Source: Streptacidiphilus jiangxiensis
GTDB lineage: Bacteria; Actinomycetota; Actinomycetes; Streptomycetales; Streptomycetaceae
Reading direction: 5' to 3'
DNA: 64,000 nt
Assembly (NCBI RefSeq): GCF_900109465.1
Contig: NZ_FOAZ01000018.1
Location: forward strand, 1 to 64,000
Of the stretch, positions 1 through 64,000 are shown in pieces (within the stretch, counting starts at the first letter, position 1; every line of letters begins with the position of its first letter). Made by a program: the position numbers and the translations under genes. Below the pieces are notes generated by a model. The model saw nothing but the letters and a program-made list of their open reading frames with translations, had not been told where the DNA came from and did no database searches.

Positions 1-2
1 TC

Positions 3-668
3 GCGGCGCGTCTGGCGCTGCGGCTGGGCTCGGGTGTGATCACCGACGCCGTCGACCTGGCCGCGGGCGAGCAGGGCCCGGTGGCGACGCAGTCGGTGTT
101 CGCCGCCTCCTTCACGGTGACCTCGCGGGTCTCGCACGGCACCCCGGTGATCACGGTCAAGCCGAACGCGACGTCGCCGGAGGCCGCCCCGGCCGCCGGC
201 GCGGTGGAGTCGGTCACCGTGGAGTTCTCGCCGCTGGCGTCGGGCACGAAGGTCACCTCGCGCACCCCGCGGGTCTCGACCGGGCGTCCGGAGCTGACCG
301 AGGCCGCGATCGTGGTCTCCGGCGGTCGTGGCGTGGGCGCGGCGGAGGGCTTCTCCGTCGTCGAGGCCCTCGCGGACTCCCTGGGTGCGGCCGTGGGCGC
401 CTCCCGCGCCGCGGTCGACGCGGGCTGGTACCCGCACTCCAACCAGGTCGGCCAGACCGGCAAGCAGGTCTCCCCGCAGCTGTACATCGCCAACGGCATC
501 TCCGGCGCGATCCAGCACCGCGCGGGCATGCAGACCTCCAAGACGATCGTCGCGGTCAACAAGGACCCCGAGGCCCCGATCTTCGAGCTCGCCGACTACG
601 GCGTCGTCGGCGACCTGTTCGCCGTCCTGCCCCAGCTCACCGACGAGATCAACGCCCGCAAGGCCTGA
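3..668 (+). CDS. etfA: Electron transfer flavoprotein alpha subunit, 5' end missing
   Basis: The window opens inside this gene; the frame is open from base 3 and about 220 C-terminal residues are present. EtfA pairs with EtfB and carries electrons from acyl-CoA and related dehydrogenases to ETF:quinone oxidoreductase. The C-terminal FAD-binding domain is clear: a GGRGVG turn, a [16 protein letters not shown] segment, a [16 protein letters not shown] stretch, then [11 protein letters not shown] and an [10 protein letters not shown] ending, in the order usual for the family. The N-terminal domain and the start lie upstream of base 1, where etfB would be expected. A GC-rich hairpin follows the stop. 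Identification is firm; only the missing part is unseen. Confidence 0.96.
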
Positions 669-689
669 CCCCGCCACACCGAGCCACCG

Positions 690-723
690 GACCCCGCGCC
701 CCCACCCCGGGACGCGGGGTCCG
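690..723 (+). terminator. Rho-independent-type hairpin behind etfA
   Basis: A perfect 10-bp stem (GGACCCCGCG with CGCGGGGTCC) closes a 14-base loop 21 bases behind the etfA stop. There is no U-run, which is common in this lineage. The etfA side is the obvious user. Confidence 0.7.
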
Positions 724-734
724 TCGTATCCAGG

Positions 735-1032
735 ACCGATACGGGGTCGCCGGCACCCAGTCCCCCGGCGTCGGATGGAGGCCGACCTCGCGCAGCCGGT
801 GCCGGAACTTGGGGTGGTCACCGAAGGAGGCCCGCAACTCCTGCGGGCAGTCGCTGCCGCGTAGTTGATCGACCACCGCACGTGCCCTGCACAGTCGACC
901 GCGTCCTTCCACGTGGCGCAGCCGGTGTGCACGAGTTCGCCCGCCGTGAGCTCCCGCACGCCCCGCCCGGCGCCGAGGAGATGCAGGGCCACGGGACCGC
1001 CACCGTCGCGCCCTCCCCGCGAAGAGGCCATG
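735..1032 (-). pseudogene. Possible frameshifted small gene, unidentified
   Basis: Between the etfA terminator and the next gene lie about 450 bases with no intact gene. Reading the minus strand from ATG 1032, one frame gives MASSRGGRDGGG and, further on, HTGCATWKDAVDCAGHVRWS, which looks like real protein. After about 60 codons that frame degenerates, while the adjacent frame continues with sensible protein: CPQELRASFGDHPKFRHRLR, then GLHPTPGDWVPATPYRSWI. This pattern suggests one ancestral reading frame broken by an indel near 855-880, or a sequencing error. I do not recognise the family. It would be divergent from the gene at 1125. Evidence is only the look of the translation, so confidence is low. 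Confidence 0.35.
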
Positions 1033-1124
1033 ATGCCGCGGAAATCCGTTCGATGTGCACATTCGGCCGCCACTACGCTGACCTGCACTTCGTGCGTTCC
1101 ACTGGGAGAGTTGGGGGTTGGGCG

Positions 1125-2531
1125 GTGCAGGACACACAGTCATTCGGTATCTCGGACGAGGAATTCGCCACCTACGAGCGGCTGGTGGGACGCCTGTGCG
1201 CGCTTCCCCCGGCTGACGCGCGGCGGCGACAGGCGGAGGAGCTCGCCGCGTCCTTCGTCTGGCAGGGGCGCAACGGCCGGCGTCTGCAACTGCGGGCCGA
1301 GCGGCGGCGCGCCGACTCCGCGTTGGCGGGGGCCACCGTCATGGGAGCGGTGGACCGGCGTGAGGACGCGCCGTTGGCGCTGCCGCGGAAGGCGGGCCCG
1401 GTCGGCGAGTTCGCCAAACCACGGCTCTGCTATGTCTGCAAGGAGCCGTATCGACAGGTCGACGGTTTCTACCACCTGCTCTGCCCTGCCTGCGCGGCCG
1501 ACAACGCGGCCCGGCGCGGACTGGCCACCGACCTGCGCGGACGGCGTGCACTGCTCACCGGCGGCCGGGTGAAGATCGGGTTCCAGCTGGCGCTGATGCT
1601 GCTCCGCGACGGCGCCGAGCTGATCGTGACGAGCCGCTTCCCCCATGACACCCTGCGACGCTTCCGGGCGACGCCGGGCAGCGACGCGTGGTGGGACCGA
1701 CTGACCGTCGTCGGCATCGACCTGCGCGACCCGCGCCAGGTGCTCGGCCTCTGCGAGGAACTGCGCACCGAGGGGCGGCCGTTGGACATTCTGGTCAACA
1801 ACGCCGCGCAGACGCTGCGTCGGCCGCCGGAGTCCTATGCGCTGCTGGCCGAGCAGGAGTTGGCGGCACTGCCGCGCGCACTGGCCGACCGTCTGCGGCA
1901 CGCCCCGGGGTTCCGTCCCATGCCCGCGCTGTCGCCTGCCTGGCCGACCGCCGAGCTGGAGGCCCTGCCGCAGCGCGACGGGCTTCCGGTGTCCCGCCGA
2001 ACCTCCCCGCAACCGACGGACGAGGCCGGGCTGTTGCCCGACCTCGCGGCGGAGAACTCGTGGTCGGTGCGGCTCGGCGCGCTGGACCCGGCCGAGGTGC
2101 TGGAGACGCAGTTGGTCAACTCCATCGCCCCGGCGCTGCTCTGCGACCGGCTGCTGCCGCTGCTGCTCGCCTCGCCCCACCCGGCGCGCTACGTCGTCAA
2201 CGTCACCGCCGTGGAGGGCCGGTTCGCGGTGCGCAACAAGACGGCTCGGCATCCGCACACCAACATGGCCAAGGCCGCACTCAACATGCTGACCCGCACC
2301 AGCGCCGAGGAGCTGGCCCGCGAGGGGGTGCACATGTGCGCGGTGGACACCGGTTGGGTCACCGACGAGAACCCGGCGCCCAAGAAGGCCTACGAGGCGG
2401 CGCGTGGCTTCCGCACCCCGCTGGACATCGTGGACGGGGCGGCCCGCGTCTACGACCCGATCGTGCGGGGCGAGGCGGGCCACCCGGTGGCCGGGGTCTT
2501 CCTCAAGGACTACCAGGTCGCCGACTGGTGA
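1125..2531 (+). CDS. SDR-family oxidoreductase with an inserted zinc ribbon and no catalytic Tyr
   Basis: The product is 468 residues with GTG at 1125, weakly supported by a GGGAGAG upstream; ATG 1053 is a possible longer start. Residues 1-100 form an N-terminal extension, followed by a probable zinc ribbon with CxxC pairs at 102/105 and 120/123. The Rossmann fold begins at TGGRVKIG (about 145-152), and LVNNAAQT is the usual NNAG-like segment. The active-site region reads VNVTAVEG, then HTNMAKAALNML, so the Tyr of the YxxxK motif is replaced (T-N-M-A-K). It is a large, non-classical SDR; it may be a binding or regulatory protein, or use another residue. It ends 15 bases before a convergent gene. 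Substrate unknown. Confidence 0.8.
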   Translation: MQDTQSFGISDEEFATYERLVGRLCALPPADARRRQAEELAASFVWQGRNGRRLQLRAERRRADSALAGATVMGAVDRREDAPLALPRKAGPVGEFAKPRLCYVCKEPYRQVDGFYHLLCPACAADNAARRGLATDLRGRRALLTGGRVKIGFQLALMLLRDGAELIVTSRFPHDTLRRFRATPGSDAWWDRLTVVGIDLRDPRQVLGLCEELRTEGRPLDILVNNAAQTLRRPPESYALLAEQELAALPRALADRLRHAPGFRPMPALSPAWPTAELEALPQRDGLPVSRRTSPQPTDEAGLLPDLAAENSWSVRLGALDPAEVLETQLVNSIAPALLCDRLLPLLLASPHPARYVVNVTAVEGRFAVRNKTARHPHTNMAKAALNMLTRTSAEELAREGVHMCAVDTGWVTDENPAPKKAYEAARGFRTPLDIVDGAARVYDPIVRGEAGHPVAGVFLKDYQVADW

Positions 2532-2546
2532 TCAGCACAGCGGTGA

Positions 2547-3119
2547 TCAGCGGACGACGTCGAAGACCTGCTTCTGCAGGCCGTTGGCGTAGACCTCGTG
2601 CTCGACGAGCTTCAGCTTCTGGGTGTCCTTGTCGGTGGCGCTGAACAGCCGCTTGCCGGCGCCGAGCAGCAGCGGGAAGACGAGCAGGTGGTAGCGGTCG
2701 ATCAGGCCCGCGTCGGAGAGGGCCTGGTTGAGCGTGGCGCTGCCGTGGACGATGATCGGGCCGCCCGACGTCTCCTTGAGGGCGGCCACCTCGTCGAGGG
2801 AGCGGAGAATGGTCGTGTCACCCCAGTTGGAGACCAGCCGGTCGTCGGTGAGGGTGGTCGAGACGACGTACTTCGGCAGCGCCTTGTAGTGGGCGAAGTC
2901 CGCCATGTCGGGCCACACGGGGGCGAAGGCCTCGTAGCTGACCCGGCCCATCAGCATCGCGGTGGACTCCTCCTGCTCGCGCCCCTTGATCTCGAAGGCC
3001 TCGGGGAGGAACTCGACCTCCTTGAAGGTCCATCCGGCGTTGCGGTAGCCGGCCTCGCCGCCGGGTGCCTCGACGACGCCGTCGACGGAGATGAAGGCGG
3101 TGGTGATGAGCGTGCGCAT
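2547..3119 (-). CDS. Dihydrofolate reductase/RibD C-terminal family protein
   Basis: The product is 190 residues. ATG at 3119 is fixed by AGGAG at 3126-3130, 6 bases upstream. It matches the RibD C-terminal/DHFR-fold proteins common in actinomycetes: the N-terminus MRTLITTAFISVDGVVEAPG, a central LMGRVSYEAF, and the late GPIIVHGSATLNQAL and FPLLLGAGKRLF segments that build the NADPH pocket. These small proteins are mostly uncharacterised reductases; a role in true folate or riboflavin synthesis is unlikely because the N-terminal deaminase domain of RibD is absent. It is followed about 95 bases upstream by a second minus-strand reductase gene and may share its transcript. Confidence 0.88.
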   Translation of the reverse strand: MRTLITTAFISVDGVVEAPGGEAGYRNAGWTFKEVEFLPEAFEIKGREQEESTAMLMGRVSYEAFAPVWPDMADFAHYKALPKYVVSTTLTDDRLVSNWGDTTILRSLDEVAALKETSGGPIIVHGSATLNQALSDAGLIDRYHLLVFPLLLGAGKRLFSATDKDTQKLKLVEHEVYANGLQKQVFDVVR

Positions 3120-3213
3120 GGGGGACTCCTGGTGTCTGGTGTGCTCGTGTGGCTGCACTGTCCCCTCTACGAACGGGCTCGGCCGGAATCGACACTCCGG
3201 CCGAAGATTCTTT

Positions 3214-3936
3214 TCACCAGGGCACCGGCGTCCCGTCCCAGGAGAAGAAGCCCCCGGTCGGCCCGTCGTCCGGCAGCAGGGCCAGTCGCACGGCGCCCTC
3301 CGCCGCCTCGGCCGGGTCGCCACCGGATGCGGCCGCACGGGGGTTGAGCCCGGTGGCCCGCAGACCGGGAGCGAGGGCGTTGACCTTGAACCCCTCCTCG
3401 GACAGCGTCTGGGCGTAGAGAACGGTGAGCGCGTTGAGAGCCGCCTTGGAGGACCGGTAGGCGGCGGCACCGCCGCTGCCCGGAGTGAACTGGGGGTTGG
3501 GGTTCTGGCTCCAGGTGAGTGAGGCGGTGCCGCTGGAGACGTTGACGATGCGCGGATGCGGGGACCGGCGCAGGACGGGCAGGAACGCGTTGGTGACCGC
3601 GACCACGCCGAAGACGTTCGTCTCGTAGGTGCGCCGGAACTCCTCGACGGCGGTGTCGGCCGGCGGAGCGAGCGACGGCGAGATCCCGGCATTGTTGACC
3701 AGCACGTCCAGGCGCTCCACCTGGGCGGCTGCGCGCGCCACGCTGTCGGGATCCGTCACGTCGAGGACCAGCCAGCGGGCACGCGGGCCGATCTCCGCGA
3801 CCGCCTGCCGCCCACGCTCGGGGTCGCGGGCACCGACGTACACGGCGAAGCCCTCGGCCACGAGAAGCCGGGCGATGTGCTTGCCGATGCCCTTGTTGGC
3901 GCCGGTGACCAGAGCGGTGCGAGCGGAATCGTTCAT
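3214..3936 (-). CDS. Short-chain dehydrogenase/reductase
   Basis: The product is 240 residues, the classical SDR length. ATG 3936 has AGGAGG at 3946-3951, nine bases upstream. All hallmarks are present: VTGANKGIGKH cofactor turn near residue 10, LDVTDPDS with the Asp that contacts the adenine, NNAGIS, the catalytic Ser in NVSSGTASL, and YRSSK with the catalytic Tyr and Lys, then PGLRATGLNP. It should be an NAD(P)H-dependent cytoplasmic oxidoreductase of the carbonyl-reductase-like branch (N-terminal TALVTGANKGIG). Substrate not predictable. It sits between the DHFR-like gene and the flavoenzyme gene on the same strand. Confidence 0.92.
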   Translation of the reverse strand: MNDSARTALVTGANKGIGKHIARLLVAEGFAVYVGARDPERGRQAVAEIGPRARWLVLDVTDPDSVARAAAQVERLDVLVNNAGISPSLAPPADTAVEEFRRTYETNVFGVVAVTNAFLPVLRRSPHPRIVNVSSGTASLTWSQNPNPQFTPGSGGAAAYRSSKAALNALTVLYAQTLSEEGFKVNALAPGLRATGLNPRAAASGGDPAEAAEGAVRLALLPDDGPTGGFFSWDGTPVPW

Positions 3937-4007
3937 GGAGGCCACCCTCCTCCAGCCGCTGCTGCCCTGCCAGGGTGAATCTGTACCTGGCAGGGCACGG
4001 GCAGACG

Positions 4008-6135
<2,128 letters not shown>

Positions 6136-6163
6136 AGAGCTACGTCACCTGCCAGGCCTTGGA

Positions 6164-7387
6164 TCAGCCCTTCAGCACCACCGGCAGGCTCTGCACGCTG
6201 TTGCTGACGAAGGAGGCGATCGGGGTCGTCTCCCCCACGGCCTCCAGGCCCGGGAAGCGGCCGTAGAGCTCGCGCAGCGCCACCTCGGCCTCCAGCCGGG
6301 CCAGCGGCGCACCCAGGCAGAAGTGGAGGCCGTGACCGAGCGCGAGGTGCCGCTTCGGGTCGCGGGACGTGTCGAAGCGCTCGGCGTCCTCGTGGCGGCG
6401 CGGGTCACGGCCGGCGGCCGCGTAGGAGGCGAGGATGCCCTCGCCCCGCCTGATCACGACGCCGCCGATCTCGATGTCGTCCAGCGCGAACCGCATCGGG
6501 AAGTGCGCGACCGGGGAGTCGTAGCGAAGCGTCTCCTCCACCACCGCCGACCACGGCACCGTGCCCGCGACGGCCGCGCCCCGCTGCTCGGGGAAGGCCG
6601 ACAGCGCGCGCACCGCGTTGGTGACCAGGTTGAGCGTGGTGGCGTGGCCCGCGATGAACATCAGCATCATGGTGCCGACCACCTCCTCCTCGCTGAGCCG
6701 GTCGTCGGCCTCGCGCGCGGCGATCAGGGCGCTGGTCATGTCGTCGCCCGGGCTTCCCGCCGCAGCCGCCTCGCGCCGCTCCGCGGCCACCCTGCCCAGC
6801 AGGGCGACCATGCCGTTCCGGGCGGCCACGGACTCCTGCGGCGTGGCGGAGCTGCGTACGAGCACGCCCGAGTGGGTGTGCAGCTCGTCGCGCATCTCCT
6901 CCGGAATGCCCAGCAGTTCGCCGATGACACGCATCGGCAGCGGGTAGGCGTAGTGCTCGCGCAGGTCCACCGGCCCCGGGGCGAGGCGCTCCAGGTGCGC
7001 CAGCAACTCGGCGACCACGGCCTCGACATGCGGGCGCAGCGCCTCGACCCGGCGCGGGGTGAAGCCCTGGCTGACCAGGCTGCGCAGCCGGCGGTGGTCC
7101 TCTCCGTCGGCGGAGGTCATGCCGGGGATGGTGATCATCCCGAGCAGCGGCCAGCCCTCGGGCACCTGCCCCTCCTGCAGCGCCCGCCAGTTGCCGGGAT
7201 TCTTGCCCACCCGCGGGTCGCCGAGCAGGGTCTGCAGCTCCTCGTGGCCGGTGACCGCCCAGGCGGAGAGACCCCCGGGCAGCTCCACCTGCGTCACCGG
7301 ACCGCGCTCGCGCAGCGCCGCGTTCTCGCCGTGCTGGTCGGTGCCGTGGACGTCGAGCCGGTAGGGCGGGTGCTGTGCGGTGGTCAT
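6164..7387 (-). CDS. Cytochrome P450
   Basis: The product is 407 residues, the normal length of a soluble actinobacterial CYP. The oxygen-binding I-helix motif is AGHATT (246-251), the K-helix ExxR is ETLR (285-288), and the haem thiolate loop reads LGHGLHFCLG with Cys357 as iron ligand. The first Phe of the usual loop signature is Leu here. It would hydroxylate or epoxidise a small hydrophobic molecule with electrons from ferredoxin, but no ferredoxin gene is adjacent. ATG 7387 follows a GGGGGA. The upstream region carries a widely spaced perfect inverted repeat. It is not in an evident biosynthetic cluster, so the substrate is unknown. Confidence 0.95.
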   Translation of the reverse strand: MTTAQHPPYRLDVHGTDQHGENAALRERGPVTQVELPGGLSAWAVTGHEELQTLLGDPRVGKNPGNWRALQEGQVPEGWPLLGMITIPGMTSADGEDHRRLRSLVSQGFTPRRVEALRPHVEAVVAELLAHLERLAPGPVDLREHYAYPLPMRVIGELLGIPEEMRDELHTHSGVLVRSSATPQESVAARNGMVALLGRVAAERREAAAAGSPGDDMTSALIAAREADDRLSEEEVVGTMMLMFIAGHATTLNLVTNAVRALSAFPEQRGAAVAGTVPWSAVVEETLRYDSPVAHFPMRFALDDIEIGGVVIRRGEGILASYAAAGRDPRRHEDAERFDTSRDPKRHLALGHGLHFCLGAPLARLEAEVALRELYGRFPGLEAVGETTPIASFVSNSVQSLPVVLKG

Positions 7388-7400
7388 GCGGGTCCCCCGA

Positions 7401-7479
7401 GGTATTGGACGAAGCAGGTCGTACGGTCGTCGCCGACCGTGTCGATCATGGATCAGACCGTGACACCTCGTCCAATACC
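7401..7479. promoter_or_regulatory. Widely spaced inverted repeat upstream of the P450
   Basis: GGTATTGGACGA (7401-7412) and its exact complement TCGTCCAATACC (7468-7479) are 55 bases apart. Together they fill the gap between the P450 start and the next stop. The half-site resembles TetR-type half operators. The spacer has a direct repeat GACCGTG (twice). Two spaced half-sites could support DNA looping, or each could mark a separate operator. Confidence 0.45.
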
Positions 7480-7496
7480 CACCCCGCGGGTCCCGG

Positions 7497-7853
7497 CTAC
7501 CCCTCCTTGACCTCGCGCAGTTCGGCGGTGACCGTCACGCTCGCGTCGTGGCAGGACAGGAAGCGCCGCGTCCACTCCAGGGCTTCGGCGCGGTCCCGGC
7601 ACTGCATCAGGGCGTAGCCGCCGACCACCTCCTTGGCCTCCGCGAACGGGCCGTCGGTGACGGACAGCTTTCCGGCCGCCCAGGTGACCGTGGCGCCGGC
7701 CGCGCTCTCGGTCAGTCCGGCGGTCTCCAGCATCACGCCCGCCTCGGTGATCTCCTTGAACAGCGCGCCGATGGCCTGCTGGGACTCGGGCGAGGCGAAG
7801 GCGCGGGCGCTGTCCTGCTCGTCGATGCGGATCAGCGAAAGGTAACGCGGCAT
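7497..7853 (-). CDS. YCII/DGPF-domain protein
   Basis: The product is 118 residues. ATG 7853 is set by AGGAGGA at 7860-7866. The sequence MPRYLSLIRIDEQ, then VTDGPFAEAKEVVGGY, is typical of the DGPF group of YCII-related proteins, small dimeric ferredoxin-like folds often encoded with ECF sigma factors. A sigma gene is not adjacent here; the neighbour upstream is an ArsR-like regulator. No catalytic role is established for this group. It is separated from the P450 by the spaced inverted repeat and reads toward it. Confidence 0.88.
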   Translation of the reverse strand: MPRYLSLIRIDEQDSARAFASPESQQAIGALFKEITEAGVMLETAGLTESAAGATVTWAAGKLSVTDGPFAEAKEVVGGYALMQCRDRAEALEWTRRFLSCHDASVTVTAELREVKEG

Positions 7854-7965
7854 GGTCGGATCCTCCTGGTGCATCGGCGGGTCGTTCCCGCCTCCTGCCT
7901 GAGCGTCGACCGGCGGCGGCCGAAATCGACAGGCCGACACGGAGAAGTCCGCACGCGTCGCGAAG

Positions 7966-7996
7966 GCGGGATCCGGTCCCCGGTGCCGGACCCCGC
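7966..7996 (-). terminator. Hairpin behind the ArsR-like gene
   Basis: GCGGG-A-TCCGG pairs with CCGGA-C-CCCGC (one A/C mismatch) around a 9-base loop. It lies about 70 bases behind the stop of the minus-strand gene at 8069 and upstream of the YCII gene. Confidence 0.55.
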
Positions 7997-8068
7997 CTCG
8001 GCGACCTGGGACAGATGGCTCCGAGAGGATGTCGCAGCAGCGTGACACCGGCGCACGACGAGCGCCAG

Positions 8069-9112
8069 CTATGAGGCCCAGGACCTAAAAGCTCCGGTCG
8101 CACCGGGCCTGCGGCCGACCGGATTCGCACTCAGCAGTGCGTCTCCGAGGTCGGTGAGCAGGTGCCGCACCCGCTGCCCCTCACGGACGCTGACGATCAG
8201 GTCCGCGTTGCGCAGTGCCGCCGTGTGCTGCGAGGCAGTCGGTGCGCTCACCCCCAGCCGAGTCGCCAACTCGCCGGTGGTGCAGCCCGATCCGATGGCC
8301 CGCAGGGCGCGGGCCCGGCCCGCGCCGATCAGACCGGCCAGCCCGTCGCCCTCCCGAAGCACCGCCGGGGCGGGCCGCATCGGGTAGCTCAGCGTCGGCT
8401 GACGGGTCGGGTCGAGCACCGGGAGGGTCTGGTCCAGCCCGAACAGGCTCGGCATCAGCACCAGGCCGCGCCCGCCCAGCTCCACCCGCGACGAGGCGGC
8501 CAGCCCCGCGACCCGCACCTGCAGCGCCCGCTCGGGCCCGAGCCAGCGCACTCCCCCGTGGAGGGAACCGGCCGCGGGCCCGAGGCCCAGCAGGTCGGCG
8601 CGCTGCCGCAGCCCCGCGACGTGGCGCCGCAGCGCGGCGCGCATCGCCGCCCAGTCCTCACCGACGGTCGCGTCGAACAGCGCCCGCAGCCCCTGCGCCA
8701 ACTCCCGTACCTCACGCCGTCCGCCGTCCCGCAGGCGCAGCAGGTCGCCCGGCGGCCGCGGGAGTCGGGCCCGGGTCAGGTACAACTCGACCTCGGCGCG
8801 GACGCGTTCGGGGTCGGTGGCCTCCAGCGCGTCGAGCTCGGTCGCCAGCTCCTTCACGGGCCCGCTCTCGCCTGCGGCGAGCGGCACCAGGGGAAGCGGC
8901 ACGAACCGCGGATGGGCGTTGATCATCTCCACCAGCGGCAGAGCCCTGCCCGGCACGTTCCGCCGCACCTCCGCCCACCAGCGCGCGCGGGCGACACCCC
9001 CGTCGGCGCGCGGGCCGTCGTGCAGCGCGTCGACGAGGTTGCGCAGCGGGGAGATCGACACCCGCAGCCGCATCAGGTCCTCGGCCTCGCAACCGAGCAG
9101 CAAGGCGCTCAC
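8069..9112 (-). CDS. ArsR/SmtB-type winged-helix regulator with a DUF5937-like N-terminal part
   Basis: The product is 347 residues from GTG 9112, with a GGGAGGGAG ribosome site. A DNA-binding winged helix lies at the C-terminal end (about 280-325): CTTGELATRLGVSAPTASQH followed by NADLIVSVREGQRVRHLLT. The first 250 residues, beginning SALLLGCEAEDLMRLRVSIS, match the large partner domain often seen with this helix-turn-helix in actinomycetes, where it may sense a ligand. No metal-binding Cys cluster is visible, so metal sensing is unlikely. The target may be itself or the gene at 7497; nothing in the sequence proves this. Confidence 0.85.
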   Translation of the reverse strand: MSALLLGCEAEDLMRLRVSISPLRNLVDALHDGPRADGGVARARWWAEVRRNVPGRALPLVEMINAHPRFVPLPLVPLAAGESGPVKELATELDALEATDPERVRAEVELYLTRARLPRPPGDLLRLRDGGRREVRELAQGLRALFDATVGEDWAAMRAALRRHVAGLRQRADLLGLGPAAGSLHGGVRWLGPERALQVRVAGLAASSRVELGGRGLVLMPSLFGLDQTLPVLDPTRQPTLSYPMRPAPAVLREGDGLAGLIGAGRARALRAIGSGCTTGELATRLGVSAPTASQHTAALRNADLIVSVREGQRVRHLLTDLGDALLSANPVGRRPGATGAFRSWAS

Positions 9113-9159
9113 CGCGCTCCCTCCCTGACCTCCGCCAGCCCTGAGGATAACGGGGACCG

Positions 9160-9315
9160 GTTGCACTACCTAGGGGCGCGAGGAACTGCGCGAAATGCCC
9201 ACCGATGAGCAGATGGTCCTCGACGCGCAGGGCCATCAGCACGCCGGTGGTTACTCGCGCCCACGCGGCGGAGCCGCATATCGGCAGAGCCTCGCGCCCC
9301 CAGGCAGTGCAACTA
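9160..9315. repeat. Dispersed inverted-repeat element, copy 1
   Basis: The left arm 9160-9183 (GTTGCACTACCTAGGGGCGC and on) pairs with 9290-9313 at 22 of 24 positions. The left arm continues as AGGAACTGCGCGA, as in the copy at 14339. The right end TAGTTGCACT runs into the minus-strand gene at 9313, and its TAG is that gene's stop codon. Confidence 0.75.
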
Positions 9316-10491
9316 ACCCTTTTTGACGGCCTGCAGGATGACGAACTTGGGGTTCCCCACGACCGTGCGGCAGTTGCCGAAGATCCGCTTCAGGCGGACG
9401 TGGTAGCCCAGGTGCCGGTTGCCGACGACCCACAGTTCGCCCCCCGGGCGCAGCGCCCGCTTCGCGTCGGCGAACATCCGGTGGGCGGTGGCGTCGGTCG
9501 CGGCCTGGTAGCTGTGGAAGGGCGGATTGTTGAGGACCAGGTCCACCGAGGCGGGCGCCAGGCCGCTCGCGCCGTCGGCGACGACGAACCGGGCCCGTGT
9601 GGCGGGGTCGGCGTTGGCACGGAAGGTCTCCTCGGCGGAGGCGACCGCGCCGAAGGACTCGTCGAGGAAGGTCAGCTCCGCGCCCGGCGCGGTCAGCGCC
9701 GCCGCCAGCCCGAGCACGCCGTTGCCGCAGCCGAGGTCGACGACGTGGTGGCCGCGGGCGGGCGTGGGCAGGTGCTCCAGGAAGAAACGGGTGCCGATGT
9801 CCAGCCGCTCCGCGGAGAAGATGCCGGCGTGGTTGGTGACGGTCGTCCCGGCCAGCCGGGCCCCCGCGCCGGGGACGCCCGGGGGAAAGGGGTATCGCTG
9901 CGGCCACGGGTTCGCCGGACGCGCGCCGAGGACCTCGGGGTCGGGCGTGCAGAAGATCAGCCGGGCCTTGCGCCGGGCCAGCGAGGTCCGGGTCGGGCCG
10001 AGGACGCGCTCGAACAGCTCGAGCGTCGAGGTGTGGATCTCGGCGACCATGCCGGTGCCGACGACGACCGTCCCGGCGTGGATCGCCGGGGCCAGCCGCA
10101 GGAGCTGGTCCTCCAGCAACGCGAGGCTCTTGGGCACCCGGACGAGCAGCACGTCCACCCGCGCCGGCGGCTCGTCGCGGCTGGAGCGGAGCTCGACGGC
10201 GTGCGCCGGGTGGCCGTTGCGGGCGAGGTTCTCGGCCGTGGCGCGCTGCGCGAGGTAGGAGTCGGTGATCTGCACGGGCGCGTGCGCGGCGAGCGCGGTG
10301 GCGAGCGCGCCCCAGCGGTCGCCGAGGATCACCAGCCGTCCCTCGAGCCCGTCAACTGAGACTTCACCGTCAGCCAAGTGCTGCAACAGATAGTCGTCGG
10401 ACGCATCCCAGGCACGAAGGGGGTCTCGCGGGTCCGCCGGAAAGCGTGCAAGATCGATTCCGGCGCCGTCGGGCAGGGCGAAGTGGTTCAT
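9313..10491 (-). CDS. rlmG: Class I SAM-dependent methyltransferase, RlmG/RsmC type
   Basis: The product is 392 residues, the size of RlmG (23S rRNA guanine-1835 N2-methyltransferase). The N-terminal half is a degenerate methyltransferase copy. The C-terminal half has the SAM loop VDLGCGNGVLGLAA, an acidic LTFLDES, and the catalytic LNNPPFHS near residue 305, typical of base N2-methylation of guanine in rRNA. Close relatives RsmC modify 16S rRNA, so the exact site is inferred. ATG 10491 is the only start that fits the family N-terminus (MNHFALPDGAGIDLARFP). The stop codon TAG is formed by the end of the dispersed repeat. It is divergent from the PAP2 gene at 10599. Confidence 0.85.
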   Translation of the reverse strand: MNHFALPDGAGIDLARFPADPRDPLRAWDASDDYLLQHLADGEVSVDGLEGRLVILGDRWGALATALAAHAPVQITDSYLAQRATAENLARNGHPAHAVELRSSRDEPPARVDVLLVRVPKSLALLEDQLLRLAPAIHAGTVVVGTGMVAEIHTSTLELFERVLGPTRTSLARRKARLIFCTPDPEVLGARPANPWPQRYPFPPGVPGAGARLAGTTVTNHAGIFSAERLDIGTRFFLEHLPTPARGHHVVDLGCGNGVLGLAAALTAPGAELTFLDESFGAVASAEETFRANADPATRARFVVADGASGLAPASVDLVLNNPPFHSYQAATDATAHRMFADAKRALRPGGELWVVGNRHLGYHVRLKRIFGNCRTVVGNPKFVILQAVKKG

Positions 10492-10598
10492 GGTCCTGCC
10501 AGTCTGCCCGATCACGGGGGGCGGGTTGCGCGAGGGCCTAACGTACGGCGTACGGTAGGCGGTGTCCATCAGGTGAACACGCGGGGGGAACTCGACAC

Positions 10599-11594
10599 AT
10601 GGCAGGCACCGTCGCCAGGGGCGGCATCGACGCCACCGACGGCACCACTCCCCCGGCCCTCCCGCGCAGCGGGGCGTCGCCCGGGGGAACGCCACCGCAC
10701 CAGCAGCCCGGACCGGACCGACCGGGACTGCTCCAGCGGATCCGCCGCTGGAAGCCACGGCAGTGGGGCCTGGAACTGGTACTGCTCGTGTACGCAGCTT
10801 ACGACGGAAGCCGTCTGCTCGTACACGGAAAGGAGTCCGTGGCCCGCGAGCACGGCGAGCTGCTGCTGCGCACCGAGCGCCACCTCCACGCCGAGCCCGA
10901 GCACTGGCTCAACCGGCTCTTCTCCGAGCACGCCTGGCTCGGTGTCCCGGCGGACTTCATCTACGCCAGCCTGCACTACGCGATCACGCCGCTGGTCCTG
11001 TTCTGGATGTTCCGCAGCCGTCGCGCCCACTACGCCTACGCCCGCACCTGGCTGGTGCTGGCGACGGCGCTCGGCCTGGTCGGTTTCGTCTTCTTCCCGA
11101 CCGCGCCGCCGCGGCTGCTGAGCGACCCCGACGGGTTCCTCGACGTCATGGCGCAGCACGCCCACGTCGGCTGGTGGGGCGGCAGCGGCAGCGCGCCCGA
11201 GGGCCTCGGGGCGATGACGAACGACTTCGCCGCGTTCCCGAGCCTGCACTTCGGCTGGGCGCTCTGGTGCGGTCTGCTCATCCACCGCCACGCACGACGC
11301 CGCTGGGTCCGCGTCCTCGGCCTGCTCTACCCGGCGCTGATCCTCGTCGTGGTGATGGGCACCGCCAACCACTACCTGCTCGACTGCGTCGCCGGCGGCG
11401 CCGTGGTCCTGCTCGGCCGACTGCTGACCGGCCCGCTCCAGCGCCTCGCGGCGCGGGTGCGCCGCCTGGTCTCCCGCAAGCCGAACGCGCCGGTCCCGGA
11501 CTACCCGGTGACCGCCGGGGCCTCCGCGACGGCCACGGAGATCACGGTGGGGAACCGGGCGCAGATCGGCGCCCAGCGCGGCCCCTCGGAGTGA
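10599..11594 (+). CDS. PAP2-superfamily membrane phosphatase, first paralogue
   Basis: The product is 331 residues with a GGGGGAA ribosome site. About 60 Pro/Gly-rich residues precede several membrane helices. The PAP2 active site is in the inositolphosphotransferase-like form: the FPSLHFGWALWCG block supplies the first His, and NHYLLDCVAGG the second His and Asp; upstream PTAPPRLL replaces the classic KxxxxxxRP. Members hydrolyse or transfer lipid phosphates at the outer membrane face. It has a clear paralogue in this window at 36190 (same helix pattern, same PPRL and PS(L/M)H blocks), suggesting duplication. The C-terminal 60 residues are a variable tail. Confidence 0.85.
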   Translation: MAGTVARGGIDATDGTTPPALPRSGASPGGTPPHQQPGPDRPGLLQRIRRWKPRQWGLELVLLVYAAYDGSRLLVHGKESVAREHGELLLRTERHLHAEPEHWLNRLFSEHAWLGVPADFIYASLHYAITPLVLFWMFRSRRAHYAYARTWLVLATALGLVGFVFFPTAPPRLLSDPDGFLDVMAQHAHVGWWGGSGSAPEGLGAMTNDFAAFPSLHFGWALWCGLLIHRHARRRWVRVLGLLYPALILVVVMGTANHYLLDCVAGGAVVLLGRLLTGPLQRLAARVRRLVSRKPNAPVPDYPVTAGASATATEITVGNRAQIGAQRGPSE

Positions 11595-11730
11595 CCCGGC
11601 CCACACCCTGACCCCACCCGGCGAACGCCCGAGAAGCACCGTTGCGGCCGGAAATCCGCTGGCTGCGCCGGTGCCACCCCATGAGAAGGTGGTGCCGGCG
11701 CGGCGACGGACGCAGGGAGAGTGATCGGTC

Positions 11731-13470
11731 ATGGCGACGGGCGGCGAGACCGGGAGGGGCGCCGGCCCCGGCGGGAGCGGGGGCTGTGACAGCGACGAGG
11801 CCGCACCGACCGACCGGGCGGCGACCGCGGACGGGACGCCACCGACGCCGGCCGTCCCCGCGCCCCGCGGCATACCCGAGCCCGTCCCCCAACCGGTGCC
11901 CCGGCGCGTGGCCGAGCCGGTGTCCCGACCGGTATCGCCGCAGGTGTCGCAGCCGGTCCCCGAGGCCGCCGTCGCCACCCGGCGCGGGCTCGTCGTCGCG
12001 GCGCTGATGCTGTCGATGGCGCTGGTCGCCCTCGACTCCGCGTGCGTGTCGACCGCCGTGCCGCAGATCGTGGGCGAGCTCGGCGGCTTCAGCTACTTCT
12101 CCTGGCTCTTCTCCGGCTACCTGCTCGCCGTGACGGTCACCCTGCCGATCTACGGCAAGCTGGCCGACGCGCGCGGCCGCAAGCCGGTGCTGCTGATCGG
12201 CTCGACCGTGTTCCTGATCGGCTCCCTGCTGTGCGCGGGCGCCTGGTCGATGGGGGCGCTGATCGCGTTCCGCCTGGTGCAGGGCCTTGGCGGCGGGGCG
12301 ATCCAGGGCACCGTGCAGACCCTCGCCGCCGACCTCTACCCGCTGGAGCAGCGCCCGAAGATCCAGGCGGCGCTGTCGACGGTGTGGGCCTCCTCCGCCG
12401 TTGTCGGCCCCGCGGTCGGGGGGCTGCTCGCCGGGTACGCCAGCTGGCGCTGGATCTTCCTGATCAACCTGCCCGTCGGGGTCTTCGCCCTGGTGCTGCT
12501 CCGGCGGCACCTGCGCGAGGCGCAGGTGGAACGGCGCGCACGGACGCGGATCGACTGGGCGGGCGCCGTCGGCCTCTTCCTGAGCACAGGTCTGCTGCTG
12601 TTCGCACTGGTCCAGGGCGGCGTCGCCTGGCCCTGGCTGTCCGCGCCGAGCCTCGCCTGCTTCGCCGGATCCGTGGCCGCGGGCGCCTGCACCTTCGTGC
12701 TGGAACGCCGCGCCGAGGATCCGATCATGCCGGGCTGGGTCTGGCGGCGCCGGGTCATCGCCGGGGTCAACCTGTCGCTGGGCTGCCTCGGCTTCCTGAT
12801 GATCGCCCCGATGGTCTTCCTGCCGACCTACGCGCAGTCCGTGCTCGGACTCTCCCCCGTCGCCGCCGGGTTCGTGCTCTCGGTCTGGACGATCAGCTGG
12901 CCGATCTCGGCCGCCCTGTCCAACCGCGTCTACCGCCGGATCGGGTTCCGCAACACCGCGCTGGTCGGCTCGGTCGTCGGCACGCTGCTGCTGGCCGTCT
13001 TCCCCTTCCTCCCCTACCGCGGCCCGGCCTGGCAGCCGGCCCTGCTGATGCTGCTGCTCGGCGCCGGGCTCGGCCTGTTCCAGCTGCCGCTGATCATCGG
13101 CGTGCAGAGCAGCGTCCCGTGGGGCGAGCGCGGCACCGCGACGGCCTCCGTGCTGTTCTGCCGCCAGGTCGGCCAGAGCGTCGGCGGCGTGGTCTTCGCC
13201 GTGATCGCCAACGCGACCCTCACCGGCCGGCTCCACTCCGCGCCCACCGCCCTGCGCGGCGCGCTGCCCCAGGGCCTGGACAGGACCGCGTCCGCGCTGC
13301 TGCACAGCAGCGGCACCGGCCTGGGCGCGGCGGCCACGGACTACCTGCGCCACGCGCTCGCGAGCGCCGTCGGGCACGTCTACCTCGGCGCCGCCGGCGC
13401 CGCGGCGCTCGCGGTGATCTTCCTCGCTACAGTGACGCCCAAGCGTTTTCCGATCGTCGAGGGGGACTGA
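11731..13470 (+). CDS. DHA2 (EmrB/QacA) family exporter with Pro/Val-rich N-terminus
   Basis: The product is 579 residues with GGGAGAG upstream. The transporter part (about 90-575) has 14 predicted helices. Motif A is GKLADARGRKPVLL, the helix-4 motif is FRLVQGLGGGAIQG, and motif C is GPAVGGLLAG: a proton-driven drug exporter. The first 90 residues are unusual, a low-complexity series rich in PVP, QPV and SRPV that would lie in the cytoplasm. The gene is four bases ahead of a metallo-hydrolase gene and almost certainly shares its transcript, so the pair may handle one toxic compound. Substrate not known. Confidence 0.92.
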   Translation: MATGGETGRGAGPGGSGGCDSDEAAPTDRAATADGTPPTPAVPAPRGIPEPVPQPVPRRVAEPVSRPVSPQVSQPVPEAAVATRRGLVVAALMLSMALVALDSACVSTAVPQIVGELGGFSYFSWLFSGYLLAVTVTLPIYGKLADARGRKPVLLIGSTVFLIGSLLCAGAWSMGALIAFRLVQGLGGGAIQGTVQTLAADLYPLEQRPKIQAALSTVWASSAVVGPAVGGLLAGYASWRWIFLINLPVGVFALVLLRRHLREAQVERRARTRIDWAGAVGLFLSTGLLLFALVQGGVAWPWLSAPSLACFAGSVAAGACTFVLERRAEDPIMPGWVWRRRVIAGVNLSLGCLGFLMIAPMVFLPTYAQSVLGLSPVAAGFVLSVWTISWPISAALSNRVYRRIGFRNTALVGSVVGTLLLAVFPFLPYRGPAWQPALLMLLLGAGLGLFQLPLIIGVQSSVPWGERGTATASVLFCRQVGQSVGGVVFAVIANATLTGRLHSAPTALRGALPQGLDRTASALLHSSGTGLGAAATDYLRHALASAVGHVYLGAAGAAALAVIFLATVTPKRFPIVEGD

Positions 13471-13474
13471 CGAC

Positions 13475-14341
13475 ATGACGGGCACCAACGATGCGAGGAC
13501 GGGCTGGGTCGAGGTCGCCGACCGGGTGTTCCAGCGCCGCTACGACCCGTGCGACGTGACGGTGACGGCGGTCGCGGGCGCGGAGGGCCTGATGGTCGTC
13601 GACACCCGCTGCAGCCTCGCCGAGGCGCGGGAGCTGCGGGCGCACCTGCGCGAGATCTCCGCCGCGCCGGTCCGCTGGGTCGTCAACACCCACATCCACT
13701 GGGACCACGTCTGGGGCAACGCCGAGTTCGCGGCACCGCGGCAGACGCCTCCGGCGCAGTTCTGGGGCAGCGCCGAGATGGTCGCCGCGATGCGTGGCGC
13801 GTCGAGCAACCCCGAGGTGGCGCAGTTCAAGGAGTTCCTCGCCTCGCAGAGCGAGGAGTGGCAGGCCAAGCTCGCCGAGCTGGAGGAGTACGTCCCCGAG
13901 AACGCCGTCCACGGCGCCCACGACCTGGACCTCGGCGGCGGCCGGACCGTCCGGATGCGCCAGGTCGGCCGCGGCCACACCGACGGCGATCTGGTCCTGC
14001 ACGTCCCGGACGCGGACGTGCTGCTGATGGGCGATCTCCTGGAGGTCAGCGGCGACCCCGCCTTCGGCTCCGACTCCTTCCCCCTCGACTGGGCCCCCAC
14101 CCTCGACGCGGCGCTCGCCCTCGCGGGCCCCGACACCCGCTTCGTCCCCGGCCACGGCGAGACCACCGACGCGTCCTTCGTCCGCACCCAGCGCGACGCG
14201 ATCGCGGCCGTCGCCGAGCAGTGCCGGGCGCTGCATGCCGCGGGGGTCGCGGTGGACGACGCGCTGAAGGCCGGCGAGTGGCCGTACGAGCGCGAGCGCC
14301 TGGACGAGGCGGTCAAGCGGGCCTATTTGCAGCTGGGGTAG
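13475..14341 (+). CDS. Metallo-beta-lactamase-fold hydrolase
   Basis: The product is 288 residues; ATG 13475 follows a GGGGGA and only four bases separate it from the exporter stop. The two-metal site is complete: THIHWDH (His73, His75, Asp77, His78), GRGHTDGD and FVPGHGE. The fold covers lactamases, lactonases, glyoxalase II-like thioesterases and others. The long insertion between the first and second motifs (EEWQAKLAELEEY) points to a non-lactamase branch. Coupling with the exporter suggests detoxification. The stop codon TAG is part of the left arm of the long inverted repeat that follows. Confidence 0.9.
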   Translation: MTGTNDARTGWVEVADRVFQRRYDPCDVTVTAVAGAEGLMVVDTRCSLAEARELRAHLREISAAPVRWVVNTHIHWDHVWGNAEFAAPRQTPPAQFWGSAEMVAAMRGASSNPEVAQFKEFLASQSEEWQAKLAELEEYVPENAVHGAHDLDLGGGRTVRMRQVGRGHTDGDLVLHVPDADVLLMGDLLEVSGDPAFGSDSFPLDWAPTLDAALALAGPDTRFVPGHGETTDASFVRTQRDAIAAVAEQCRALHAAGVAVDDALKAGEWPYERERLDEAVKRAYLQLG

Positions 14342-14470
14342 TTGCACTTTCCAGGGGCGCGGGGAACTGCGCGACAATCCACCCTGTGCGGTCAGGTCCC
14401 GTGTGTTCAGGGCCATCCGCCTCGAGTGGGTTGCTCGCGCAGTTCCCCGCGCCCCTGGAAAGTGCAACTA
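14339..14470. repeat. Dispersed inverted-repeat element, copy 2 (perfect 36-bp arms)
   Basis: The arm at 14339-14374 is the exact complement of 14435-14470 over 36 bases, with a 60-base loop. Its core reads GGGGCGCGGGGAACTGCGCGA. The first three bases are the TAG stop of the hydrolase gene. The right end adjoins the MarR promoter. It can act as a bidirectional terminator; its shape and repetition (9160, 23627, with partial copies elsewhere) mark a dispersed element. Confidence 0.9.
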
Positions 14471-14471
14471 G

Positions 14472-14515
14472 TTGTGTTCGGCAATCAATAGGCATATAGT
14501 TGCCCTGGGCAATCA
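14472..14515 (+). promoter_or_regulatory. MarR promoter with overlapping palindromic operator
   Basis: A candidate promoter has TTGTGT (14472-14477), 17 bases, then TATAGT (14495-14500). The palindrome TTGCCC-T-GGGCAA (14500-14512) abuts the -10, and GGCAATCA occurs twice (14480-14487, 14508-14515). This is the expected layout for MarR autorepression. Confidence 0.55.
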
Positions 14516-14526
14516 AAGGGGTTCCC

Positions 14527-14991
14527 ATGGCCACAGCCTCCGCGCACGCGGACCGCGTCGCGCTCGTCAGCAACCTCGGTGCGATCAAAGCGCTGCTGCG
14601 CCGCGTCAAGCGCGACCTTCCCGATCGCGGCCGCAGCGCCGGGGTGCTCGTGCTGGCGATCCTGCATCGGACGGGGCCGTCCCGGCTGCGGGACCTCGCC
14701 GACGAGGCCGACCTCGACCTGTCCGTGGTCAGCCGCCTCACGGCCGAGCTGACCGCCGCGGGGTACGTCGAGCGGCGTCCGAATCCCGAGGACCGTCGGT
14801 CCTCCCTGCTGGCGATCACCCCCGAGGGCGTCCGCCGGCACGAGGAGGCGATGGACAGAGCCGCGAAGGCGATCGAGCCGGTGCTGCAGGAGTGGAGCGA
14901 CGAGGACGTCGCACTCCTGTCGGACCTGCTGGGTCGCCTCCACCACAGCTTCCAGTCCCAGCTGGGACGCAGCCACTGCAAGAACGCTTGA
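14527..14991 (+). CDS. MarR-family regulator upstream of a drug exporter
   Basis: The product is 154 residues, typical MarR size; AAAGGGG precedes ATG 14527. The winged helix is visible: SRLRDLADEADLDLSVVSRL is the helix-turn-helix and RRPNPEDRRSSLLAITPEG the wing, with the conserved DxRxS pattern. It lies 16 bases ahead of the exporter gene at 15008 and should repress both through the palindrome at 14500-14512. Release by an exported drug or aromatic acid is the normal mode in the family, inferred here. Confidence 0.92.
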   Translation: MATASAHADRVALVSNLGAIKALLRRVKRDLPDRGRSAGVLVLAILHRTGPSRLRDLADEADLDLSVVSRLTAELTAAGYVERRPNPEDRRSSLLAITPEGVRRHEEAMDRAAKAIEPVLQEWSDEDVALLSDLLGRLHHSFQSQLGRSHCKNA

Positions 14992-15007
14992 GAGAGAAGA
15001 CCCCACC

Positions 15008-16603
15008 GTGTCCAAGCAGTCCAAGCACTCGGGACGTCATCCCGTCGCTGCGGGGCAGCCGATGAGCCACCGTCAGATCATGGAGGCGCTGACCGGCCTG
15101 CTGCTGGGCCTGTTCGTCGCGATCCTGTCCTCGACGATCGTCTCCAACGCCCTGCCGACCATCATCGCCGACCTGCACGCCAGTCAGACCGCCTACACCT
15201 GGGTGATCACCGCGACGCTGCTCGCGATGACCGTCTCCACGCCGATCTGGGGCAAGCTCGCCGACCTGATGAGCAAGAAGCTGCTCATCCAGATCGGCCT
15301 GGTCGTCTACGTCGTCGGCTCCTGCATCGCGGGCCTGTCGCAGAACGCCGGGATGCTCATCGCCGCCCGCGCGGTGCAGGGCATCGGTGCGGGCGCGCTC
15401 ACCGCGCTGACCCAGACGATCCTGGCCACCATGGTCCCGCCGCGCGAGCGCGGGCGGTACTCCGGCTACATGGGCGGCGTCTTCGCGCTCGGCACCATCG
15501 GCGGACCGCTGGTGGGCGGGGCGATCGTGGACACGTCCTGGCTGGGCTGGCGCTGGTGCTTCTACGTCGGCGTGCCGTTCGCGGTCGTCGCGCTGGTCGT
15601 GCTGCAGAAGACGCTGCACCTGCCGGTGACCCGGCGCGAGGTGAAGGTGGACTGGCTGGGCACCGCCCTGGTCACCGCCGCGGTGTCGCTGCTGCTGGTC
15701 TGGGTCTCCTTCGCGGGCGACAAGTACGCCTGGCTCTCCTGGCAGACGGCCGTCATGGTCGGCGGCTCGCTGGCCCTGGGCGCCCTGTTCCTGCTGGCCG
15801 AGAAGCGCGCGGCCGAGCCGATCGTCCCACTGCACCTGTTCCGCAGCCGCACCATCGCCCTGGCCGTCACCGCCTCGCTGCTGATCGGCGTGGCGATGTA
15901 CTCCGCCACCACCTTCCTCAGCCAGTTCTTCCAGTTGGCCCGGGACAACTCGCCGACCATGGCCGGCATCATGACGCTGCCGATGATCCTCGGGCTGGCC
16001 GTCGTCTCGATGCTGTCCGGCCGGGTCATCACCAGGACCGGCCGTTGGAAGGCGATCCTGGTCGTCGGCGGCGTGCTGACCGTCGTCGGGGTGGCCATGA
16101 TGGGCACGGTCCGCGCGCACACGGCCTACGGGCTGCTGGCGCTGTACATGTTCCTGATCGGCTCCGGCCTCGGCATGACGATGCAGAACCTGGTGCTCTC
16201 GGTGCAGAACCAGGTCCGCGCCGAGGAGCTGGGCGTGGCCAGCGCGGTCGTCGCCTTCATGCGGACCCTCGGCGGCGCGGTGGGCGTCTCCGCGCTCGGC
16301 TCGCTGATGGCCACGAAGGTCACCCGCTACACCGACGACGGCCTGGCCAAGCTGGGCATCCACGGCACCGCGTCCGACGGCGGCGTGCCGAAGCTGTCGG
16401 CGCTGCCGACGCCGGTCCGCGGGGTCGTCGAGGACTCCTTCGGGCACGGCATCGCGAACGTGTTCCTCTACGCGGCGCCGTTCGCGGCGCTGGCGACGGT
16501 GGCCATCTGGTTCATCAAGGAGGTCCCGCTGCGGACCTCGACCACCCCCGTGGCGGCAGGCGCCGGCGCGTCCGCGCAGGATACTGTCGGCGCGACCGCG
16601 TAG
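15008..16603 (+). CDS. DHA2 (EmrB/QacA) family multidrug exporter
   Basis: The product is 531 residues from GTG 15008, preceded by GAGAGAAG. It has 14 predicted helices. Motif A is GKLADLMSKKLLIQ, the family VQGIGAGALTALTQ follows, then GGPLVGGAIV (motif C), marking proton-coupled export. An extracellular loop late in the protein (SDGGVPKLSALPTPVRG) is typical of actinobacterial members. It sits between two MarR genes, the upstream one overlapping its control region. The transcript likely runs 14527-16603, possibly to 17070. Substrate unknown. Confidence 0.93.
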   Translation: MSKQSKHSGRHPVAAGQPMSHRQIMEALTGLLLGLFVAILSSTIVSNALPTIIADLHASQTAYTWVITATLLAMTVSTPIWGKLADLMSKKLLIQIGLVVYVVGSCIAGLSQNAGMLIAARAVQGIGAGALTALTQTILATMVPPRERGRYSGYMGGVFALGTIGGPLVGGAIVDTSWLGWRWCFYVGVPFAVVALVVLQKTLHLPVTRREVKVDWLGTALVTAAVSLLLVWVSFAGDKYAWLSWQTAVMVGGSLALGALFLLAEKRAAEPIVPLHLFRSRTIALAVTASLLIGVAMYSATTFLSQFFQLARDNSPTMAGIMTLPMILGLAVVSMLSGRVITRTGRWKAILVVGGVLTVVGVAMMGTVRAHTAYGLLALYMFLIGSGLGMTMQNLVLSVQNQVRAEELGVASAVVAFMRTLGGAVGVSALGSLMATKVTRYTDDGLAKLGIHGTASDGGVPKLSALPTPVRGVVEDSFGHGIANVFLYAAPFAALATVAIWFIKEVPLRTSTTPVAAGAGASAQDTVGATA

Positions 16604-16641
16604 CACCGAGCGGGCGCGAGGACCGGAAGGCGGGCGGCACG

Positions 16642-17070
16642 GTGGGCAAGGCGATCGAGGAGATCGAGCAGGAGCTCGGCGTGCTGTTCCGCCGGGGGCG
16701 GGCGCTCTCCCACGAGCTGGCCGAGTCCGTCCACCCCGGCCTGGAGCCCGGCCACTACGCCTTTCTGGTCCGACTGGAGGAGACGGGCCCCAGCCGCCCG
16801 AGCGAGCTGGCCGCGTTCTTCCACATCGGCAAGGCGACGGCCGGGCGCCAACTCACCTGCCTGGAGACGCTCGGCCTGGTCACCCGCCGCCCCGACCCCG
16901 AGGACGGCCGCGCGCACCTGCTGGAACTGACCCCCGAGGGCGTCGCCCGCGTCGTCGCGGCACGCGCCCGGCGCCGCGAGATGTTCCACGACCGGCTCTC
17001 CACCTGGCCGGAGGGCGATCTCTCCGCCCTCGCCCAGTTGCTGGCGCGGTTCAACACGGAATTCAGCTGA
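16642..17070 (+). CDS. MarR-family regulator downstream of the exporter
   Basis: The product is 142 residues; GTG 16642 follows GGAAGG. The winged helix is clear: SRPSELAAFFHIGKATAGRQ, then RRPDPEDGRAHLLELTPEG. It differs clearly from the MarR at 14527, so it is not a tandem copy. It lies 38 bases behind the exporter and may be the last gene of that operon, or act elsewhere. Two MarR proteins flanking one exporter could give dual ligand control. Confidence 0.9.
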   Translation: MGKAIEEIEQELGVLFRRGRALSHELAESVHPGLEPGHYAFLVRLEETGPSRPSELAAFFHIGKATAGRQLTCLETLGLVTRRPDPEDGRAHLLELTPEGVARVVAARARRREMFHDRLSTWPEGDLSALAQLLARFNTEFS

Positions 17071-17103
17071 CCATCAGGGCGCTCGCGGGTGAGAATCCGT
17101 GAC

Positions 17104-17472
17104 ATGAGCTCTGTGGTGCGCCATGTGACGATCGACTGCCGCGACGCCTTCGCCCTCGCGACCTTCTGGTCCGCGGTCCTCGGCCACCCCGTGGAGGCCG
17201 AGGAGGACGACAGCCCCGAGGCCCCGATGGCCCTGATCGAGGGGGCCGGCCTGCTCTTCGTCACCGTGCCGGAGGAGAAGCACGGCAAGAACCGTCTCCA
17301 CCTCGACCTCCAGCCCCAGGACCGCTCCCGCGACGAGGAGGTCGAGCGGATCCTCGCCCTGGGTGCGACGCTGGTCTTCGACCAGCGCAGGCCCGACGGC
17401 ACGGGCTGGGCCGTCCTCGCGGACCCGGAGGGCAACGAGTTCTGCGTGGAGCGCAGCGCAGCCGAGCGGTAG
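17104..17472 (+). CDS. VOC-superfamily (glyoxalase-like) protein
   Basis: The product is 122 residues with two beta-alpha-beta-beta-beta modules. The N-terminal VRHVTIDCRDAFALATFWSA and the late GWAVLADPEGNEFCV are the usual module edges. The Glu of EFCV and the HLDLQ His are candidate metal or ligand positions, but a full metal site is not certain. Such single-domain proteins include antibiotic-binding and isomerase members; no specific role can be given. It ends eight bases before a convergent gene. Confidence 0.85.
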   Translation: MSSVVRHVTIDCRDAFALATFWSAVLGHPVEAEEDDSPEAPMALIEGAGLLFVTVPEEKHGKNRLHLDLQPQDRSRDEEVERILALGATLVFDQRRPDGTGWAVLADPEGNEFCVERSAAER

Positions 17473-17480
17473 GCGTCAGG

Positions 17481-18008
17481 TCACCGGGGTGGACGAGCGG
17501 AGCGCTGGATCTGGTCGACGAGTCCGCTCCACGTGTACGCGACCGTCGCCCAAGCCGGCACCTGGGCCGGAGGGCGTGCGTCGCCCAGCCCACCGAGGAA
17601 CAGGTACCGGTGGGCGACCGTGGCCAGATGGCCGAGGACGTCGAGGCGGTCGTCCACGAAGTGCGTGATGCCCAACCGCCGGCAGACCGGCCCCTTGTCG
17701 GCGCGCTCCCGGACGAAGTGCACGTTCCCGGCCGGGATGCCGGTGCGCGCGAAGAACTCGTGGTGGTGCAGCCATGCGCGGGTGTTCGCGGCCACTTTGG
17801 GCCCCGCCTTGGACACCACGTGGACCCGCCCCTCGAAGGGCTCCGCCGCCAGCCGGGCGAGGGCCTCGAACACGCCGCACACGGCCGGGGTCAACAAGGG
17901 CTGGGAGCCGAAGAACGAGGTGTCCTCTCCGGCGGCGATCCGGTCGACGATCACCCCGCCCACGTCCACGCCGAGCGTGGGAAGCCGCTGATCCCTGGCC
18001 GGCGCCAT
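17481..18008 (-). CDS. HAD-like hydrolase
   Basis: The product is 175 residues. ATG 18008 is chosen because GAGG at 18017-18020 lies eight bases upstream; a neighbouring ATG at 18014 is too close. VDVGGVIVD is the first HAD motif (the nucleophile Asp followed by a second acidic position replaced by Gly), HVVSKAGPKV supplies the motif II Ser/Lys region, and HFVDDRLDVL the late acidic pair. The replaced DxD second Asp makes phosphatase activity uncertain. No partner gene is evident. Confidence 0.75.
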   Translation of the reverse strand: MAPARDQRLPTLGVDVGGVIVDRIAAGEDTSFFGSQPLLTPAVCGVFEALARLAAEPFEGRVHVVSKAGPKVAANTRAWLHHHEFFARTGIPAGNVHFVRERADKGPVCRRLGITHFVDDRLDVLGHLATVAHRYLFLGGLGDARPPAQVPAWATVAYTWSGLVDQIQRSARPPR

Positions 18009-18090
18009 CACCATCACCTCGCGTCGGAAGCCTTCTCGACAGGGTGTGAGCATGGCAGGCACCCCGGCCGGCGACCAGCGGATTTCCGCC

Positions 18091-19101
18091 CTACAGCTCG
18101 ATCAGCACCTTGCCCACCGCGCCGCCCTGCACCGCGTCGTGTGCGTCCGCGGTCGCGGCGAGCGGGTGGACGTGCCAGGGCAGGCCCGCCTCCTCGCCGC
18201 CGCGGAGCGCGCCCGCGGCCACCGCCTCCGAGATCGCGGCCACCGCGTCCAGCTTGGCCGCGTCGGGAATGGTGTAGACGAGGACGCCCAGCCAGCGCAG
18301 GTTGCGGATCATGGACTCGCGCACCGGGAGCGTCAGCTCCGGGCCACTGCCGTCGGCGTAGAAGGCGACCGTTCCGTTCGTGGCGAGGACCGCGAGGTCG
18401 AGGGCGAGGTTGGCGGTGGGGGCGACCTCGACGACCAGGTCGACTCCGGCGGGGGCCAGGGTCCGGATCTCGGTGGCCGCGTCGGAGGCGCGGTAGTCGA
18501 CGACGTGGTGCGCGCCGGCGGCCTGGGCCAGCTTGGCCTTCTCGGGGCTGCTGACGGTGGTGAGGACCGTCGCGCCCGCCCAGCGCGCGAGCTGGATCGC
18601 GGCGTTGCCGACCGCGCCCGCGCCGCCCGCGACCAGCACGGTGCGGCCGGCGAGCGCGCCGGGGGCGAGCCGCTCGGGGCCGTCCGCGCCGAGGGTGAGA
18701 GCCCGGTGCGCGGTCATCGCGGGGATGCCGAGACTCGCGCCGAGCTCCAGGGAGGCGTGGTCGGGCAGGGCGACGGCCTGACGCGCGGGCAGCACGAGGT
18801 ACTCCTGCGCAGTGCCGTCGTGCCGCTGCCACGCGGCCTCCCAGATCCACACGCGCTCGCCGACCCGTGCGCCGTCCACGCCCGCCCCGACCGCGTCGAC
18901 GACGCCGGAGCCGTCCTGGTTCGGGACCTGGAGGGCGCCCTCGCCCGGCCCGGTGCCGGAACGGGACTTCCAGTCCGTCGGGTTGACGCCGGACCAGGCC
19001 ACCTTGACCCGGACCTCGCCCGGCCCGGGCTCCGGAACCGGCCGGTCGACCAGGGAGAGGACGTCGGAACCACCGCTGCGCTCGTACACGATTGCCTTCA
19101 T
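18091..19101 (-). CDS. NADPH:quinone reductase-like zeta-crystallin family enzyme
   Basis: The product is 336 residues. The N-terminal GroES-like part begins MKAIVYERSGGSDVLSLVD, and the Rossmann turn is VAGGAGAVGNAAIQLA (about residue 155). The quinone-oxidoreductase type lacks the catalytic zinc Cys/His set, as here. It would reduce quinones or enones with NADPH in the cytoplasm. It stands 49 bases behind the S41 protease gene on the same strand. Confidence 0.92.
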   Translation of the reverse strand: MKAIVYERSGGSDVLSLVDRPVPEPGPGEVRVKVAWSGVNPTDWKSRSGTGPGEGALQVPNQDGSGVVDAVGAGVDGARVGERVWIWEAAWQRHDGTAQEYLVLPARQAVALPDHASLELGASLGIPAMTAHRALTLGADGPERLAPGALAGRTVLVAGGAGAVGNAAIQLARWAGATVLTTVSSPEKAKLAQAAGAHHVVDYRASDAATEIRTLAPAGVDLVVEVAPTANLALDLAVLATNGTVAFYADGSGPELTLPVRESMIRNLRWLGVLVYTIPDAAKLDAVAAISEAVAAGALRGGEEAGLPWHVHPLAATADAHDAVQGGAVGKVLIEL

Positions 19102-19150
19102 GTCCGACCGAACCGGCCCGGCGCAGCGGTTGTTCCCGCGACGGCGCCGC

Positions 19151-20056
19151 TCAGCCCAGACGGGTGAGCAGCTCGGCGACGGCCCGGTCCAGGGCCTCCT
19201 CGGCCGGGCAGGCGATGTCGGGGGCGATGCCGACGCCCTCCCAGCTGGTGCCGCTGGTCGGGTTGACCGAGCGGCCGACGGGGACGGTGAGCTCCAGGTG
19301 CGGGTGGAGCGTCCAGCCGTGGCGCGGGTGGGCGCCGCCGCCGGTCCGCTCGCCGACGACGACGGCCCGGCCGGACTGCTGCAGGTTGTAGGTGAGCTCC
19401 TCGCCGCCGGAGAAGGTCCGACCGCTCGCCAGGACGGCGACGGGCTTCTGCCCGCCGACGCGACGACCCGGGACGTGGGACAGCGACCAGGACTGCTCCT
19501 CGGTGTCGCCGTTCTCGCCGTCGCGCCAGAACTGGGTGTTGAGGTGGGTGGGCTCGTCGAAGAGGTAGCTGCAGATGTACTGGGCGGTGTAGGGGTCGCC
19601 GCCGAGGTTGCCGCGCAGGTCCAGGATGACGGCCTTCGCCTGGGCGGCGAGGGTCATGGCGGCGGTGACGGAGTCGGCGGAGAGCGCGAGCGGCAGCAGC
19701 ATCGGCGCGAACTCGACGACCGCCACACCGCCCTCGAGCAGTTGGAAGCGCGGCACGCCGCCGCAGGACTCGGCGGCGGCGTTCGCGAAGAGCTGCTCGG
19801 CGGCGGCGTCCTTGCCGTCCGGCACGACGTCCGCATGGAAGGCCAGGCGCAGGTGCTTGTCACCGTTGGCGGCCTGCAGGTCCTCGGTGACCAGCCGGCC
19901 CAGCTCCTCGGCCCCCTCGACGGCGGCGTAACGACCGGCCGCGGCAGCGGCGCGCAGGTCGGCGGCGAGCTTCTCGCCGATCTCGGGGAAGACGTAGTTC
20001 GAGGACACCAGGTCCGCCGCGCGCGCGACGATCCCGTCATGATCAAGTGAGGTCAT
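19151..20056 (-). CDS. S41-family peptidase (IRBP/tail-specific protease-like)
   Basis: The product is 301 residues from ATG 20056. An in-frame GTG at 20080 would extend it, but adds a rare TTA codon and has no better ribosome site. The N-terminal helical bundle (IVARAADLVSSNYVFPEIGE) and the core LDLRGNLGG, ASGRTFSGGEELTY and GERTGGG match the IRBP-like branch of S41. The Ser in TFSGGEE is the expected nucleophile. No signal peptide is visible, so a cytoplasmic protein is suggested. Biological substrate unknown. Confidence 0.88.
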   Translation of the reverse strand: MTSLDHDGIVARAADLVSSNYVFPEIGEKLAADLRAAAAAGRYAAVEGAEELGRLVTEDLQAANGDKHLRLAFHADVVPDGKDAAAEQLFANAAAESCGGVPRFQLLEGGVAVVEFAPMLLPLALSADSVTAAMTLAAQAKAVILDLRGNLGGDPYTAQYICSYLFDEPTHLNTQFWRDGENGDTEEQSWSLSHVPGRRVGGQKPVAVLASGRTFSGGEELTYNLQQSGRAVVVGERTGGGAHPRHGWTLHPHLELTVPVGRSVNPTSGTSWEGVGIAPDIACPAEEALDRAVAELLTRLG

Positions 20057-20237
20057 GAGGGAGAGTAAAGCGGTCCGCACCGCCTCTCACCACTACTTCT
20101 TTCGAATTAATTGTATGACCGGAACGCTACAAGACGCATACGGACGGTGATGCTCCGGTTCAACACAGTCGCGGTGTGTCCCCCCGCACCCCGGGCCCGG
20201 CGCCCGAGGTCCGCACCCGACGCCCCGGAGGTGCTGG

Positions 20238-20819
20238 ATGCCCCGCATGCCGCACAGGATCCCCACGCTCGCCGCGTCCCTCGCTCTGGCCTGCGCGCCG
20301 CTGCTCGCCCTCGCCCCGACCGCCCTCGCGGCGCCCGCCGGCAACGCCGAACCCGCGAACGGCGTCAACGGCGCGGACATCTCCATCAGCCCCGAGAACG
20401 TCACCCCGGGCCGCACCGTCGGCCTCGTCGTCAACTGCAGCGCCTCGTTCTTCGGCACCCCCGACCCGACCCTGGTCTCCTCCATGGCGTTCGTGACGGC
20501 CGTCCGGGTCCACCCGATGCCCGGCCAGCCCGGCTTCTTCTCCGGAGCCGCCACGATCAGCCAGGACGTCAAGCCGGGCTCCTACAGCGTCTCCGGCGCC
20601 TGCAAGGAGTCCAACACCTCGCTGTCCACCTTCCGCGGCGAGGTCGAGGTCCACGGCCGCCACGACGACGACCACCACCGCCCGCACGGACCGGTCCACA
20701 CCGGTGTCGGCGGCAGCATCGACCCGGGCAGCACCACGCAGGTCGCCGTCGGCCTCGGCCTCGCCGGGCTCGCGGGCGGCGCCCTGTTCCTGAGCCGCCG
20801 CCGCAGCGGCACGAACTGA
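20238..20819 (+). CDS. Secreted surface protein with C-terminal anchor
   Basis: The product is 193 residues with GGAGGTG upstream. A signal peptide (about 1-33, ending LALAPTALA-AP) is followed by a roughly 110-residue beta-rich domain with two Cys (NCSASF and GACKES), a His/Asp-rich stretch (HGRHDDDHHRPHG), and a C-terminal helix ending SRRRSGTN. That tail looks like a sortase sorting signal, hydrophobic helix plus basic end, but no LPxTG precedes it; the nearest candidate is DPGSTT. The next gene, 22 bases on, is a class F sortase, so the two are probably enzyme and substrate. Confidence 0.8.
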   Translation: MPRMPHRIPTLAASLALACAPLLALAPTALAAPAGNAEPANGVNGADISISPENVTPGRTVGLVVNCSASFFGTPDPTLVSSMAFVTAVRVHPMPGQPGFFSGAATISQDVKPGSYSVSGACKESNTSLSTFRGEVEVHGRHDDDHHRPHGPVHTGVGGSIDPGSTTQVAVGLGLAGLAGGALFLSRRRSGTN

Positions 20820-20841
20820 GGCACCCCCGGAGGGACGACGG

Positions 20842-21468
20842 ATGCTCGGCAGCAGGCGGCTGGTCGCGCGGGTGGTGCTGGTCCTCGGTCTGGTCATCGC
20901 CGGCCGAGGGCTCGGCGGCGGCCCGCCGCAGCCCGACGCGAGCGCTGCCGACAACGGAGGCGGCGTCTACTGGTACGCGGATCAGGACCGTCCCGCTCCC
21001 CCGCTGCCGGCCGCGACGCCGTTGCGTGTCCGTATCCCCGTCATCGGCGTCGACGCGCCGCTGACCGCCCTCTCGCTGGATCGCGCCGGGCGGCTGGTCC
21101 CACCGCCGGAGAGCCGGAAGAACCTGGCCGGCTGGTACGCGGACGGAACCGCCCCCGGCAGCGCCGGGCCCGCGATCATCGCGGGTCATGTCGACAACGC
21201 CCACGGTCCCACCGTCTTCTACGCCCTCGGCTCCCTCTCCCGGGGCGACACCGTGGACGTGGTCCGCGCGGACCGGCGCACCGCGGTGTTCCTGGTCGAC
21301 CAGGTCCGGGTCTTCGCCAAGGACCACTTCCCGGACGACCAGGTGTACGGCCCCACCCCACTGGCCGTACTGCGGCTGATCACCTGCGGCGGCGGCTACC
21401 GGGCCGGGCAGGGCTACCTCGGCAACGTGGTGGTCTTCGCCCACCTGGTCAACCGGCCGCCGGACTGA
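20842..21468 (+). CDS. Class F sortase
   Basis: The product is 208 residues; GGAGGG lies upstream. An N-terminal membrane helix (about 8-25) is followed by the sortase barrel. The catalytic His is in IIAGHVDN, the Cys in LRLITCGGGYR, and the downstream VFAHL block is as in class F enzymes, which dominate in actinomycetes. It would act on the outer face, cutting a sorting signal and attaching the protein to the wall or another acceptor. The preceding gene encodes the likely substrate. Confidence 0.92.
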   Translation: MLGSRRLVARVVLVLGLVIAGRGLGGGPPQPDASAADNGGGVYWYADQDRPAPPLPAATPLRVRIPVIGVDAPLTALSLDRAGRLVPPPESRKNLAGWYADGTAPGSAGPAIIAGHVDNAHGPTVFYALGSLSRGDTVDVVRADRRTAVFLVDQVRVFAKDHFPDDQVYGPTPLAVLRLITCGGGYRAGQGYLGNVVVFAHLVNRPPD

Positions 21469-21479
21469 GGCCCCTCACC

Positions 21480-22811
21480 TCACCCGTCCCCGGCGGTGAT
21501 CCAGGCGCGGGCCGGGCCGAAGTCGAGGCTCATCGCCCGGACCCCGAGCCGCTGGCCGGGATGGACGGCCTTCAGCGTCTCCCCGTCCGGGGCCACCCGC
21601 CACGCGCGTCCGCCGACGTTGCGCAGCACCACCTGCCCCGGCCGGCCCGGATGTGCCTCGACACGGCCCAGCACGACGGGAGCGCCACGTCCGCCCGTCA
21701 GATGGTGGTCCGTCAGCTCGGCCCCCTCCCCGAGAACCAGCTCCCGGCCGTTGGGCAGGTGCAGCAACGGCGGTACGGGCAGCGGGAGTCGGCAGGCCCA
21801 GCAGGGGCTGCCGCGGCGGTCCGGATCGTGGAAGACCTCCGCCCCGCACCGCGGACAGGACCAGACGCTGTCGTGCAGCCGCAGCAGCACCCGCCGCCAC
21901 ACCCCCTCGGTGACCCGCCCGCCCAGAGTCGCGTCGCGCAGGCCCACGGTGAACGCGCGGGTGAAGACCTGCCGCACGAACTCCGGGTAGAGCTCCCACC
22001 ACACCAGCATCCGGTCCCCCGGCACGGGACGGTTCGCCGCGTCGGTCGGGTCGAAGACGAAGAGCGGGTCCCGGCCGAAGTGCTCCAGCAGCAGCTCCAG
22101 TTCGGTGAGGTGCCCGCCACCCTCCCAGGTGTAGGAGGAGTCGACCCGCGCCCCCAGCAGCGGATGCCCGTGCACCAGCACGAAGAAGAGCAGCACGGCG
22201 AGGGAGTGCAGGTCCGTCACCGTCGACGGCAGCGCCTCGTCCCGCAGGATCTCCGGAGCCATGAACCGGCCGGTCCCCTTGACGAAGACCTCGCCGCCCT
22301 CGCTGCCGATGTTGTCGTTGTCCAGCACCGCGATCTGCGCGGTCGCCGGGTCGACCCAGACGTTGCCGAAGCTGAAGTCCCGGTAGCACAGCCCGGTCGC
22401 GTGCAGCGCCGCCATGGCCTCCACCAACTCGCGCCCGATCGTCGCGAGCACGCGGAAGGAGGGTTGCTGGCGCTCGTTCAACACCTGTGGGATCGGCACG
22501 AACCGGGGCTCGACCAACCGCATCAGGTACCCGAACCCCTCCGGTCCGGCGTCGAGCGGCTCGACCAGGTCGATCGGCCACACGAACGCCTCGTGCGGGG
22601 GTCGGCCGCGCCGCACCAGCGCCTCGATGCAGGCCCGGAACCCCTCCTGGCGCAGGTTCGGCCGGAACCACTTGACCGCGAACGAGGCCTCCCCCAACTG
22701 CACGACGTGGACGACGCCCTGTCCGCCCGCCCCGATCCGGCGGCCCACTGTCACGATGGCACCACTGCCGAGGAGCCGCATGCGCTGCCCCGGCACGATC
22801 AGGGTGTCCAT
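21480..22811 (-). CDS. Ser/Thr protein kinase with zinc ribbon, TerY-P type
   Basis: The product is 443 residues; ATG 22811 overlaps the end of the phosphatase gene by 13 bases, indicating coupled translation. The kinase domain spans about 20-310: glycine loop GAGGQGVV (27-34), Lys47 in FAVKWF, YRDFSFGN in place of HRD (Asp145, Asn150), LDNDN in place of DFG (Asp164) and MAPEI (184-188). A zinc ribbon follows (CPRC 319-322, CWAC 337-340), then a beta-rich tail resembling a forkhead-associated fold. The YRD/DND variants and the ribbon are known for kinases encoded with PP2C and vWA partners. Probably active, soluble and part of the five-gene system. Confidence 0.88.
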   Translation of the reverse strand: MDTLIVPGQRMRLLGSGAIVTVGRRIGAGGQGVVHVVQLGEASFAVKWFRPNLRQEGFRACIEALVRRGRPPHEAFVWPIDLVEPLDAGPEGFGYLMRLVEPRFVPIPQVLNERQQPSFRVLATIGRELVEAMAALHATGLCYRDFSFGNVWVDPATAQIAVLDNDNIGSEGGEVFVKGTGRFMAPEILRDEALPSTVTDLHSLAVLLFFVLVHGHPLLGARVDSSYTWEGGGHLTELELLLEHFGRDPLFVFDPTDAANRPVPGDRMLVWWELYPEFVRQVFTRAFTVGLRDATLGGRVTEGVWRRVLLRLHDSVWSCPRCGAEVFHDPDRRGSPCWACRLPLPVPPLLHLPNGRELVLGEGAELTDHHLTGGRGAPVVLGRVEAHPGRPGQVVLRNVGGRAWRVAPDGETLKAVHPGQRLGVRAMSLDFGPARAWITAGDG

Positions 22812-23614
22812 GGGGCCGCTCCTTCCGACGAGCGCAGCAGCAGCGCGATCGAGGTGTCGTCGCCGCTGCCCGCGCCGGACGCGCAGGCCCGCGCCCAGAG
22901 CGGCAGTTGCGCGGCGAACCACTCCGTGCCGTGCTCGGCGGCCAGTTGGGCCAGATCCGCGCCCACCTCGGGCTGCCAGTCGTCCTCGCTCTGCGCGTTG
23001 CCGTACCCGTCGGTCGCCAGCAGCACCAGCGCGACGTCCTCACGCCGCAGGTCCACGACCGCGAGCCGGACCGACGCCGCCGCGTCGGCCTGGCACAGGC
23101 TCGTGGTCCGCCGCCCGTCCAGCGCGGCGTCCGGCGGCACCGGCGCGAAGGAGTTCCCGTCCGGCCGGACCACCAGCAGGTCCCCGTCCCCGATCTGCAG
23201 GCACAGCAGCCACGGCGGGCAGGCTGCCGTCATCACCAGCGTGCTGCCGTACGGGATCAGGGGTTCCTCCACGGTTTCCTGGTAGGGCAGTTGGGCGAGA
23301 TGCCCCATCACGGCGGCCCGCCAGTGCTCGATCAGCAGCGGCACGAAGGCCTGCCGCACCGCGCGCTGCGGCCGTTCCACGTCCGCGCCGAGGAGCGCGG
23401 GCAGCCGCCGCAGGCCCTGCGAGCAGGCGGCGTCCACGGCGAGCACCGCGCCGATCTCGCTGCGGAAGTGCTGGGCGTGCCCGTGCCCGTCGGCGACGGC
23501 CACCACCGTGCAGTCCGCGCTCCGCGCGGCCCGCACCGCGTCCTGCGCCGCACGCCCCCGCGCCGCATGCGCAGCACCCCGCGCCACGGCGGTGACGGCC
23601 TGCCACTGGTGCAC
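22799..23614 (-). CDS. PP2C-family protein phosphatase
   Basis: The product is 271 residues from GTG 23614, with GGAGG directly upstream. All metal motifs are visible: VADGHGH (Asp42), GSTLVMTA (123-130), IGDGD (141-145), TDGYG (201-205) and GDDTSIALL (251-259). It would reverse phosphorylation by the adjacent kinase. The ribosome site touches the left arm of the dispersed repeat at 23627, so this element sits inside the operon between vWA and phosphatase genes. Confidence 0.9.
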   Translation of the reverse strand: MHQWQAVTAVARGAAHAARGRAAQDAVRAARSADCTVVAVADGHGHAQHFRSEIGAVLAVDAACSQGLRRLPALLGADVERPQRAVRQAFVPLLIEHWRAAVMGHLAQLPYQETVEEPLIPYGSTLVMTAACPPWLLCLQIGDGDLLVVRPDGNSFAPVPPDAALDGRRTTSLCQADAAASVRLAVVDLRREDVALVLLATDGYGNAQSEDDWQPEVGADLAQLAAEHGTEWFAAQLPLWARACASGAGSGDDTSIALLLRSSEGAAPWTP

Positions 23615-23626
23615 AACGCCTCCCCC

Positions 23627-23748
23627 CTCAGGGACGCGAGGAACTGCGCGAGGAACCGCCCGGAGCGGATGGCCCTGTTCGAGGAGGACCGTCCGCACGC
23701 CGGTGGCTTGTCGCGCAGCTCCTCGCGTCCCCGAGGTAGTGCAGCTGA
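23627..23748. repeat. Dispersed inverted-repeat element, copy 3
   Basis: The left arm 23627-23651 and the right arm 23711-23735 match at 23 of 25 positions around a 59-base loop. The right flank, read on the minus strand, continues as CAGCTGCACTACCTC, related to the TAGTTGCACT end of the other copies. It separates the vWA stop (23750) from the phosphatase start and may tune expression within the operon. Confidence 0.75.
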
Positions 23749-23749
23749 G

Positions 23750-24472
23750 TCAAATGATCGTGTCCTGACCGAAGATGGAGTCCCCCGGGCCGCCGTGGCC
23801 GAAGAGCCGGTCCGCCAGCGCGGCGCGATCCGCGCCCGCTTCGGACATGCGGGAGACCGCGAGCGAGGCGACGACCAGCCGGTCGGAGATGTCGGAGGTG
23901 CTGTCCGCCACCAGGACCGGCACCGAGGGGTCGCCGATGAAGCGGTTCAACGCCTCCGAGCGGGCGTCCCGGCCGATCGCCACGGAGAGCCGCAGCGCGC
24001 CCCGACCGGCCGGCGTGGCCAGCAGGGCGTTGAGGCCGGCCTCGAAGCGGCCGGGTGGGTCGGTGGCGAGGCCGTCGGTGATCAGCAGCAACGCCGGGCG
24101 CAGGGCGCGGCGTTCGATCCTGCCGGGGGCCAGCGCCTCCGCGACCAACTGGAACGCGGTGCCCATGTTGGTCAGCCCGCGCGGGACGGGCTGCAGCGGG
24201 CGCCAGCGCAGGTCGACGACGGGGGTGGGAGCGGGGATGTGCCAGACCGCCTCCGTCGCGAACGCGACGGCTCGGACGAACACCTGGGCCTGCTCCTGGG
24301 CGCGGTCCCAGATGGCCAGCTGGGCCAGCATGTCGGCGATGGCGTAGTTGAGGGCCTGGATCTTCTCGCCCTTCATACCGCCGGAGCAGTCGGCGAGGAG
24401 GATCAGGTGGAGCGGGCGGCGGGAGATCCCGCCGCCCGGCATCCGCAGGGTCGGGGTGTCGTGGGCCGTCAT
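23750..24472 (-). CDS. vWA-domain protein, TerY type
   Basis: The product is 240 residues, nearly all one von Willebrand A domain. The metal site is LLADCSGGM (Asp28, Ser30, Gly32 in place of the third Ser), Thr101 in LTNMG and Asp133 in LITDG. TerY-like proteins are encoded with a PP2C phosphatase and a zinc-ribbon kinase, as here, and are thought to act as scaffolds or regulated binding partners. No membrane segment is present. The gene is 22 bases behind the membrane-protein gene at 24495 and 135 bases ahead of the phosphatase gene. Confidence 0.88.
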   Translation of the reverse strand: MTAHDTPTLRMPGGGISRRPLHLILLADCSGGMKGEKIQALNYAIADMLAQLAIWDRAQEQAQVFVRAVAFATEAVWHIPAPTPVVDLRWRPLQPVPRGLTNMGTAFQLVAEALAPGRIERRALRPALLLITDGLATDPPGRFEAGLNALLATPAGRGALRLSVAIGRDARSEALNRFIGDPSVPVLVADSTSDISDRLVVASLAVSRMSEAGADRAALADRLFGHGGPGDSIFGQDTII

Positions 24473-24494
24473 GGCTCTCGTTCGCCTCCGCCGC

Positions 24495-26084
24495 TCAGGA
24501 GGAGCTCGGCGAGGCGGCCGTGGTCGACTGCGGCGGGGCGTACTTGCCCCACCAGTTGTTCAGGGAGGACCAACTGCTGCCCTTGTCGCCCTCCGCCACG
24601 AAGAAGGTGTCCTGTGTCGGCAGCGACCAGGTGTAGGAGGGCGTGTTGTCGGAGCCACCGCTGCCGACCATCTGGCACTCCAGGACCTGCCCGGAGCGGT
24701 CCGGGTAGCCGGCCGCGTCGTCGTGCCAGCCGCTCAGGCCGCCGGAGGAACCGCTGCCGGGCGGGCAGGTGCTGCCGGCGGAGGAGGTGCTGAAGCCCCA
24801 CCACTTGTTGTAGTTGACCCAGGTGGCCTGGTAGTCGGCCTGGGAGTCCAGTTGGTAGGCCCAGATGCCGCCCCCGGGCAGATTGGTGTCGGTGCAGTAG
24901 TACGCCGACACCAGGCCGACCGAGGTGAACTTGTCCTGGCCGGGGTCGTGCGACTGGCACTGGGTCGCGGGGTCGGGAAGGGCGGTGGACAGGATGTCCA
25001 TCAGCGGCGTCACGCCGTCCGCGACCACCGGGCCGGTCGGCGAGGGGCTGGGCGTCGGGGTGGTCGGTTCGGGGGACGGCGTGGTGGGCGTGGGACTCGG
25101 CGAGTGCGTGGGATGGGCGGCGGCGGCCTGGAACGGCGGCATGTGGGCGGCGCCGGCCACCGCCAGGTAGCCGACGAGCAGCACCGCGACGGCCCCGGCG
25201 GCGACGATCAGAGCCGTCGGACGCTTGCTCGGGCCGCTGGTGCCCGACGCGTACCCGGCGGGCGGCACGGCGCCGGGCCCGCCCGGTCCGGTGGGGCCGC
25301 CGTACCCGCCGTAGGCTCCCCCGCCGGGAGCGGCGCCGCCGGGCGGACCGAAGCCCTGCGGCGGGACGCCCGCTCCGCCGGGAAGCGATGATCCGGGCAG
25401 CGACGAACCCGGCAGCGACGAACCGAAGCCTGGCGTGGGCGCGCCGTAGCCCACCGGCCCGGGCGGCGTCGGCGGCAGCGAGGAGCCGGCCGGCGGGAGC
25501 GAACCGCCCGGCGGCAGCGAGCCCGATCCTGGCGGGGCGATCAGCGTCGGCGCGTCCGGCATCGACGGCCCCGGCGGCTGCGGTGGCCCGACCGGCTGGG
25601 GTGGCCCGACCGGCTGCGGCAGGGAGGACATCGGCTGGGTCGGCACGTAGGGCGTCGGGTCACCCCCGGGCGCCGCGCCCTGTGCCGACGCACCCGGCAC
25701 GGCGTCCGCCGGTGGCGCGTCGGTGGGCGGCGGAGCCGAGACCGTCGGCGGGTTGTAGCCGAGCGCGGTCGCGTAGGCGGTGGTGACCCAGCGGGCCGCC
25801 GCCGGGTCCAGGGCGCGGCGTTCGATCAGGGTGCGCGAGGTCAGCGCCACCGCCGTGCCCGGGTCCAGCCGCTGTCTCCCGACCTGTTCCTGCAGCAGGG
25901 TCGCGGCCTCCGCCTCGGCCGCGGCCACCAGCAGGCTGCGTTCGCGCGGATGGTCCGGCAACAGGTCGGTCAGGATGTTGCCGAGCATCTGCGCGTTGCC
26001 GAGCACGGCCGGCCCGTACGATCCGACGGCCGCCGCGAGCGCCTCGCGCACCTCGTCGTCCCGTCCGTTCGGAGTCTGGTTCAT
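24495..26084 (-). CDS. Single-pass membrane protein with helical cytoplasmic domain and Cys-containing outer domain
   Basis: The product is 529 residues. Residues 1-110 form an alpha-helical domain (AAVGSYGPAVLGN, AARWVTTAYATALGY) that resembles small helical modules found at the N-termini of many actinobacterial signalling proteins. Residues 112-288 are a Pro/Gly/Ser linker with GSSLP repeats. One membrane helix lies at 288-311, then a Ser/Thr/Pro stalk and an outer domain of about 170 residues with four Cys (376, 397, 440, 470), likely two disulfides, and many Trp/Tyr. I do not recognise the outer domain. Position between the FHA-protease and vWA genes suggests a sensor or adaptor for the kinase system. 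Confidence 0.8.
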   Translation of the reverse strand: MNQTPNGRDDEVREALAAAVGSYGPAVLGNAQMLGNILTDLLPDHPRERSLLVAAAEAEAATLLQEQVGRQRLDPGTAVALTSRTLIERRALDPAAARWVTTAYATALGYNPPTVSAPPPTDAPPADAVPGASAQGAAPGGDPTPYVPTQPMSSLPQPVGPPQPVGPPQPPGPSMPDAPTLIAPPGSGSLPPGGSLPPAGSSLPPTPPGPVGYGAPTPGFGSSLPGSSLPGSSLPGGAGVPPQGFGPPGGAAPGGGAYGGYGGPTGPGGPGAVPPAGYASGTSGPSKRPTALIVAAGAVAVLLVGYLAVAGAAHMPPFQAAAAHPTHSPSPTPTTPSPEPTTPTPSPSPTGPVVADGVTPLMDILSTALPDPATQCQSHDPGQDKFTSVGLVSAYYCTDTNLPGGGIWAYQLDSQADYQATWVNYNKWWGFSTSSAGSTCPPGSGSSGGLSGWHDDAAGYPDRSGQVLECQMVGSGGSDNTPSYTWSLPTQDTFFVAEGDKGSSWSSLNNWWGKYAPPQSTTAASPSSS

Positions 26085-26122
26085 CGCCCTCTTCCCTTCT
26101 CCTCACGCTGCCTCACGGTGCG

Positions 26123-27730
26123 TCACCCCCCGACGCGGAACTGGGCGGTACCGCCGACCGGATCGAGATCCGGTCCGGCGAAGAGCTGTGCCTGGTACGT
26201 CCCCGGTGGCAGGGACGCGAGGCCGAAGGAGGCGGGGTCGACCGCCACGGCGAGACAGCCGTCCGGCCCCGGCACCGTCTCCTCCGGCAGCGCGCCGCCC
26301 GCTCCCCCGAAGGCGGCGGCGCCCGGCGGGCGGACCCCGACGGCGACGTCCAGCCCCTTGGGCAGGCCCGCGTAGCGCAGACCCACCCACAGCTGGGCCG
26401 GCAGCGCCGCGAGGGTCGCGGGCGCGGAGATGGCGCAGGCCTGCTCGCCCGACCCGCCGACGCCCACGCCGGTGACCTTTTCCCCGACGCCCGAGTGCAC
26501 CAGCAGCACCGAGCCGTACGTCCGGCCGGCCCGGGCCGCCGCCAGCAGCGGGCGGGCCAGTTGGGCGGCCCTCAGCCGGTAGGACACGTCCGCGCCCTCG
26601 CCGGTGACCTCCATGCTGGGCACGCCGATCAGCCGTCCGCCCGCGTCGATCGCGGCGCCACCGGAGTTGCCGTGGGCGAGCCGCGCCGTGGTCTCCAACT
26701 CGAAGCGCGGGTCCGCGGCATGGTGCAGCGGATCGGGCACGAAGGTGGACAGCACACCGCTGGTGACGCTGATCGAGTCGGACTCGGCGACCCCGGGGAA
26801 GCCCAGCACGGTGACGGGCTGGCCGAGTTGCAGCGCACCCGAGTCGCCGATCGTGAGCGCGGGCAGCCTCAGCGTGCTCGGGTCGACCGGCTTCCCGGCG
26901 GCGTCGGCGTAGATCTGCACGACGGCCAGGTCCAGGTAGCCGTCCACGGCGACCGGGCGGGCCCGGTAGCGGGCGACGGCCGGGGTGGACTGACCGGTGG
27001 TCATCTCGACGGTCAGGAAGGGCGGGTTGGCGGGCAGCTGGTAGCCGGGCGTGCCCAGGGCCACGGCCTGTCCCGGCGCCTGCGGCTGCGCGACGTGCGC
27101 GTTGGTGAGGATCAGCCCGTGCGGGTCGACGACCGTCCCCGAGCCCCACCCGGTGGAGGCATCCGCCGGACCGAGGCGCAACCGGACCGTGGCCGCCTCG
27201 GCCAGGGCGAGCGGCGCGGTGGTCGCCGTCGCGCCGGCGCTCGGGTGCGCGGCCGCCTTGGGTGTGGCGCCCGAGGGCAGCAGCAGTGCGGCGAGGACGG
27301 CCGCGGCGACGCCCATCGCGCCCAGTGCGAGACCGGCCATGCGTCCGCGCCGCAGCGCCAGCCGTCTGCGGCGGTTCCGTTCCAGCTGGTGCGAGCCGAG
27401 CGGTGGCGTGACGCCGAGGACCTCGCCGGTCACCGGATCGCCGAGGCGCAGCTCCACCGACTCGGTGATCCGCAGCGGTCCGCGCAGCGGTCTGCCGCGC
27501 AGGAACGTGCCGCGTCGCGACTGGTCCACGTAGGTGGCGCCGCCCGCGTCGACACTGATGACCGCGTGGCAGGCACGCGAGACCAGCGGGCTGGTCGACA
27601 CCACGTCCAGCTCGGGATTGCGCCCGATCCGGACGACGCTGCCGACCGGAAAAAGGTACTGGCGATCCGCCAGCACGACGATCAGAGGTGGTCCCCCCAC
27701 CCCACTGGCATCCGATGTGGTCCCCGCCAT
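26123..27730 (-). CDS. FHA domain-transmembrane-trypsin-like serine protease
   Basis: The product is 535 residues with GGGGGTG before ATG 27730. An FHA phosphothreonine-binding domain covers about 15-100 (RIGRNPELD at 34-42, SRACH, then a GTFLRG end). A basic stretch and one membrane helix follow (131-151). The protease domain has GSGTVV, then TNAHV (His212), LDLAVVQI (Asp267) and GNSGGAAI (Ser357): a complete triad. About 130 C-terminal residues form an extra beta domain. Topology should place FHA inside and protease outside, so phosphorylation inside could be linked to proteolysis outside. It is the first gene of the five-gene operon, whose kinase is the natural source of phospho-ligand. 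Confidence 0.88.
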   Translation of the reverse strand: MAGTTSDASGVGGPPLIVVLADRQYLFPVGSVVRIGRNPELDVVSTSPLVSRACHAVISVDAGGATYVDQSRRGTFLRGRPLRGPLRITESVELRLGDPVTGEVLGVTPPLGSHQLERNRRRRLALRRGRMAGLALGAMGVAAAVLAALLLPSGATPKAAAHPSAGATATTAPLALAEAATVRLRLGPADASTGWGSGTVVDPHGLILTNAHVAQPQAPGQAVALGTPGYQLPANPPFLTVEMTTGQSTPAVARYRARPVAVDGYLDLAVVQIYADAAGKPVDPSTLRLPALTIGDSGALQLGQPVTVLGFPGVAESDSISVTSGVLSTFVPDPLHHAADPRFELETTARLAHGNSGGAAIDAGGRLIGVPSMEVTGEGADVSYRLRAAQLARPLLAAARAGRTYGSVLLVHSGVGEKVTGVGVGGSGEQACAISAPATLAALPAQLWVGLRYAGLPKGLDVAVGVRPPGAAAFGGAGGALPEETVPGPDGCLAVAVDPASFGLASLPPGTYQAQLFAGPDLDPVGGTAQFRVGG

Positions 27731-27782
27731 CGACACCCCCCGCCGACGCCGCGTACCCCACCTACCTACCCACAAAGGGGCG

Positions 27783-27829
27783 TTGTACTACTTCCGGGAC
27801 GCGAGAACTGTGCGTCGCCTGGGAAGTGC
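27783..27829. repeat. Degenerate copy of the dispersed repeat
   Basis: GTTGTACTACTTCCGGGACG and the following GCGAGAACTGTGCG align with the TTGCACT...GAACTGCGCGA arm of the copies at 9160 and 14339. A short closing GGGAAGTGC is present, but the second long arm is missing. It lies between the FHA-protease start and the pullulanase terminator. Confidence 0.4.
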
Positions 27830-27875
27830 CTGAGGGGCGGACTCCGGAGTCACGTGTCCGGGGTCCGCCCCTCAG
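27830..27875 (-). terminator. Strong hairpin behind the amylopullulanase gene
   Basis: CTGAGGGGCGGACTCCGG (27830-27847) pairs with 27858-27875 at 17 of 18 positions (the odd one is a G-U pair) around a 10-base loop. It starts 17 bases behind the stop of the gene at 27892. Confidence 0.8.
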
Positions 27876-27891
27876 GGCTGTTCTACGTCAC

Positions 27892-30800
27892 TCACTGCTG
27901 GACGTAGACCGCCACCGTCCTCGCGGGGATGGTGAAGGTGCCGGTGGCGGAGTCGAACGACGCGGCCTTGACGACCGGGTCGGCGCCCTGGGCCTGGATC
28001 GGGTCCAGCTGCTGGCCGGTGCCGATCAGGCCCGGCAGGGTCTGCTGCTGGGCGCTCGGGGTCGCGTTGAAGACGACCGTGACGGACTTGAAGGTGTGCA
28101 GGCCGGTGCCGTCCAGGTGCAGCGTGATCACACCGGGCAGCTCGCCGGCCGTGCCGGACAGCGGGAAGCTCAGCCGCTGCTGGACGGCGGCCGCGGTGCT
28201 GAGCGAGAAGAGCGGCGTGGAGGCCTTGATCCGCAGGAACTGCTGGTAGAGCGCCGTCGTGTCGCGCTGCGCGGAGCAGCCCGCGACCAGCGACGGGTCC
28301 GCCAGCAGCGGCTTGGCCCAGGACCAGAAGCCGGAGTTGGAGGCCGCCGTCGGCAGGCCCCGGCCGAAGCCGTTGCCACCCGCGCACTGCCACTGGATCG
28401 CGTTGAACCAGTCGCCGCTGTCGAAGGAGTTGCCGTCCAGCGACTTGCTGCGCAGCAGGTCCGAGCCGGCCACGGAGAAACCGGGGCCCTGGGCGAGCTC
28501 GGTGGTGGCCAGGGCCAGGGCCTGCATCCGGACCCGGTCGGCCATGGGGGTGCCGGCCGGGAGCTTGTAGGCGAGGGTGTCGTAGAGGTCGAGGTTGTCG
28601 TGCGCGTCGACGTAGGTGATCGCCTCGCCGGGCGCGGCCGTGTACCCGGCCGGGGCGCCGTTGTAGTCGATCTCGGACCCGGTGACGGTCTTGCCTGCAC
28701 TGTCGGTGAACGAGTAGGCGGCCAGGTTGCCGGTCAGGCCGACCTTGATCTGGTCCATCTGGTTCAGCAGGCGGGCCTTCTGGTCCGCCGTGCTGCCGTT
28801 GACCGCGTCGCCGTTCGGCGCGGTGTACAGGCCGGAGGCGAAGCCCTGGACGTGCGGGTTGTTGTCGAACGGGCCGCCGCCGCGGACCGCGTCGCGCAGG
28901 CGGTCGTTGAAGGTGGCGATGCCGGTGCCCGCCATGTTGGCCTGGGTGGCCTGGACGAACCGGGCGTCGTTGGCGACGACGCCGAAGTTCCAGCCCTCGC
29001 CGTAGAGGAACTCGTGGCGGCCGGTGGCCGCCAGGCCCGCCTTGACGTCCAGCATGGTGGCCTTCGGGTCCAGGCCCATCAGGTCGAAGCGGAATCCGTC
29101 GACGTGGTACTGGGTGGCCCAGAGCTTGGTCGAGTCGACGACCAGGCGGTTCATCAGGGCGTGTTCCGGGGCGGTGTCGGCGCAGCAGGAGTCGGTCGTC
29201 ACGGCGCCGTCGGCGGAGAGCCGCTGGTAGTAGCCGGGGACGATCTGGTCCAGCACGCTGGCGGCGTTCTCGCCGGACGCGGCGGTGTGGTTGTAGACCA
29301 CGTCCATGACCACCCGCAGCCCGATCCTGTGCAGCGCCGCGACCATCGCGCGGAACTGGACGACACGCGCGGTGCCGTTCGGGTCGGTGCTGTAGGAGCC
29401 CTCGGGGACGTTGTAGTGCAGCGGGTCGTAGCCCCAGTTGTAGGCGTCGGTGGACGCCTGCTTGCTGATGCAGGCCTGCTGCTGGTCGGAGTCGGCCGCG
29501 AAGGAGGCCAGGTCGCAGGCGGGGGTGGTCTGCTCGCCCTTCGCCTCGGGGACGGAGGAGAAGTCGAAGCTCGGCAGCAGGTGGACGGTGGTCAGGCCCT
29601 GCTTGGCGAGCTGCGCCAGGTGCTTCATACCGGCCGAGTTCAGGTCGGTGAAGGCCACGTAGGTGCCGCGGTCGCCGGCCGGGACGGTCGCGTCGGCGAC
29701 GGAGAAGTCGCGGACGTGCAGCTCCTGGATCTCCTGCTGCCCGGCGCTGATCGCCTTGGGCGAGCGGTCCTGCTGCCAGCCCGCAGGGTCGAGCGAGGCC
29801 GCGGTCAGGTCGACGATCTCGCTGCGCTTGGAGTCGGTGGAGAGGGAGACCGAGTAGGGGTCGGTGACGTGGTTGGTCACGACCTGCTGCACGCTGGGCG
29901 CCCAGACGGTGACCCGGTAGAGGTAGTACTTGCCGGTCCAGTCCTTGGCGCCCTTGACCGTCCAGACGCCGCTGCTGTTCTGACGTGTCATCGGGACGAG
30001 GTGCGGCGTGGTGGCCGTCGCGGAGTCGTAGAGCTCCAGGCCGACCTGCCGTGCGGTGGGCGCCCAGACGGAGAGGGACGGCGTGCCGTCCTTGCCGTAG
30101 ACCGGGCCGAGCGGGGCCTTGGCGGCCGCCGGGCCGTAGATCGCGTCGAGGGCCCCGGGCAGCTGCACGCCCGTCGCGGCCAGCAACGCGCCGTTGGCCT
30201 CGCGCTCGGTCATGATCAGCTGCGAGCGCAGCGCGAGCGGGATGCGCTTCAGGTCGCGCGGGTCGACGGTGAAGGCGGCGTAGCCCTTCAGCTCGGGGTG
30301 CTTGGCCAGCTGGGCGGCGGTCAGGCCGCCGCTGACGGGCAGCAGGCGCAGCCAGTAGCCCGGGTCGGTGGTGTCACCGTCCTTGACGGTGATGGCGCCG
30401 GTCGGCGAGTAGACCAGCTCGGCGGAGGAGCCGTTCGGCACGGTGGCGCCGAAGCCCCAGCCGGCGGGGACGGCGACGGTGGTGCCGTCGACGAACTGTG
30501 CCTTGGACTTGGTCAGGTCGACGTCGGCGGCCGAGCCGGAGGCCTCGGGCAGCAGGTAACCCGGGGTGGCGTTGAGGATCCACACCTCGCGGCCGTTCTG
30601 GCCGAAGACCAGGGACTGGTCGTCGGGCAGGTCCTTGGTGTCGCCGTTGTGGAGGATGTAGCTGAGCGAGGTGGCCCCGCTCGCCAGCGGCACGGTGAAG
30701 ACGTCACCGAAGGCGTCGGTGCCGGACGGCTGCAGCGGGGCGGTCCAGTCGGTCGGGTTGGCCGCGCCGGTCCACACGTGCATGCCCCAGCCGGCGTAGT

Positions 30801-33360
30801 TCCCGTCGGCGCGGTGGTAGTGCACGATCACCTGTCCGGCCGGGACGGTGTCGGAGGCACCGGGGTCGGTCGTGTAGGTGGTGGTGTCGCCGGAGTTCAC
30901 CCAGACCTCGCCGGTCTGCGAGAGGTCGACGGCCCGGTCGGCGGCGGTGTCCTTGGTGCCGTTGTTCTCGATGATGAAGCCGACGTTGCTCGCGCCCTGC
31001 TTCAACTTCACGTAGGCGAAGGCGCCGAAGGCGTCCTGGCCGATGAACGGGTGCCCGGCGGGCCAGGTGGTGCCCTCGCCGTCGGCGATGTCGCCCCAGG
31101 CGTAGAGGTTCCACCCGCTGTAGTTCCCGTCGGCGCGGTGGTAGTGGACGACGGCGTAACCGCGGGAGACGGCGCTCGGCTTGGGTGCCTGCGGCACGGC
31201 GGCCACCAGCGTGGTGCCGCTCGCGTCGGCGGTGCGGCCGGTGTTGTCGACCACCACGGCCTTGTAGCGGACGGTCGTTCCGGCCGGAACGCGGCTCAGG
31301 TCCTGGGTGACGGCGTAGGGGGCGTGGTCGGCGCTGCCGAGCACCTTCCAGGCGCCGGTGCCGACGGAGGCGGCGAAGACCACGCGGTTGAAGCCGCCGC
31401 CGGTGACGTCGGCCTTCACCGTCACCGTGCCGGAGGAGCCGTCGGCGGGCGCGGTCAGCGCGACCGTGGGCGCGGCGCTCGGCGCGCCGATGCGGGCGTC
31501 GGCCCTGTAGACGACCGCGGACTCGGCCGGGACGGTCAGGCTGAGCTTGCTGTCGGCGCCGGTGACGGCGTGGGCCTGGCCGGTGCCGTAGATCGGGCTG
31601 AAGCCCATACCGGCCGAGTAGGTCGGCACGCTCACGGTCTGGTCGGTCGTGGCGTTGTTGACCGCGACCAGGTACTCGACCTGCTGCTTGGCGTCGATCC
31701 GGGAGAAGGCGTAGACGCCCGGCCCGCTCGCCGCGTAGCGCTCGATCTGGGCGCCGTCCTCCAGCGCCGGGTTGGCCTTGCGCAGCGCGGCCAGCTGGGC
31801 GATCGCCTGGTAGACCGGCACGTCGGTGCCGTAGCGGTCGGCCGAGCCGCTCGGGCCGCCGATGACGGCGTCGGTGTTGTACTCGGCGACCTTGGAGGCG
31901 AACATGTCCTGTCGCCCGGCCTTGTCACCGCCGAGCCCGGTGAAGCCCTGCTCGTCGCCGTAGTAGACGACCGGCTGACCACGCGTCAGGAAGAGCAGCT
32001 GCTGGGCCAGCAGGTCCTTCTTCAGCAGCTCGGCGTCGCTCGCGTTCGGGTTGTCGGTCTTCAGGAAGTACCCGATGCGGCCCATGTCGTGGTTGCCGAG
32101 GAAGGTCGGCTGCTCGTACGCGTCGCTGCTCGCGGAGGCGTACTTGTAGTCGTCCGCGTAGAGCGCGGACAGCAGCCCGGCCGAGCCGCCCTGCGAGGCG
32201 TAGAGGCGGGCCGCGTTCTGGAACGGGAAGCCGAGGGCGGCGTCCAGCTTGCCCTGGGTGACGTAGCTGGAGTTGATGCTCGTGTCGGCGTCGTAGACCT
32301 CACCGAACATGAAGAACTTCTTGTTGCCCTGCTGCTCGGCGAACTTCGTCAGCGCCGGGGCCCACTGCTGCCAGAACGCCATGTTGACGTTCTTGACGGT
32401 GTCGATCCGGAAGCCGTCGACATCGTCCCGCTTGACCCAGTTCTCGTAGATCTTCTCGAAGCCCTGGATCACGCGCGGGTCCTGGGTGTCCAGGTCGTCC
32501 AGCCCGTAGAAGTCGCCCTCGGTGGCGTTCTCGCCGACGAAACTGGTATTGCCCCGGTTGTGGTAGAGCGTCACGTCGTTGAGCCAGGAGGGCTTCTTGG
32601 CGGTCGCGTCGCCCGGCTGGTCGAAGACCGGGGTGTAGGGGAAGGAGTCCTTGGTCAGCTTGGGGTAGTTCGCCGTCCCGTTGGCTGCGTTGGCGTTCGC
32701 GATGGCGGTGGTGTCGACCGGCCGGCCGTTCTCGTCGAGCGTCGGGTAGGCGCCGATGGAGCGGTAGTCGTAGGTCTTCTCGGCGTAGTCGATGACGTCG
32801 GCGGTGTGGTTGGTGATGACGTCGAAGAAGACCTTCATGCCCATCGCGTGGGCCTTCTGGATCAGCTCCTTGAGCTGCGCGTTGGTGCCGAAGTGCGGGT
32901 CGACCTGGGTGAAGTCGGTGATCCAGTAGCCGTGGTAGCCGGCCGAGGCGTTGCTGCCGGTGCCCTGCACCGGAACGTTCTTGAAGATCGGCGCCATCCA
33001 GATGGCGGTGGTGCCGAGCTTCTTGATGTACGACAGCTTCTTGATGATCCCGGCGAGGTCACCGCCGTGGTAGAAGCCCGAGTCGGTGGGGTCGTAGCCG
33101 TTCTGCATCCGGGTGCCGGTGATGCCGCCGGTGTCGTTGGACGGGTCGCCGTTGGCGAAGCGGTCCGGGAGCAGGAAGTAGAACTGCTCCTTGTTCAGGC
33201 CGTGGCGGTCCGGGGTCGCGGCGAGTGCCGCGTCGGAGGGGGCGGGCGGCAGAGCCGCCGAGCGCGGGGCCGAGGCGGCGACGGCGACCGGGATCGGCCC
33301 GACCACCGCCGGACTCAGCAGCGCAGCCGTGACGAGCAGGCTTCTCCATCGTGATCGCAC
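27892..33360 (-). CDS. pulA: Secreted amylopullulanase (two GH13 catalytic domains)
   Basis: The product is 1822 residues from GTG 33360 with GGGAGA upstream. The signal peptide ends near VAVAASA. A first GH13 domain (about 55-600) has DGFRIDTVK (nucleophile), FMFGEVYDAD (acid) and FLGNHDMG, of alpha-amylase/cyclomaltodextrinase type. After an Ig-like region come two starch-binding units, each starting VHYHRADGNY (CBM41-like), a linker domain and a CBM48-like part (SVWAPTARQVGLELY). The second GH13 (about 1210-1700) is of pullulanase type, with YNHTAA, DGFRFDLMG, LYGEGWNFG and YVDAHDN. It should cut alpha-1,4 and alpha-1,6 bonds of starch and pullulan outside the cell. Both sites look intact. 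It is divergent from the amylase at 33548. Confidence 0.95.
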   Translation of the reverse strand: MRSRWRSLLVTAALLSPAVVGPIPVAVAASAPRSAALPPAPSDAALAATPDRHGLNKEQFYFLLPDRFANGDPSNDTGGITGTRMQNGYDPTDSGFYHGGDLAGIIKKLSYIKKLGTTAIWMAPIFKNVPVQGTGSNASAGYHGYWITDFTQVDPHFGTNAQLKELIQKAHAMGMKVFFDVITNHTADVIDYAEKTYDYRSIGAYPTLDENGRPVDTTAIANANAANGTANYPKLTKDSFPYTPVFDQPGDATAKKPSWLNDVTLYHNRGNTSFVGENATEGDFYGLDDLDTQDPRVIQGFEKIYENWVKRDDVDGFRIDTVKNVNMAFWQQWAPALTKFAEQQGNKKFFMFGEVYDADTSINSSYVTQGKLDAALGFPFQNAARLYASQGGSAGLLSALYADDYKYASASSDAYEQPTFLGNHDMGRIGYFLKTDNPNASDAELLKKDLLAQQLLFLTRGQPVVYYGDEQGFTGLGGDKAGRQDMFASKVAEYNTDAVIGGPSGSADRYGTDVPVYQAIAQLAALRKANPALEDGAQIERYAASGPGVYAFSRIDAKQQVEYLVAVNNATTDQTVSVPTYSAGMGFSPIYGTGQAHAVTGADSKLSLTVPAESAVVYRADARIGAPSAAPTVALTAPADGSSGTVTVKADVTGGGFNRVVFAASVGTGAWKVLGSADHAPYAVTQDLSRVPAGTTVRYKAVVVDNTGRTADASGTTLVAAVPQAPKPSAVSRGYAVVHYHRADGNYSGWNLYAWGDIADGEGTTWPAGHPFIGQDAFGAFAYVKLKQGASNVGFIIENNGTKDTAADRAVDLSQTGEVWVNSGDTTTYTTDPGASDTVPAGQVIVHYHRADGNYAGWGMHVWTGAANPTDWTAPLQPSGTDAFGDVFTVPLASGATSLSYILHNGDTKDLPDDQSLVFGQNGREVWILNATPGYLLPEASGSAADVDLTKSKAQFVDGTTVAVPAGWGFGATVPNGSSAELVYSPTGAITVKDGDTTDPGYWLRLLPVSGGLTAAQLAKHPELKGYAAFTVDPRDLKRIPLALRSQLIMTEREANGALLAATGVQLPGALDAIYGPAAAKAPLGPVYGKDGTPSLSVWAPTARQVGLELYDSATATTPHLVPMTRQNSSGVWTVKGAKDWTGKYYLYRVTVWAPSVQQVVTNHVTDPYSVSLSTDSKRSEIVDLTAASLDPAGWQQDRSPKAISAGQQEIQELHVRDFSVADATVPAGDRGTYVAFTDLNSAGMKHLAQLAKQGLTTVHLLPSFDFSSVPEAKGEQTTPACDLASFAADSDQQQACISKQASTDAYNWGYDPLHYNVPEGSYSTDPNGTARVVQFRAMVAALHRIGLRVVMDVVYNHTAASGENAASVLDQIVPGYYQRLSADGAVTTDSCCADTAPEHALMNRLVVDSTKLWATQYHVDGFRFDLMGLDPKATMLDVKAGLAATGRHEFLYGEGWNFGVVANDARFVQATQANMAGTGIATFNDRLRDAVRGGGPFDNNPHVQGFASGLYTAPNGDAVNGSTADQKARLLNQMDQIKVGLTGNLAAYSFTDSAGKTVTGSEIDYNGAPAGYTAAPGEAITYVDAHDNLDLYDTLAYKLPAGTPMADRVRMQALALATTELAQGPGFSVAGSDLLRSKSLDGNSFDSGDWFNAIQWQCAGGNGFGRGLPTAASNSGFWSWAKPLLADPSLVAGCSAQRDTTALYQQFLRIKASTPLFSLSTAAAVQQRLSFPLSGTAGELPGVITLHLDGTGLHTFKSVTVVFNATPSAQQQTLPGLIGTGQQLDPIQAQGADPVVKAASFDSATGTFTIPARTVAVYVQQ

Positions 33361-33423
33361 AGGACTGTCTCCCTGGGGCGGCGGCGGGGGCGAGGCAGAA
33401 CCTACTGGCGCCCCCGATTCATC

Positions 33424-33497
33424 GCAAGATGTTTCAGCAAGATGCTGAAAAAGTTTCCACCAATGTCTTGACGCTCAGGAATCAGGGGGAGCACGCT
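33424..33497. promoter_or_regulatory. Starch-locus control region: palindromic operator and amylase promoter candidate
   Basis: A perfect palindrome, TTTCAGCA-AGA-TGCTGAAA, occupies 33432-33450, and GCAAGATG occurs twice with a 13-bp period (33424, 33437). This resembles operators of LacI-type repressors of maltose and starch genes in actinomycetes. TTGACG (33468-33473) and CACGCT (33492-33497, 18-base spacer) form a plausible promoter for the amylase gene. One operator here could control both divergent genes. No repressor gene lies next to it. Confidence 0.5.
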
Positions 33498-33547
33498 CGT
33501 CGGCGCCATCCTGTTCACCCCACCCACTCTCCCCCATGGAGAACCTG

Positions 33548-36058
33548 ATGCCGAGTCAATCCGGCCGCCTGCGAGCTCTGTTCGCGTCCGGGGCCCTGGT
33601 CGCCGCGGGCACGGTCGTGCCCCTCGCGCTGACCAGCGGCACCGCCCACGCCAGCGCGCCCAACGGCGGCGATGTGATCGCAAACATGTTCATGTGGAAC
33701 TGGCCCTCGGTGGCCTCGGAGTGCACCGCCGTCCTCGGCCCCAAGGGCTACGGCGCGGTCCAGGTGGCCCCGCCACAGGACTCGATCAGACTCTCCGGCA
33801 GCCACCCGTGGTGGGAGATCTACCAGCCCGTCGGCTACGACCTGAACAGCAGGATGGGCACCGAGGCCCAGTTCCAGGCGATGGTGACGACCTGCCACAA
33901 CGCGGGCGTCAAGGTCTACGTCGACACGGTCGTCAACCACATGTCCGGAACCGACCAGTCGAGCACCGACTCGTACGGCGGTGACAGCTTCAACGTCTCC
34001 AACCGCAGCTACAGCGAGGTCCCGTACACCTCGGCCGACTTCCACAGCTATCCGAACAACTGCCCCAACTCGAACCTGTCCATCAACGACTGGAACAACC
34101 AGACCCAGGTGCAGGAGTGCGACCTGGAGAACCTGGCGGACCTCTACACCGAGACCGACGACGTCCGGTCGAAGATCGCCGGCTATCTCAACAAGCTGAT
34201 CGGCTACGGCGTCGACGGGTTCCGCGTCGACTCGGCCAAGCACATCAACCAGGCCGACATGGCCAACATCGAGTCCCGGCTCACCAACACGCTCTGGGGT
34301 CAGCGCCCCTACGTGCTGCAGGAGGTCTACCCCGGCAGCAGCGGCAACCTCGCCCCGGCGGCGTTCGAGAGCAACGGCAGCGTCATCGGCTTCGACTACG
34401 CCGACAACCTGAAGAACCAGTTCACCGGCAACATCGCCAACCTGAAGACCTTCGGCCAGTCCTGGGGCCTGGAGCCGAGCGCCTCCGACGGCGCGATGGT
34501 CACCAACCACGACACCGAGCGCAACGGCAGCACCCTCAGCTACAAGAACGGCGCCACCTTCACCCTGGCCAACGAGTTCATGCTGGCATGGGGCTACGGC
34601 GTGCAGCCGTCGGTCTACTCCGGGTTCACCTGGAACAGCTCCGACGACTCACCGCCGGCCGACGCCAACGGCTACGTCACCAACACCGACTGCTCCAACG
34701 GCTGGTACTGCACCGACCGGATCCAGGGCGTCGCCAACATGGTCGGCTGGCACAACGCGGCCCAGGGGGCCGCGGTGGCCAACTGGTACGACGACGGCTC
34801 CAACCTGATCGCCTTCTCGCGCGGCAGCAAGGCCTGGATCGCGATCAACAACGAGAACTCCACGCAGACCAGGACCTTCCAGACCGGCCTCGCCGCCGGC
34901 ACCTACTGCGACGTCATCCACGGCGACTACACGGCGGCGACGAGCTCCTGCTCCGGCCCGACGGTCGTCGTGGACGCGAACGGGAACGCGACCGTGTCGG
35001 TCGCGGCGAAGGACGCGGTGGCGCTGTACGCGACGACCTCCTCTGGCGGCGGCACGACGGCGTCCCCCTCGGCCTCGGCCTCGGCCTCGGCCTCGGCTTC
35101 CGCGTCCGCGTCCGCGTCCGCTTCGGCGAGCGCGTCGGCCAGTGCGTCCGCCACGACGAGCGCTCCGGCCGGCACCGTCGCCGAGACCTTCACCGTGAGC
35201 GGTACGCCGACCAGCGCACCGATGTACCTCGTGGGTTCGGTCACCGGCCTCGGCAGCTGGGCACCCGCCTCGGCGCTGCCGATGACGCAGTCCGGCTCGA
35301 CCTGGACGGTCACGGTGAACCTGCCGCAGTCCACCGCGATCCAGTACAAGTACATCGAGAAGGACTCCTCCGGGAACGTCACCTGGGAGCCGGGGTCGAA
35401 CCACTCCGCCACCACCGGTTCGGGCGCGGCGGCCTCGTTGACGGACAGCTACAACGGTTCCTCGACCTCGGTCAGCGAGACCTTCGACGCGAACGCCACC
35501 ACCTGGTACGGCCAGAACGTCTACGTGGTCGGCTCGCTCCCGGCGCTCGGCAACTGGAACACCGCCAACGCCGTGCCGCTGTCGTCAGCGGCGTACCCCG
35601 TCTGGGCCGGGACGGTCGCACTGCCGGCGAACACCGCCTTCCAGTACAAGTACATCAAGAAGGACCCCGACGGCACGGTCGAGTGGGAGACGGGCGCCAA
35701 CCGCACGGCCACCACGGGCACGTCCGGCGCCACCCTCGGCGACTCCTGGAACACGGCGGCGACCAGCCCCGTCGGTGTGACCTTCGACGAGACGAAGTCC
35801 ACCGTCACCGGGCAGCACGTCTACGTCGTCGGGAGCATCGGCGCACTCGGCTTCTGGGACCCCACCAAGGCGATCCCACTCTCCTCCGCGAATTACCCCG
35901 TTTGGTCTACAACGCTCAGCATCACCCCGAACACATACTTCGAGTACAAGTACATCGTCATCGACTCGGCGGGCAACGTCACCTGGGAGTCGGGCGCCAA
36001 CCGCGCCTTGACGACGGGCTCCTCCGGCGCCGTCACCCTCAATGACAACTGGAAATAA
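33548..36058 (+). CDS. Secreted alpha-amylase with three CBM20 starch-binding domains
   Basis: The product is 836 residues. ATG 33548 is preferred over ATG 33536 because GGAGAA overlaps the latter and sits 4-5 bases before the former. The signal peptide ends THAS-like (GTAHASA). The GH13 domain covers about 40-495: DTVVNHMSG, DGFRVDSAKHI (nucleophile), YVLQEVYPG (acid) and TNHDTERNG, the animal-type branch common in Streptomyces. A Ser-Ala linker (about 500-540) leads to three tandem CBM20 domains (about 543-640, 641-740, 741-836), each with a PMYLVGS/VYVVGS strand and QYKYI. One CBM20 is usual; three is uncommon. A good terminator follows. Confidence 0.96.
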   Translation: MPSQSGRLRALFASGALVAAGTVVPLALTSGTAHASAPNGGDVIANMFMWNWPSVASECTAVLGPKGYGAVQVAPPQDSIRLSGSHPWWEIYQPVGYDLNSRMGTEAQFQAMVTTCHNAGVKVYVDTVVNHMSGTDQSSTDSYGGDSFNVSNRSYSEVPYTSADFHSYPNNCPNSNLSINDWNNQTQVQECDLENLADLYTETDDVRSKIAGYLNKLIGYGVDGFRVDSAKHINQADMANIESRLTNTLWGQRPYVLQEVYPGSSGNLAPAAFESNGSVIGFDYADNLKNQFTGNIANLKTFGQSWGLEPSASDGAMVTNHDTERNGSTLSYKNGATFTLANEFMLAWGYGVQPSVYSGFTWNSSDDSPPADANGYVTNTDCSNGWYCTDRIQGVANMVGWHNAAQGAAVANWYDDGSNLIAFSRGSKAWIAINNENSTQTRTFQTGLAAGTYCDVIHGDYTAATSSCSGPTVVVDANGNATVSVAAKDAVALYATTSSGGGTTASPSASASASASASASASASASASASASASATTSAPAGTVAETFTVSGTPTSAPMYLVGSVTGLGSWAPASALPMTQSGSTWTVTVNLPQSTAIQYKYIEKDSSGNVTWEPGSNHSATTGSGAAASLTDSYNGSSTSVSETFDANATTWYGQNVYVVGSLPALGNWNTANAVPLSSAAYPVWAGTVALPANTAFQYKYIKKDPDGTVEWETGANRTATTGTSGATLGDSWNTAATSPVGVTFDETKSTVTGQHVYVVGSIGALGFWDPTKAIPLSSANYPVWSTTLSITPNTYFEYKYIVIDSAGNVTWESGANRALTTGSSGAVTLNDNWK
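35061..35160 (+). repeat. Low-complexity Ser-Ala coding repeat
   Basis: About 100 bases of hexamer-like repeats (GCCTCG, then TCCGCG) encode a long alternating Ser-Ala linker between catalytic and starch-binding domains of the amylase. Such tracts change length by slippage. Confidence 0.85.
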
Positions 36059-36076
36059 CAGAACGTGACCAGCATC

Positions 36077-36116
36077 GGAGCCGTCGCCCCCAGCGGGCGG
36101 CGGCTCCCGGTTTTTG
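36077..36116 (+). terminator. Rho-independent terminator behind the amylase gene
   Basis: GGAGCCGTCGCCC (36077-36089) pairs with GGGCGGCGGCTCC (36095-36107; one G-U), and a TTTTT run follows at 36111-36115. It lies 18 bases behind the stop and is the clearest classical terminator in the window. Confidence 0.9.
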
Positions 36117-36189
36117 CTCCACTAGGACCTGAGGGGTATTTCGTTCGAGGAATCCCCGACCAGAGGGTGATCAGGAGACCCCAGGTCAC

Positions 36190-37056
36190 ATGGCAGACTA
36201 CTCACCCATGGGAACGGCAACAGGAGCACGCACCAGCAACAGGAGGCCCATGGGCCACCTGCTCTGGTCGCTGCGCGGACACTTCCGTTCTCCCGGCCGG
36301 CCCCGCCTGTGGATCGAGCTGCTGCTCATTGCAGTGAGCTACTGGATCTACTCGATGGTCCGCAATGCGGTCCCCGAGATGGAGGCGCGCGCCCAGCGCA
36401 ATGCGCATGACATCTGGGCACTCGAAGGGACGCTCCACATCGATGTGGAGCGATATGTCAACCACGCGTTCGATTCGGTCTCGTGGTTGATCACCGGGCT
36501 GAACTACGACTACGCGACTCTTCACTTCATCGTCACGATCGCCGTTCTGGTCTGGCTCTTCCGCGCCCATTCCGGGCGTTACGCGGCGGCCCGCCTGTCA
36601 CTATTCGTGACAACCGGCTTCGCGTTGTTCGGCTACTACTTCTATCCACTGGCGCCACCACGGCTGATGGTGGACGGCGGATTCATCGACACGGTGGAGA
36701 AGCACCACACCTGGGGCTCCATGGCCTCCGGCGACATGGCGCACGTGTCCAACCAGTTCGCCGCCATGCCGTCGATGCACATCGGCTGGTCGCTCTGGTG
36801 CGGCGTCACGATCTTCTTCCTGGCGAAGCGCACCTGGGTGCGGGTGCTCGGGGTGATCTACCCGCTCACGACGGTGGTGGTCATCGTGGCGACGGCGAAC
36901 CACTTCTTCATGGACGCGATCGCGGGGGCGTGCTGCACGTTCATCGGGCTGGGCGCGTCGCGGCTGGTGTACCGCAGGTGGCCGTACAGCTTCCCGAAGG
37001 CCGCGCCGCTCCCGGTCCCGGAGCCCGAGCCCGAGCCGGTCACCGTGGGCCGCTAG
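36190..37056 (+). CDS. PAP2-superfamily membrane phosphatase, second paralogue
   Basis: The product is 288 residues with AGGAGA 11 bases before ATG 36190. Helices and active-site blocks parallel the protein at 10599: LAPPRLM, then AMPSMHIGWSLWCG (first His) and ANHFFMDAIAGA (second His, Asp). It should work on lipid or polyprenyl phosphates at the outer face of the membrane. The C-terminus is a short series of PEPEPEP. Compared with its paralogue it lacks the long Pro-rich N-terminus. It is convergent with glnE, 22 bases apart, in a gap that carries a remnant of the dispersed repeat. Confidence 0.85.
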   Translation: MADYSPMGTATGARTSNRRPMGHLLWSLRGHFRSPGRPRLWIELLLIAVSYWIYSMVRNAVPEMEARAQRNAHDIWALEGTLHIDVERYVNHAFDSVSWLITGLNYDYATLHFIVTIAVLVWLFRAHSGRYAAARLSLFVTTGFALFGYYFYPLAPPRLMVDGGFIDTVEKHHTWGSMASGDMAHVSNQFAAMPSMHIGWSLWCGVTIFFLAKRTWVRVLGVIYPLTTVVVIVATANHFFMDAIAGACCTFIGLGASRLVYRRWPYSFPKAAPLPVPEPEPEPVTVGR

Positions 37057-37059
37057 GCC

Positions 37060-37079
37060 CACAGGGGCGCGAGGGGCAC
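37060..37079. repeat. Remnant of the dispersed repeat
   Basis: CACAGGGGCGCGAGGGGCAC between the convergent PAP2 and glnE genes matches the core of the long inverted repeat (CCAGGGGCGCGGGGAAC). It is only one short arm. Confidence 0.35.
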
Positions 37080-40000
37080 TACTCGCCGTAGACGATGTGC
37101 TCCATGACCTCGCGCGCCCTGCGCGCCGTGCGGCGGTAGTCGTCGACCATCTCGCCCGCGTGGCCCTCGCCGTAGCCGAGGTAGCGGGCGACGCCCGCCA
37201 ACTCGCGCGGCTCCGCCGGAAAACTGTCGCCCGCGCGGCCGCGCACCAGCATCACCGCGTTGCGCACCCGCGTCGCCTGCACCCACGCCGCGGACAGCGC
37301 CTCCGCCGCGTCCGCGTCCAGCAGGGCCGCGTCCACCGCTGCGCCGAGGGCGCGGAGCGTGCGGGTGGTGCGCAGGCCCGGGACGCCGTGGCCGTGCTGC
37401 AGCTGGAGCAGCTGCACCGCCCACTCGACGTCGGCGAGGCCACCGCGGCCGAGCTTGGTGTGGGTGGTCGGGTCCGCGCCGCGCGGCAGGCGTTCGGCCT
37501 CGACGCGGGCCTTGATACGACGGATGTCCAACAGCTCGGCTGCGTTCAGTCCGGCTGCCGGATACCGCAGCGGGTCGATCAGCGCCACGAACTCCTCGCC
37601 GAGCGCCGTGTCGCCGGCGACCGGTTTGGCCCGTAGCAGGGCCTGGCTCTCCCAGGTGTGGGACCAGCGCCGGTAGTAGGCCGCGTAGGAGGCGATCGTG
37701 CGCACCAACGGCCCCTGCCGCCCTTCGGGGCGCAGGTCCGCGTCGATGAGCAGGGGTGGTTCGGTGGAGGGCAGCTGGAGCAGGCGGCGCAGTTCCTCGA
37801 AGACGCCGCGGGCGGCGTTGCTCGCCTTGGTCTCGTCCGCGCCCGGGAGGGGGTCGTGGACGAACATGACGTCCGCGTCCGAGCCGTAGCCGAGCTCGTG
37901 GCCGCCGAAGCGGCCCATGGCGATGACGGAGAGCCGCGTCGGGAGCGGCTGCCCGGCGGCGGCCTCCGCCGCCGCGACGCAGGCGGCGAGCGCGCCGGCC
38001 AGCGTGGCACGGTTGAGGCCGGTCAGCGCGAGGCCCGCCGCCTCGACGGCGTCGGCCGGGGTGTCACCCAGACGGCCCAACACGTCGGCGGCGGCCGTCC
38101 GGAACAGCTCGCGGCGCCGCACCGAGCGGGCTGCCGCGACGGCGGCCGGCGCGTCGTCGGCGCGGCCGACGGCGGAGGCGACCTCACGGTCGAGCATCTG
38201 CGGGGAACGCGGGTCCAGGCCGTCGGTGTCGCCCAGCAGGGCGACCGCCTCGGGTGCGCGCAGCAGCAGGTCCGGGGCCAGGCGGCCGGAGGAGAGGATG
38301 CGCGCCAGGTTCTCGGCCGCGGCGCCCTCGTCGCGCAGCAGCCGCAGGTACCAGGGGGTCGAGCCGAGGCTGTCGGAGACCTTGCGGAAGCCGAGCAGGC
38401 CCGCGTCCGGGTCGGCGGACTCGGCGAACCAGCCGAGCATCACCGGGAGCAGCGTGCGCTGCAGCGCAGCCCGGCGACTGACGCCGTTGGCGAGGGCCTG
38501 CAGGTGGCGGAAGGCGTCGACGGGCGCGCGGTAGCCGAGCGCGGCAAGGCGCGCCTGCGCGGCCTCCGCGCTCAGGGCCGTGCCGTCGAGGCGGGCGGTG
38601 AGCCCGACCTCCTCCAGGTCGAGGTGGGCGACGGCGTCGAGCAGCGGGCGGTAGAAGAGCTTCTCGTGCAGGCGCCGGACCTCCCGGCCGTGGCGCTTCC
38701 ACTCCGCGAGCAGTTCGGCGACGGGGTCGGCCCGCAGTCCGAGGGAGCGGCCGAGGCGCCGCAGGTCCTGCTCGGCGGTCGGGACGAGGTGGGTCCGGCG
38801 CAGCTGGAACAGCTGGATGCGGTGCTCCAGCGTGCGCAGGAACCGGTAGGCGCTGTCGAGCGCGGCGGCGTCGGCGCGGCCGACGTAGCCGCCGGCCGAC
38901 AGGTCGGCGAGCGCGGTCAGTGTCGTCGCGCTGCGCAGGGAGTCGTCGGTGCGGCCGTGGACGAGCTGGAGCAACTGGACGGAGAACTCCACGTCCCGCA
39001 GCCCGCCGGGGCCGAGCTTGAGCTCGCGCTCGACCTCGCTCGCCGGGATCGCCTCGACGACCCGGCGGCGCATCTGCTGCACGTCCTGCACGAAGTTCTC
39101 ACGCTGGGACGCCTGCCAGACCATCGGCGTGACGGCCTGCAGATACTCGTGTCCGAGCGCGGCGTCGCCGGCGACCGGCCGGGCCTTGAGCAGCGCCTGG
39201 AACTCCCAGGTCTTGGCCCAGCGCTGGTAGTAGGCGAGGTGGCTGGCGAGGGTGCGCACCAGCGGGCCGTTCTTGCCCTCGGGCCGCAGGTTGGCGTCGA
39301 CCTGCCAGATGGTGCCCTCGCGGGTGCTGTCGGAGCACAGGCGCATCATCCGGGAGGCGAGGCGGGTGGCGGCCTTCAGCGCGGTGTCGGGGTCGACCGT
39401 CTCCGGGTCGGCGGACTCGCCGTCGACGATCTGGCGGGGTTCGGCGACGAAGACGACGTCCACGTCCGAGACGTAGTTGAGCTCGCGTCCGCCGCACTTG
39501 CCCATGGCGATCACGGCGAGCCGGCATGCGCGGGCGGCGTCCGGGTCCTCCTCGGCGGCGATGTCGAGGGCGGCCTGCAGCGTCGCTCCCGCGAGGTCGG
39601 CGAGTTCGGCGGCGGTCTGCCCGAGGTCGGCGGTGCCGGTCAGGTCGCGGGCGGCGATGCTGAGCAGGAGCCGTCGGTAGCCGGTGCGCAGCGCGTCCGC
39701 GCGGGGGATGCCGGGCTGCTCCTCCCAGATGTGCCGGTAGAGGCGGCGGACGAACTCCTCCGGCCCCGGGTGGATGTCGTGCAGCTCGAAGGTGACCAGC
39801 TCGTGCCAGTCGTGCGGGTGCCGCGACAGGTGCTCCCCCAGTGCGGCGCTGGCACCCAGCACCCCGAGCAGGCGGTCGCGCAGCGGCTTGGCGGTGGTGA
39901 GGGTGTCCAGCAGCGCGTGCCGCTCGGCCTCGTCGGCGCAGGCCTCGACGAGACCGGCGAGCCCCTTGAGCGCCTGGTCGGGATCGGCGGTCGCGGCGAG

Positions 40001-40153
40001 CGCGTCCAGCAGCACGCTGTCGGCGGCGTGCGCCGCCAGCGCGGGCTCCGCGAGCCGCGCGGCGGCCGCCTCCGGGTCGGTGAACCCGCGCCGAACCAGC
40101 CGACCCGCCGGACTGCTCCGCCGCGCCCCGCCGCGCTCCGTCTCCAAAGCCAC
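37079..40153 (-). CDS. glnE: Bifunctional glutamine synthetase adenylyltransferase/adenylyl-removing enzyme
   Basis: The product is 1024 residues, normal for GlnE. GTG 40153 has GGAGGCGA directly upstream. Two nucleotidyltransferase halves are seen: the N-terminal one with MGKCGGRELNYVSDVDVVFV, removing AMP, and the C-terminal one with MGRFGGHELGYGSDADVMFV, adding AMP. Each is followed by an LRPEG block. It modifies a conserved Tyr of glutamine synthetase I in response to nitrogen state. The adenylylated synthetase gene glnA is not in this window, but glnA2 lies 5 kb away. No PII gene is adjacent. Confidence 0.97.
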   Translation of the reverse strand: MALETERGGARRSSPAGRLVRRGFTDPEAAAARLAEPALAAHAADSVLLDALAATADPDQALKGLAGLVEACADEAERHALLDTLTTAKPLRDRLLGVLGASAALGEHLSRHPHDWHELVTFELHDIHPGPEEFVRRLYRHIWEEQPGIPRADALRTGYRRLLLSIAARDLTGTADLGQTAAELADLAGATLQAALDIAAEEDPDAARACRLAVIAMGKCGGRELNYVSDVDVVFVAEPRQIVDGESADPETVDPDTALKAATRLASRMMRLCSDSTREGTIWQVDANLRPEGKNGPLVRTLASHLAYYQRWAKTWEFQALLKARPVAGDAALGHEYLQAVTPMVWQASQRENFVQDVQQMRRRVVEAIPASEVERELKLGPGGLRDVEFSVQLLQLVHGRTDDSLRSATTLTALADLSAGGYVGRADAAALDSAYRFLRTLEHRIQLFQLRRTHLVPTAEQDLRRLGRSLGLRADPVAELLAEWKRHGREVRRLHEKLFYRPLLDAVAHLDLEEVGLTARLDGTALSAEAAQARLAALGYRAPVDAFRHLQALANGVSRRAALQRTLLPVMLGWFAESADPDAGLLGFRKVSDSLGSTPWYLRLLRDEGAAAENLARILSSGRLAPDLLLRAPEAVALLGDTDGLDPRSPQMLDREVASAVGRADDAPAAVAAARSVRRRELFRTAAADVLGRLGDTPADAVEAAGLALTGLNRATLAGALAACVAAAEAAAGQPLPTRLSVIAMGRFGGHELGYGSDADVMFVHDPLPGADETKASNAARGVFEELRRLLQLPSTEPPLLIDADLRPEGRQGPLVRTIASYAAYYRRWSHTWESQALLRAKPVAGDTALGEEFVALIDPLRYPAAGLNAAELLDIRRIKARVEAERLPRGADPTTHTKLGRGGLADVEWAVQLLQLQHGHGVPGLRTTRTLRALGAAVDAALLDADAAEALSAAWVQATRVRNAVMLVRGRAGDSFPAEPRELAGVARYLGYGEGHAGEMVDDYRRTARRAREVMEHIVYGE

Positions 40154-40287
40154 TCGCCTCCGCGCCGCCGTCCTCGTGGGCCTCCGCGTGGGTCTCCGCG
40201 TGGTCTCCCGGACACGATCCTCCCCGACCCTACGTCCTTCGAACACCCGGACCGGGCCGGACGGTGGCGGCGCGCCCGCAGTCGGGG

Positions 40288-40497
40288 TCAGTGCTCGGCG
40301 TCGAGGCGCGGGCGGAGCACGATCAGCAGCGTCGCCAGCGGACCGAGGAGGAGCGACACCAGCCACCAGTTCCACCCGGAGCGGCCCTTGCCCTGGGCGA
40401 GGCCCGCGTTGATGAGCGACAGCGTCAGCCATCCGACGCTGTAGCCGCCGATGCCGGAGGTGGTCCCGGCCGCCAGGAGGTTCTGAGTCGTCGTCAT
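40288..40497 (-). CDS. Small two-helix membrane protein
   Basis: The product is 69 residues from ATG 40497, with no strong ribosome site. Two hydrophobic segments are visible: GIGGYSVGWLTLSLINAGLA and WWLVSLLLGPLATLLIVL, separated by QGKGRSGWN. The composition and clean ending (RPRLDAEH) look like a real conserved small membrane protein of actinomycetes. Function unknown. The 134 bases toward glnE contain only a short imperfect tandem repeat of CTCCGCGTGG. Confidence 0.7.
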   Translation of the reverse strand: MTTTQNLLAAGTTSGIGGYSVGWLTLSLINAGLAQGKGRSGWNWWLVSLLLGPLATLLIVLRPRLDAEH

Positions 40498-40587
40498 GAC
40501 GTCGCATCCAAGCAGCGGGTCAGGCGGGCGACAAGGGTCCGCCGCCCGTCCGCCCCTGCTGCGATCACCTGGGCCCGGAGGAGTACC

Positions 40588-41067
40588 TCAGCTCTTGCGG
40601 CTGTCGCGGGTGGGGTCGTCGACGATCGGAAGGCGCCCCTCCTTGCGGGCGCTGCGCAGGTCCTCCAGGTACTCGCGGGAGAACATGGCGGACAGCATCG
40701 CCACACCGCCGCGGTGGACGCGGATCTCGCCGTCCTGCGCCGTGCCGACCACCCGGATCCGTCGCGACGGCGCGGTCTGGACGTCGTCACGGGCCACCTG
40801 GGCGTCCTTCAGCGAGCCCTTGCCGGACCAGCGCAGGTCCCAGTGCTCGACCTCGGTGTCCTCGGGAACCAGCAGCTTGACCAGCGCCTTGGCGTTCTCG
40901 ATCCGGACCTCGACCTCGGCGGGCAGGTGGGGCGAGCGCAGGTCCACCACGACGGTGGCGCGGCGCGCCCGGATCTCGACGACGCCGGCGTCGGTCCAGT
41001 TCCCGAGGCGCTTGGCCACGGTGTGATCGGCGTGGATGCGCTCGATGGTGGTGGTGTTCTCGCTCAT
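40588..41067 (-). CDS. Conserved beta-rich protein, function unknown
   Basis: The product is 159 residues; ATG 41067 follows GGAAGGG at 10 bases. The central part alternates short strands: ARRATVVVDLRSP, EVEVRIENAKALVKLLVP, RRIRVVGTAQDGEIRVHRGG. This repeats in the manner of LiaF C-terminal or adhesin-like beta-helices, a guess from pattern only. No membrane segment or signal peptide. A perfect 17-bp palindrome lies 43 bases upstream of the start, so the gene is probably under a dedicated repressor. Confidence 0.65.
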   Translation of the reverse strand: MSENTTTIERIHADHTVAKRLGNWTDAGVVEIRARRATVVVDLRSPHLPAEVEVRIENAKALVKLLVPEDTEVEHWDLRWSGKGSLKDAQVARDDVQTAPSRRIRVVGTAQDGEIRVHRGGVAMLSAMFSREYLEDLRSARKEGRLPIVDDPTRDSRKS

Positions 41068-41110
41068 GGTGACGGTTCCCTTCCGGCCGTGTGCCTCACT
41101 GACCCGTTCA

Positions 41111-41145
41111 TAGTTGCATTGCAACTAGTCTCTCGTCAACTAGTA
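41111..41145 (-). promoter_or_regulatory. Perfect palindrome within the promoter of the gene at 40588
   Basis: TAGTTGCA-T-TGCAACTA (41111-41127) is a perfect 17-bp palindrome of the kind bound by MarR-type repressors. On the minus strand, TTGACG sits just upstream (around 41136-41141), so the palindrome covers the spacer and -10 area. No MarR gene is adjacent; the DeoR gene at 41221 is divergent and could also be the binder. Confidence 0.55.
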
Positions 41146-41220
41146 ACGGTGAGAATGGCCGCGCCGCCCGAAGCAACCACAGCCTTGTTCATTCGCACAT
41201 CACGGTGTTAGATATCTGCC

Positions 41221-42006
41221 ATGGGTGTCGCCAATCGTCTCGACCTGACCCTGCGACTGGTGCAGGGCTCCGGTCGGCTGTCCGTGTCGGAGCTCTCCCA
41301 GCGCCTGGGCGTCTCGGAGATGACCGTGCGTCGCGACCTCGACGCGCTCGAGCGTCAGGGGTTGGTGCGACGGGTCCACGGTGCCGCCGTCGCCGCCAAG
41401 GCCCGGGAGGACGGCGCCGGGTTCGCCGCCCGGGAGTCGTGGCAGGCCGCCACCAAGGACCGACTGGGCGCGGCGGTCGCCGGCCTGGTCGAGCCCGGCT
41501 CGCGGGTGCTGCTCGACGCCGGGACCACGACGGTCCACGTCGCCGAGCACCTCGCCGAACGGGGGCCGCTCACCGTCGCGGTGCTGAGCCTGCAGGCGGC
41601 CGTGCGGCTCGCCGACCGGCCCGGCATCGAGCTGCTCGTCGTGGGTGGCCTCTCCCGTCCCGGGGAGCGGTCCCTGGTCGGCCCCCTCGCGCTGCGCACG
41701 CTGGAGGCGTTGGCCTTCGACGTGTTCGTGATGTCCATCGGCGGCGTGCACGCCGAACACGGCTGGTCGGAGTTCAGCCTCGACGACGCCGCCGTCAAAC
41801 AGGTCGGCCTGGCCCAGGCCGACCGGACACTCGCCGTCGCCGACGCCACGAAGCTCGGCGTGCGCGCGTTCAGCCAGGTCGCGCCGCTGGACGCGGTCGA
41901 GGTCTTCGTCACCGACCGCGCCGCGGCGGACCCGGCCACGCATCCCGGCGGCCCGCAGACGCTGGCCGCGCTGCACGACGCGGGTGTGCGCACCGTCCTC
42001 GCCTGA
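41221..42006 (+). CDS. DeoR-family transcriptional regulator
   Basis: The product is 261 residues. The N-terminal helix-turn-helix (SVSELSQRLGVSEMTVRRDL) and the DLDALERQGLVRRVHGAA wing are textbook DeoR. The C-terminal sugar-phosphate sensor domain has LLDAGTTTVHVAEHL and ADATKLGVRAF. DeoR proteins respond to phosphorylated sugars or nucleosides. The next genes, a deoxyribosyltransferase-like protein and a NUDIX hydrolase, suggest nucleoside or nucleotide-sugar turnover. It likely controls this small operon. Confidence 0.92.
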   Translation: MGVANRLDLTLRLVQGSGRLSVSELSQRLGVSEMTVRRDLDALERQGLVRRVHGAAVAAKAREDGAGFAARESWQAATKDRLGAAVAGLVEPGSRVLLDAGTTTVHVAEHLAERGPLTVAVLSLQAAVRLADRPGIELLVVGGLSRPGERSLVGPLALRTLEALAFDVFVMSIGGVHAEHGWSEFSLDDAAVKQVGLAQADRTLAVADATKLGVRAFSQVAPLDAVEVFVTDRAAADPATHPGGPQTLAALHDAGVRTVLA

Positions 42007-42037
42007 ACTCCCCCATCCCTACCGCTTGGAGGCCCCT

Positions 42038-42418
42038 TTGCCGTCCGAACCGCTGATGATCCTCGTCGCCGGTCCCTACCGCTCCGGCACCGGCGACGAC
42101 CCGGCCGAACTGGCGGCGAACGTCCACGCCATGAACGAGGTCGCCCTCCACCTCTTCCGGGCCGGGCACCTGCCCGTCACCGGCGAGGCGCTGGCCCTGC
42201 CGCTGCTGGAGACGGCGGGCGGCGCGGCCCCGGGCACGCCGCTCTTCGACGAGATCTTCCACCCGGTCGCCGAGCGCCTCCTCGCCCGCTGCGACGCGGT
42301 CCTGCGCATCGGCGGCCCCTCGGCGGGAGCGGACCGGATGGTCCGTCAGGCGCGGGAGGCGGGGCTGTCCGTCTTCACCGACCTCGGTCACATCCCCTCG
42401 ACCGGCAGCCCCGCATGA
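42038..42418 (+). CDS. Nucleoside 2-deoxyribosyltransferase-like (DUF4406) protein
   Basis: The product is 126 residues. A TTG start at 42038 is chosen because GGAGG (42028-42032) lies five bases upstream; the first ATG (42056) would be too far away. ILVAGPYRSGTG, then the AMNEVALHLFRAGHLPVTGE helix and LARCDAVLRIGGPSAGAD, match the Rossmann-like deoxyribosyltransferase fold of DUF4406 proteins. The usual catalytic Glu may be that in TGEALALP, not certain. It overlaps the next gene by four bases (ATGA), so translation is coupled. Confidence 0.8.
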   Translation: MPSEPLMILVAGPYRSGTGDDPAELAANVHAMNEVALHLFRAGHLPVTGEALALPLLETAGGAAPGTPLFDEIFHPVAERLLARCDAVLRIGGPSAGADRMVRQAREAGLSVFTDLGHIPSTGSPA

Positions 42419-43134
42419 CCGCCGGTGTCGACGCCCCCGACCGGCGCGGCCGCACCGGGCTCCACCTCCACGGCCGCGACCTCACCGGCAACCCCGACGT
42501 CCGTGTCCGCGACGTCGAGGTCCTCGCCTGCGACTGGTACGTCCTGCGCAAGACCACCTTCGACTTCCGGCATCGGGACGGCCACTGGAGCCGCGAGTCC
42601 CGCGAGACCTACGACCGCGGCGACGGCGCGACCATCCTGCTGTACGACCCCGAGCGCGGCACCGTCCTGCTCACCCGCCAGTTCCGGCTCCCGGCCTACG
42701 TCAACGGCCACCCCGACGGCCTCCTCCTGGAGACCGCCGCCGGCCTCCTCGACGGCGACGCCCCCGAGGCGGCGATCCGCCGTGAGGCGGAGGAGGAGAC
42801 CGGCCGCACCGTCGGGGCGGTCCAGCACGTCTTCGACGTCTTCATGAGCCCCGGCTCGGTGACGGAACGCCTCCACTTCTACGCCGCGCCCTACTCCGCC
42901 GTCCCGGGCGGCGACCCCTCCCCCGCCTCGGCGGGCGTCGCCGCGGAGGGCGAGGACATCACCGTCGTGGAACTCGCCTTCGCCGAAGCCCTCGCCATGA
43001 CCCGCACCGGCGCGATCGCCGACGCGAAGACCATCCTGCTGCTCCAATGGGCCGCGCTCGACGGCCCGTTCAGTCCTGGCTCAGCGCCTTCCGCGCCCTC
43101 CGCGCCCTCAGCGAGCGAAGCGGGACGGTCCTGA
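42415..43134 (+). CDS. NUDIX hydrolase, NudK-like
   Basis: The product is 239 residues. The NUDIX box reads GLLDGDAPEAAIRREAEEET, with the REAEEE metal ligands, and the upstream YDPERGTVLLTRQFRLP is as in GDP-mannose/ADP-ribose pyrophosphatases (NudK type). It would split nucleotide sugars in the cytoplasm. It is coupled to the preceding gene through ATGA. The C-terminus (SAPSAPSAPSASEAGRS) is low complexity, and the last 65 bases overlap the end of the convergent gene at 43070. Confidence 0.9.
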   Translation: MTAGVDAPDRRGRTGLHLHGRDLTGNPDVRVRDVEVLACDWYVLRKTTFDFRHRDGHWSRESRETYDRGDGATILLYDPERGTVLLTRQFRLPAYVNGHPDGLLLETAAGLLDGDAPEAAIRREAEEETGRTVGAVQHVFDVFMSPGSVTERLHFYAAPYSAVPGGDPSPASAGVAAEGEDITVVELAFAEALAMTRTGAIADAKTILLLQWAALDGPFSPGSAPSAPSAPSASEAGRS

Positions 43135-44134
43135 TCCACTGCACCAGCAGCACCGCGCCGAAGCCGGTCAGCAGCGTTGTGGCAATCCAGTCGTGCCCGC
43201 CGCCCGCGGGGTAGACGTTGATGTGGTCGCCGGTGTCCACGGCGCGGATCCGGTCGCCGACGTGGTGGACGTCGCCACCGCTGCCGAGGCCGACGCCGAC
43301 GCGGGTGTCGGTCCCGTCGTCGGAGACGAAGTCCCCGGCCCAGTCGCAGGAGCGCCCGCACTCCACCGAGGTGACGGTGAACGTCCCGCGCGTCCCACCG
43401 CCCAGGTGCGCGGACCACGTCGGGCCGATGTCCATGGCGCCCATCAGCACGAGCAGGAGCGCGGCGACGGGCGTGAGATACCGCCACGTCCAGCGACGGA
43501 ACCGCCGGTCGCGCCGCGACCAGGCCGCCTCCACCCGGGGCGGTACCACCGGGGGCGGCACCACCGGATTGAGGCCCGGCACGCCGGGCACCCCGGGGAC
43601 GGGCACAGCGGGGACGCCGGACGCCACGCCGTAGCGGCTCGCCAGCTCCCGGACCGCCTCGACCTTGCGGTCGAACTCCGGGTCGGGGTTGGCCGTGCTG
43701 TCGGACAGGACCGGCAGGCTCCGCCGTGTGCCGGTGCGCAGCACCACTTTGACGGTCCGCACGATCCCGCCGGTCTGCGTCCGCGCCTCCACGACCTGGA
43801 TCCCGCCGACCTCGTGCCACGCGATCACCCGGGCCCGCCCGGAGCCCCGCCACGCGTAACTGATCCCGGAGGCGTCGACCTTCGTCCACCCCCCGCGGAA
43901 CACCACCGGCATCCCGACCGCCAGGACCAAGAACGTCCCGCCCATGATCGCGGCCGGAACCCATGTTCCGGCCGCCGCCAGCAGGGCGCAGAACACCAGC
44001 AGCCCCGCGCTCACCCACACCCGCCGCGCCATGCTGGGACGCGGCCGATCAGCCCCCGTAAAGAGCAGCTCCCCCACGTCGATTGACGGTACGCCTGCCC
44101 ACCCGCGCCGACCAGGGTCAGCGCGGCGGCTCAT
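43070..44134 (-). CDS. PH-domain membrane protein with outer domain
   Basis: The product is 354 residues from ATG 44134, whose ATGA overlaps the stop of the SUKH gene. Two membrane helices (about 40-80) precede a bacterial PH-like domain (GWTKVDASGISYAWRGSG, RVIAWHEVGGIQVV). A Pro/Val linker with VPGVPG repeats, another helix (about 219-237), a short outer domain with two Cys (VECGRSCDW) and a last helix follow. Similar proteins are common and uncharacterised in Streptomyces. Coupling with a SUKH protein suggests a joint role. Confidence 0.75.
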   Translation of the reverse strand: MSRRADPGRRGWAGVPSIDVGELLFTGADRPRPSMARRVWVSAGLLVFCALLAAAGTWVPAAIMGGTFLVLAVGMPVVFRGGWTKVDASGISYAWRGSGRARVIAWHEVGGIQVVEARTQTGGIVRTVKVVLRTGTRRSLPVLSDSTANPDPEFDRKVEAVRELASRYGVASGVPAVPVPGVPGVPGLNPVVPPPVVPPRVEAAWSRRDRRFRRWTWRYLTPVAALLLVLMGAMDIGPTWSAHLGGGTRGTFTVTSVECGRSCDWAGDFVSDDGTDTRVGVGLGSGGDVHHVGDRIRAVDTGDHINVYPAGGGHDWIATTLLTGFGAVLLVQWIRTVPLRSLRARRARKALSQD

Positions 44135-44655
44135 GAGCGGGCGAAGCTGGGGGACTCGTTCCGCCACAGGTCGGTGCCGCTGAAGGGGTTGTCCGGGTGC
44201 CGCCCCTGGAAGGTACGGGCCAGGAACTCGACGACGCCGCAGTCGTAGCGGGTCCAGGCCGGCTCGTAGGGGCCGTGGTGCCGGCGGAAGACGACGACCT
44301 TCCAGTCGTCCGGCGCGCCGACCGTGCTCCAGAAAGCGCTGTCACCGTCCGGGTTGCAACCCCACACGAACAGTCCACCGTGGACGAGGTACTCCGGCTC
44401 GATCCCCTCGACTCCCTCCTCCGCCTCCGCCGCGCCCGGACAGACCCCGGGGACCACTCCGATCTCGGCAGCGCGCACCGGCGGCAGGATCCCGAGGTAG
44501 TCCGAGACCTCTCCCGGGCCGTACGTCTCCATCAGCCACAGGTAGTCCGCGGGCAGCCCCGTCCCGTAGCCCCGCGCGAGCTCGTCCGCGCCCGGGAGGA
44601 CCCACCGCTCGGCGGGTGGCTCGAGGAGTCGCAGGAGTTCTTCTCGCGACGACAT
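44131..44655 (-). CDS. SMI1/KNR4 (SUKH) family protein
   Basis: The product is 174 residues from ATG 44655; a GTG at 44679 would add eight residues. GLPADYLWLMETYGPGEVSD, then the LGILPP and GDSAFW segments, fit the SUKH fold. SUKH proteins often act as immunity proteins against polymorphic toxins, but lone copies such as this are frequent in Streptomyces and no toxin gene is adjacent. The stop overlaps the start of the PH-domain membrane protein gene. Confidence 0.82.
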   Translation of the reverse strand: MSSREELLRLLEPPAERWVLPGADELARGYGTGLPADYLWLMETYGPGEVSDYLGILPPVRAAEIGVVPGVCPGAAEAEEGVEGIEPEYLVHGGLFVWGCNPDGDSAFWSTVGAPDDWKVVVFRRHHGPYEPAWTRYDCGVVEFLARTFQGRHPDNPFSGTDLWRNESPSFARS

Positions 44656-44826
44656 GGACACCACGTTTCCCCACTTCACTTCTCACGCACGCCAGTCGTC
44701 CGGCCGCTGGTCAGGAGCGTCAGCCATGGGAGCAGTATGCGCGACAGGTGCGACGCCAGTGCCCTGGCACCGAGTCACCTAGGATCGCCACTCCTTGGTT
44801 GTCCATCGCGAGGTTCGGGGAGTTGT

Positions 44827-45357
44827 ATGTTGCAACGTGTCGGGTCCGGTGTCGCCCTGGTCGGAATAGCAGTGGCGCTGACGGGATGCGCCTCGTCCAC
44901 CAGGCCACCGACGCCACTGACGCCACTGACGTTCAACTCCGTCGCCGACGCAGACGCCGAGCTGCGGACCCTGTTCGTCTCGGTCCTTCGGCAGAGCCTT
45001 CCGCCTGGCACGTCGATGCACGGGGACCTAGGAGATGATCACTTCGACGGGGCCTGTTCTCAGGCAGGTTCCGTGCGTCATCGCACGGTGATCGGCGCCT
45101 GGAAGGTGGACAACCCCGAAGCCGTGGTTCGGGTCATCAGATCCGAGCTCGCAGCGCAGGGGTGGTCGTTCGGCCCGGTGAAGCCGGACTCCTCAGGCGG
45201 CGAGTCCTCCGAGGCCCGACGCTCGGGGGCGCTGGTGGAGCTGGCGGACAGTCCAGCTGTCGGGATCACACTGGCCGGCAACACGCCTTGTCTGCCCGGG
45301 GCGGCGCTCAACACGTTGCTTCCGCTGCCGCTCGCGAGTTCGGCCGACGGCCCGTAG
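44827..45357 (+). CDS. Lipoprotein of unknown function
   Basis: The product is 176 residues with GGGGAG before ATG 44827. The signal peptide ends in the lipobox ALTGC (Cys21), so the protein should be lipid-anchored outside. A low-complexity PPTPLTPLTF stretch leads to a compact domain with two further Cys (GACSQ, NTPCLPG). The middle (VRVIRSELAAQGWSFGPV) resembles small sensor-type lipoproteins, but I do not recognise the family. It is convergent with glnA2. Confidence 0.8.
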   Translation: MLQRVGSGVALVGIAVALTGCASSTRPPTPLTPLTFNSVADADAELRTLFVSVLRQSLPPGTSMHGDLGDDHFDGACSQAGSVRHRTVIGAWKVDNPEAVVRVIRSELAAQGWSFGPVKPDSSGGESSEARRSGALVELADSPAVGITLAGNTPCLPGAALNTLLPLPLASSADGP

Positions 45358-45358
45358 A

Positions 45359-45373
45359 CGGCCCAAGGGGCCG
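45359..45373. terminator. Short hairpin between lipoprotein gene and glnA2
   Basis: CGGCCC and GGGCCG pair around AAG just behind the lipoprotein stop. Only six base pairs, so weak, but correctly placed for the plus-strand gene. Confidence 0.4.
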
Positions 45374-45453
45374 GAAAGGGCCGGATCACCGTGGATTGAT
45401 CTCCACCGCGGTCCGACCCTTCGTCGTGTCCGGATCTCTGCCGACCTGCCGGG

Positions 45454-46815
45454 TTACAGCACCGGCAGCCCACGCCGCAGCTCGAAGGCGGTGACCTCGG
45501 AGCGGTACTCCTCCCACTCCTGGCGCTTGTTGCGCAGGAAGAAGTCGAAGACGTGCTCCCCGAGCGTCTCGCGGACGAGCTCGCTGCGTTCCATCAGGTC
45601 GATGGCCTCGCCGAGGTTCTGCGGGAGCGGCTCGATGCCGAGGGCGCGGCGCTCCAGCGAGCTGAGGGCCCAGACGTCGTCGTCCGCGCCGGGCGGGAGT
45701 TCGTAGCCCTCGGCGATGCCCTTGAGGCCGGCGGCGAGGATGACGGAGTAGGCGAGGTACGGGTTGCAGCCCGTGTCCAGGGAGCGGATCTCCACGCGGG
45801 TGGAGCCCTGCTTGCCCGGCTTGTACATGGGGACGCGGACCAGCGCCGAGCGGTTGTTGTGGCCCCAGCAGATGTAGGAGGGGGCCTCGCCGCCCGCGCC
45901 CGCGGCGCGGTCGGAGCCGCCCCAGATGCGCTTGTAGGAGTTGACCCACTGGTTGGTGATCGCGGCGGACTCCGCCGCGTGCTTCAGCAGGCCCGCGATG
46001 AAGGAGCGGCCGATCTTGGAGAGCTGGTACTCCGCGCCGGCCTCGTGGAAGACGTTGCGGTCACCCTCGAAGAGCGAGAGGTGGGTGTGCATGCCGGAGC
46101 CCGGGTGCTGGGAGAAGGGCTTCGGCATGAAGGTCGCGTGGACGCCCTGCTCGAGGGCGACCTCCTTCATGACCAGACGGAAGGTCATGATGTTGTCGGC
46201 CGTGGACAGCGCGTCCGCGTAGCGCAGGTCGATCTCCTGCTGCCCCGGGGCGCCCTCGTGGTGGCTGAACTCCACCGAGATGCCCATCGACTCCAGCATG
46301 GTGATGGCCTGTCGGCGGAAGTCGTGGCCGACGCCGCGCGGGGTGTGGTCGAAGTAGCCCGACTGGTCCGCCGGGATCGGCGCGGTGCCGTCGCCGGGGA
46401 GGTTCTTGAGCAGGAAGAACTCGATCTCGGGGTGGGTGTAGAAGGTGAACCCGAGGTTGGAGGCCTTCTCCAGGGTGCGCTTGAGCACGTAGCGGGGGTC
46501 CGCGAAGGACGGGGAGCCGTCCGGCATGAGGATGTCGCAGAACATGCGCGCGGTGCCGGGCGCCTCCGAGCGCCACGGCAGTATCTGGAACGTGCCCGGG
46601 TCCGGCTTGGCGAGCATGTCGGACTCGTAGACCCGGGCGAAGCCCTCGATCGCGGATCCGTCGAACCCGATGCCTTCCTCGAACGCCTGGTCGAGCTCGG
46701 CCGGGGCCACCGCGACGGACTTCAGGAAACCCAGAACGTCGGTGAACCAGAGCCGGACGAACCGGATGTCACGCTCTTCGAGAGTGCGGAGCACGAACTC
46801 CTGCTGCTTGCCCAT
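45454..46815 (-). CDS. glnA2: Glutamine synthetase-like enzyme GlnA2
   Basis: The product is 453 residues. The glutamine synthetase core is complete: GIGFDGSAIEGFARV at the N-terminus, EIEFFLL and HHEGAPGQQEID metal ligands, GSGMHTHLSL, and a CWGHNNRSALVRVP late block. Length and sequence fit the GlnA2 group; S. coelicolor GlnA2 is reported to glutamylate polyamines rather than make glutamine, so that is the likely job. The adenylylation loop of GlnA is altered here (GYELPP). A GlnR-like half-site and an inverted repeat lie upstream. It is convergent with the lipoprotein gene. Confidence 0.93.
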   Translation of the reverse strand: MGKQQEFVLRTLEERDIRFVRLWFTDVLGFLKSVAVAPAELDQAFEEGIGFDGSAIEGFARVYESDMLAKPDPGTFQILPWRSEAPGTARMFCDILMPDGSPSFADPRYVLKRTLEKASNLGFTFYTHPEIEFFLLKNLPGDGTAPIPADQSGYFDHTPRGVGHDFRRQAITMLESMGISVEFSHHEGAPGQQEIDLRYADALSTADNIMTFRLVMKEVALEQGVHATFMPKPFSQHPGSGMHTHLSLFEGDRNVFHEAGAEYQLSKIGRSFIAGLLKHAAESAAITNQWVNSYKRIWGGSDRAAGAGGEAPSYICWGHNNRSALVRVPMYKPGKQGSTRVEIRSLDTGCNPYLAYSVILAAGLKGIAEGYELPPGADDDVWALSSLERRALGIEPLPQNLGEAIDLMERSELVRETLGEHVFDFFLRNKRQEWEEYRSEVTAFELRRGLPVL

Positions 46816-46837
46816 GGCTACAGTCTCACCTCTGCGG

Positions 46838-46853
46838 TTTACGGATGCGTTAC
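46838..46853 (-). promoter_or_regulatory. Weak GlnR-like half site upstream of glnA2
   Basis: On the minus strand, GTAAC-N6-GTAAA lies about 25 bases before the glnA2 start. The first half fits the GlnR gTnAC element; the second fits GaAAC poorly. Offered as a possibility only. Confidence 0.25.
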
Positions 46854-46880
46854 GCGCGGAAGCTGGAAGCGCGCGCGTCG

Positions 46881-46928
46881 CCCGCCAGGCCCACTGCTCG
46901 CATCATTGCAGATAATGGGCCTGGCGGG
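46881..46928 (-). terminator. Perfect 13-bp inverted repeat between the NlpC gene and glnA2
   Basis: CCCGCCAGGCCCA (46881-46893) and its exact complement (46916-46928) flank a 22-base loop. It lies 72 bases behind the stop of the NlpC/P60 gene and so may end that transcript; it could also be an operator for glnA2. Confidence 0.5.
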
Positions 46929-46999
46929 ATGATCACACCCCCCAGAGACCGCCGCGCGGCCTCCGCACGGCCGCCGATCGGCCGTCGATCAGCCGTCGA

Positions 47000-48067
47000 T
47001 CAGGAGACGCGCCCGAAGAAGTCGGGGTAGTAACCCGTCGACAGCACCGAGATCCGCACGTCGGCGCCGGGGTGCGGTGCCTCGATGTAGCGACCCCCGC
47101 CGAGGTAGATCGCCACATGGTGGATCCCGCTGGACCGGCTGCTGGACGACCAGAAGATCAGGTCCCCGCGTCGCAGCACGCTGGGCGAGATGGGGGTGGT
47201 GGCCCGGTACTGCTCCGCGGCGACCCGCGGCAGCTTGATGCCCGCGCGGAAGAAGGCCTGCTGGACCAGGCCGGAGCAGTCGTAGCCGTAGGGTCCGTTG
47301 CCGCCCCAGACGTAGGGCTTGCCCAGCTGCGCCTCGGCGAAGCTGATCGCCGTCTCCAGGTTGCCCGCGCCGTGGCCGGGCGGGGGGACGACCGGGCCCG
47401 GCACCGGGTCGGGGCTCGGGTTCTGCCCCGGGTCGCCGGGGCCGGGGCCGTGGGTGGGATGTCCGTAGCCCGCGTACGTGAGGTAGACGTCGTAGTGGGT
47501 CGTCCAGCGCCACGCGCCGTTCTTGCGGAACCAGTAGCGGTGACCGTCCCAGCCCCAGGTGATCCCGCCCGCCGACGGGGTGGTGTCCGTCGATCCGGTA
47601 CCGGAGCCGCTGCCGGCGCCTCCCCCGGTGTACCGGAGGTAGACGTCGTAGTGGGTGGTCCAACGCCATTCGCCGTTGGAGCGGAACCAGTAGCGGTGAC
47701 CGTCCCAGCCCTGACGTATGCCGCCGTCGGTCGCGGGAGCGGATCCGCCGGTGTGCTGGAGGTAGACGTCGTAGTGGGTGGTCCAGCGCCATTCGCCGTT
47801 GGAGCGGAACCAGTACCGCTGGCCGTCCCAGCCCGCGTGGGCGGGCGCCGTCTCGGCGCTCGCCGCGGGCGCGGCTATCAGGGCGGCGCCGCCGCCGACG
47901 GCGAGCATGGCGGTGGTCGCGGCCGCGCGGAAGAGCGGGCGGACCGTGCTGCGGGATGCGTGGGTCCGTGGCTCCGTGGTGGGGCCCCCCGGTGAGGCTC
48001 CGGTGCCGTGGACACGGCAGTGGGCGCAGGTGCAGTCGGTGATGTCCAGCTCGGCGAAGGCGGTCAT
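47000..48067 (-). CDS. Secreted NlpC/P60 endopeptidase with three aromatic repeats
   Basis: The product is 355 residues. A long N-terminal region with three close Cys (DCTCAHC, 12-17) precedes the hydrophobic core of a signal peptide (about 47-66, cut near ASA-E). Then come three copies (79-106, 120-147, 172-199) of a unit reading GWDGxRYWFRxNGxWRW, then TTHYDVYL, separated by Gly/Ser/Pro linkers. After a PGP-rich linker the NlpC/P60 domain (about 233-355) has Cys264 in YDCSGLV, His near 316 in IHHVAIY and His332. It should cut peptidoglycan stems; the aromatic repeats are likely wall- or sugar-binding. I know no named family for them. Confidence 0.88.
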   Translation of the reverse strand: MTAFAELDITDCTCAHCRVHGTGASPGGPTTEPRTHASRSTVRPLFRAAATTAMLAVGGGAALIAAPAASAETAPAHAGWDGQRYWFRSNGEWRWTTHYDVYLQHTGGSAPATDGGIRQGWDGHRYWFRSNGEWRWTTHYDVYLRYTGGGAGSGSGTGSTDTTPSAGGITWGWDGHRYWFRKNGAWRWTTHYDVYLTYAGYGHPTHGPGPGDPGQNPSPDPVPGPVVPPPGHGAGNLETAISFAEAQLGKPYVWGGNGPYGYDCSGLVQQAFFRAGIKLPRVAAEQYRATTPISPSVLRRGDLIFWSSSSRSSGIHHVAIYLGGGRYIEAPHPGADVRISVLSTGYYPDFFGRVS

Positions 48068-48113
48068 CGCGGACGGGCTCCGTTCCTCGGTGGTTCGTGC
48101 GGTGCAGCGGGGG

Positions 48114-49616
48114 TCACGGAAGATCTGCGGCGGCCTGCGCCCGAGGCGCGGGCGGCACGGGCGTCACGGGGATCGCGGGTGTCACGGGTGCCGCCTGGGT
48201 CATGAAGGAGCTCGCGGACGACCCGCCGAGCTCGACGGACGTCGGCTCCACCACCCGGCGCGGTTGCCCCGCGCCCGAGCGGGGGCGCGAGGAGAGCGCG
48301 GTCGCGGAGCGCTGCAGCGCGGGAAGGCCGCCCGCCTCCCCCACCTCGGCCACGTCCGCCGCGTCAGCGGCGGCAGAGCCAGGAGTCGCCGCGTCAACGG
48401 CGGCAGAGCCAGGCGCGGCGGCGGCCGCGGGGACGGCGGTGACCGAACCCGGCGCCGGGCGAGCCGGGATGTCGGCCACCCCCGCCACGCCGGCAGCCGC
48501 GCGCTCGCCCGGTGCCGGAGCGGTGGCAGGCGAAGCGACCCCGGCCCCCCGGGCAACCGCCCCGCCGTCCGGCCCACCGGCCGTCCCGTGCCCGCCGGCC
48601 GTGCCGTGCGCGCCGTCCGCACGGTCCGCGCCGTCGGCGCGCTCGCGGTTCGGCACCTGGACGGACAGGAACGCCGTCACCAGATCCCGCGTCAGCTCGG
48701 CGCGGAAGGTGTCGTCGAGGGCGACGCCCTGACCCCGTTCCAGCTGGCGCAGCGTCAGCGTCGCGGTCTCGACCGCGTCGCCGACCAGGACCTCGCGGGT
48801 GCCGGCGTCGAGCTCGGCCAGGCGGCGGCGCCGCATGCTGTCGGCGAAGTCGGCGCGGTAGCCGAGGCCGACGGCCTGGACGGAGTAGACGGCGATGCCG
48901 ACCGGGGCCATCTCGGCGCCGAGCAGGCGGGTCAGCTCGCCGCCCAGCCACTGGCCGTCGCGCAGGGAGGGGCCGGGGCTGGCGAAGCTGTCGCAGGGCA
49001 GGGTCGAGACGGTGCGGGCGAAGACGGACTCGGCGCTCAGGGCCAGGTGCCTGCCGTGGTCGTCGACGGCGAAGCGGGCCCGCGCGGTGTCCTTGACCTG
49101 CCAGACGATGATCAGCTCGGCGCTGATCGGCGAGCCCTCGCGGTCGGTCGCGGCGATCGTCTCACTGCGCCAGTGGCGGATCCGCACGTCGATCGGACGG
49201 CGCTTGAACAGCGGGTTCACCCACAGCAGGCCCGAGCGGCGGACGGTGCCGCGGTAACCGCCCCAGCGGCTCAGGACACGGGCGGTGCCCATCGGATTGG
49301 CCATCAGTCCGAAGAGGGCGAAGACCGCGACGACGCCGCAGAGCGCGAGCAGGGCGACGGCGGGGCGCTCCGGCACGACCGGCCCGCTGTCGTGCAGGGC
49401 CTGACCACCCGGGACCCAGGACGGCAGTCCGACCGTGCGGCGGGCCTGCACCAGGACGGCGAGGGCGAGGGCGGCGGGGATCGTGAGCAGGGCCGCCCAG
49501 CCGGGCAGGATGCCCCGCGCCGGACGCTCCCTCAGTTCCGCGTCGGAACGAGGCGGTCGGCGGACCGCCCACGGGGCGGTGGCCTGTCGCTCGGCCGGCT
49601 GGTCCACGTGGTCCAT
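48114..49616 (-). CDS. SPFH/band-7 membrane protein with disordered tail
   Basis: The product is 500 residues with GGAGGGG before ATG 49616. Two membrane helices (about 39-57 and 84-104) precede an SPFH domain (about 120-315), with VNPLFKRRPIDVRI and the AELIIVWQVKDTARARF strand-helix core. The last 170 residues are Ala/Pro/Gly-rich, with AGGHGTAGG and ATPGSAA repeats, and are probably unstructured. SPFH proteins organise membrane microdomains. It is 46 bases ahead of the NlpC gene and may be transcribed with it. Confidence 0.85.
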   Translation of the reverse strand: MDHVDQPAERQATAPWAVRRPPRSDAELRERPARGILPGWAALLTIPAALALAVLVQARRTVGLPSWVPGGQALHDSGPVVPERPAVALLALCGVVAVFALFGLMANPMGTARVLSRWGGYRGTVRRSGLLWVNPLFKRRPIDVRIRHWRSETIAATDREGSPISAELIIVWQVKDTARARFAVDDHGRHLALSAESVFARTVSTLPCDSFASPGPSLRDGQWLGGELTRLLGAEMAPVGIAVYSVQAVGLGYRADFADSMRRRRLAELDAGTREVLVGDAVETATLTLRQLERGQGVALDDTFRAELTRDLVTAFLSVQVPNRERADGADRADGAHGTAGGHGTAGGPDGGAVARGAGVASPATAPAPGERAAAGVAGVADIPARPAPGSVTAVPAAAAAPGSAAVDAATPGSAAADAADVAEVGEAGGLPALQRSATALSSRPRSGAGQPRRVVEPTSVELGGSSASSFMTQAAPVTPAIPVTPVPPAPRAQAAADLP

Positions 49617-49664
49617 CCCCTCCGCGGGCGTTCGATCGTGCCCGCACCCTTGCCCGAAGGCTCG

Positions 49665-49694
49665 AACGTACCTTTATTTCGGACATACCGTCAA
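49665..49694 (-). promoter_or_regulatory. Candidate promoter for the SPFH gene
   Basis: On the minus strand, TTGACG (49689-49694), an 18-base spacer and TACGTT (49665-49670) lie about 50 bases before the SPFH start, in the AT-richest stretch of the window (49660-49800). Confidence 0.45.
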
Positions 49695-49853
49695 TACGGC
49701 TATATCCCGGTCTCATCAGATCATCTATCCCAATAGCCGCATACCATGACATGCGGCAGCAAGGAAAAGCCGCCGAACGTGTACCAACAGCCACGAACAG
49801 CCACAAAGCGAGGCCAGGGCACATAGCGTCGAAGAGACGATTACTCTGGGGGC

Positions 49854-51614
49854 ATGCCTAGCCTTCGCCTCGCGTTGAACCAGATCGACAGCGTCGTCGG
49901 CGACATCGACGGCAACACCGAACAGGTCGTCACCTGGACCCGGCACGCCGCCGAGCAGGGCGCCGACCTGGTCGCCTTCCCCGAGCTCGCGCTGACCGGC
50001 TACCCGATCGAGGACCTGGCGCTGCGCCCGTCCTTCATCGAGGCCTCACGCGCCGCACTGGCCAGGCTGGCCGACCGGCTGGAGGCGGAGGGTCTCGGCG
50101 AGACCCCGGTCGTGGTCGGATATCTCGGCAAGTCCCTGAAGGACACCCCCCGGCTCGGGCTGCCGGCCGGCTCCCCGCAGAACTGCGCGGCGGTGCTCCA
50201 CAGGGGTGACGTCGTCCTCCGCATGGCCAAGCACCACCTGCCGAACTACGGCACCTTCGACGAGTTCCGCTACTTCGTGCCCGGCGACACGCTGCCCGTC
50301 GTCCGCCTCCACGGCGTCGACGTCGCACTCGCCGTCTGCGAGGACATCTGGCAGGACGGCGGGCGGGTCCAGGCCGCGCGCCAGGCCGACGCCGGGCTGC
50401 TGCTCGTGATCAACGCCTCCCCGTACGAGGCGCGCCGCGGCGAGGAGCGTCTCGCGCTGGTCCGCAAGCGCGCCGCGGAGGCGGGCTGCACCCTCGCCTA
50501 CGTCAACCTGATCGGCGGCCAGGACGAGCTGGTCTTCGACGGACAGTCCGTCGTCGTGGCGGCCGACGGGGGGGTGCTGGCGCGCGCGCCGCAGTTCGAG
50601 GAGGGTTGCCTGCTCCTCGACCTCGACCTGCCGCGGGCCACCGCGGAGGTCGGCGGGGCGACGCGGATCGTCGCAGACGGGCTGGAGATCAGGCGCACCG
50701 TCCTGTCCGAGGAGCCCAAGCCGGCTCCCGAGGAGCCGGTCGTCGCGGGCCGGGCCGAGCCGATGGAGGAGCTGGAGGAGATCTACGCCGCGCTGGTCTG
50801 CGGCGTGCGGGCCTACGTGCGCAAGAACGGCTTCCGCTCGGTGCTGATCGGGCTCTCCGGCGGCATCGACTCCGCCCTGGTCGCGGCGCTCGCGGTGGAC
50901 GCGCTCGGCGCCGAGAACGTCCACGGCATCTCGATGCCGAGCGCGTACTCCTCCGACCACTCCCGGGACGACGCCGCCGAGCTGGCCCGTCGCACCGGGC
51001 TGAACTTCCGGACGGTCTCCATCGCGCCGATGTTCGACGCGTACATGGGTGCGCTGGAGCTGAAGGGGCTGGCCGAGGAGAACCTGCAGTCGCGGCTGCG
51101 CGGCACGCTGCTGATGGCCGTCTCCAACCAGGAGGGCCACATCGTGCTCGCCCCGGGCAACAAGAGCGAGCTGGCAGTCGGGTACTCCACCCTCTACGGC
51201 GACTCGGTCGGTGCCTTCGGTCCGATCAAGGACGTCTACAAGACGCTGGTCTTCCGCCTCGCGCACTGGCGCAACGAGATCGCGACCCGGCGCGGCGAGA
51301 CCCCGCCGATCCCGGAGAACACCCTCCTCAAGCCCCCGTCCGCGGAACTGCGCCCCGGCCAGGTCGACACCGACTCGCTGCCGGACTACGACCTGCTGGA
51401 CGCCGTGCTCACCGCCTACGTCGAGCGGGACCGGGGCCGCGCCGAGATCGTCGCCGAGGGCTTCGACCCGGCCCTGATCGAGCGGGTGGTCGGCCTGGTC
51501 GACACCGCGGAGTACAAGCGCCGACAGTACCCGCCGGGCACGAAGATCTCCTCCCGGAACTTCGGCCGTGACCGCCGCCAGCCCATCACCAACCGCTGGC
51601 GCGAGCGCCGGTAG
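49854..51614 (+). CDS. nadE: Glutamine-dependent NAD+ synthase
   Basis: The product is 586 residues with CTGGGGG before ATG 49854. The N-terminal nitrilase-fold glutaminase has FPELALTGYP (Glu45), MAKHHLPNYG (Lys) and AVCEDIWQDG (Cys). The C-terminal synthetase begins near 290, with the ATP loop GLSGGIDSALVAALA, then GNKSELAVGYSTLYGD. It makes NAD+ from deamido-NAD using ammonia passed internally from glutamine. It is convergent with the gene at 51630. Confidence 0.97.
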   Translation: MPSLRLALNQIDSVVGDIDGNTEQVVTWTRHAAEQGADLVAFPELALTGYPIEDLALRPSFIEASRAALARLADRLEAEGLGETPVVVGYLGKSLKDTPRLGLPAGSPQNCAAVLHRGDVVLRMAKHHLPNYGTFDEFRYFVPGDTLPVVRLHGVDVALAVCEDIWQDGGRVQAARQADAGLLLVINASPYEARRGEERLALVRKRAAEAGCTLAYVNLIGGQDELVFDGQSVVVAADGGVLARAPQFEEGCLLLDLDLPRATAEVGGATRIVADGLEIRRTVLSEEPKPAPEEPVVAGRAEPMEELEEIYAALVCGVRAYVRKNGFRSVLIGLSGGIDSALVAALAVDALGAENVHGISMPSAYSSDHSRDDAAELARRTGLNFRTVSIAPMFDAYMGALELKGLAEENLQSRLRGTLLMAVSNQEGHIVLAPGNKSELAVGYSTLYGDSVGAFGPIKDVYKTLVFRLAHWRNEIATRRGETPPIPENTLLKPPSAELRPGQVDTDSLPDYDLLDAVLTAYVERDRGRAEIVAEGFDPALIERVVGLVDTAEYKRRQYPPGTKISSRNFGRDRRQPITNRWRERR

Positions 51615-51629
51615 CCCGGCCGCCGGCTG

Positions 51630-52619
51630 CTACCCGGCCGCGGGCTGCAGCTCGAAGTGGGCGCCGATCGGGAGGTGGTCGCTGCCGGTGCGCGGGAGGG
51701 TCCAGGCCGCGGTCGGGGTGACACCGCGGGACATGATCTGGTCGATGCGGGCTGCCGGGAAGGACGCCGGCCAGGAGAAGCCGAAGCCGGCGCCCGCGCT
51801 GCCCTGGGCGGAGCGCAGCTGCATGGTGATCGGGGCCAGCGCGCGGTCGTTCATGGTGCCGTTCATGTCGCCGAGCAGCAGCACCCGCGGGAGCTTCTCC
51901 CGCGCGATCGCCTCCCCCAGCGCCTCCGCGCTGCGGTTGCGCTGGTTGGCGGTGAAGCCGCCGTCGAAGTGGACGCGGACGGACGGCATGTGGGCGACGT
52001 AGACGGCGAGGGCGCCCTCGGGGGTCTGCACGGTGGCCCGCAGGGCGCGGGTCCAGCCGATCTTGATGTCGACCGGTCCGGTGTCGCTCAGCGGGTACTT
52101 GGACCAGAGCCCCACCGTGCCCTCGACGACGTGGCAGCGGTAGGTGGTCTCCAGCTTCTGGCGGATGACCGGGAGCTCCGTGCCGGTGATCTCCTCCAGC
52201 GAGATCACGTCGGGGTCGGCCGCCATGAGCGTCGCCATGGTGCCCGCGACGTCCGTGTTGTCCGCGCTGATGTTGTGCTGGACGGCGGTGAAGTCGTAGG
52301 CGCCCCCACTCTTGTCCGGGACGAGCGGGCCGAAGAGCAACGCCCAGATCAGGACCGGGGCGAGCAGGGCCGCCAGCGCGATCGCGGAGCGGCGCAGCAG
52401 GGCGAGCACGAGCAGCACCGGGACAGCCAGCCCGAACCACGGCAGGAAGGTCTCGATCAGGGAGCCGAAGTTGCCCAGCGTGTCGGGGATCTGCCGGTGG
52501 AAGCCGAGCACTCCCGCCAGCAGCAGCGCCAGAGCGGCCAGCACCCAACCACGCCGCCAGGCGGAGCGGCCCTTGCCGTCCCGTCCGCGCCACTGGAGTC
52601 CGCCGAAGCCGCGAAGCAT
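51630..52619 (-). CDS. Membrane-anchored endonuclease/exonuclease/phosphatase-fold protein
   Basis: The product is 329 residues. Three hydrophobic helices (about 22-42, 60-77, 80-98) are followed by an EEP domain with VQHNISADN, ISLEEITG (metal Glu), VAHMPSV, LLGDMNGTMND and a final SDHLPIGA, a full active-site set. Topology puts the catalytic domain outside. Family members cut nucleic acids, phosphoinositides or sphingolipids; which is not evident. Start ATG 52619. Confidence 0.9.
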   Translation of the reverse strand: MLRGFGGLQWRGRDGKGRSAWRRGWVLAALALLLAGVLGFHRQIPDTLGNFGSLIETFLPWFGLAVPVLLVLALLRRSAIALAALLAPVLIWALLFGPLVPDKSGGAYDFTAVQHNISADNTDVAGTMATLMAADPDVISLEEITGTELPVIRQKLETTYRCHVVEGTVGLWSKYPLSDTGPVDIKIGWTRALRATVQTPEGALAVYVAHMPSVRVHFDGGFTANQRNRSAEALGEAIAREKLPRVLLLGDMNGTMNDRALAPITMQLRSAQGSAGAGFGFSWPASFPAARIDQIMSRGVTPTAAWTLPRTGSDHLPIGAHFELQPAAG

Positions 52620-52700
52620 GCGCTGTTCCTCACCCTTGCCCTACTAGGTCCCCTTTGCCGGGACTCAGCCTATGGGTGAGGAGACGCGACCTCGTTGATC

Positions 52701-53453
52701 TCAGGTTCCGTCGGCGTCGCTGTGAACCGGGTGAGTGTTCGATGAGACCGCGATGCCCTCGAGCACCGCGTCGACGATCGTGGTGGCGAGCGCCGGGTCC
52801 TCGAGGGAGCCATCGGGATGGAGGATGGCGCGGGAGAGCATCGGCCCGACGACCAGCTCGCCGAGCAGGTCCGCGTCGATGTCCACCCGCAGCTCGCCGC
52901 GGAGCTGGGCGTCGTGGATCAACGCGCGCAGCGCCCGGCGGCGCGGCTCGATGACCGTCTCGTGGTAGCGGGCGTACAGGTCGGGAATGGCCCGGATCTC
53001 GGCGCCGATCATGGCGAGGTTGCTGCCGGAGCGGCGGTTGACGGCGTTCAGCCGGATGCTGTCGACCGCCGCGATGAGCGACTCGCGCAGCGTGGCGCGC
53101 TCGCAGATCGGGTCCAGCTTGGACTCCAGCTGCGTGAGCAGGTGCAGCAGCAGCGCGTCCTTGTCGGGCCAGCGGCGGTAGATGGTGGCCTTGCCGACGC
53201 CGGCCTCGGCCGCGATCGCCTCGACGGTGAGCCCAGCCAGGCTGGACCCCCGGTCGAGCAGGCGCAGCATCCCCTCGACGATCGAGGACTCGACCGCCTC
53301 GCTGCGCGGCCGCCCGCGCTTGGCGGGGGGCGTCGCGGGGGTGGTCGACGTGGTCGACGACGTGGACGGGGCGGTGGAACGCTGCTGGCCCAGCTCGCGG
53401 CTGATCAGGCTCTCGAACTCGCTGTCGACCGTGTTACCGGCGTTGCTGCTCAC
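52701..53453 (-). CDS. TetR-family repressor of the adjacent exporter
   Basis: The product is 250 residues. GTG 53453 is preferred, with GGAGG eight bases upstream; GTG 53456 is the alternative. About 50 disordered Ser/Thr residues (STSSTTSTTPATPP) precede the helix-turn-helix (GLTVEAIAAEAGVGKATIYR). The rest is an all-helical ligand domain. It is the second gene of the exporter operon, 14 bases behind it, and the perfect palindrome at 55106-55134 is its likely site, giving autoregulation. Confidence 0.93.
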   Translation of the reverse strand: MSSNAGNTVDSEFESLISRELGQQRSTAPSTSSTTSTTPATPPAKRGRPRSEAVESSIVEGMLRLLDRGSSLAGLTVEAIAAEAGVGKATIYRRWPDKDALLLHLLTQLESKLDPICERATLRESLIAAVDSIRLNAVNRRSGSNLAMIGAEIRAIPDLYARYHETVIEPRRRALRALIHDAQLRGELRVDIDADLLGELVVGPMLSRAILHPDGSLEDPALATTIVDAVLEGIAVSSNTHPVHSDADGT

Positions 53454-53467
53454 CACCCCATCCTCCC

Positions 53468-55087
53468 TCACTCCGCTTGAGTCCCGGTAGCACCCACCGC
53501 GTCCTCGGCCGCCGGGCGCGGGGCCATCGCGCCACCGTAGGCGGCGGCCTTGCCCGGCAGGAAGGCGAGGGCGACGGCCATCCCGAGCACCGCCGCGACC
53601 GCGGCACCCCCGGCCGTGACGTGCATGGCGTGGACGAACGCGTCCTTGGCCGGGTCGACCAGCGCCGAGGCGTGGAACTGCGGCTGCTCGGCGATGCCGA
53701 GCGTGCCCTCGATGGACTCACCCGCCGGGCCGCGCAGCGCGGGTGGCAGCGTGGCCAGGTGGCCGCTGATGCCGCTGCGGTAGCTCGTCGACAGCAGCGC
53801 GCCGAGCACCGCGACGCCGAGGGAGCCGCCGACCTGGCGGAAGGTGTTGTTGACCGCCGATCCGGAGCCCGCCTTCTCGCGCGGCAGGCTGGCCATGATG
53901 GTGACCGAGGCCGGCGGCATCACCAGGGCCATGCCGGCGCCCTGGACGAAGGCGATGACCTCCAGCACCCAGATGCCCGTGGTGCGGCCCAGCGTCATGA
54001 AGCCGACGAAGGCGGCGGCGATCAGGAACATGCCGAGCGCGACGGTGAACTTGACGCCGTAGCGGTCCACGACGAACCGGGCCCGCGGCGAGAAGATCAG
54101 CTGCGCGACCGCGAGCGGGAGCAGCAGCAGACCGGCCTGGAGCGGGCTGTAGCCGCGCACACTCTGGATGTAGAAGACGCCGAAGAAGGTGACGCCCATC
54201 AGCGCGAAGAACGCGAGGCCGATGGCGACGACCGAGGCGGAGAAGTGCTTGTTGCGGAACCAGGAGATGGTCAGCACCGGGTGGGCCGCGCGCTTCTGGT
54301 AGAGCACGAAGGCCGCCAGCACCAGCAGGCCGCCGACGATCGGCACCCAGCTCTCGGTGACGCCGAAGTCGGCGTCCTGGCCGCCCTTGATGATGCCGTA
54401 GATCAGCGCCACCAGGCCGACCGTGGAGAGCAGCACGCCCAGCGGGTCGAGCCTGCCCGGGTTCGGGTCGCTGGAGTCCGGCACCAGCCAGACCATGCCG
54501 ATCAGCGCGGCCACCACGATCGGGACGTTGACCAGGAAGACCGAGCCCCACCAGAAGTGCGCCAGCAGCAGGCCGCCCGCGATCGGGCCGATGGCGATGG
54601 CCAGACCTACCGCGCCGGACCAGATGCCGATGGCCTTCGGGTGCTCCTCGCGCTCGAAGACGTTCATGATGATGGCCAGCGTGGCCGGCAGCACGAAGGC
54701 GCCGCCGAAGCCCATCACGGCCCGGAAGGCGATGAGCTCGCCGGGGCTGCTCGCCATGGAGCAGAGCAGCGACCCCGCCCCGAACACGACCATGCCGAAG
54801 AGCAGCACCTTCTTGCGGCCGAGCCGGTCGCCGAGCAGGCCGGCCGTGAAGAGCAGGCCGACGAAGACCAGCGTGTAGGAGTTGATCGCCCACTCCAGCT
54901 GGCTCTGGGTGGCACCCAGGCCCGTCGGCTTCGGCGAGGCGATCGTCTTCATCGCGACGTTCAGGATCGAGTTGTCCAGCACCACAACGAGCAGGCTGAA
55001 GACCAGAACGGTGAGGATCGCCCAGCGGCGCTTGTGTATCGCCTCGGGCACCCGCGGCGGGGCAGCGGCAGGGGCAGTCGTCGTCAT
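53468..55087 (-). CDS. DHA2 (EmrB/QacA) family exporter under TetR control
   Basis: The product is 539 residues with 14 predicted helices. Motif A is [28 protein letters not shown] follows, then GPIAGGLLL. No ribosome site precedes ATG 55087, but TACGCT at 55094-55099 (minus strand) is placed so that transcription would begin at the A of ATG: a leaderless mRNA is likely. The perfect operator at 55106-55134 covers the promoter. It exports an unknown lipophilic compound that probably also binds the TetR protein. Confidence 0.93.
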
Positions 55088-55105
55088 GGCAGTAGCGTAG
55101 CCGAT

Positions 55106-55134
55106 TTTCGATACGAGAACGTCTCGTATCGAAA
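55106..55134 (-). promoter_or_regulatory. Perfect TetR-type operator before the exporter gene
   Basis: TTTCGATACGAGA and its exact complement form 13-bp arms around a 3-base centre. The length, GATACGA half-sites and position 19 bases before the exporter start, over the promoter, make it the expected site of the TetR protein at 52701. Confidence 0.8.
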
Positions 55135-55272
55135 TTGAGACCCGGAGGAGTGACGCGCGCGACTTCTCCGCCCCGCGCGCTCCCCTTTCCCTCTGTCGCG
55201 CGGGCGTGCCAGCATGGACGTGATCCGGGGACGCCGTACGGCGCCACGAGACCGACACACAGGAGACACGTC

Positions 55273-56127
55273 ATGCAGAACGGTTCGCTCCCGCCTGCCC
55301 AGAAGTCCCTCTACGGCGGCGTCACCACGCGCCGCGTCACCGTGCGCGACCTGGCCTCCGCGAAGACCCGCGGCGAGCGCTGGGCCATGCTGACCGCCTA
55401 CGACGCGATGACCGCGGGCGTCTTCGACGAGGCCGGGGTGCCGGTGCTGCTCGTCGGCGACTCGATGGGCAACTGCCACCTCGGCTACGACACCACCGTG
55501 CCGGTGACCATGGACGAGATCGCGATCCTCTCCGCCGCGGTCGTCCGCGGCACCAAGCGGGCGCTGGTCGTCGCCGACCTGCCGTTCGGCAGCTACCAGG
55601 AGTCCCCCGCGCAGGCGCTGCGGAACTCCGTCCGGCTGATGAAGGAGGCCGGGGTCCACGCGGTCAAGCTGGAGGGCGGTGAGCGCTCCGCCCCGGCCAT
55701 CGAGATGCTGGTCCAGGCCGGCGTCCCGGTCATGGCCCACCTGGGCCTGACGCCGCAGTCCGTGCACGCGCTCGGCGGCTACCCCGTCCAGGGCCGCGGC
55801 GACGAGGCGGCCCACCAGCTGCTGCGGGACGCGAAGACCGTCCAGTCGGCCGGCGCGTTCTCGGTGGTCCTGGAGGCCGTCCCGGCGGAGCTGGCCGCGC
55901 AGGTCACCCGCGAGCTGCACATCCCGACCGTCGGGATCGGCGCGGGCGTCGGCTGCGACGCGCAGGTGCTGGTCTGGACGGACATGTCCGGGATGTCGAA
56001 CGGGCACGTGCCGAAGTTCGTCAAGCAGTACGCCAACCTCCGCGCCGAGCTGGGCCGCGCGGCGACGGAGTACATGGACGAGGTCCGCAGCGGCGCCTTC
56101 CCGGCGGAGGAGCACACCTTCCACTGA
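55273..56127 (+). CDS. panB: 3-methyl-2-oxobutanoate hydroxymethyltransferase
   Basis: The product is 284 residues. ATG 55273 has AGGAGA six bases upstream. The sequence is standard PanB: MLTAYDAMTAGVFDEAG, LLVGDSMGNCHLGYDTT (metal), VKLEGGERSAP, MAHLGLTPQSVHALGGYPVQ, and VGIGAG. It makes ketopantoate for pantothenate and CoA from ketoisovalerate and methylene-tetrahydrofolate. It stands alone; other pan genes are not in the window. Confidence 0.97.
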   Translation: MQNGSLPPAQKSLYGGVTTRRVTVRDLASAKTRGERWAMLTAYDAMTAGVFDEAGVPVLLVGDSMGNCHLGYDTTVPVTMDEIAILSAAVVRGTKRALVVADLPFGSYQESPAQALRNSVRLMKEAGVHAVKLEGGERSAPAIEMLVQAGVPVMAHLGLTPQSVHALGGYPVQGRGDEAAHQLLRDAKTVQSAGAFSVVLEAVPAELAAQVTRELHIPTVGIGAGVGCDAQVLVWTDMSGMSNGHVPKFVKQYANLRAELGRAATEYMDEVRSGAFPAEEHTFH

Positions 56128-56131
56128 GGGA

Positions 56132-56160
56132 CGCTGCACTGCGCAGGGGCGCGGGGGTTG
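56132..56160. repeat. Solo arm of the dispersed repeat behind panB
   Basis: CGCTGCACTGCGCAGGGGCG followed by CGGGGGTTG, five bases behind the panB stop, matches the left arm of the element (TTGCACTTTCCAGGGGCGCG). No second arm is visible. Confidence 0.45.
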
Positions 56161-56172
56161 CCGACAGCGCCG

Positions 56173-56216
56173 TGACGGAGCACTGACGGAGCCGTGACGG
56201 CGGGGTTCGGCATCGT
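56173..56216 (+). promoter_or_regulatory. SARP-type direct repeats and promoter of the ABC exporter
   Basis: The heptamer TGACGG(A/C) occurs at 56173, 56184 and 56195, exactly 11 bp apart (7-bp unit, 4-bp gaps). This is the layout bound by SARP activators on one face of the helix. Nine bases behind the last repeat lies CATCGT (56211-56216), a possible -10; initiation about 7 bases later would fall at ATG 56224, giving a leaderless mRNA. A SARP gene faces this operon. Confidence 0.6.
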
Positions 56217-56223
56217 GCCTCGC

Positions 56224-57225
56224 ATGGAGCCGACGACTGATTCGAACAACGCCGCCGCCGTGCAGGTGCGGGGGCTGGCCAAGTACTACGGGGAGACCAG
56301 GGCTCTCGACGGCGTCGACCTCGACGTCGCCGAGGGCACCGTCATGGGGGTGCTCGGGCCGAACGGGGCCGGCAAGACCACGCTGGTGCGCATCCTGTCG
56401 ACGCTGGTCCGCCCGGACGCGGGCCGCGCCGTCGTGGCCGGCTGGGACGTGGAGCGCCAGCCGTACCGACTGCGCCACGAGATCGGCCTGACGGGGCAGT
56501 ACGCCTCCGTCGACGAGCTGCTGTCGGGCTACGAGAACCTCTACCTGATCGGCCGGCTGCTCGACCTGAACGCCAGGGGCGCCCGCCGTCGCGCCGAGGA
56601 GCTGCTGGAACGCTTCTCCCTCACCGACGCCGCCGGGCGGCCGACCAGGACGTACTCCGGCGGGATGCGCCGCCGCCTCGACCTGGCCGCCTCGATGATC
56701 GGGCGCCCACGCGTGCTCTTCCTGGACGAGCCCACCACGGGCCTTGACCCGCGCACCCGCAACGAGGTGTGGGCGGAGGTCCGGGCCATGGTCGACGAGG
56801 GCTCGACGGTGCTGCTCACCACGCAGTACATGGAGGAGGCCGAACAGCTCGCCTCCGACCTGACCGTCTTCGACCACGGCAAGGTGATCGCCGCGGGCGG
56901 CGTGGAGACGCTCAAACGACAGGTCGGTGGGCAGAGCCTGACGATCCGTCCGGCCCAGGGGGCGCAGCTCGACGCGATGATCCGCTGCCTCGCCGAACGC
57001 GGCCTCGCCGCGGTGCCCGACGGCGCGGGCGGGCTGACCGTGCCCGCGGTCGACGAGGCGCAGCTGACGGCCGTCGTGGCCGCGCTCGGCACCTCCGGTC
57101 TGGGGATCGCGGCGCTGGAGACCAGGCTGCCGAGCCTCGACGAGGTGTTCCTGGCCATCACCGGCGAGCAGTCGACCGTTCCCGCCGCCGTTCCCGCCCC
57201 GACCAGCCTGGAGTCCGTCGCATGA
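56224..57225 (+). CDS. DrrA-type ABC exporter ATPase
   Basis: The product is 333 residues from ATG 56224, which has no ribosome site and may be leaderless; GTG 56194 would lie inside the upstream repeats. Walker A is GPNGAGKTT, the signature YSGGMRRRLD and Walker B VLFLDEPTTGLD. The DrrA-like C-terminal region ends LPSLDEVFLAITG. It drives export of a drug or lipid with the permease that follows (ATGA overlap). Members often give self-resistance to antibiotics. Confidence 0.94.
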   Translation: MEPTTDSNNAAAVQVRGLAKYYGETRALDGVDLDVAEGTVMGVLGPNGAGKTTLVRILSTLVRPDAGRAVVAGWDVERQPYRLRHEIGLTGQYASVDELLSGYENLYLIGRLLDLNARGARRRAEELLERFSLTDAAGRPTRTYSGGMRRRLDLAASMIGRPRVLFLDEPTTGLDPRTRNEVWAEVRAMVDEGSTVLLTTQYMEEAEQLASDLTVFDHGKVIAAGGVETLKRQVGGQSLTIRPAQGAQLDAMIRCLAERGLAAVPDGAGGLTVPAVDEAQLTAVVAALGTSGLGIAALETRLPSLDEVFLAITGEQSTVPAAVPAPTSLESVA

Positions 57226-58046
57226 CCACCCTCGCCGCCCCCGCCCTCGCCGCCCCCGCCGTGCCGGCGGGCGACAACCGGACCAGCCTGCGCGCCTCGC
57301 TGCACCACATCGGCGCGCTGACCCGCCGCAACCTGATGCGGATGAAGGCCGACCCGGAGTCCCTGCTGGACGCCTTGTTCATGCCGATCCTGTTCACCGT
57401 GCTCTTCGTCTACGTCTTCGGCGGCGCGGTGGCGGGCAACTCGCACAACTACATCCAGTACATGATCCCCGGCATGTTCGGGCAGATCGGCCTGAGCCTG
57501 GCGATGGCCGTCGGCACGGGCCTCAACACCGACTTCACCACCGGCGTGATGGACCGCTTCCGCACCATGCCGATCGCCCGCTCCTCCGTGCTGATCGCCA
57601 AACTGCTCGCGGAGAGCTGTCGTTCGGCGGTCTCGCTGGTGGTCCTGGTGCTCTTCGCGATGTGCCTGGGCCTGCGCATCCACACCAGTCCGGTCAACGT
57701 GCTGGCCACCCTCGGGCTGGCGCTCGCCTTCGGCACCGGGATGGTGTGGGTCTCGATGCTGCTCGGGATGGCCATGCCCAACCCCCAGGCGGTGCAGGGC
57801 GTCGGCATGCTCATCATCGTGCCGCTGCAGTTCGGCAGCTCGACCTTCGCGCCGGTCCACTCGATGCCGGGCTGGCTCCAGGCCTTCACCTCGGTCAACC
57901 CGCTCTCCGCGCTGGCGGACGCGAGCCGGGCGCTGATCAACGGCGGCCCGGTGCTGCATCCCGCGCTGCTCGCGCTGGCCTGGTCGGTGGGGCTGACGGT
58001 GGTCTTCGCGCCGCTGGCGGTCGCCCGCTTCCGCAAGCGCACCTGA
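57222..58046 (+). CDS. DrrB-type ABC-2 exporter permease
   Basis: The product is 274 residues with six predicted helices and the ABC-2 signature region NPLSALADASRALINGG. The start overlaps the ATPase stop by four bases, so the two are coupled. MDRFRTMPIARSSVL is typical of DrrB permeases. It ends four bases from the convergent SARP gene. Confidence 0.93.
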   Translation: MTTLAAPALAAPAVPAGDNRTSLRASLHHIGALTRRNLMRMKADPESLLDALFMPILFTVLFVYVFGGAVAGNSHNYIQYMIPGMFGQIGLSLAMAVGTGLNTDFTTGVMDRFRTMPIARSSVLIAKLLAESCRSAVSLVVLVLFAMCLGLRIHTSPVNVLATLGLALAFGTGMVWVSMLLGMAMPNPQAVQGVGMLIIVPLQFGSSTFAPVHSMPGWLQAFTSVNPLSALADASRALINGGPVLHPALLALAWSVGLTVVFAPLAVARFRKRT

Positions 58047-58049
58047 CGT

Positions 58050-61000
58050 CTACCCGTCCAGCCCCTGGTACATCAGCTGCACCGTCTGCGACGCGTCCAT
58101 CGCCCGGCCCGCCGCGTACGCCTCCTCGTACGCGGCGTCGCCGAGCAGCGAGCGCAGCCCGGCCGCCGTCTCGGCGAGGGCGGCACGGTCCAGCCGGTGC
58201 TTGGCCGAACGGGTCTGGAGCAGCTCGTACGCGCCGAGCAGGCGGGCCGCCGTCCCGGCCGGATCCTGCTCCGGGACCAGGCCGGCCGCCGCGCAGCGCC
58301 ACAGCGTCCCGGTCAGGGCCGGGGCCACGACCAGCGGCAGTTGCTCGGGGACCTGCGAGCTGAGCGGGTGGCTCCGCAACTCCTCCAGGCCGGCCCGTAC
58401 CCGCCGCAGGCCGGCCTCGGGCCGACCGTCCATCGCCTCGACCGCGCCCAGCATGCTGATGACCATGCCGTTCAGCAGGTTGGCCGCGCCGGGGCCGGAG
58501 GAGTCGACGAGCAGCCCCTCCAGCAGGGTGCGCGCCTCTGCCAGGCGTTGCTGGCGCATCCGCAGGCCGGCGAGCAGCATCGTGCCGAACATCCCGGCGC
58601 CTTGGCCGATGACCCCGTAGGCGGCCGACTCCTCGATGGCGCGGACCAGTTCGGCCGCTCCCTCGTCGTAGTGGCCGAGGCCGATCAGGCCGTCGCCGAG
58701 GCGCACCCGCAGGATCGGCTGCTCCTGGTCGGCGCCGACCTCGTGGGCCAGCACCATCGCCTCGCGGCAGCAGCGCACGCCCTCCTCGAACTCCCCGGCG
58801 AAGTTGGCGATCTCGGCCCGCCCGGCCAGGGCCTCGGCCCGCCCCCAACGGTCGCCGAGCTCGGTGAACAGCGCCTGGCTCTCGGCGGCGTCCCGTTCCG
58901 CCTGGGACTGTCGGTCCCACTGGTCGTTGAGCAGCTTGGAGCGGATCTGCAGGGCGCAGGCGAGCTCCCAGCGCCGCCCGAACCGGCGACAGCCGTCGAC
59001 GAGCCCGTCGGCCACCGACTGTAGGTGCTCCAGCATCCCCGCGTACATCACCACGTAGACCCGCTGGAGGGCGGGCATCCGGGCCGACTGGGGCAGTTCG
59101 GGGCGGTAGAAGTCGATGATGCGCGCGCCGAGCTCCTGCAGCTCGGCGGAGGGCACCCCGCCGTAGATACCCTCGGCCGTGAGCAGCCGGCCCGTCGCCA
59201 CGGCCCGGCGCGCCTCCTCCAGCACCGGACGCGGCCACGGCGGTGCCAGCTCGCCGGGGCCCTCCTCGACCGGCACGGCGGGCGCGTCGAACGGGTCGCC
59301 GGGGACGAGGGTCAGCACCGCGTCGTACCAGTCGTGCGCCTCGTCGCGCCGGTTGCGCAGGTTCCAGTACCAGCCCAGGTTGCACAGCAGACTGAGCGCC
59401 TCCTGCTCCTCGCCGCCCTCCACGGCGCGGCGCAGGGCGGCCCGCAGGTTGTCGTGCTCGGCGTCCAGCAGGCGCAACGCGTCGAGTTGGGCCTCGGTGC
59501 GCAGCAGCGGGTCGGTGGCGCGGGCGAGTTCACGGAACCAGCGCAGGTGGGCGGCCGCGGGCGCGTGCGGCGCGTCGGCCTCGCGCAGGCGCTCGGCGGC
59601 GTACGCGTGGATGGTCTCCAGCATCCGGTAGCGGGGCTGCGCGTCGGTCCCCGCGGCGAGATCCGCCTGGATCAGCGACTTGTCGACGAGCGAGAGCAGG
59701 GACGGTGCCACGTCCTGCGGCAGCAGGTCGGCCGGGTCGGCGCAGATCGCCTCGGCGGCGTCCAGGGTCCACCCGCCGGCGAACACGGACAGGCGGGCGA
59801 GGAGCGTCCGCTCCGACGGCTCCAGCAGGTCCCAGCTCCAGTCCACGACGGCCCGAAGGGTCTGCTGCCGCGGCAGGTCGGTGCGGTTGCCGCCGGTCAG
59901 CAGGGCGAACCGGTGGTCCAGCCGGTCCGCGAGCTGGCGTGGCGTCATGGCCCGCAGGCGGGCCGCGGCCAGCTCGATCGCGAGCGGCAGTCCGTCGAGG
60001 CGGCGGCAGATCTCGGCGCAGGCCGCCGGGTCCTGGGCCGGGTCGCCCGGGTCGAAGCCGGGCCGTGCGGCGGCTCCGCGTACCGCGAGCAGCCGCAGCG
60101 CGGTCGGCTCCGGCAGCGGCTCCAACGGACGCACCAGCTCACCCGCCACACCGAGCGGTTCGCGGCTGGTCGCCAGCACGGTCACCCGCGGGCAGGCCGC
60201 GACCAGGCGCTGCGCGAGCTCGGCGGCCGCCTGGACGAGGTGCTCGCAGTTGTCCAGCACCAACAGCAGCTCGCGCGGCCCGCAGAACTCCAGCAGCCGG
60301 CCGAGCGGCCCGTCCCCGTCGGCGCCGGGGACTCCGGCCGCCAGCGACTCCGGCAGCCCGAGACCCAGGTGGGTCACCCGCAGCCCCAGCGCGCCGAGGA
60401 CCGCGTCCACGACCGCGCGCGGATCGTCCAGCGGCGCGAGCTCGACCTGCCACACCCCGTCCGGGTACGACTCGGCGAGCGCGGCCGCGGCCTGCTGCGC
60501 CAACCGCGTCTTCCCGGTCCCACCGGGCCCGGTCAGGGTCAGCACCCGTGCCCCGGGCAGCTCCGCGTCCAGCGCGGCCAGCTCCGCCTCCCGCCCGACG
60601 AAGCTGGTCAGCCGCGCCGGGAGATTCCCGGGCACCCGCCCGGGCACCCCACCCGGCGTCGCGCCCCCCGCCGGGACGTCGCGGACTCCCGGCTCGGCCC
60701 CGGCCCCGCCCGGCCAGGGCGCGGCGGACGGGACGGTCACCGGGGCGGGGGCGAGAAGTTGGGTGTGCATGGCGCGCAGCGCCGGGCCGGGGTCGGTGCC
60801 GAGTTCGGCCGCGAGGGTGCGCCGGGTGGAGTCGTAGGCGCGCAGGGCGTCGGCCGTGCGGCCGGAGGCGTGCAGCGCGCGCAGGTGCAGGAGGTGCCAG
60901 GACTCGTCCAGCGGCTCCGCCGCGACCCGCTCCGCAAGCTCCGGCAGGACCGCCGGGGCGTCACCGAGGGCGAGCCGGGCCTCGACGTGGGCGCGGTGCG

Positions 61001-61445
61001 CGGCCGCGCGTTCGGCCTCCAACCGCAGCGCGGCGTCCTCGCGGGCCGGCAGATCCGCGAGCGCGGGACCGCGCCACAGGGCCAGCGCCGCGCCCAGCAG
61101 CTCGGCCGCCCGCGCGGGCGGCGCCTCGGCCGCGTCGGCGACCAGGCCGCGGAAGGCGGCCGCGTCGGTGTCCCCGCCGATCAGGCGGTAGCCCTCGGGG
61201 CCGGAGGCCACGTGCTCGGCGCCGAGCGTCCGCCGCAGGCGGGCCACCAGGGTCTGCAGCGCGTCCTGCGGGTCGGCGGGACCGGCCTCACCCCAGATCT
61301 CCTCGATCAGCGCCCACGGCTGCGCGGCCCGCCCCTCCCGCAGCGCGAGCGCGGCCAGCAGGGTCCGCAGTCGTCCGCCGGCGAGGGCCACGGGCCGTTG
61401 GTCGTCATCGAGGACGAGCGAGCTGCCGAGGATCCCGAAGCGCAT
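58050..61445 (-). CDS. Large SARP regulator (AfsR/AfsR-like, with ATPase and TPR regions)
   Basis: The product is about 1131 residues; ATG 61445 fits the family N-terminus (MRFGILGSSLVL), with ATG 61451 and 61463 as alternatives and no ribosome site at any. Domains in order: OmpR-like winged helix (1-95), bacterial transcriptional activation domain (about 98-240), a Pro/Gly linker, an NB-ARC-type ATPase with LTGPGGTGKTRLA and LLVLDNCEHL, then winged helix and TPR-like repeats to the end. Members activate secondary-metabolism or export genes. The adjacent ABC exporter with 11-bp repeats is the obvious local target. Confidence 0.9.
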   Translation of the reverse strand: MRFGILGSSLVLDDDQRPVALAGGRLRTLLAALALREGRAAQPWALIEEIWGEAGPADPQDALQTLVARLRRTLGAEHVASGPEGYRLIGGDTDAAAFRGLVADAAEAPPARAAELLGAALALWRGPALADLPAREDAALRLEAERAAAHRAHVEARLALGDAPAVLPELAERVAAEPLDESWHLLHLRALHASGRTADALRAYDSTRRTLAAELGTDPGPALRAMHTQLLAPAPVTVPSAAPWPGGAGAEPGVRDVPAGGATPGGVPGRVPGNLPARLTSFVGREAELAALDAELPGARVLTLTGPGGTGKTRLAQQAAAALAESYPDGVWQVELAPLDDPRAVVDAVLGALGLRVTHLGLGLPESLAAGVPGADGDGPLGRLLEFCGPRELLLVLDNCEHLVQAAAELAQRLVAACPRVTVLATSREPLGVAGELVRPLEPLPEPTALRLLAVRGAAARPGFDPGDPAQDPAACAEICRRLDGLPLAIELAAARLRAMTPRQLADRLDHRFALLTGGNRTDLPRQQTLRAVVDWSWDLLEPSERTLLARLSVFAGGWTLDAAEAICADPADLLPQDVAPSLLSLVDKSLIQADLAAGTDAQPRYRMLETIHAYAAERLREADAPHAPAAAHLRWFRELARATDPLLRTEAQLDALRLLDAEHDNLRAALRRAVEGGEEQEALSLLCNLGWYWNLRNRRDEAHDWYDAVLTLVPGDPFDAPAVPVEEGPGELAPPWPRPVLEEARRAVATGRLLTAEGIYGGVPSAELQELGARIIDFYRPELPQSARMPALQRVYVVMYAGMLEHLQSVADGLVDGCRRFGRRWELACALQIRSKLLNDQWDRQSQAERDAAESQALFTELGDRWGRAEALAGRAEIANFAGEFEEGVRCCREAMVLAHEVGADQEQPILRVRLGDGLIGLGHYDEGAAELVRAIEESAAYGVIGQGAGMFGTMLLAGLRMRQQRLAEARTLLEGLLVDSSGPGAANLLNGMVISMLGAVEAMDGRPEAGLRRVRAGLEELRSHPLSSQVPEQLPLVVAPALTGTLWRCAAAGLVPEQDPAGTAARLLGAYELLQTRSAKHRLDRAALAETAAGLRSLLGDAAYEEAYAAGRAMDASQTVQLMYQGLDG

Positions 61446-61637
61446 CCCCATATTCTGGATCATCCGACGGGACGGGGGGCCCGGTCCCGGTGGTCCGGTG
61501 GAACCGGCACCGGGCGGCAGGCGTTCACAGCTGGGGGTGCGGATGGCCGCGCGCTGGCTTGGCGCGCGTACCGGCGACAGGGCATCATCGGCACTTCCGT
61601 CCGTCCACGGCTGTCCACGACCGGAGTCCCGTCACCC

Positions 61638-62462
61638 ATGAGCGCGTTCACGAGCCGTTCCCACTCGCACTCGGACCGGCGGATCAGCACCGTCTTCCTG
61701 GTCCTGCTGGCCGTCTTCGTGACGACCGGCGCATCTCTCTGGGTCCACTGGGGCAACATGACGTTCGGCGTCTTCGTGTTCGTCTGCGCGGGCTGGCTGA
61801 TCTCGCTGTGCCTGCACGAGTACGCCCACGCCCGCGCTGCCCTGCACGGCGGGGACATCACCGTGGGCTCCAAGGGCTATCTGACGCTGAACCCGCTCAA
61901 GTACACGCACCCGGTCTACAGCTTCGTGATGCCGCTGATCTTCATCATCCTCGGCGGTATCGCGCTGCCGGGTGGCGCGGTCTTCATCGAGCGCGGGCGG
62001 ATCCGCAGCAAGGCGAAGAACGCACTGATCTCCGCCGCCGGGCCGGCGATCAACGCGGCCTTCGCGCTCGTCCTGCTCGTGGTCATCGCCGTGGTCGCCC
62101 CCGCCTACTACGGCAGCGGGCCGGGCTCCGTGCCGCACCAGGAGTTCTACGAGGCCCTCGGCTACCTGGCGCTGCTCCAGGTGATGGCGACCATCCTCAA
62201 CCTCATCCCGATGCCCGGACTGGACGGTTACGGCATCATCGAGCCCTGGCTCTCCTACGAGACCCGCCGCTCGCTGGCGAACATCGCGCCCTACGGCATG
62301 ATGATCATCTTCCTGCTGATGTGGAACCAGACCATCGGCGGCTGGCTGTTCAACGACGTGATCTACCCGTTCCTGAACTGGTTCGGGGCCGCCTTCTACG
62401 CCTCCGACGGCAGCGTCGCGTTCCACTTCCTCCGCTTCGGCTTCGGCGGCTTCGGAAGCTGA
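61638..62462 (+). CDS. Site-2 protease (M50) family membrane protein
   Basis: The product is 274 residues with GGAG 11 bases before ATG 61638. The zinc site is HEYAHA (His60, Glu61, His64), and MPGLDGYG supplies the third ligand Asp. Several membrane helices surround it. The family cuts membrane-embedded substrates such as anti-sigma factors, but many short members like this have no known target. No anti-sigma gene is adjacent. The gap 61446-61637 toward the SARP gene has no gene; it carries GTCCACG twice, 10 bp apart. Confidence 0.9.
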   Translation: MSAFTSRSHSHSDRRISTVFLVLLAVFVTTGASLWVHWGNMTFGVFVFVCAGWLISLCLHEYAHARAALHGGDITVGSKGYLTLNPLKYTHPVYSFVMPLIFIILGGIALPGGAVFIERGRIRSKAKNALISAAGPAINAAFALVLLVVIAVVAPAYYGSGPGSVPHQEFYEALGYLALLQVMATILNLIPMPGLDGYGIIEPWLSYETRRSLANIAPYGMMIIFLLMWNQTIGGWLFNDVIYPFLNWFGAAFYASDGSVAFHFLRFGFGGFGS

Positions 62463-62466
62463 GGCC

Positions 62467-62628
62467 TCACGCGCGGGCGCGGCGCCACTGGACCCAGCCG
62501 ACGTTGCTGGCGACGCCCGCGAGCAGCACGAAGGCCAGACCCAGCCAGAACTGCGCCAGGACCGACACGACCGCGGCGGCGAGGGCCAGGACGGCGAGGG
62601 CGAAGGCGAACAGGGCGAAGCGGGGCAT
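62467..62628 (-). CDS. Small two-helix membrane protein
   Basis: The product is 53 residues. ATG 62628 is set by GGAGA six bases upstream. The sequence is almost entirely two hydrophobic segments (FALAVLALAAAVVSVLAQFW and FVLLAGVASNVGWV) with a basic end (RRARA). It is convergent with the site-2 protease gene, five bases apart. Function unknown. Confidence 0.75.
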   Translation of the reverse strand: MPRFALFAFALAVLALAAAVVSVLAQFWLGLAFVLLAGVASNVGWVQWRRARA

Positions 62629-62736
62629 CGGGGATCTCCGAGGAGTGGTGAACGAACGGGCCGGACAGGGAGCCATTCTCCCTCTCCGGCCCGCGTGCTT
62701 CCGACCCGGGGTCCGCGCGCCGAGGCACGCGGCGGA

Positions 62737-63453
62737 TCAGACGTCGGTGATGCGCAGGCCCGCATGGGCCTTGTAGCGGCGGTTGACCGAGATCAGGTTG
62801 GCCACCAGCGACTCGACCTGGTGGGCGTTGCGCAGGCGGCCGGCGAAGACGCCGCGCATGCCGGGGATCCGGGCGGCCAGCGCCTGGACGACGTCCGTCG
62901 CGGCCCGCTCCTCGCCCAGCACCAGCACGTCGATGTCGATCTCGTCGACCTCGCGGTCCTCCAGCAGCACCGCCGAGAGGTGGTGGAACGCCGCCGTCAC
63001 CCGGGAGCCGGGCAGCAGCGCGGCGGCCTGCTGCGCGGCGCTGCCCTCCTCCGGCTTGAGGGCGTAGGCGCCCTGCTTGTCGAAGCCCAGCGGGTTGACG
63101 CAGTCGACGACGATCTTGCCCGCGAGCTCGGCGCGCAGCGAGGTGAGCAGTTCGGCGTGGCCCTCCCACGGCACCGCGACGATCACGACGTCGCTCTCCG
63201 CGGCCGTCGCCGCGTTGTCCGCGCCGCGCACGCCGAGGCCCAACTCGGCGGCGGCCGCGGCGGCTCGGTCCGCGCTGCGCGAGCCGATGACCACCTGCTG
63301 GCCAGCCTTGGCCAGCCGGTAGGCGAGGCCACGACCCTGCGGGCCGGTGCCGCCGAGGACCCCGACCACGAGGCCGGTGACGTCGGGCAGGTCGTGGGGC
63401 GTCCGGGCGGTCGCGGCGGGGGCGCCGGCCGACGCTGCATCAGGGGTACTCAT
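62737..63453 (-). CDS. npdG: NADPH-dependent F420 reductase
   Basis: The product is 238 residues; ATG 63453 has GGAGGA eight bases upstream. The N-terminal dinucleotide site is VGVLGGTGPQGRGLAYRLA, followed by GSRS that reads the NADP phosphate. VNPLGFDKQG and the FHHLSAVLL segment match F420H2:NADP oxidoreductases. It would move hydride between NADPH and cofactor F420 in the cytoplasm. A disordered Ala-rich leader of about 30 residues precedes the fold. Confidence 0.92.
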   Translation of the reverse strand: MSTPDAASAGAPAATARTPHDLPDVTGLVVGVLGGTGPQGRGLAYRLAKAGQQVVIGSRSADRAAAAAAELGLGVRGADNAATAAESDVVIVAVPWEGHAELLTSLRAELAGKIVVDCVNPLGFDKQGAYALKPEEGSAAQQAAALLPGSRVTAAFHHLSAVLLEDREVDEIDIDVLVLGEERAATDVVQALAARIPGMRGVFAGRLRNAHQVESLVANLISVNRRYKAHAGLRITDV

Positions 63454-63500
63454 GGACAGATCCTCCCATCCCGGTGTGCCGGTGCGGGAGCATGGCATCC

Positions 63501-64000
63501 ATGGATGCGGTGAGGGTCACAATGCTGCGGGAGTTGCTCGCGGACACCCCGTGGATCGCACGCACGCGCGGCTTCGCCGGCACGCTGCGGGACGTGGCGC
63601 GCCCCGGGGGTCTGCTGCTGGTCGGCACGGAGGCGGAGGAGCCGTGGCACCTGGCGGCGCACCTGGCCGACGAGGCGGCCTATGCCGACCTGCCCGCGCT
63701 CTCCCCGGTCCTGGTTCGCCACCACGTTCCACCAGGGGCGCCCGCGCATCTGTCGGTCCCACTCGCGCGCCTGGAGGAGGCGCGGCGGGGTGAGACGGTC
63801 TTCGTCGTGGCGCCCGAGGTGGCCGACGCGGGCCTGCTCGAGCGGGTGCACGACGCGCGGCGCGTCGGCGCGACGGTCCTGGCCCTGGAGGCGGCCGACC
63901 CCGAGCTGCGCGGCCTCGCGCACGAGGCCCTGACGGTCGTCCCCGACCCGGGCGCGCCCTCGTTCGAGCTGGTCCAACACCTCGTCAGCGCGGCCGCGGG
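63501..64000 (+). CDS. Conserved protein of unknown function, 3' end cut
   Basis: The frame is open from ATG 63501 to the window end (about 166 residues); GGGAG lies 10 bases upstream, and ATG 63492 is too close to it. The translation is regular: LRELLADTPWIARTRGFAG at the start, then GGLLLVGTEAEEPWHLAAHL and VLALEAADPELRGLAHEAL. Alternating alpha/beta pattern and the late part recall SIS-type sugar-phosphate-binding proteins, an inference only. It is divergent from npdG, 47 bases apart. Confidence 0.75.
   Translation, partial: MDAVRVTMLRELLADTPWIARTRGFAGTLRDVARPGGLLLVGTEAEEPWHLAAHLADEAAYADLPALSPVLVRHHVPPGAPAHLSVPLARLEEARRGETVFVVAPEVADAGLLERVHDARRVGATVLALEAADPELRGLAHEALTVVPDPGAPSFELVQHLVSAAA

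Follow-up and report, generated by a model that had tools for sequence, protein, structure and literature searches.

Organization of the Operon

The window, which comprises the 64,000 bases at positions 1-64,000 of contig NZ_FOAZ01000018.1 from Streptacidiphilus jiangxiensis, contains a reverse-strand operon of five genes: g1, g2, and the genes for a vWA protein, a PP2C phosphatase, and a Ser/Thr kinase (Table 1). The coordinates and spacing given in the original prediction were confirmed; from g1 to the kinase gene, the gaps are 38, 22, and 135 bases, followed by a 13-base overlap between the PP2C and kinase genes. The vWA-PP2C gap is 51 bases if the alternative PP2C start is used, and in relatives it ranges from -4 to 15 bases. 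A pullulanase gene lies upstream and a sortase gene lies downstream on the other strand, and the immediate neighbours also include genes for an S41 peptidase and a dehydrogenase. No ter, CoCoNuT, restriction, or DNA-processing genes occur among these neighbours, and the operon itself contains neither a sigma factor gene nor a site-2 protease gene. Scans for sigma-70 promoters and terminators gave no signal above chance. Next to the sortase gene is a gene for a small protein that is probably secreted, has a hydrophobic stretch and a basic tail at its C terminus, and could be a sortase substrate (both genes within window 20238-21468).

Table 1. Genes of the operon and their predicted features (positions in the window; domain limits in residues)
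Gene	Coordinates	Strand	Features
g1	26123..27730	-	FHA 33-97; TM 133-151; HtrA-like trypsin domain 196-370; C-terminal region with two Cys
g2	24495..26084	-	Helical N-domain ~1-113; Pro-rich linker; TM 291-309; four-Cys ectodomain ~348-520
vWA protein, TerY-like	23750..24472	-	Conserved C-terminal tail F-x-Q-D-T-I-I
PP2C phosphatase	22799..23614	-	Metal-binding Asp residues present; alternative start 23698
Ser/Thr kinase	21480..22811	-	YRDxxxxN; DND replacing DFG; zinc ribbon C319-C340

The vWA protein, the phosphatase, and the kinase match the Pfam families VWA (29.5 bits), PP2C_2 (97.8 bits), and Pkinase (39.3 bits), respectively, and alignments indicate that active-site residues are retained in the kinase, the PP2C, and the proteases. 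The zinc ribbon of the kinase follows a CPxC-x14-CWxC pattern; its cysteines are conserved, and it has no Pfam match above the cut-off. Beyond the ribbon, the C-terminal region of the kinase looks β-rich.

The g1 protein contains an FHA domain (PF00498, 34.7 bits) and a trypsin-like domain (Trypsin_2, PF13365, 86.3 bits) on either side of a single TM segment, which is preceded by basic residues. The catalytic residues His212, Asp267, and Ser356 are unchanged across four homologues, and the earlier description of g1 as an FHA domain and a complete His/Asp/Ser protease separated by the membrane stands in its domains, triad, and TM segment. No PDZ domain was detected in g1 in the Pfam scan, and g1 scores far under the cut-off of the DegS equivalog model. 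The FHA domain has the Arg, Ser, and His residues but not the Asn normally found in its N-G-T loop. In the Trebonia bin (L009:6562-6930), g1 may have a second, degenerate FHA-like domain ahead of the first.

The g2 protein, for which the whole sequence has no Pfam family match, has a single TM segment with basic residues N-terminal to it. Of its original description as a one-pass protein with a helical inner domain and four outer cysteines, the TM segment and the cysteines were upheld, and the predicted helicity of the N-domain comes from a low-confidence model. The AlphaFold model of full-length g2 (four sequences) has a pLDDT of 40 and was excluded from fold searching. The four cysteines are retained in eight homologues, with one displaced by one residue in L010. 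Structure prediction of the outer region, as originally suggested, yielded a better model (pLDDT 75, pTM 0.77), for which the fold matches are weak: Foldseek gave no match at E below 0.05, and among the top structural hits are TiME (Z 7.2), the PknH sensor (Z 6.2), and PsbP/Mog1-like proteins. Identity to TiME and the PknH ectodomain, both mycobacterial, is 6-8%, and a Z under 8 may reflect merely a common arrangement. Since these scores are in the chance range, a sensor reading of the ectodomain is a lead only.

Distribution and Operon Types

Among 61 genomes of the family, a close kinase homologue (85%) is found in one other genome (G037), which belongs to the same genus and has all five genes in the order of the window; the operon is present in 2 of the 14 genomes of the genus. 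A vWA scan using one genome per species located two metagenome bins, of a Nocardiopsis sp. and a Trebonia sp. (L008 and L009; 75-76% identity), both with the gene order of the window, the Trebonia contig terminating within the kinase. Additional loci came from a search covering 343 genomes of the family to which the Trebonia bin belongs. A plasmid search with the kinase returned two matches, both remote, and no viral contigs carrying g1 were found. The operon is rare but conserved, and its rarity may be overstated because the first-look filters scored few candidates per genome in large samples.

Three layouts are distinguished, of which two are defined as types A and B. Type A, in the order FHA-HtrA, g2, vWA, PP2C, kinase with short gaps, is found in the window, L001, L008, L009/L021, and L010. 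Type B, in the order g2, vWA, PP2C, kinase, FHA-PrsW, is found in L012 and L015 (PrsW, 62 and 58 bits). The L014 contig begins at the kinase, with the kinase and FHA-PrsW visible (PrsW, 43 bits). The EExxK motif of PrsW is present, as are two His motifs. The contigs of L011 and L016 end inside the FHA gene, so their protease is unseen, and L016 has no g2 next to the triad. The third layout is a residual group: in L013, g2 has an NHL propeller as its outer part, and in L017 a multi-TM protein bearing the g2 N-domain sits after the kinase; neither locus has an FHA-protease beside the triad. Comparison of these loci indicates that the FHA domain is constant while the protease is swapped, and that the g2 N-domain is constant while the outer part is swapped (mostly four Cys, with an NHL propeller in L013 and multiple TM segments in L017). 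Such variability of the outer part is expected of a receptor.

By sequence comparison, the five genes are conserved as a unit, the order of which is not due to chance since it recurs in L001, L008, L009/L021, and L010; the L001 operon also has flanking genes similar to those of the window. Within this clade, the two membrane genes go together with the triad, as originally proposed. The triad is usually accompanied by a protein that combines FHA with a membrane protease and by a receptor-like protein of the g2 type, in a set of loci that are few, related, and in many cases from metagenome bins and short contigs. In all protease-linked FHA copies of both types, the loop Asn is substituted and the Arg, Ser, and His are retained; without the Asn, phosphothreonine binding may be altered.

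More distant triads lack both membrane genes. These include L002-L007, which are from the same family as the window and have kinases 38-42% identical, and L018-L020. Pfam analysis of three of these loci identified GAP1-N2 domains beside the triads of L003, L006, and L019 and a DO-GTPase2 in L003; the remaining rows were assigned to a GAP1-N2 group from kinase similarity and gene lists. GAP1-N2 and DO-GTPase genes are absent beside the window operon. A kinase tree separates 11 rows of the present system from nine GAP1-N2-type rows by a branch with 100/100 support; L009 was omitted because its kinase is cut. Absence of the membrane genes from most relatives, which the original prediction had named as counting against it, is true of triads at ~40% identity, but these form the separate GAP1-N2/GTPase-linked group.

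The vWA proteins differ in their MIDAS motifs: of the five type A loci, four have DxSGG in place of the expected DxSxS; the MIDAS Ser is retained in type B and in the GAP1-N2 group. An acidic-hydrophobic tail terminates the vWA protein in all triads (window 23750-23790; L001-L020), mostly as D-x-V-W-COOH in the GAP1-N2 group and as D-[ST]-I-[ILV] in types A and B. It is a possible docking element for the kinase or phosphatase. The QDTII tail in the window was considered as an FHA ligand and dropped, because all triads, even those without FHA, share the acidic-hydrophobic tail. A second candidate ligand, the PP2C tail D-E-x-T-I-P-A, is a guess; it occurs in L011, L012, and L015 only and is absent in type A. 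The PP2C proteins of L010 (8948-10411), L016 (9264-10706), and L017 (7201-8850) appear to end in a TM segment followed by an outer tail, which would make the phosphatase membrane-bound in these loci.

The g2 N-domain also recurs in related genomes. Of the 343 genomes in the family of the Trebonia bin, 11 are matched by a profile of this domain; a single genome has as many as 13 matches, and many of the matches are on unlinked genes of the same genomes (L022-L041). It occurs in 8 of the 9 genomes with a type A, type B, or related kinase and in 3 of the 334 others (Fisher p 3e-13, which is overstated by the relatedness of the genomes). Among 396 sampled actinobacterial genomes the domain is almost entirely lacking, with one clear match (G264), and the genome of the window has one copy. 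Fusion partners include RCC1 and WD40 propellers, FHA, FN3, DUF4190, and multi-TM segments; fusion to vWA, PP2C, or kinase was never seen, the domain being on membrane or other partners only. No credible match was obtained for g2 or its N-domain against Pfam and PDB sequences, or for 32 members of the domain family against Pfam, EAD families included. Its presence in multiple copies on varied proteins suggests an undescribed adaptor-like domain.

Possible Coupling of Phosphorylation to Membrane Proteolysis

Cleavage of RseA is initiated by DegS, which is of the HtrA type, and that of RsiW by PrsW; both are site-1 proteases (PMC4183432). Because these are the two classic proteases of this kind, the best account of an FHA fusion to either an HtrA-like or a PrsW protease in this operon is a membrane-linked phospho-switch that would control site-1-like proteolysis, with g2 as a receptor and perhaps a substrate, a reading that we consider plausible if somewhat short of probable. 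The exchange of unrelated proteases joined to the same FHA domain suggests that cytoplasmic phosphorylation controls protein cleavage at the membrane. Envelope sensing would fall to the g2 ectodomain, and the helical domain of g2 in the cytoplasm would hold or signal to the triad. The kinase would then phosphorylate the triad or g2 at a site that the PP2C would reset, and the FHA domain would read the phosphate to position or activate the protease. A single-pass N-in/C-out protein would be cut by the protease, which is HtrA-like and external to the membrane in the window and PrsW-like in sister loci. The best candidate for this substrate is g2, by analogy to the cutting of RseA and RsiW; its topology, with the N-domain inside, one TM segment, and the ectodomain outside, is that of site-1 substrates. 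Points against this model are the missing loop Asn in the FHA domains of both types, the lack of sigma factor and site-2 protease genes in the operon, the small number and relatedness of the loci, the triads of L013 and L017, which have no FHA-protease beside them, and that of L016, which lacks g2. The original interpretation is partly supported: a second lineage, in which FHA is joined to a different membrane protease (PrsW) within the corresponding operon, is what the proposed link from phosphorylation to proteolysis would predict.

A more extended version of this model, which we regard as doubtful, is that FHA licenses interchangeable site-1 proteases to cut the adaptor-bearing receptor, and that the adaptor wires up to a dozen further sensors to the switch in some soil actinobacteria.

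The operon could instead be a defence module in which the switch detects invasion and the membrane protease is an effector that harms the cell or the invader. Its patchy presence in the genus and the classification of triad relatives with conflict and anti-phage systems (PMC7159879, PMC11090510) are in keeping with such a role. PADLOC, however, has no match for the vWA protein or PP2C and matches the kinase and protease weakly, to models of other systems; the pullulanase and sortase flanks, which have similar counterparts in L001, are not defence genes; and the receptor-like g2 and site-1-type proteases better fit envelope signalling. We consider defence unlikely.

No more likely, in our view, is that g1 acts mainly as a housekeeping HtrA-type protease in envelope quality control, tuned by the triad without a signalling cut. 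The protease domain is HtrA-like, and Streptomyces HtrA-like proteases function in secretion stress (PMC5157995). The lack of a detected PDZ domain in g1 argues against this role, as do the FHA fusion and fixed partners, which suggest signalling. Sister loci, moreover, have PrsW as the protease, which is not a known quality-control enzyme. Less likely still is a scaffold, in which FHA and the g2 helical domain merely bring the complex to the membrane and surface proteins of the g2 type are trimmed by a protease that is not under phospho-control: the missing loop Asn and the L013 and L017 triads would fit it, but two different FHA-protease fusions in one operon context and the retained active-site residues of the kinase, PP2C, and proteases would not.

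In bacteria, signalling by Ser/Thr kinases and regulated intramembrane proteolysis are as a rule treated as separate fields, which the operon would bring together. The putative recruitment of two site-1-type proteases via FHA would allow a direct test of whether cytoplasmic phosphorylation licenses a membrane protease, and study of the operon also reveals the adaptor-like N-domain of g2.

Comparison with Described Systems

Similar to the DegS and PrsW systems, the operon encodes a membrane-tethered HtrA-type protease or PrsW and a single-pass N-in/C-out partner. Like DegS, g1 has an N-terminal TM segment followed by an HtrA-like trypsin domain with an intact catalytic triad. The differences are that FHA replaces PDZ control, that the partner g2 has no Pfam anti-sigma match, and that the operon includes a kinase triad. 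Fusions of FHA to PrsW and to trypsin domains have themselves been published before (PMC3482391; PMC2605481), and the accessible portions of these accounts make no link to a vWA-PP2C-kinase operon. The g2 ectodomain is weakly similar in fold to the mycobacterial proteins named above. The g2 N-domain resembles EADs (PMC7159879) in being small, predicted to be helical, present in multiple copies with varied fusions, and co-occurrent with a core system; it differs in being found on binding or sensor domains rather than on enzymes and in having no Pfam EAD match.

The TerY-P triad consists of vWA, PP2C, and a Ser/Thr kinase fused to a zinc ribbon (Anantharaman 2012, per PMC11090510). The window likewise has a TerY-like vWA protein, a PP2C, and a kinase with a C-terminal zinc ribbon in one operon, whereas its kinase has an added C-terminal region and membrane partners are present. 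The original match to TerY-P holds for composition, and the closest counterpart among described triads is the one linked to GAP1-N2. The third GAP1-N2 theme comprises a kinase with a zinc ribbon and a β-rich domain, a PP2C, and a standalone vWA (Kaur et al. 2020, PMC7159879). It shares with the present operon the kinase/PP2C/vWA composition, kinases 38-42% identical, and an actinobacterial distribution, the β-rich region of the present kinase being judged from sequence. Those loci have GAP1-N2 and DO-GTPase genes rather than g1 and g2, and the present clade differs from the described GAP1-N2/GTPase-linked triads in having the two membrane genes instead.

Follow-up and report, generated by a model that had tools for sequence, protein, structure and literature searches.

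Upstream of a two-gene ABC exporter in Streptacidiphilus jiangxiensis lies a row of short direct repeats of the kind bound by SARP activators, and a gene for a large SARP runs towards the exporter from the other side. The question raised by this arrangement, which we analyzed in a window of 64,000 nucleotides (contig NZ_FOAZ01000018.1, positions 1 to 64,000), is whether the SARP controls the exporter through these repeats, and whether the pair forms a unit of its own. The first exporter gene (56,224–57,225, forward strand) encodes a DrrA-type ATPase, assigned on the basis of TIGR01188 (356.7 bits; cut-off 312.45) and of the Pfam families ABC_tran and DrrA1-3_C, with its start placed by the promoter geometry described below. 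The second (57,222–58,046, forward strand) overlaps it by ATGA and encodes an ABC-2 membrane permease according to Pfam (ABC2_membrane, 7e-30); its resemblance to DrrB is only loose, and it falls below the cut-offs of both TIGR01247 (66.6 versus 223.05) and TIGR00025 (94.1 versus 146.9).

The convergent gene occupies 58,050–61,445 on the reverse strand, and its stop codon is 3 bp from that of the permease. It had been described from the sequence as a large SARP, and the domain scans agree: BTAD was found at 1.6e-34, AAA_16 and AAA_22 scored above their cut-offs, Trans_reg_C came marginally below (25.9 versus 26.2), and the TPR_12 match was weak (20.8 versus 30.1). Residues 6–240 can be aligned to the AfsR and EmbR structures, and the GPGGTGKT and LLLVLDNCEH motifs are intact. 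The protein thus combines the N-terminal OmpR-type DNA-binding domain and following BTAD that define a SARP with the NOD/NB-ARC ATPase and TPR-like C terminus of the large, AfsR-like architecture. It is not AfsR itself, because it reaches only 122.6 bits on the AfsR model NF053617, which has a cut-off of 1430, and we therefore rejected it as an AfsR orthologue. The longest ORF begins at 61,463; the start implied by the earlier coordinate, the ATG at 61,445, is the better choice, with an ATG or GTG at the matching codon in 63 of 66 relatives.

In front of the exporter, three heptamers (TGACGGA at 56,173, TGACGGA at 56,184, and TGACGGC at 56,195) follow one another with a period of exactly 11 bp, and a fourth, degenerate copy, CGACAGC at 56,162, is in phase with them. 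We refer to this block (56,162–56,201, forward strand) as the putative SARP-type operator. A −10-like element, CATCGT (56,211–56,216, forward strand), lies 9 bp beyond the last heptamer and 7 nt before the ATPase ATG at 56,224, and no Shine-Dalgarno sequence was seen in the local sequence before this ATG. Apart from the degenerate copy, all of these positions, including the lack of a ribosome site, are as the earlier note had given them. At up to three mismatches, 0.32 matches to the repeat pattern are expected by chance in the window, and the actual site has no mismatch at all; at up to one mismatch, the TGACGG triplet occurs in a single place in the 9.54-Mb Streptacidiphilus genome, while the reversed-pattern control gave zero. 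Automatic gene callers may instead pick a GTG at 56,194, which falls within the last repeat and lengthens the ATPase ORF; the conserved start is the ATG at 56,224.

The arrangement matches the promoter rule published for SARPs, in which 11-bp repeats stand about 8 bp from a weak −10 such as CACTGT (PMC10936776); at 56,162–56,223 there are three copies at 11 bp, a 9-bp gap to CATCGT, and conservation in relatives. The ATG at 56,224 is predicted to be the transcription start as well, so that the exporter mRNA would be leaderless, a reading taken from the promoter geometry and its conservation.

That conservation was assessed on orthologous units collected from Streptomycetaceae genomes. The unit, in which the genes for a DrrA-type ATPase and an ABC-2 permease converge with that of a large SARP, is found again across the family in dozens of species, frequently in the gene order panB, ATPase, permease, SARP, M50 protease, F420 oxidoreductase. 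The earlier note had named loss of the repeats in genomes that keep the genes as the outcome that would count against it; on inspection, no such case was seen: wherever the gene pair survives, the repeats survive too, while most of the bases between them vary. Identity among the three copies at lag 11 averaged 5.95 of 7 columns in 20 promoters, versus about 3 when any other lag between 8 and 15 was taken, and 6.06 in 65 promoters, versus about 2.8–3.0 at other lags. Across 66 modules, comprising orthologues and paralogues, the promoter consensus is TG(A/T)C(A/G)G n5 TG(A/T)C(A/G)G n11 A nnn T n6-7 ATG. Judged by the last hexamer, the −10, and the ATG, the full geometry (hexamer, 11 nt, A...T, 6 or 7 nt, ATG) is present in 60 of the 66, most of the others are near, and shuffled sequences gave none. 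The −10 consensus in 46 aligned promoters is CAnnGT, with the A in 91% and the final T in 98%. A Shine-Dalgarno sequence was found in one of the 66 modules, the paralogue L039, in which the −10 is placed alike and the ATG lies further downstream.

These data bear on the reading that the repeats are an incidental relic of coding or composition and that the real promoter lies upstream with panB, which in the window does end close by, about 45 bp before the first full repeat. In many relatives, however, panB is kilobases away and the repeats remain with the ATPase; likewise, where panB or the M50 gene has been relocated, as in several genomes, the repeats are still directly upstream of the ATPase. 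With a geometry far above the shuffled and reversed controls, conservation largely refutes this explanation, and we give it practically no credence.

Unbiased genome scans led to the same gene pair. The bare triplet gave about 183 matches in 150 genomes of the family, versus 33 with the reversed pattern. Among 106 sites examined in fetched regions, 58 adjoin this ATPase, and 51 of these have a convergent SARP in the fetched region, counts that include one site seen twice in overlapping stretches (L096/L097) and two adjacent sites at one promoter (L179). In two further genomes (G135 and G111), the SARP lies a few kilobases further on, just beyond the first fetched stretch. When the −10 and the ATG were required together with the triplet, 98 genomes of the class yielded eight matches and the controls none; three of the eight lie outside the family, two in f21 genomes, where the gene is an MMPL-type exporter and no SARP turned up nearby, and one in G254, where an ABC exporter again has a convergent SARP. 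A two-copy TGAC version was present in 133 of 394 family genomes, with zero in the controls, many of the sites counted lying at another gene.

The use of 11-bp direct repeats is shared by PhoP-type regulators, which lends some weight to the idea that the protein bound here is some other regulator of the OmpR/PhoB type, be it PhoP, AfsR, or a further response regulator, and that the SARP acts elsewhere. Two-repeat sites of like geometry before YlbL-like and RecB-type genes, where the stretch fetched gave no SARP match, fit this idea, as does the persistence of the exporter repeats in a few genomes in which the SARP is unlinked. The convergent SARP at 51 of the 58 ATPase sites, joined by the two cases slightly further on, argues against it, and the repeat letters change by clade with the local SARP, something for which a shared global regulator would give no reason. 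The low score of the local SARP on the AfsR model shows that it is not AfsR. Taken with the amino acid correspondence described next, this makes another regulator improbable, and a role for the local SARP itself the preferred reading.

The third base of the repeat is best predicted by residue 71, out of 101 columns of the DNA-binding domain of the SARP. Thr accompanies TGAC in 18 of 18 cases and Ala accompanies TGTC in 40 of 40 (58/58 in total); a paralogue clade with mixed repeats has Arg. More distant modules (L039, L190–L192, and L211 in G254) likewise pair Ala with TGTC. Residue 71 aligns with Thr88 of AfsR, which in the cryo-EM structure contacts the third base pair of the repeat, while Arg92 contacts base 1 (PMC10936776); the equivalent of Arg92 is conserved in these SARPs. 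AfsR Thr88 pairs with C or T at base 3, rather than with A (PMC10936776). The SARP tree contains essentially one Thr/Ala switch, and trees built on the SARP and on the ATPase provide one, at most two, independent contrasts. Because there is about one switch, residue 71 and base 3 give a strong hint that regulator and site belong together and no independent statistical proof; regulator–operator coevolution was not counted as such, despite the perfect correlation among orthologues.

Dozens of species have retained the repeats, the distances between them, and the pairing of the genes, so that the activator very probably turns on the pump: we are confident in reading 56,162–56,223 as a SARP-dependent promoter through which the convergent SARP directly activates a leaderless exporter mRNA. 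By analogy with AfsR, protomers of the large SARP would occupy adjacent 11-bp repeats with their OmpR-type domains and would recruit RNA polymerase to the weak −10 CATCGT, as AfsR does at afsS. Transcription would then begin at the A of the ATPase ATG, or next to it, and yield a leaderless mRNA for the two-gene DrrAB-type exporter. Nucleotide and a ligand presumably gate the activity of the SARP through its NOD and TPR part; a plausible ligand would be a toxic compound exported by the pump.

Repression of the exporter by the SARP is a still more remote prospect than binding by another regulator. It would agree with what is reported of Atr32, an NB-ARC-containing SARP whose gene lies near two ABC transporter genes and which lowers the atratumycin titre (PMC6835768), although its regulatory link with the rest of that cluster is unclear. 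At the present locus, however, the repeats lie just upstream of the weak −10 and leave it uncovered, at the position from which AfsR activates, its box being centred at −29.5 (PMC10936776).

Several known systems share parts of this design. One is AfsR/afsS of Streptomyces coelicolor (PMC10936776), which has a large SARP with OmpR-type, BTAD, NOD, and TPR parts, DNA-contacting positions that can be aligned with those found here, and 11-bp direct repeats near a weak −10. The present unit differs in its target, an exporter, in its TGAC/TGTC repeats, as opposed to the TTCA-like repeats of afsS, in having three or more copies, and in an apparently leaderless target mRNA. Three heptameric direct repeats are also found in the operators of DnrI, ActII-ORF4, and PimR (PMC10972967), with 4-nt spacers, i.e. 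an 11-bp period, in the case of PimR; those operators, unlike the one described here, drive biosynthetic or cluster-regulator genes. DnrI is reported to bind before drrAB in S. peucetius (Prija et al. 2017, a reference in PMC10972967), which likewise places a SARP in front of a DrrAB-type exporter, as we predict here. DnrI is the daunorubicin biosynthesis regulator inside its own cluster, whereas the present regulator is a large SARP outside any cluster found and apparently dedicated to one exporter. In the atratumycin cluster, atr32 also encodes a SARP with a nucleotide-binding domain and lies near the ABC transporter genes atr29 and atr30; it differs in standing inside a biosynthetic cluster and in its negative effect on production.

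The earlier note had further suggested a self-contained export-control unit outside any biosynthetic cluster. This is supported as well: among the window proteins scanned, which cover part of the ORFs, there were no polyketide, peptide, or terpene core genes, and those around the unit are housekeeping proteins or single enzymes and transporters (panB, glnA, glnE, NAD synthase, amylases); moreover, the SARP gene has no repeats upstream, and the triplet is unique in the genome. Self-containment does not hold in every relative. In G025, G061, G069, and G121, the SARP is on a different contig from the exporter, which keeps its repeats; in G017, good exporter repeats are present and the SARP is elsewhere, probably unlinked; in G001, no SARP was detected at E ≤ 1e-150, and the exporter repeats are only partly in phase. 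Between them, G017 and G001 give no consistent sign that loss of the SARP brings loss of the repeats. In two other genomes (L185 in G006 and L186 in G008), the convergent SARP gene appears broken by an in-frame stop or frame breaks and the exporter with its TGTCAG repeats remains, possibly a case of regulator decay.

The SARP gene probably has a promoter of a different kind. A −10-like CAGAAT (61,452–61,457, reverse strand) lies 6 nt before its ATG, and the strict motif [CGT]A[CG]AAT with 6–7 nt to an ATG or GTG is found in 40 of the 66 relatives, with near variants in many of those that fail it. Because the start is conserved and an AGAAT/ACAAT-type −10 precedes it by 6–7 nt, the SARP mRNA is probably leaderless as well. 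The upstream regions of the SARP genes in relatives lack the lag-11 repeat signal (3.14 versus 6.06 before the exporters) and contain 0.28 hexamers per region, and autoregulation of the SARP was rejected.

SARP repeats, large SARPs, and DrrAB pumps are already known, and SARP binding at drrAB has been reported in the daunorubicin system. What appears to be new is a unit that stands alone, is kept so widely in a family that it comes close to the core genome, and has a promoter of constant, leaderless-type layout and a single apparent target; in the open literature searched, to which most subscription journals do not belong, nothing direct was found on this locus or on SARP–exporter units outside clusters. 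More tentatively, and at somewhat less than even chances, large SARPs outside clusters may be dedicated, STAND-type sensor-activators of drug exporters, each with its own DrrAB-type pump and private operator. Recognition helix and repeats would then change in concert, and control of export would be a basic SARP role besides antibiotic production. SARPs serve as beacons in the search for antibiotic clusters (PMC12224297), and a widely conserved SARP unit that seemingly controls only an exporter means that such beacons can point to pumps instead. With a regulator, one apparent operator, one target, and dozens of natural variants, the unit also offers a test bed for the DNA-recognition code of SARPs. 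Soil actinobacteria may have in it a built-in circuit for drug tolerance, and both its inducer and its substrate could be screened for.

The Streptacidiphilus genome holds three more convergent SARP–exporter pairs, each with its own repeats: TGTCAG/TGACAG in L037, TGTCAG in L039, and a TGAA type in L043. In L032 (G027), a paralogous SARP gene converges with a gene for a siderophore-interacting-type protein that has TGTCGG three times upstream, a target other than an exporter. Outside such pairs, family f21 (L201, L202, and L209) has three TGTCAG copies in matching leaderless geometry before an MMPL-type exporter; the 10 kb fetched in L209 gave no SARP match. Two-copy TGACGG/TGACAG sites with a TACTGT −10 and a leaderless-type ATG stand before a YlbL-like membrane protein gene in genus g9 (L212–L216; about 1870–1911 in L213), a pattern found in dozens of genomes of that genus, with no SARP match in the fetched stretch of these five. 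In genus g14 (L217–L219), a gene resembling RecB-family nucleases stands behind TGACAG repeats and CCCATAGGGT, with the ATG following at once. Finally, cytochrome P450 genes in L132 and L159 are preceded by TGTCAG/TGACAG/TGTCAG repeats, a GACCGT or GATCGT −10, and a ribosome site; some of the repeat sites before the RecB-type, YlbL-like, and P450 genes may use a different OmpR-family regulator.
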